This document shows positions 1-5,474 of a DNA stretch of 5,474 nt, in pieces (positions within the stretch are counted from its first letter, which is position 1; each line of letters starts with the position of its first letter). The translations under genes were made by a program, and so were the position numbers. The notes below the pieces were generated by a model. The model searched no databases, was not told the origin of the DNA, and worked only from the letters and a program-made list of their open reading frames with translations. The stretch is from Anaerolineae bacterium (GTDB lineage: Bacteria; Chloroflexota; Anaerolineae; B4-G1), in the NCBI GenBank assembly GCA_030612185.1, contig JAUWOI010000330.1, forward strand, positions 1 to 5,474, read 5' to 3'.

Positions 1-191
1 ATTTGCCGGTGTAACCTTTGTAAGGGAACATTTGTCTGCTCCAGATCCTCTATTGTGTCGTTGGGTCGCTGTATGACGATGATCGTGTTGCGCGGTGCGT
101 GTTCCGTTCACGCAATACGTTTCACGTCTTATGTCTGCCTGTGCAGTTGTCAAACTACCCTGCGTATGATACAACAATATCGGAGGTAACT
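1..191. other. Gene-free left edge
   Basis: I see no convincing gene, RNA gene or terminator here. The stretch holds a short perfect inverted repeat (TGCGTG at 96-101 and CACGCA at 109-114, 7-nt loop) with no T-tract after it, a weak promoter candidate at 147-175, and the Shine-Dalgarno sequence GGAGGT at 182-187 that belongs to the gene starting at 192. Frames that start further upstream, such as ATG at 99, have no ribosome binding site and their extra residues look non-coding. Any transcript of the leftward operon that reads past 370 would continue into this stretch, because no rho-independent terminator is visible. Confidence 0.5.
147..175 (+). promoter_or_regulatory. Candidate sigma-70 promoter for the small gene at 192
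   Basis: TTGTCA at 147-152 (5 of 6 to the -35 consensus) is followed after 17 bp by TACAAC at 170-175 (4 of 6 to the -10 consensus). Transcription would start near 182, leaving almost no leader before the Shine-Dalgarno at 182-187, which makes the assignment doubtful. An overlapping TATGAT at 165-170 is a better -10 box but has no -35 box at the right distance. Confidence 0.3.
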
Positions 192-482
192 ATGCCACAG
201 GTGGCTCGTCCATTGTCTCAGCGGATCTCGCCAGCCGGTGTCGAGGCTGAGCGCGCTTTCCCTTGGCTGCGGTCGCTTGCCGTTGAACAGCGCGCCCAGT
301 TCTTTGCCGAGTTGTTCCTGGCTCTGGGGCAGGCCCTGCGTCAGCACGACTGGCACATCGTCGAGGATCTCATCTCCCGCTGGCAGGCCACGGTTGAGGT
401 GCTGGCGGTTCCTGCACCTGTATCGCCCCACTGGGGCACATCGCCGCGCACTCCGGTTCCCCGCCGCACAGATCGCACTTGA
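192..482 (+). CDS. Small hypothetical protein, probably 3'-truncated antitoxin-like remnant
   Basis: A 96-residue frame begins at ATG 192, placed by the Shine-Dalgarno GGAGGT at 182-187 about 5 nt upstream. Residues 20-72 look like a real soluble helical protein, rich in Glu, Gln, Ala and Leu, with the segment DWHIVEDLISRWQATVEVLA at 53-72. That segment resembles the end region of small antitoxin-like proteins of Gram-positive and Chloroflexi-type bacteria, where a Trp-x-Ala-Thr-x-Glu motif is followed by an acidic Asp-Pro-Glu stretch. This comparison is from memory and no family is certain. From residue 73 (about position 408) the composition changes to Pro, Arg, Thr and Ser, and the frame is then simply antisense to the conserved end of the polyferredoxin gene, which it overlaps by 113 bp. 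I infer that the original 3' end was lost by recombination and that the last 24 residues or so are accidental. No toxin partner is visible. Confidence 0.5.
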   Translation: MPQVARPLSQRISPAGVEAERAFPWLRSLAVEQRAQFFAELFLALGQALRQHDWHIVEDLISRWQATVEVLAVPAPVSPHWGTSPRTPVPRRTDRT

Positions 483-807
483 GGGACACACCTCGTTCCT
501 CGTCAAGGAAAATCGTTTCGTAGGGGCACGCCTCCACGCAGTCGCCGCAGCCGATACATTCCTCCACATCCACCACCCAGGCCCCGGTGTGCTCATTGAG
601 TGTGATCGCTCCCACCGGGCAAGCGGCAGCGCAAGGTGCGTCCTCGCACTGGCGGCAGACGGTGGGGGCAAAGGGGCCTTCGTCGCTCTGGGCCACGATG
701 GTGATGCGCGCCCGTTCCGGCCATACTGCCCCCTCGTGGTGAAAGGAGCAGAAATTCTCGCAGATGCGACACCCGGTGCATTTTTCCGCGTGGATCTCTA
801 AGTACAC
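370..807 (-). CDS. Four-cluster 4Fe-4S polyferredoxin, electron partner of the AOR
   Basis: This 145-residue soluble protein carries 16 cysteines in the four-group pattern of DmsB/HycB/NrfC-type electron-transfer subunits: C10-C13-C16-C20, C51-C54-C59-C63, C84-C87-C90-C94 and C111-C114-C120-C124. This predicts four [4Fe-4S] clusters. No signal peptide or membrane segment is seen, so it should work in the cytoplasm. Proteins of this type (AorA of the Aromatoleum AOR, BamC of class II benzoyl-CoA reductase) wire tungsten AOR-family subunits to ferredoxin or other carriers, and the AOR gene lies two genes upstream in the same operon. The start is GTG at 807-805, with Shine-Dalgarno GGAGG at 817-813 and a 5-nt spacer. 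It lies 19 nt after the dihydropyrimidinase stop. The family core ends at about residue 130 (position 418). The last 15 residues are Pro-rich and overlap the convergent small gene, so this tail may have been acquired at a recombination junction. The role is well supported; the exact physiological electron acceptor is inferred. Confidence 0.93.
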   Translation of the reverse strand: MYLEIHAEKCTGCRICENFCSFHHEGAVWPERARITIVAQSDEGPFAPTVCRQCEDAPCAAACPVGAITLNEHTGAWVVDVEECIGCGDCVEACPYETIFLDEERGVSLKCDLCGGEPECAAMCPSGAIQVQEPPAPQPWPASGR

Positions 808-826
808 GTTCGCCTCCGCCCTTGTG

Positions 827-2236
827 CTAACTGCTGACTACTGACTGCTTTCGAGACACGAAGCGTCCCCATCCCGGCTGGCCCACGAACTCCCCGTCGC
901 GCACGATGATCTGCCCCCGGCTGAGCACGTCGCGGGGCCAACCCTGGACGTGCATCCCCTCGTAGGGCGACCAGCCCACCCGCTCGTGAAGTGTTCGCCC
1001 TGCCTGGATGGTCACCCAGCGTTCCGGGTCGAAGATCACCAGGTCGGCGTCGAAGCCGGGCGCGATCTGTCCCTTGCGGCGCAGGCCAAAGATGCGGGCG
1101 GGGTTGGTGCAACAGACCTCGACCCAGCGCTCCAATGTCATCCAATGACGCCGGCCGAAGTGGTGAGCCAGGCTCAGGCGGGCTTCGATGGAGGGGATGC
1201 CGCCGGGGATGGTGGTGAAATCGGCGTGGTCGCTCTTTTCGGCAGCGGTGAAGGGGCAGTGATCGGTCGCCAGTACGTCCAGGTCCTCGAAGGCCAGCCC
1301 GCCCCACAGCGCCTCGTTGTCCTCCTCCGTCCGCAGCGGCGGCGAGCAGACCAGCCGTTCCCCGCCAGGCAGGTCGAGCGCCATCCCGTTCAGTAACAGG
1401 TACTGGGGGCAAGTCTCGCCGTAGACGTCTTCCCCACGCGCGCGGGCGGCCTGGATGCGTAACATACTTTCCTCGCACGAGACGTGGACGACGTAGAGTG
1501 GACTCCCGGCCAGTGCGGCGAAGTCAATGGCGTGGCTCACCGCCTCCGCTTCCTGGCGCGGTGGGCGGGTCAGCGCGTGGTATATGGGAGTGGTGTCGCC
1601 CCGGGCCACCGCCTGGGCGCGTAGCGTCTCACAGACGGGGCCGTTTTCGCAGTGGATGATGGGCAGGCCGCCGGCGGCCGCGATGCCCTGCATCACGCGG
1701 TAGAGTTGCGCGTCGTCCAGCCGGAAGCCCTCGTAGGCCAGGTAGAGTTTGAAACTGGGCACGCCCGCCGCTACCATTTCCGCCAGCGTGTGGGGCGACT
1801 TTTCATAGTCGCCATGGGCGGCGTGCCAGGTGGAGATCGTCATATGCAGGCCGTAGTCCACCGCCACGTGGCCGTCGGCCTCGGCGCACCGCTTTTCCAG
1901 CGCCTCCAGCAGCGGTTCCCCCGGTTCCGGTTCGACGAAGTCAATCACCGTCGTCGTACCGCCCAAGGCCGCCGCGACGGTACCGCTGGTGAAATCGTCG
2001 GCACTGACGTAGTCCCCCACCGGCATTTGCAGGTGGACGTGGGGGTCTATCCCGCCGGGGATGACGTAGCAGCCCGTGGCGTCGAGTTCGACCGCGCCAC
2101 GTGGCTCTAGTTCCTCGCCCATGGTGTCCTGAGACTGTTGAAGGAGCGCGACGATGCGCTCCCCGATGATGCCCACGTTGGCGGGGAAGACGCTGGCAGG
2201 GGTGATGAGCGTGCCATTGCGGATCACTACGTCCAT
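827..2236 (-). CDS. hydA: Dihydropyrimidinase / hydantoinase (cyclic amidohydrolase)
   Basis: This 469-residue cytoplasmic enzyme of the amidohydrolase superfamily has the usual length for dihydropyrimidinases (EC 3.5.2.2), which hydrolytically open 5,6-dihydrouracil, dihydrothymine or hydantoin rings to N-carbamoyl amino acids. All binuclear zinc ligands are visible: H66 and H68 in the DPHVH motif, the carbamylated lysine K163 in SFKLYLAY, H195 in IIHCENG, H251 in VVHVS and D325 in ATDHCPF. SPPLR at 298-302 and the C-terminal SPYEGMHVQGWP (423-434) also match this subfamily rather than allantoinase or dihydroorotase. ATG at 2236 lies inside the end of the AOR gene (10-nt overlap, no strong Shine-Dalgarno), which implies translational coupling. 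The last seven residues (463-469, KQSVVSS) are encoded by a short heptad repeat and look like an accidental tail after the family's normal GRFV end. No beta-ureidopropionase or dihydropyrimidine dehydrogenase lies in the window, so the substrate may not be uracil-derived; hydantoins or other cyclic imides are possible. Confidence 0.93.
   Translation of the reverse strand: MDVVIRNGTLITPASVFPANVGIIGERIVALLQQSQDTMGEELEPRGAVELDATGCYVIPGGIDPHVHLQMPVGDYVSADDFTSGTVAAALGGTTTVIDFVEPEPGEPLLEALEKRCAEADGHVAVDYGLHMTISTWHAAHGDYEKSPHTLAEMVAAGVPSFKLYLAYEGFRLDDAQLYRVMQGIAAAGGLPIIHCENGPVCETLRAQAVARGDTTPIYHALTRPPRQEAEAVSHAIDFAALAGSPLYVVHVSCEESMLRIQAARARGEDVYGETCPQYLLLNGMALDLPGGERLVCSPPLRTEEDNEALWGGLAFEDLDVLATDHCPFTAAEKSDHADFTTIPGGIPSIEARLSLAHHFGRRHWMTLERWVEVCCTNPARIFGLRRKGQIAPGFDADLVIFDPERWVTIQAGRTLHERVGWSPYEGMHVQGWPRDVLSRGQIIVRDGEFVGQPGWGRFVSRKQSVVSS
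831..851. repeat. Degenerate heptad repeat (CTRCTGA)
   Basis: Three consecutive 7-bp units read CTGCTGA (831-837), CTACTGA (838-844) and CTGCTTT (845-851) on the plus strand, the last one degenerate. The array sits exactly at the 3' end of the dihydropyrimidinase gene and supplies its last seven codons. Short tandem heptads of this kind occur between genes in some filamentous cyanobacteria and Chloroflexota; that parallel is from memory. With barely three units it could also be chance. Confidence 0.45.
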
Positions 2237-4101
2237 TTGTCCAACCCCAAGCGCTCCAATGTCTCCGGTGTAGGGACGCCGTTTTTATCCCAGCCCCGCA
2301 GGTGGTAGTACCGGTCCAGCATTGCCTCTAGGTCGCGCAGACGGCCAACGTGCACTGGTTCCGGCGAGGAATGTATCTCCCCCGTCGCTTCGTCGCGGTC
2401 GAAGGTGTGCACCTCCAGCGGTTCGGTGGTGAAGCGGGAGGGCAGGTGGTCGTCGGCGCGGGAGAGCCCCAACCGCGCGTTGTACAGCCGTTCCAGGTTG
2501 ACGATGCGCTCACCTGCTGTCAACAGTTCCTCGCCGCTCACCTCCCGCCCCCATAGCGCGCTCAAGCCCCTGGCCAGGTCCTCCGGGTAGATGGCGTAGG
2601 TCTCGGCGGTGGTGAACTTGCACACGCCCAGCGCGTCGGAGAGAGCGCAGTAGTGCTCGCTGAGGACCACCAGGTCAGGCTTATAGATCTCGTCGTCCGT
2701 CTCCATAAGCGCGGGGATGATCTCCGACGGGAAGAAACGTCTGGCGGCGTCCAGATTCCCCGCCAGGTCTATCGTCGGGAGGGCGTAGAGGTGGTCGGCC
2801 CCCCGGTTGGAGGTGGCGTGGCCCAGACCGAACCCCTTGGCGATGCGCGGCTCCTGGCGGGGGAGTTCCATTCCCTTGACGTGCATTGCGTAGCGCGACG
2901 CGTCTCCACCGATGGCCTCCGCTGCACGGCGGACCCCCTCCGCCAGCAGGTCGCCGAGGCCACGCCGCTGGGCGATGTGCTTGATGAGACCCAGGAGCGT
3001 GTCTGCGTCACCCCACACCAGCGAGAAATCTGGGTTGTTGAGAAGGCCACGTTGGTGACATTCCATCGCAAAGGCGATAGTGACGCCGGTGGATATAGTA
3101 TCCAGCCCCAGGTCATTGCACAACCGGTTGGCGTGGATGATAACCTCGGGGTCGTTAATCCAGCACATTGGCCCCAGGGCGTCGAGCGACTCGTACTCTG
3201 GGCCGTCCAAAGCGCCAGCGTGGGGACCGCTTTTGCCGCGGGTGACGCGGCCGCAAGCGATGGGGCAGGCGAAGCAACCCTTGGTCTTGCGCGTGTGGCG
3301 GGCGATGGCTTGGGCGTCCACCTGATCTGCCCAGGGCACCTGGCCCAGTTGGTGGTTGCGGGCTGGCAGGTCTCCGGAGAGGTTCTTGATGGCGACCAGG
3401 CTGACGGTGCCCCAGTCGCGCAGGCCGATGACGTTGGGATGGTCGCGCACCTGTTTGGATGCGCGGCGGGCCAGTGCGCGGAACTCCGCCGGGAGATCGA
3501 GGGGCCTGTGCCCGCGCACGACGATGGCCTTGAGATTCTTGCTGCCCATCACCGCGCCGCCGCCGCAGCGGGCCGCCGCCCGCCCTCCGTCGCTGATGAT
3601 GGCGGCAAAGCGAACGTAGTGTTCCCCTGCCGGCCCGATGCAAGCCACGCGGGCACCGCCGGTCGCCAGGGCATCGTGGGTGGCCCGGGTGCCCAGTCCC
3701 CAGAGGTGGTCGGCGGACCGGATGACGACACCAGCCGGTGTCACTTCCAGATAGATGGGCTGTTCGGCGCGGCCAGTGACGACGAGTGCGTCGTACCCGG
3801 CGCGGCGCAGGGCTGCCCCAAAGAAGCCGCCAGCGTTGGCGTAGCCATAGATGGACGTGAGGGGGGAGTGGAAGGTGACGTGGTAGCGGGCTCCGGCAGG
3901 CCACGGAGTGCCGGTCAGCGGCCCGACGGCAAAGATGAGAGGGGTGTCGGGTACGAGTGGGTCGGCAGGGTCGGCCAGGTGGCGGGAGAGGAGCGCGGCC
4001 CCCAGCCCCCGCCCGCCTATGAAGCGGGCTGTTAGATCAGCATCCGGGGTCTGGAGACGGGCAGTGCTGGTGGAGAGGTCAATCCAGGCAATAGTTCCCA
4101 T
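2227..4101 (-). CDS. aor: Aldehyde:ferredoxin oxidoreductase family tungsten/molybdenum enzyme
   Basis: This 624-residue protein has the full length of the AOR family, whose members carry a bis-pyranopterin tungsten (or molybdenum) cofactor and one [4Fe-4S] cluster and couple aldehyde oxidation, or related two-electron chemistry, to low-potential carriers. Diagnostic features in order are FIGGRGLGA (27-35) in the N-terminal pterin-binding domain, the family signature GGAVMGSKNLKAI (181-193), the cluster ligands C276, C279 and C283 in GCFACPIACGR with the fourth at C494, the GPEYES segment (300-305), and the pterin-contact motifs NDLGLD (329-334) and DALGVC (489-494). ATSNRGADHL (429-438) corresponds to the usual ATS-x-RGADHL. 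No signal peptide is present. ATG at 4101 has AGGTGA at 4110-4105 upstream and follows the regulator stop by 11 nt. The stop overlaps the dihydropyrimidinase start, and the electron-transfer subunit is the last gene of the operon. The AOR family is diverse (AOR, FOR, GOR, BamB, and many uncharacterised groups), so the substrate is open. Linkage to ring-opening hydrolases favours a step in N-heterocycle or derived-aldehyde metabolism; this is inference. Confidence 0.93.
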   Translation of the reverse strand: MGTIAWIDLSTSTARLQTPDADLTARFIGGRGLGAALLSRHLADPADPLVPDTPLIFAVGPLTGTPWPAGARYHVTFHSPLTSIYGYANAGGFFGAALRRAGYDALVVTGRAEQPIYLEVTPAGVVIRSADHLWGLGTRATHDALATGGARVACIGPAGEHYVRFAAIISDGGRAAARCGGGAVMGSKNLKAIVVRGHRPLDLPAEFRALARRASKQVRDHPNVIGLRDWGTVSLVAIKNLSGDLPARNHQLGQVPWADQVDAQAIARHTRKTKGCFACPIACGRVTRGKSGPHAGALDGPEYESLDALGPMCWINDPEVIIHANRLCNDLGLDTISTGVTIAFAMECHQRGLLNNPDFSLVWGDADTLLGLIKHIAQRRGLGDLLAEGVRRAAEAIGGDASRYAMHVKGMELPRQEPRIAKGFGLGHATSNRGADHLYALPTIDLAGNLDAARRFFPSEIIPALMETDDEIYKPDLVVLSEHYCALSDALGVCKFTTAETYAIYPEDLARGLSALWGREVSGEELLTAGERIVNLERLYNARLGLSRADDHLPSRFTTEPLEVHTFDRDEATGEIHSSPEPVHVGRLRDLEAMLDRYYHLRGWDKNGVPTPETLERLGLDKWT

Positions 4102-4112
4102 TGATCACCTCA

Positions 4113-4652
4113 TCAGAAGACGAAAGGCGTAATTACGGAGATGAAGCGCAGGGGTTCATCTCCTTTGGCAGCAAGACGACGAAGCAGGGGGCCTTCAAAG
4201 TAGACGCTGTCGCCGGGGTCAAGTGTGTAGACCTCTTCGCCTAACTGTATCTCGAGTTGACCCTGCAATACATAGATAAACTCTTCGGTGTATTGGCGCA
4301 ATGACATTGCAATATTGTCATCCCCTGGCTCCAATTGGGCCATGAGGGCTTCCATCTTGCGATCTAAATCGGGTGTCAGTAACTCGTAGGCCAGGTTAGA
4401 GTCCGGCAACGTCAACTTCAGTCGTTCGTTACGGCGCACGACTGGGCTCTTGGCATCGTGCTCGGCCAAGAAGTGGAAAATGGGTGCATCCAACGCCGCG
4501 CTGATCTTCCGCAGCGATTTGATAGAGGGACTGGTCAGATCGCGCTCCACCTGACTCAGGAAACTGGCGGTGAGACCAACCTGCTCTGCCAATTCGCGCA
4601 AACTCAGGTTCAATTCCTGCCGTCGCTTCTTTATGCGATGCCCCAATTGCAT
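4113..4652 (-). CDS. XRE-family regulator with C-terminal cupin domain
   Basis: This 179-residue cytoplasmic DNA-binding protein has an N-terminal XRE helix-turn-helix at about 3-62 (LSLRELAEQVGLTASFLSQV at 17-36 is the typical helix-turn-helix, followed by SPSIKSLRKISAAL) and a single cupin_2 domain at about 100-179 (EEFIYVLQGQLEI, then YTLDPGDSVYF). Such regulators usually sense a small metabolite through the cupin and control nearby catabolic or transport genes. Here the usual cupin histidines are absent: the first motif reads RQYTEEF and the second reads GPLLRRL where relatives normally have a Pro-His-Arg. Metal-independent ligand binding is therefore likely. I chose ATG at 4652 because the strong AGGAGG at 4666-4661 lies 8 nt upstream of it; a longer frame from GTG 4673 would add seven residues and contain that ribosome binding site. 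It is the first gene of the AOR operon and is divergent from the amidohydrolase, so it probably regulates both directions and itself. Activator or repressor action cannot be decided. Confidence 0.9.
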   Translation of the reverse strand: MQLGHRIKKRRQELNLSLRELAEQVGLTASFLSQVERDLTSPSIKSLRKISAALDAPIFHFLAEHDAKSPVVRRNERLKLTLPDSNLAYELLTPDLDRKMEALMAQLEPGDDNIAMSLRQYTEEFIYVLQGQLEIQLGEEVYTLDPGDSVYFEGPLLRRLAAKGDEPLRFISVITPFVF

Positions 4653-4660
4653 GTGTAGCG

Positions 4661-4666
4661 CCTCCT
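4661..4666 (-). promoter_or_regulatory. Shine-Dalgarno deciding the regulator start
   Basis: AGGAGG on the minus strand lies 8 nt before ATG 4652. It fixes the regulator start at 4652 and argues against the upstream in-frame GTG at 4673, which has no comparable site. Confidence 0.85.
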
Positions 4667-4719
4667 GTGTCACTGTGCCAGGATCTTCTTAGAGTGCAGG
4701 GGTAGTTTGCTCTATGAGA

Positions 4720-4749
4720 ATTATACCACAAGTCGCGACCGGTTGTCAA
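4720..4749 (-). promoter_or_regulatory. Sigma-70 promoter of the regulator-AOR-hydantoinase-ferredoxin operon
   Basis: Read on the minus strand, a perfect TTGACA (4749-4744) is followed after 18 bp by a perfect TATAAT (4725-4720). Transcription should begin near 4713, giving a leader of about 60 nt to the regulator ATG at 4652. No other promoter-like element was found ahead of the three downstream genes, which supports a single transcript. The near-consensus boxes imply a strong promoter that would need repression to be controlled. Confidence 0.85.
4732..4739. promoter_or_regulatory. Candidate operator palindrome inside the leftward promoter
   Basis: GTCGCGAC is a perfect 8-bp palindrome lying between the -10 and -35 boxes of the leftward promoter, and it overlaps a second palindrome ACCGGT (4738-4743). 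A protein bound here would block RNA polymerase. Autoregulation by the adjacent XRE-cupin protein is a natural guess, but the palindrome is short enough to arise by chance. Confidence 0.3.
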
Positions 4750-4783
4750 CTATAACTTCACGATATTAACTAATGCTTGACAA
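4743..4783. repeat. Inverted repeat formed by the two divergent -35 regions
   Basis: TTGTCAA (4743-4749) and TTGACAA (4777-4783) are perfect inverted copies separated by 27 bp, so the two promoters face away from each other with mirror-image -35 elements. The spacer is AT-rich and holds a direct repeat AACTA (4748-4752 and 4768-4772), its copies 20 bp apart or about two helical turns. This geometry suits a shared regulator acting on both promoters, although the symmetry is partly explained by the -35 consensus itself. Confidence 0.55.
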
Positions 4784-4805
4784 ATCGCCTGCCGTGTGTT
4801 ATACT
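4777..4805 (+). promoter_or_regulatory. Sigma-70 promoter of the amidohydrolase gene
   Basis: A perfect TTGACA (4777-4782) is followed after an optimal 17-bp spacer by TATACT (4800-4805, 5 of 6 to consensus). Transcription should begin near 4812, about 237 nt before the GTG start of the amidohydrolase. The long leader is unusual for a promoter this strong and suggests post-initiation control. Confidence 0.85.
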
Positions 4806-4842
4806 GGTTCAAAAGTAAAGGCCTGACAAGGATACTGCTCTT

Positions 4843-4920
4843 CTCCCGCTGAATCGCCAGGTACTGTGGATGGGCGTGTGGGGTCTGGCGATTCCACGGG
4901 AGCGGGGTACAACTCGCCCG
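4843..4920 (+). promoter_or_regulatory. Structured 5' leader element, possible pseudoknotted riboswitch-like RNA
   Basis: A 16-bp hairpin is visible: CTCCCG (4843-4848) pairs with CGGGAG (4897-4902) and, beyond a 2x2 internal loop, GAATCGCCAG (4851-4860) pairs perfectly with CTGGCGATTC (4885-4894). The 24-nt G-rich apical loop (4861-4884) contains TGGGCG (4871-4876), which can pair with CGCCCG (4915-4920) just downstream of the stem, giving a pseudoknot of five Watson-Crick pairs and one wobble. It lies in the leader of a metabolic gene. I do not recognise the conserved core of TPP, FMN, cobalamin, SAM, purine, glycine, fluoride, guanidine or c-di-GMP riboswitches. The hairpin is certain as sequence; regulatory function is inference, and it could instead be a protein-binding DNA dyad. 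Confidence 0.5.
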
Positions 4921-4930
4921 AAGTTCTGAA

Positions 4931-5044
4931 CTACACCTCCGGTTTATTGCAGAGATTAATAAGAAATCCAAGAAATCTAGGGTGTGTAGTGTAGTACAAC
5001 GTGAGCAGATGTCAGTACCATTTGTCCCCATGCAGATGGGAGGG
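4931..5044 (+). promoter_or_regulatory. Candidate translation switch around the amidohydrolase Shine-Dalgarno
   Basis: The Shine-Dalgarno GGGAGGG (5038-5044) precedes GTG 5049 by 4 nt. Three competing pairings are visible. CCTCC (4936-4940) is complementary to GGAGG (5039-5043). CTACAC (4931-4936) can instead pair with GTGTAG (4984-4989), holding the adjacent anti-Shine-Dalgarno in another helix. CCATTTG (5018-5024) pairs with CAGATGG (5033-5039, one G-U pair), a hairpin that reaches into the Shine-Dalgarno and displays CCCC in its loop. The arrangement would suit an expression platform, but each helix is short. Confidence 0.35.
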
Positions 5045-5048
5045 CGGC

Positions 5049-5474
5049 GTGGCTTTACTCGTTCGACGAGCGACTTATCTCCTCCGTGATGCCCGGCGCA
5101 TCGGGCGCGATGTGGACCTGCTCGTTCAGGGGAATCGCATCGTGGCTATTGGCGCCGACCTCCCTGTTCCGCCTGATGCCGAGACGATAGATGCCCAGGG
5201 TTGTGCTGTCATCCCCGGCCTGGTCAATGCTCACACTCATCTCTACCAGAATTTCCTCAAAGGCGCAGGGGCAGGGCTACGTCTTGTCCCCTGGTGCAAC
5301 GCAGTGATTTTCCCAATGGTGGACGTCATCCTGCAGGAGCAGCATGCAGGCAACCAGCGCCTGGCCTACCTGTGGTCGGTACTGGGGGCACTGGAGATGA
5401 TCCGGGCGGGCACGACCTGCTGCCAGGACCTGGACGTGACACCGTATCTCTCGCTGACAGGGGTTCTGGAGGCG
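5049..5474 (+). CDS. ATZ/TRZ-like amidohydrolase, N-terminal part (runs off window)
   Basis: The first 142 residues of a metal-dependent amidohydrolase are present; relatives are about 430-480 residues, so roughly two-thirds lies beyond the window. Residues 1-57 form the N-terminal beta-sandwich with the usual LLVQGNRIVAIG (24-35) and GCAVIPGLVNAHTHLYQ (51-67). H62 and H64 in the last segment are the first two metal ligands. The following FLKG (69-72), the PW at 81-82 and IRAGTTC (118-124) fit the family of cytosine/guanine-type deaminases, 8-oxoguanine deaminase, SsnA and AtzB/TrzN-like chlorohydrolases, which remove amino or halide groups from N-heterocycles. The exact substrate cannot be set because the catalytic second half is missing. 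GTG 5049 was chosen because GGGAGGG at 5038-5044 precedes it and the protein then begins where the family does; in-frame GTG 5001 and TTG 5022 would put the Shine-Dalgarno inside the gene. It is transcribed divergently from the AOR operon and probably shares its regulator. Confidence 0.88.
   Translation, partial: MALLVRRATYLLRDARRIGRDVDLLVQGNRIVAIGADLPVPPDAETIDAQGCAVIPGLVNAHTHLYQNFLKGAGAGLRLVPWCNAVIFPMVDVILQEQHAGNQRLAYLWSVLGALEMIRAGTTCCQDLDVTPYLSLTGVLEA

Follow-up and report, generated by a model that had tools for sequence, protein, structure and literature searches.

A candidate tungsten-type azaheterocycle (de)hydroxylase in an N-heterocycle gene neighbourhood of an Anaerolineae bacterium

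Introduction

Which reaction is carried out by a tungsten-type oxidoreductase that is encoded among genes for the opening of N-heterocyclic rings? This question is raised by a stretch of 5,474 nucleotides from an Anaerolineae bacterium (the window), in which a member of the AOR/WOR family and a polyferredoxin are encoded together with two types of cyclic amidohydrolase. More than 4,000 members of the WOR family are known, divided among 92 clades, of which only five include a member with a defined physiological role (available part of PMC13328260). Its chemistry, as described in the available parts of PMC12096430 and PMC13328260, is almost wholly aldehyde oxidation; the exceptions are BamB, which reduces a ring, and WOR5/ASOR, which has a sulfonate activity. 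An earlier note on this DNA offered two readings, the oxidation of an aldehyde or a BamB-like reduction of a ring. A third option, in which a ring carbon is hydroxylated or dehydroxylated, is absent from that note and fits the sequence evidence best.

Gene content of the window

Four genes form an operon on the reverse strand in the order XRE-cupin regulator, AOR, dihydropyrimidinase and four-cluster ferredoxin, and a truncated ATZ/TRZ amidohydrolase gene diverges from them. The first gene (REG, 4113..4673, reverse strand) encodes a PuuR-like regulator with an XRE-type HTH and a cupin domain. Both HTH_3 and Cupin_2 were matched, and the score against the PuuR model PRK09943 (65.1 bits) is below the cut-off of 211. 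REG lies 11 nt upstream of AOR1 (2227..4101, reverse strand), which encodes an AOR/WOR-family tungsten (or molybdenum) oxidoreductase of 624 aa, assigned by Pfam, alignment and tree. AOR1 overlaps the next gene by 10 nt (2227-2236). This gene (HYD, 827..2236, reverse strand) encodes a cyclic amidohydrolase of 469 aa that passes as a dihydropyrimidinase/hydantoinase with the NCBIfam model TIGR02033 (458.5 bits, curated cut-off 393.25) and has the D-hydantoinase 1yny as its best PDB match (E 1.1e-115). The last gene (FD, 370..807, reverse strand) encodes a polyferredoxin of 145 aa with 16 Cys in four motifs, corresponding to four [4Fe-4S] clusters. On the forward strand, AMIb (5001..5474, start at 5001 or 5049) encodes the N-terminal part of an ATZ/TRZ-type amidohydrolase with an HxH motif; 142-158 aa are visible and the rest lies beyond the window end. 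The region between REG and AMIb (4674..5000) presumably holds the promoters of both. Pfam families in the window are Amidohydro_1, the Fer4 families and HTH_3 with Cupin_2. The ORF calls, together with Pfam and NCBIfam, agree with the gene positions, the four-cluster ferredoxin and the 10-nt overlap first noted for this DNA.

The AMIb fragment belongs to a clade of 11 (support 1.00) that is separate from the SsnA-like amidohydrolases, and neither an SsnA-like gene nor a ring reductase is visible within the 5,474 nt of the window. For a link to triazines, the generic ATZ/TRZ family name was the sole pointer. Homologues of REG adjoin AOR1 in three other loci (L015, L025 and L027) and lie at most about 4 kb away in two more (L010 and L047), and the divergent REG/AMIb arrangement is also found in L015 and L025. 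The gene arrangement of the window is beyond chance, since it recurs in related genomes.

At the left edge of the window, bases 31-2 of the reverse strand encode MFPYKGYTGK behind GGAG. This is the start of a second AOR gene (AOR2, 1..31), which exits the left window end and is absent from the earlier note. The ten residues are identical to the first ten of AOR2 in L007 and agree at 9/10 with those in L001. When 5994 locus ORFs were scanned, at most two mismatches over nine residues were found in 11, all of them AOR2-clade proteins. FD and AOR2 are separated by 338 nt containing a small gene on the opposite strand (192..482, forward), which converges on FD and is a shorter copy of a protein of 104-126 aa. 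Its tail, antisense to FD, is shared with P0122 and P0123, and the junction between FD and AOR2 is therefore probably genuine rather than an assembly error. The small gene itself is probably outside the system.

FD has been compared with the small subunits of solved enzymes. It is most similar to that of WOR5 (6x1o_B, E 2.7e-31), followed by those of AORAa (8c0z_C, E 1e-30), 9mqx_E (E 1.4e-26) and BamC (4z3w_E, E 9.8e-14). Four [4Fe-4S] motifs and homology to WOR/AOR small subunits identify it as a WorS-type polyferredoxin.

AOR1, AOR2 and their active site

AOR1 scores far above the Pfam cut-offs for the AOR/WOR family (AFOR_N, 238.6 bits against 29.8; AFOR_C, 415.5 bits against 27). The cluster cysteines of the window protein are 276/279/283/494, and their counterparts in PfAOR (288, 291, 295 and 494) are present in 78/78 AOR1 and 31/31 AOR2 sequences of the alignment. 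The second shell of aldehyde-oxidising AORs sensu stricto consists of Thr243, Glu313, Tyr427 and His448 (PMC12096430, available part), and three of the four are retained. Thr232, Glu304 and His437 of the window protein correspond to Thr243, Glu313 and His448, which are kept in 109/109 AOR1 and AOR2 sequences. At the position of Tyr427, the window protein has Gln416. Glutamine occupies this position in all AOR1 (78/78) and AOR2 (31/31) sequences and in 1/51 other AORs. Tyr427 of PfAOR has been proposed to hydrogen-bond to the aldehyde carbonyl (PMC12096430, as far as available), and its replacement throughout both groups makes a plain aldehyde oxidiser, the first reading of the earlier note, less likely.

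The same note held that a place among enzymes with proven simple aldehyde substrates would speak against its proposal. In a tree whose sequences do not include FOR, GOR or BamB, AOR1 instead forms a well-supported clade apart from the region with five solved references that were deposited under the name aldehyde oxidoreductase; this placement does not refute the proposal. AOR1 and AOR2 co-diverge (r 0.90, 0/999 permutations, 29 loci). AORs sensu stricto (AORAa 8c0z, 9mqx) share with AOR1 the family, the [4Fe-4S] cysteines and the Glu313/His448/Thr243 residues, and have small subunits that resemble FD, but AOR1 differs from them in residue 427, in its separate clade and in its N-heterocycle neighbourhood. 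Pyrococcus WOR5/ASOR (6x1o, 6x6u) has the small subunit closest to FD, but its large subunit reaches just 207.8 bits against AOR1. XO-type enzymes of the molybdenum hydroxylases have an active-site glutamine and glutamate (Gln767 and Glu1261 in bovine XO).

Neighbourhoods of AOR1 across genomes

Neighbours were counted within 8 kb at loci flanked on each side by at least 3 kb of sequence, for AOR1 (n=49) and, as a comparison, for other AORs from these genomes or loci (n=37). At least one of an SsnA-like amidohydrolase, a PreA/UacX-like reductase, a hydantoinase and a carbamoyltransferase was found at 36/49 AOR1 loci and at 4/37 of the others. By gene, the AOR1 loci had amidohydrolases at 34, PreA-like reductases at 23, hydantoinases at 12, carbamoyltransferases (OTC) at 14 and xanthine dehydrogenase (XDH)-family enzymes at 16, compared to 3, 0, 1, 0 and 2 for the other AORs. 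FD accompanies AOR2 in this set: 16 loci have the two together, and FD is present at 0/16 XDH loci. Clusters of relatives also contain ABC or ECF transporters, along with the SsnA-like amidohydrolase and the carbamoyltransferase. Ring reductases occur among the 77 AOR1 loci as PreA/UacX-like proteins (28) and F420 luciferase-like proteins (5). By record titles, the neighbourhood recurs in Chloroflexota, Spirochaetota, Halanaerobiales, Atribacterota, Bipolaricaulota/Acetothermia, Bacillota and Thermoproteota, so that the co-occurrence in relatives on which the earlier note had staked its proposal does exist, in several phyla and in archaea.

A molybdenum subunit of the XDH family stands in for AOR2 around AOR1. 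AOR2 was found near AOR1 in 28 loci and XDH in 25, with both in 0/53, and the tree requires at least four switches between them. The Fisher test (p = 1.7e-6) overstates this evidence, as the loci are related and the tree requires only 4 switches. The XDH label is to be read at family level, since two molybdenum subunits had their best matches to XdhA/PucD yet under all curated cut-offs (482.6 vs 780 in L041; 511.8 vs 783.65 in L038). The two families are unrelated proteins, with separate molybdenum, FAD and 2Fe-2S subunits in one and a W/4Fe-4S subunit in the AOR. In some Anaerolineae with AOR1 and XDH (L038, L046 and L052), no amidohydrolase was found within 8 kb. Two AOR1 loci fetched later (L173 and L175) agree in having Gln427 and XDH and amidohydrolase matches, with no AOR2 match. 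The exchange bears out the suggestion that the redox position filled by molybdenum hydroxylases in purine clusters falls here to an AOR and its polyferredoxin, and the arrangement is conserved.

Relation to the reductive urate pathway

The reductive urate pathway (XdhD, YgfK/UacX, SsnA, HyuA and YgeW) has been demonstrated biochemically (PMC12507026). The E. coli and C. difficile cluster (XdhD, YgfK/UacX, SsnA, HyuA, YgeW/UacY, YgeY and YgeX; PMC12507026) resembles the AOR1 loci in its hydantoinase, in an amidohydrolase that is sister to SsnA, in a PreA/UacX-like or F420 reductase and in a carbamoyltransferase. The AOR1 loci differ in that XdhD is replaced by AOR1 together with either AOR2 plus FD or an XDH-family enzyme. 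The words 'aldehyde', 'tungsten' and 'AOR' have 0 occurrences in the main text of PMC12507026.

The SsnA-like amidohydrolases of AOR1 loci form the sister clade of true SsnA, and those tested fall below the SsnA cut-offs (L001, L036 and L041: 252-256 vs 455.5 bits for TIGR03314 and 260-270 vs 444 for PRK07203), except in one archaeal locus. This locus (L159) encodes a true SsnA (531.4 bits, cut-off 455.5), three AOR2-clade AORs with Gln427, two FDs, a PreA-like reductase, a cyclic amidohydrolase and an ABC transporter, and no XDH-type match, including XdhD, was found within 20 kb. In Longilinea, two parallel clusters were found. One (L151) encodes SsnA (456.2 bits, cut-off 455.5), an XdhD-like protein of 1000 aa (506 bits against a cut-off of 1101.9) and an F420 luciferase-like protein; the other (L025) has AOR1-FD-AOR2 with a paralogue of SsnA and one of the F420 protein (47% alike to that of L151).

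SsnA passes its cut-off somewhere in 23/30 AOR1 genomes, and AORs were matched at one (L159) of the 12 such places inspected. This suggests that the AOR1 cluster of many genomes may be devoted to a heterocycle other than urate, or to another reaction. XdhD (TIGR03313) passes in 1/30 genomes, and many have homologues of roughly 1000 aa that reach about half the cut-off. The diaminopropionate ammonia-lyase YgeX passes in 3/30, and the end of the known pathway is thus absent in most AOR1 genomes.

Proposed function and alternatives

The explanation favoured here, tentatively and at somewhat under an even chance, is that the window holds a portion of a gene cluster for the anaerobic catabolism of a purine-type N-heterocycle, in which a ferredoxin-linked, tungsten-type AOR1 would hydroxylate or dehydroxylate the ring in the XdhD/XDH slot. 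Partnered by AOR2 and FD or by an XDH-family enzyme, AOR1 would either hydroxylate a ring carbon with water or reductively dehydroxylate it (N=C-H + H2O <-> N-C=O + 2e-, in either direction). FD would relay low-potential electrons between AOR1 and ferredoxin. The step would correspond to the role of XdhD/XDH in the reductive purine pathway of the E. coli type. A PreA/UacX-like or F420 enzyme would then reduce the ring, the SsnA-like enzyme would open one ring and the hydantoinase the other, and the carbamoyltransferase would recover carbamoyl phosphate.

Could the AORs oxidise a downstream aldehyde to the acid and so yield reduced ferredoxin? The aldehyde might be malonate semialdehyde from beta-alanine, once a dihydropyrimidine has been opened, or a small aldolase product of a nucleoside sugar. 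This is the strongest of the alternatives, though an unlikely one. Characterised WOR clades other than BamB are variations on aldehyde oxidation (PMC12096430, available part), to which WOR5/ASOR adds its sulfonate activity (PMC13328260, available part), and Thr243, Glu313 and His448 are in place. Genes for FGGY kinase, DeoC/LacD aldolase, PfkB and ADP-ribosylglycohydrolase-like proteins in some AOR1 operons could supply the substrate, but they occur in a minority of mapped loci, and AOR1 lies directly beside XDH subunits in several operons. The glutamine at position 427 also argues against it, as does the exchange of AOR2 with an XDH-family enzyme, although that family includes aldehyde oxidoreductases too.

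The cluster may instead be genuine but serve a pyrimidine nucleoside or a pterin-, flavin- or B6-like vitamin, which is rather improbable. HYD passes as a dihydropyrimidinase, and PreA is of the dihydropyrimidine dehydrogenase subunit family. Two S-component genes of L015 score 34.5 and 38 bits with the riboflavin-type PF07155, above its gathering cut-off of 26.7, while an S-component-like gene of L077 (30.1 against 60 for a folate-family model) and the L159 ABC transporter (527.4 vs 670 and 178 vs 465, best against a putative B6 transporter) remain below cut-offs. One of the L015 S-component genes adjoins the AMIb-EcfT-ATPase genes. A methenyl-H4MPT cyclohydrolase lies within 8 kb in 11/77 AOR1 loci, and an FTR homologue occurs in L072. 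Two or three distinct cyclic amidohydrolases in many clusters, one of them the SsnA sister, are better suited to a bicyclic purine-type ring, however, and true SsnA stands alongside AOR2-clade AORs in L159.

Slightly less probable still is that the AOR itself reduces an aromatic N-heterocycle, as in the second reading of the earlier note, and the hydantoinase opens the reduced ring. Known pathways require reduction before ring opening, and the reduction of yanthine may be thermodynamically unfavourable (both PMC12507026), where a low-potential tungsten enzyme could help. The class II benzoyl-CoA reductase BamB-BamC (4z3w) likewise pairs an AOR/WOR-family protein with a polyferredoxin subunit, and FD resembles BamC. 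However, BamB has a Cys metal ligand (Cys322) and has lost the second-shell residues (PMC12096430, available part), three of which are kept in 78/78 AOR1 sequences. AOR1 also scores far higher against PfAOR (427.6 bits) than against BamB (179.4 bits), and a separate ring reductase is already encoded in many AOR1 loci.

That AOR1 only shares its regulation with N-heterocycle genes and serves an unrelated purpose is very improbable. The 30 AOR1 genomes searched do have 2-21 AOR-family genes each, so that chance proximity is expected for some, and both AOR2 and XDH are missing from 10/63 scorable AOR1 loci. However, such neighbours are mostly absent around the other AORs in these genomes, AOR1 overlaps HYD in the window and AOR2 by 3-72 nt in seven loci (L036, L045, L051, L065, L068, L069 and L072; longest-ORF starts, exact overlap uncertain), and the association persists in archaea.

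Concluding remarks

A more specific proposal, possible but more doubtful than the purine-type cluster as a whole, is that a tungsten azaheterocycle (de)hydroxylase is made up of AOR1, AOR2 and FD. This complex would have taken over from the molybdenum enzymes XdhD/XDH several times in purine-type ring catabolism, and its Glu313/Gln427 pair would act on the C-H/C=O of a ring rather than on an aldehyde. The AOR1/AOR2 clade pair is a concrete, testable candidate for further non-aldehyde WOR chemistry, and it offers one active-site residue (427) to mutate and XDH as a swap partner for comparison. To conclude, these clusters suggest a tungsten variant, reaching archaea, of the anaerobic purine-type pathways reported in 2025. 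Should the proposal prove true, the chemistry would be new among WOR enzymes, a further departure from aldehyde oxidation next to those of BamB and WOR5/ASOR (sulfonate activity), and it would have arisen convergently with that of xanthine dehydrogenase.

Gene content of the window

Four genes of the window lie on the minus strand and are read as a single operon, because only an 11-nt gap separates the end of the first from the start of the second, and the second and third overlap by 10 nt. The first in transcription order encodes REG, an XRE-cupin regulator (4113-4673; HTH_3 and Cupin_2 by Pfam/NCBIfam). It is followed by AOR1, the tungsten-type oxidoreductase of the AOR/WOR family (2227-4101, minus strand; AFOR_N/AFOR_C), by the dihydropyrimidinase/hydantoinase HYD (827-2236, minus strand; TIGR02033 over cut-off) and by the polyferredoxin FD (370-807, minus strand; Fer4 families, 16 cysteines, four motifs). 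On the plus strand, an amidohydrolase gene, AMIb (Amidohydro_1), begins at 5001 or 5049 and is truncated at the window end. These five genes had been listed in the earlier note, and Pfam and NCBIfam assignments confirmed the names given there. A sixth was overlooked: the start of a second AOR at 31-2 (minus strand), preceded by GGAG. Its peptide, MFPYKGYTGK, is the same as the N-terminus of AOR2, the member of a second AOR clade, in locus L007, and agrees at 9/10 residues with the AOR2 of L001. When 5994 ORFs from the loci were screened, 11 had two or fewer mismatches over nine residues, every one in the AOR2 clade. By this peptide match, window bases 31-2 are the beginning of AOR2.

Between FD and AOR2, a small ORF (192-482, plus strand) converges on FD. 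Its FD-overlapping tail is common to the related proteins P0122 and P0123, and about 24 residues that these two carry ahead of the tail are missing from the window gene. An assembly artefact at the FD-AOR2 junction was rejected as unlikely because P0122 and P0123 show the identical FD overlap. Relatives of the small gene are mostly 101-126 aa long, and PF19760 was found on two of them. The nearest AOR protein to the window's AOR1 matched it at 94%; named proteins among the closest matches listed came at 77-82%, from Chloroflexota/Anaerolineae MAGs. Three close relatives, P0002, P0008 and P0009 (81-84% identical), come from contigs of 57-82 kb. A structure model of AOR1 (mean pLDDT 61, from 16 sequences) was left out of the conclusions.

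Recurrence of the locus in two domains

One genome per species was scanned, using NRGADHLY and DALG[VI]CKF as peptide patterns. This gave 194 relatives, and the best 80 of the 194 loci were retained; ORFs were called with a simple longest-ORF script, and neighbouring genes were compared by tblastn and clustering. The neighbourhood was shown to recur in related genomes of Chloroflexota, Spirochaetota and Thermoproteota. In Chloroflexota (L001, L002, L004, L006 and L007) the recurrent order is AOR1, FD, AOR2, an SsnA-like amidohydrolase and a PreA-like reductase, with HYD after AOR1 in L001, L006 and L007; a ThiS/MoaD-like gene stands 3' of AOR2 in L002, L003, L004 and L006. The spirochaete locus L041 runs from an SsnA-like amidohydrolase and a PreA-like reductase through subunits of the xanthine dehydrogenase (XDH) family, a carbamoyltransferase and a second amidohydrolase to AOR1. 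In Thermoproteota (L077 and L078), PreA-like, AOR2 and FD genes are retained in this order, together with HYD, AOR1, amidohydrolase and ECF-like transporter genes. The AOR1 neighbourhood is widespread across two domains of life, and the finding is real. Within the class of Longilinea, AOR1 is an accessory trait, since 10 of the 120 genomes sampled carry it at E ≤ 1e-160. In L001 (4004-4436), FD is split over two frames (83% and 68% pieces), as in an assembly frameshift or a decayed gene.

The window's AMIb belongs to a clade of 11 members (support 1.00), closest to those of L004 and L071 (re-fetched as L126). The other ten members all come from AOR2-bearing loci, and the window too holds AOR2. 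By curated families AMIb is generic ATZ/TRZ-type (in L004, best 309 bits against a cut-off of 617). The AMIb genes of L015 and L025 belong to a divergently oriented gene run that also includes EcfT-like and ECF-ATPase-like genes, in the layout of the window. The L015 run also has an S-component gene (PF07155, 38 bits; CbiQ for EcfT, 110.5 bits); ECF genes outside L015 were named by eye or from weak matches. We predict that the DNA past window position 5474 holds ECF transporter genes and that, on the other side, AOR2 is followed by an SsnA-like gene and a reductase of PreA-like or F420 type.

Specificity of the neighbourhood and placement of AOR1

The 30 genomes compared carry at least 2-21 AOR-family genes each among the matches listed. 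Another 40 AOR regions from these genomes, chosen by hand among the matches listed and hence non-random, served as controls; five were re-fetched AOR1-clade loci and were tallied as AOR1. Neighbour families were assigned from BLAST searches using one to four seeds per family, and genes more than 8 kb away were left uncounted. Among AOR1 loci with at least 3 kb on each side (n=49), an amidohydrolase was found in 34, a PreA-like gene in 23, HYD in 12, a carbamoyltransferase in 14 and XDH in 16. The corresponding numbers for other AORs under the same criteria (n=37) were 3, 0, 1, 0 and 2. One or more of the amidohydrolase, PreA-like, HYD and carbamoyltransferase families occurred at 36/49 AOR1 loci versus 4/37 other AORs, and some of these few share their locus with AOR1 (L007, L049).

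In a tree of 160 AOR sequences (166 before removing identical ones), AOR1 forms a clade of 78 that includes the window (support 1.00). The sister group of AOR1 (0.84) is the AOR2 clade, which comprises 31 sequences (0.95), and support for the joint clade was 0.983 once three archaeal sequences were added. The references were five solved AORs only, with FOR, WOR5, GAPOR/GOR, YdhV and BamB absent, and all five fell outside both clades. Two AORs sit just outside these clades, possibly as early branches: L118:8832-10745, with UbiD-like, amidohydrolase and XDH genes nearby and Ser at position 427, and L026:1962-3881, with a carbamoyltransferase and methenyl-H4MPT cyclohydrolase (MCH) nearby and Gln at 427.

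Exchange of AOR2 and XDH

AOR1 was found with AOR2 at 28 loci and with an XDH-family Mo subunit at 25 (a family-level label; L041 and L038 scored best against XdhA and PucD, below cut-offs), and with both at none. Neither partner was present at 10 well-flanked loci; at 14/77 AOR1 loci the flanks are too short for scoring as neither. On the AOR1 tree the partner state changes at least four times, versus a mean of 17.9 for shuffled labels. Exchange events were therefore few, yet more than one. Two AOR1 loci fetched later (L173 and L175) gave XDH and amidohydrolase matches and no AOR2 match, in agreement with this pattern. Distances among AOR1 and among AOR2 sequences are correlated (r 0.90, 0/999 permutations, 29 loci).

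FD follows the same division. In the set of 49, it accompanies AOR2 at 16 loci and XDH at 0/16; the exceptions are seven AOR2 loci without a separate FD match and two FD matches without AOR2. In L036, a single 840-aa ORF joins an FD-like N-terminal sequence to AOR2, in line with FD serving AOR2.

Comparison with the reductive purine pathway

In E. coli, urate is reduced to yanthine by XdhD. Reduction and opening of the first ring fall to YgfK, whose C. difficile counterpart is UacX, together with SsnA; the second ring is opened by HyuA, and YgeW/UacY, YgeY and YgeX complete the route; Chloroflexota reportedly use an F420-type reductase in place of YgfK/UacX (PMC12507026). AOR1 loci fill similar slots with an SsnA-like amidohydrolase, a PreA/UacX-like or F420 luciferase-like (L025) protein, a carbamoyltransferase of OTC/YgeW-like type and HYD. 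A single L037 protein combines PreA-like and GltD-like parts, resembling the make-up of YgfK. The earlier note had placed the AOR in the redox position of molybdenum enzymes, and this was borne out: the XdhD slot is taken by AOR1 with AOR2/FD, or by AOR1 with XDH. The best NCBIfam matches of the SsnA-like amidohydrolases were to SsnA (264 and 256 bits, below cut-off), and in a 75-sequence tree the 33 SsnA-like proteins form the sister group of the 12 true SsnA sequences, with a support of 0.93 for the two together.

Both cluster types coexist in one Longilinea genome. In L151, an XdhD-like protein scores under its cut-off (506 bits) and SsnA barely exceeds its own (456.2 bits), with an F420-type protein alongside; L025 has AOR1-FD-AOR2 together with paralogues of SsnA and of the F420-type protein. 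The clearest case linking these AORs with a reductive purine-type cluster is the archaeal L159 (20 kb, same genome as L078). Its genes encode three AORs and two FDs, a PreA-like protein, an enzyme of allantoinase/hydantoinase type and an ABC transporter with best scores to a putative B6 transporter (below cut-off). A true SsnA, in divergent orientation, exceeds both cut-offs (554.8 and 531.4 bits), and no XDH-type gene was matched in this 20-kb stretch.

That AOR1 is simply a urate dehydroxylase was held back because 23/30 AOR1 genomes carry SsnA over cut-off; 12 of these places were fetched, and AORs were found in one. Given these SsnA counts and the rarity of YgeX (3/30 genomes), AOR1 clusters may act on another ring resembling a purine or a pterin, or their route may finish differently. 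The SsnA locus L156 (genome G015) has XDH-type, carbamoyltransferase, regulator and PreA-like genes and no AOR match, and is possibly a mixed form between both cluster types.

Active site

Most AORs listed in PMC12096430 have Thr243, Glu313, Tyr427 and His448 (PfAOR numbering), one enzyme having His at the Tyr position, and Tyr427 is proposed to position the aldehyde through a hydrogen bond; PMC13328260 gives these four residues too. In our alignment Thr243, Glu313 and His448 are kept in 78/78 AOR1 and 31/31 AOR2 sequences, conservation within both search patterns (approximately PfAOR 443-450 and 489-496, including His448) being partly selected for. Position 427, which lies outside the patterns, is Gln in 109/109 AOR1/AOR2 sequences, and AOR2 sequences were not picked by pattern. 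Gln427 was likewise found in the three archaeal L159 AORs, L173 and L175. In 51 other AORs this position is Tyr in 26, His in 18, Gln in 1 and another residue in 6. The metal-site acid/base residues are therefore retained and the aldehyde-holding residue altered, a fixed change at a catalytic residue that weighs against the alternative in which AOR1 simply oxidises an aldehyde. In bovine xanthine oxidase, a Gln lies near the metal oxo group. AOR1/AOR2 also have Leu/Phe in place of Tyr452, but no argument was built on this change, Tyr being present there in only 12/51 other AORs.

The earlier note had also offered a BamB-like reductive reading, which is argued against: BamB has a Cys ligand and is without the second-shell residues (PMC12096430), whereas AOR1/AOR2 keep Thr, Glu and His. 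With residue 427 changed as well, the predicted active site favours a hydroxylation-type reaction with some other substrate over BamB-type ring reduction.

Other genes near AOR1

Homologues of methenyl-H4MPT cyclohydrolase lie within 8 kb of AOR1 at 11/77 loci (L026, L028, L030, L045, L062, L069, L070-L074), that of L028 over the NCBIfam cut-off, and L072 has a formyltransferase homologue (FTR, PF01913). Ring breakdown is possibly linked with one-carbon carriers. An MtmB-like methylamine methyltransferase homologue was found at L020:6130-7533 (PF05369, 266.6 bits), with members of its cluster 54 also in L027 and L078. Putative UbiD-type decarboxylases (cluster 16, named by eye) occur near AOR1 in L010, L013, L016, L048, L059, L060, L066 and L067, and alongside AOR2 in 0/6 scored loci; they could belong to the imidazole-carboxylate branch of purine fermentation. 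In L031, L032, L036, L041 and L075, AOR1 shares its locus with varying subsets of five gene types (ADP-ribosylglycohydrolase-like, FGGY kinase, DeoC/LacD aldolase, alcohol-dehydrogenase-like and ABC transporter), which would suit the dismantling of an entire nucleoside-like compound.

Proposed role

Open-licence literature, among the matches listed, gave no published account of an association of AOR with hydantoinase or N-heterocycle genes. Searches there for AOR with a dihydropyrimidinase gene cluster, tungsten with hydantoinase and aldehyde oxidoreductase, and AOR with a xanthine dehydrogenase gene cluster in Chloroflexi found none; that for a tungsten oxidoreductase in Chloroflexi purine degradation returned only molybdenum supply to crops.

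The locus is very probably an N-heterocycle cluster. From gene content, gene order, clade, swap pattern and residue change we infer the enzymatic steps, and ring (de)hydroxylase chemistry for the AOR is proposed at somewhat short of an even chance. AOR1, partnered either by AOR2/FD or by XDH, would add or remove oxygen at a nitrogen-adjacent ring carbon, using water and two electrons, with ferredoxin as its electron partner via FD. The reductase, the SsnA-like enzyme and HYD would subsequently reduce and open the rings, and the carbamoyltransferase would conserve energy as carbamoyl phosphate.
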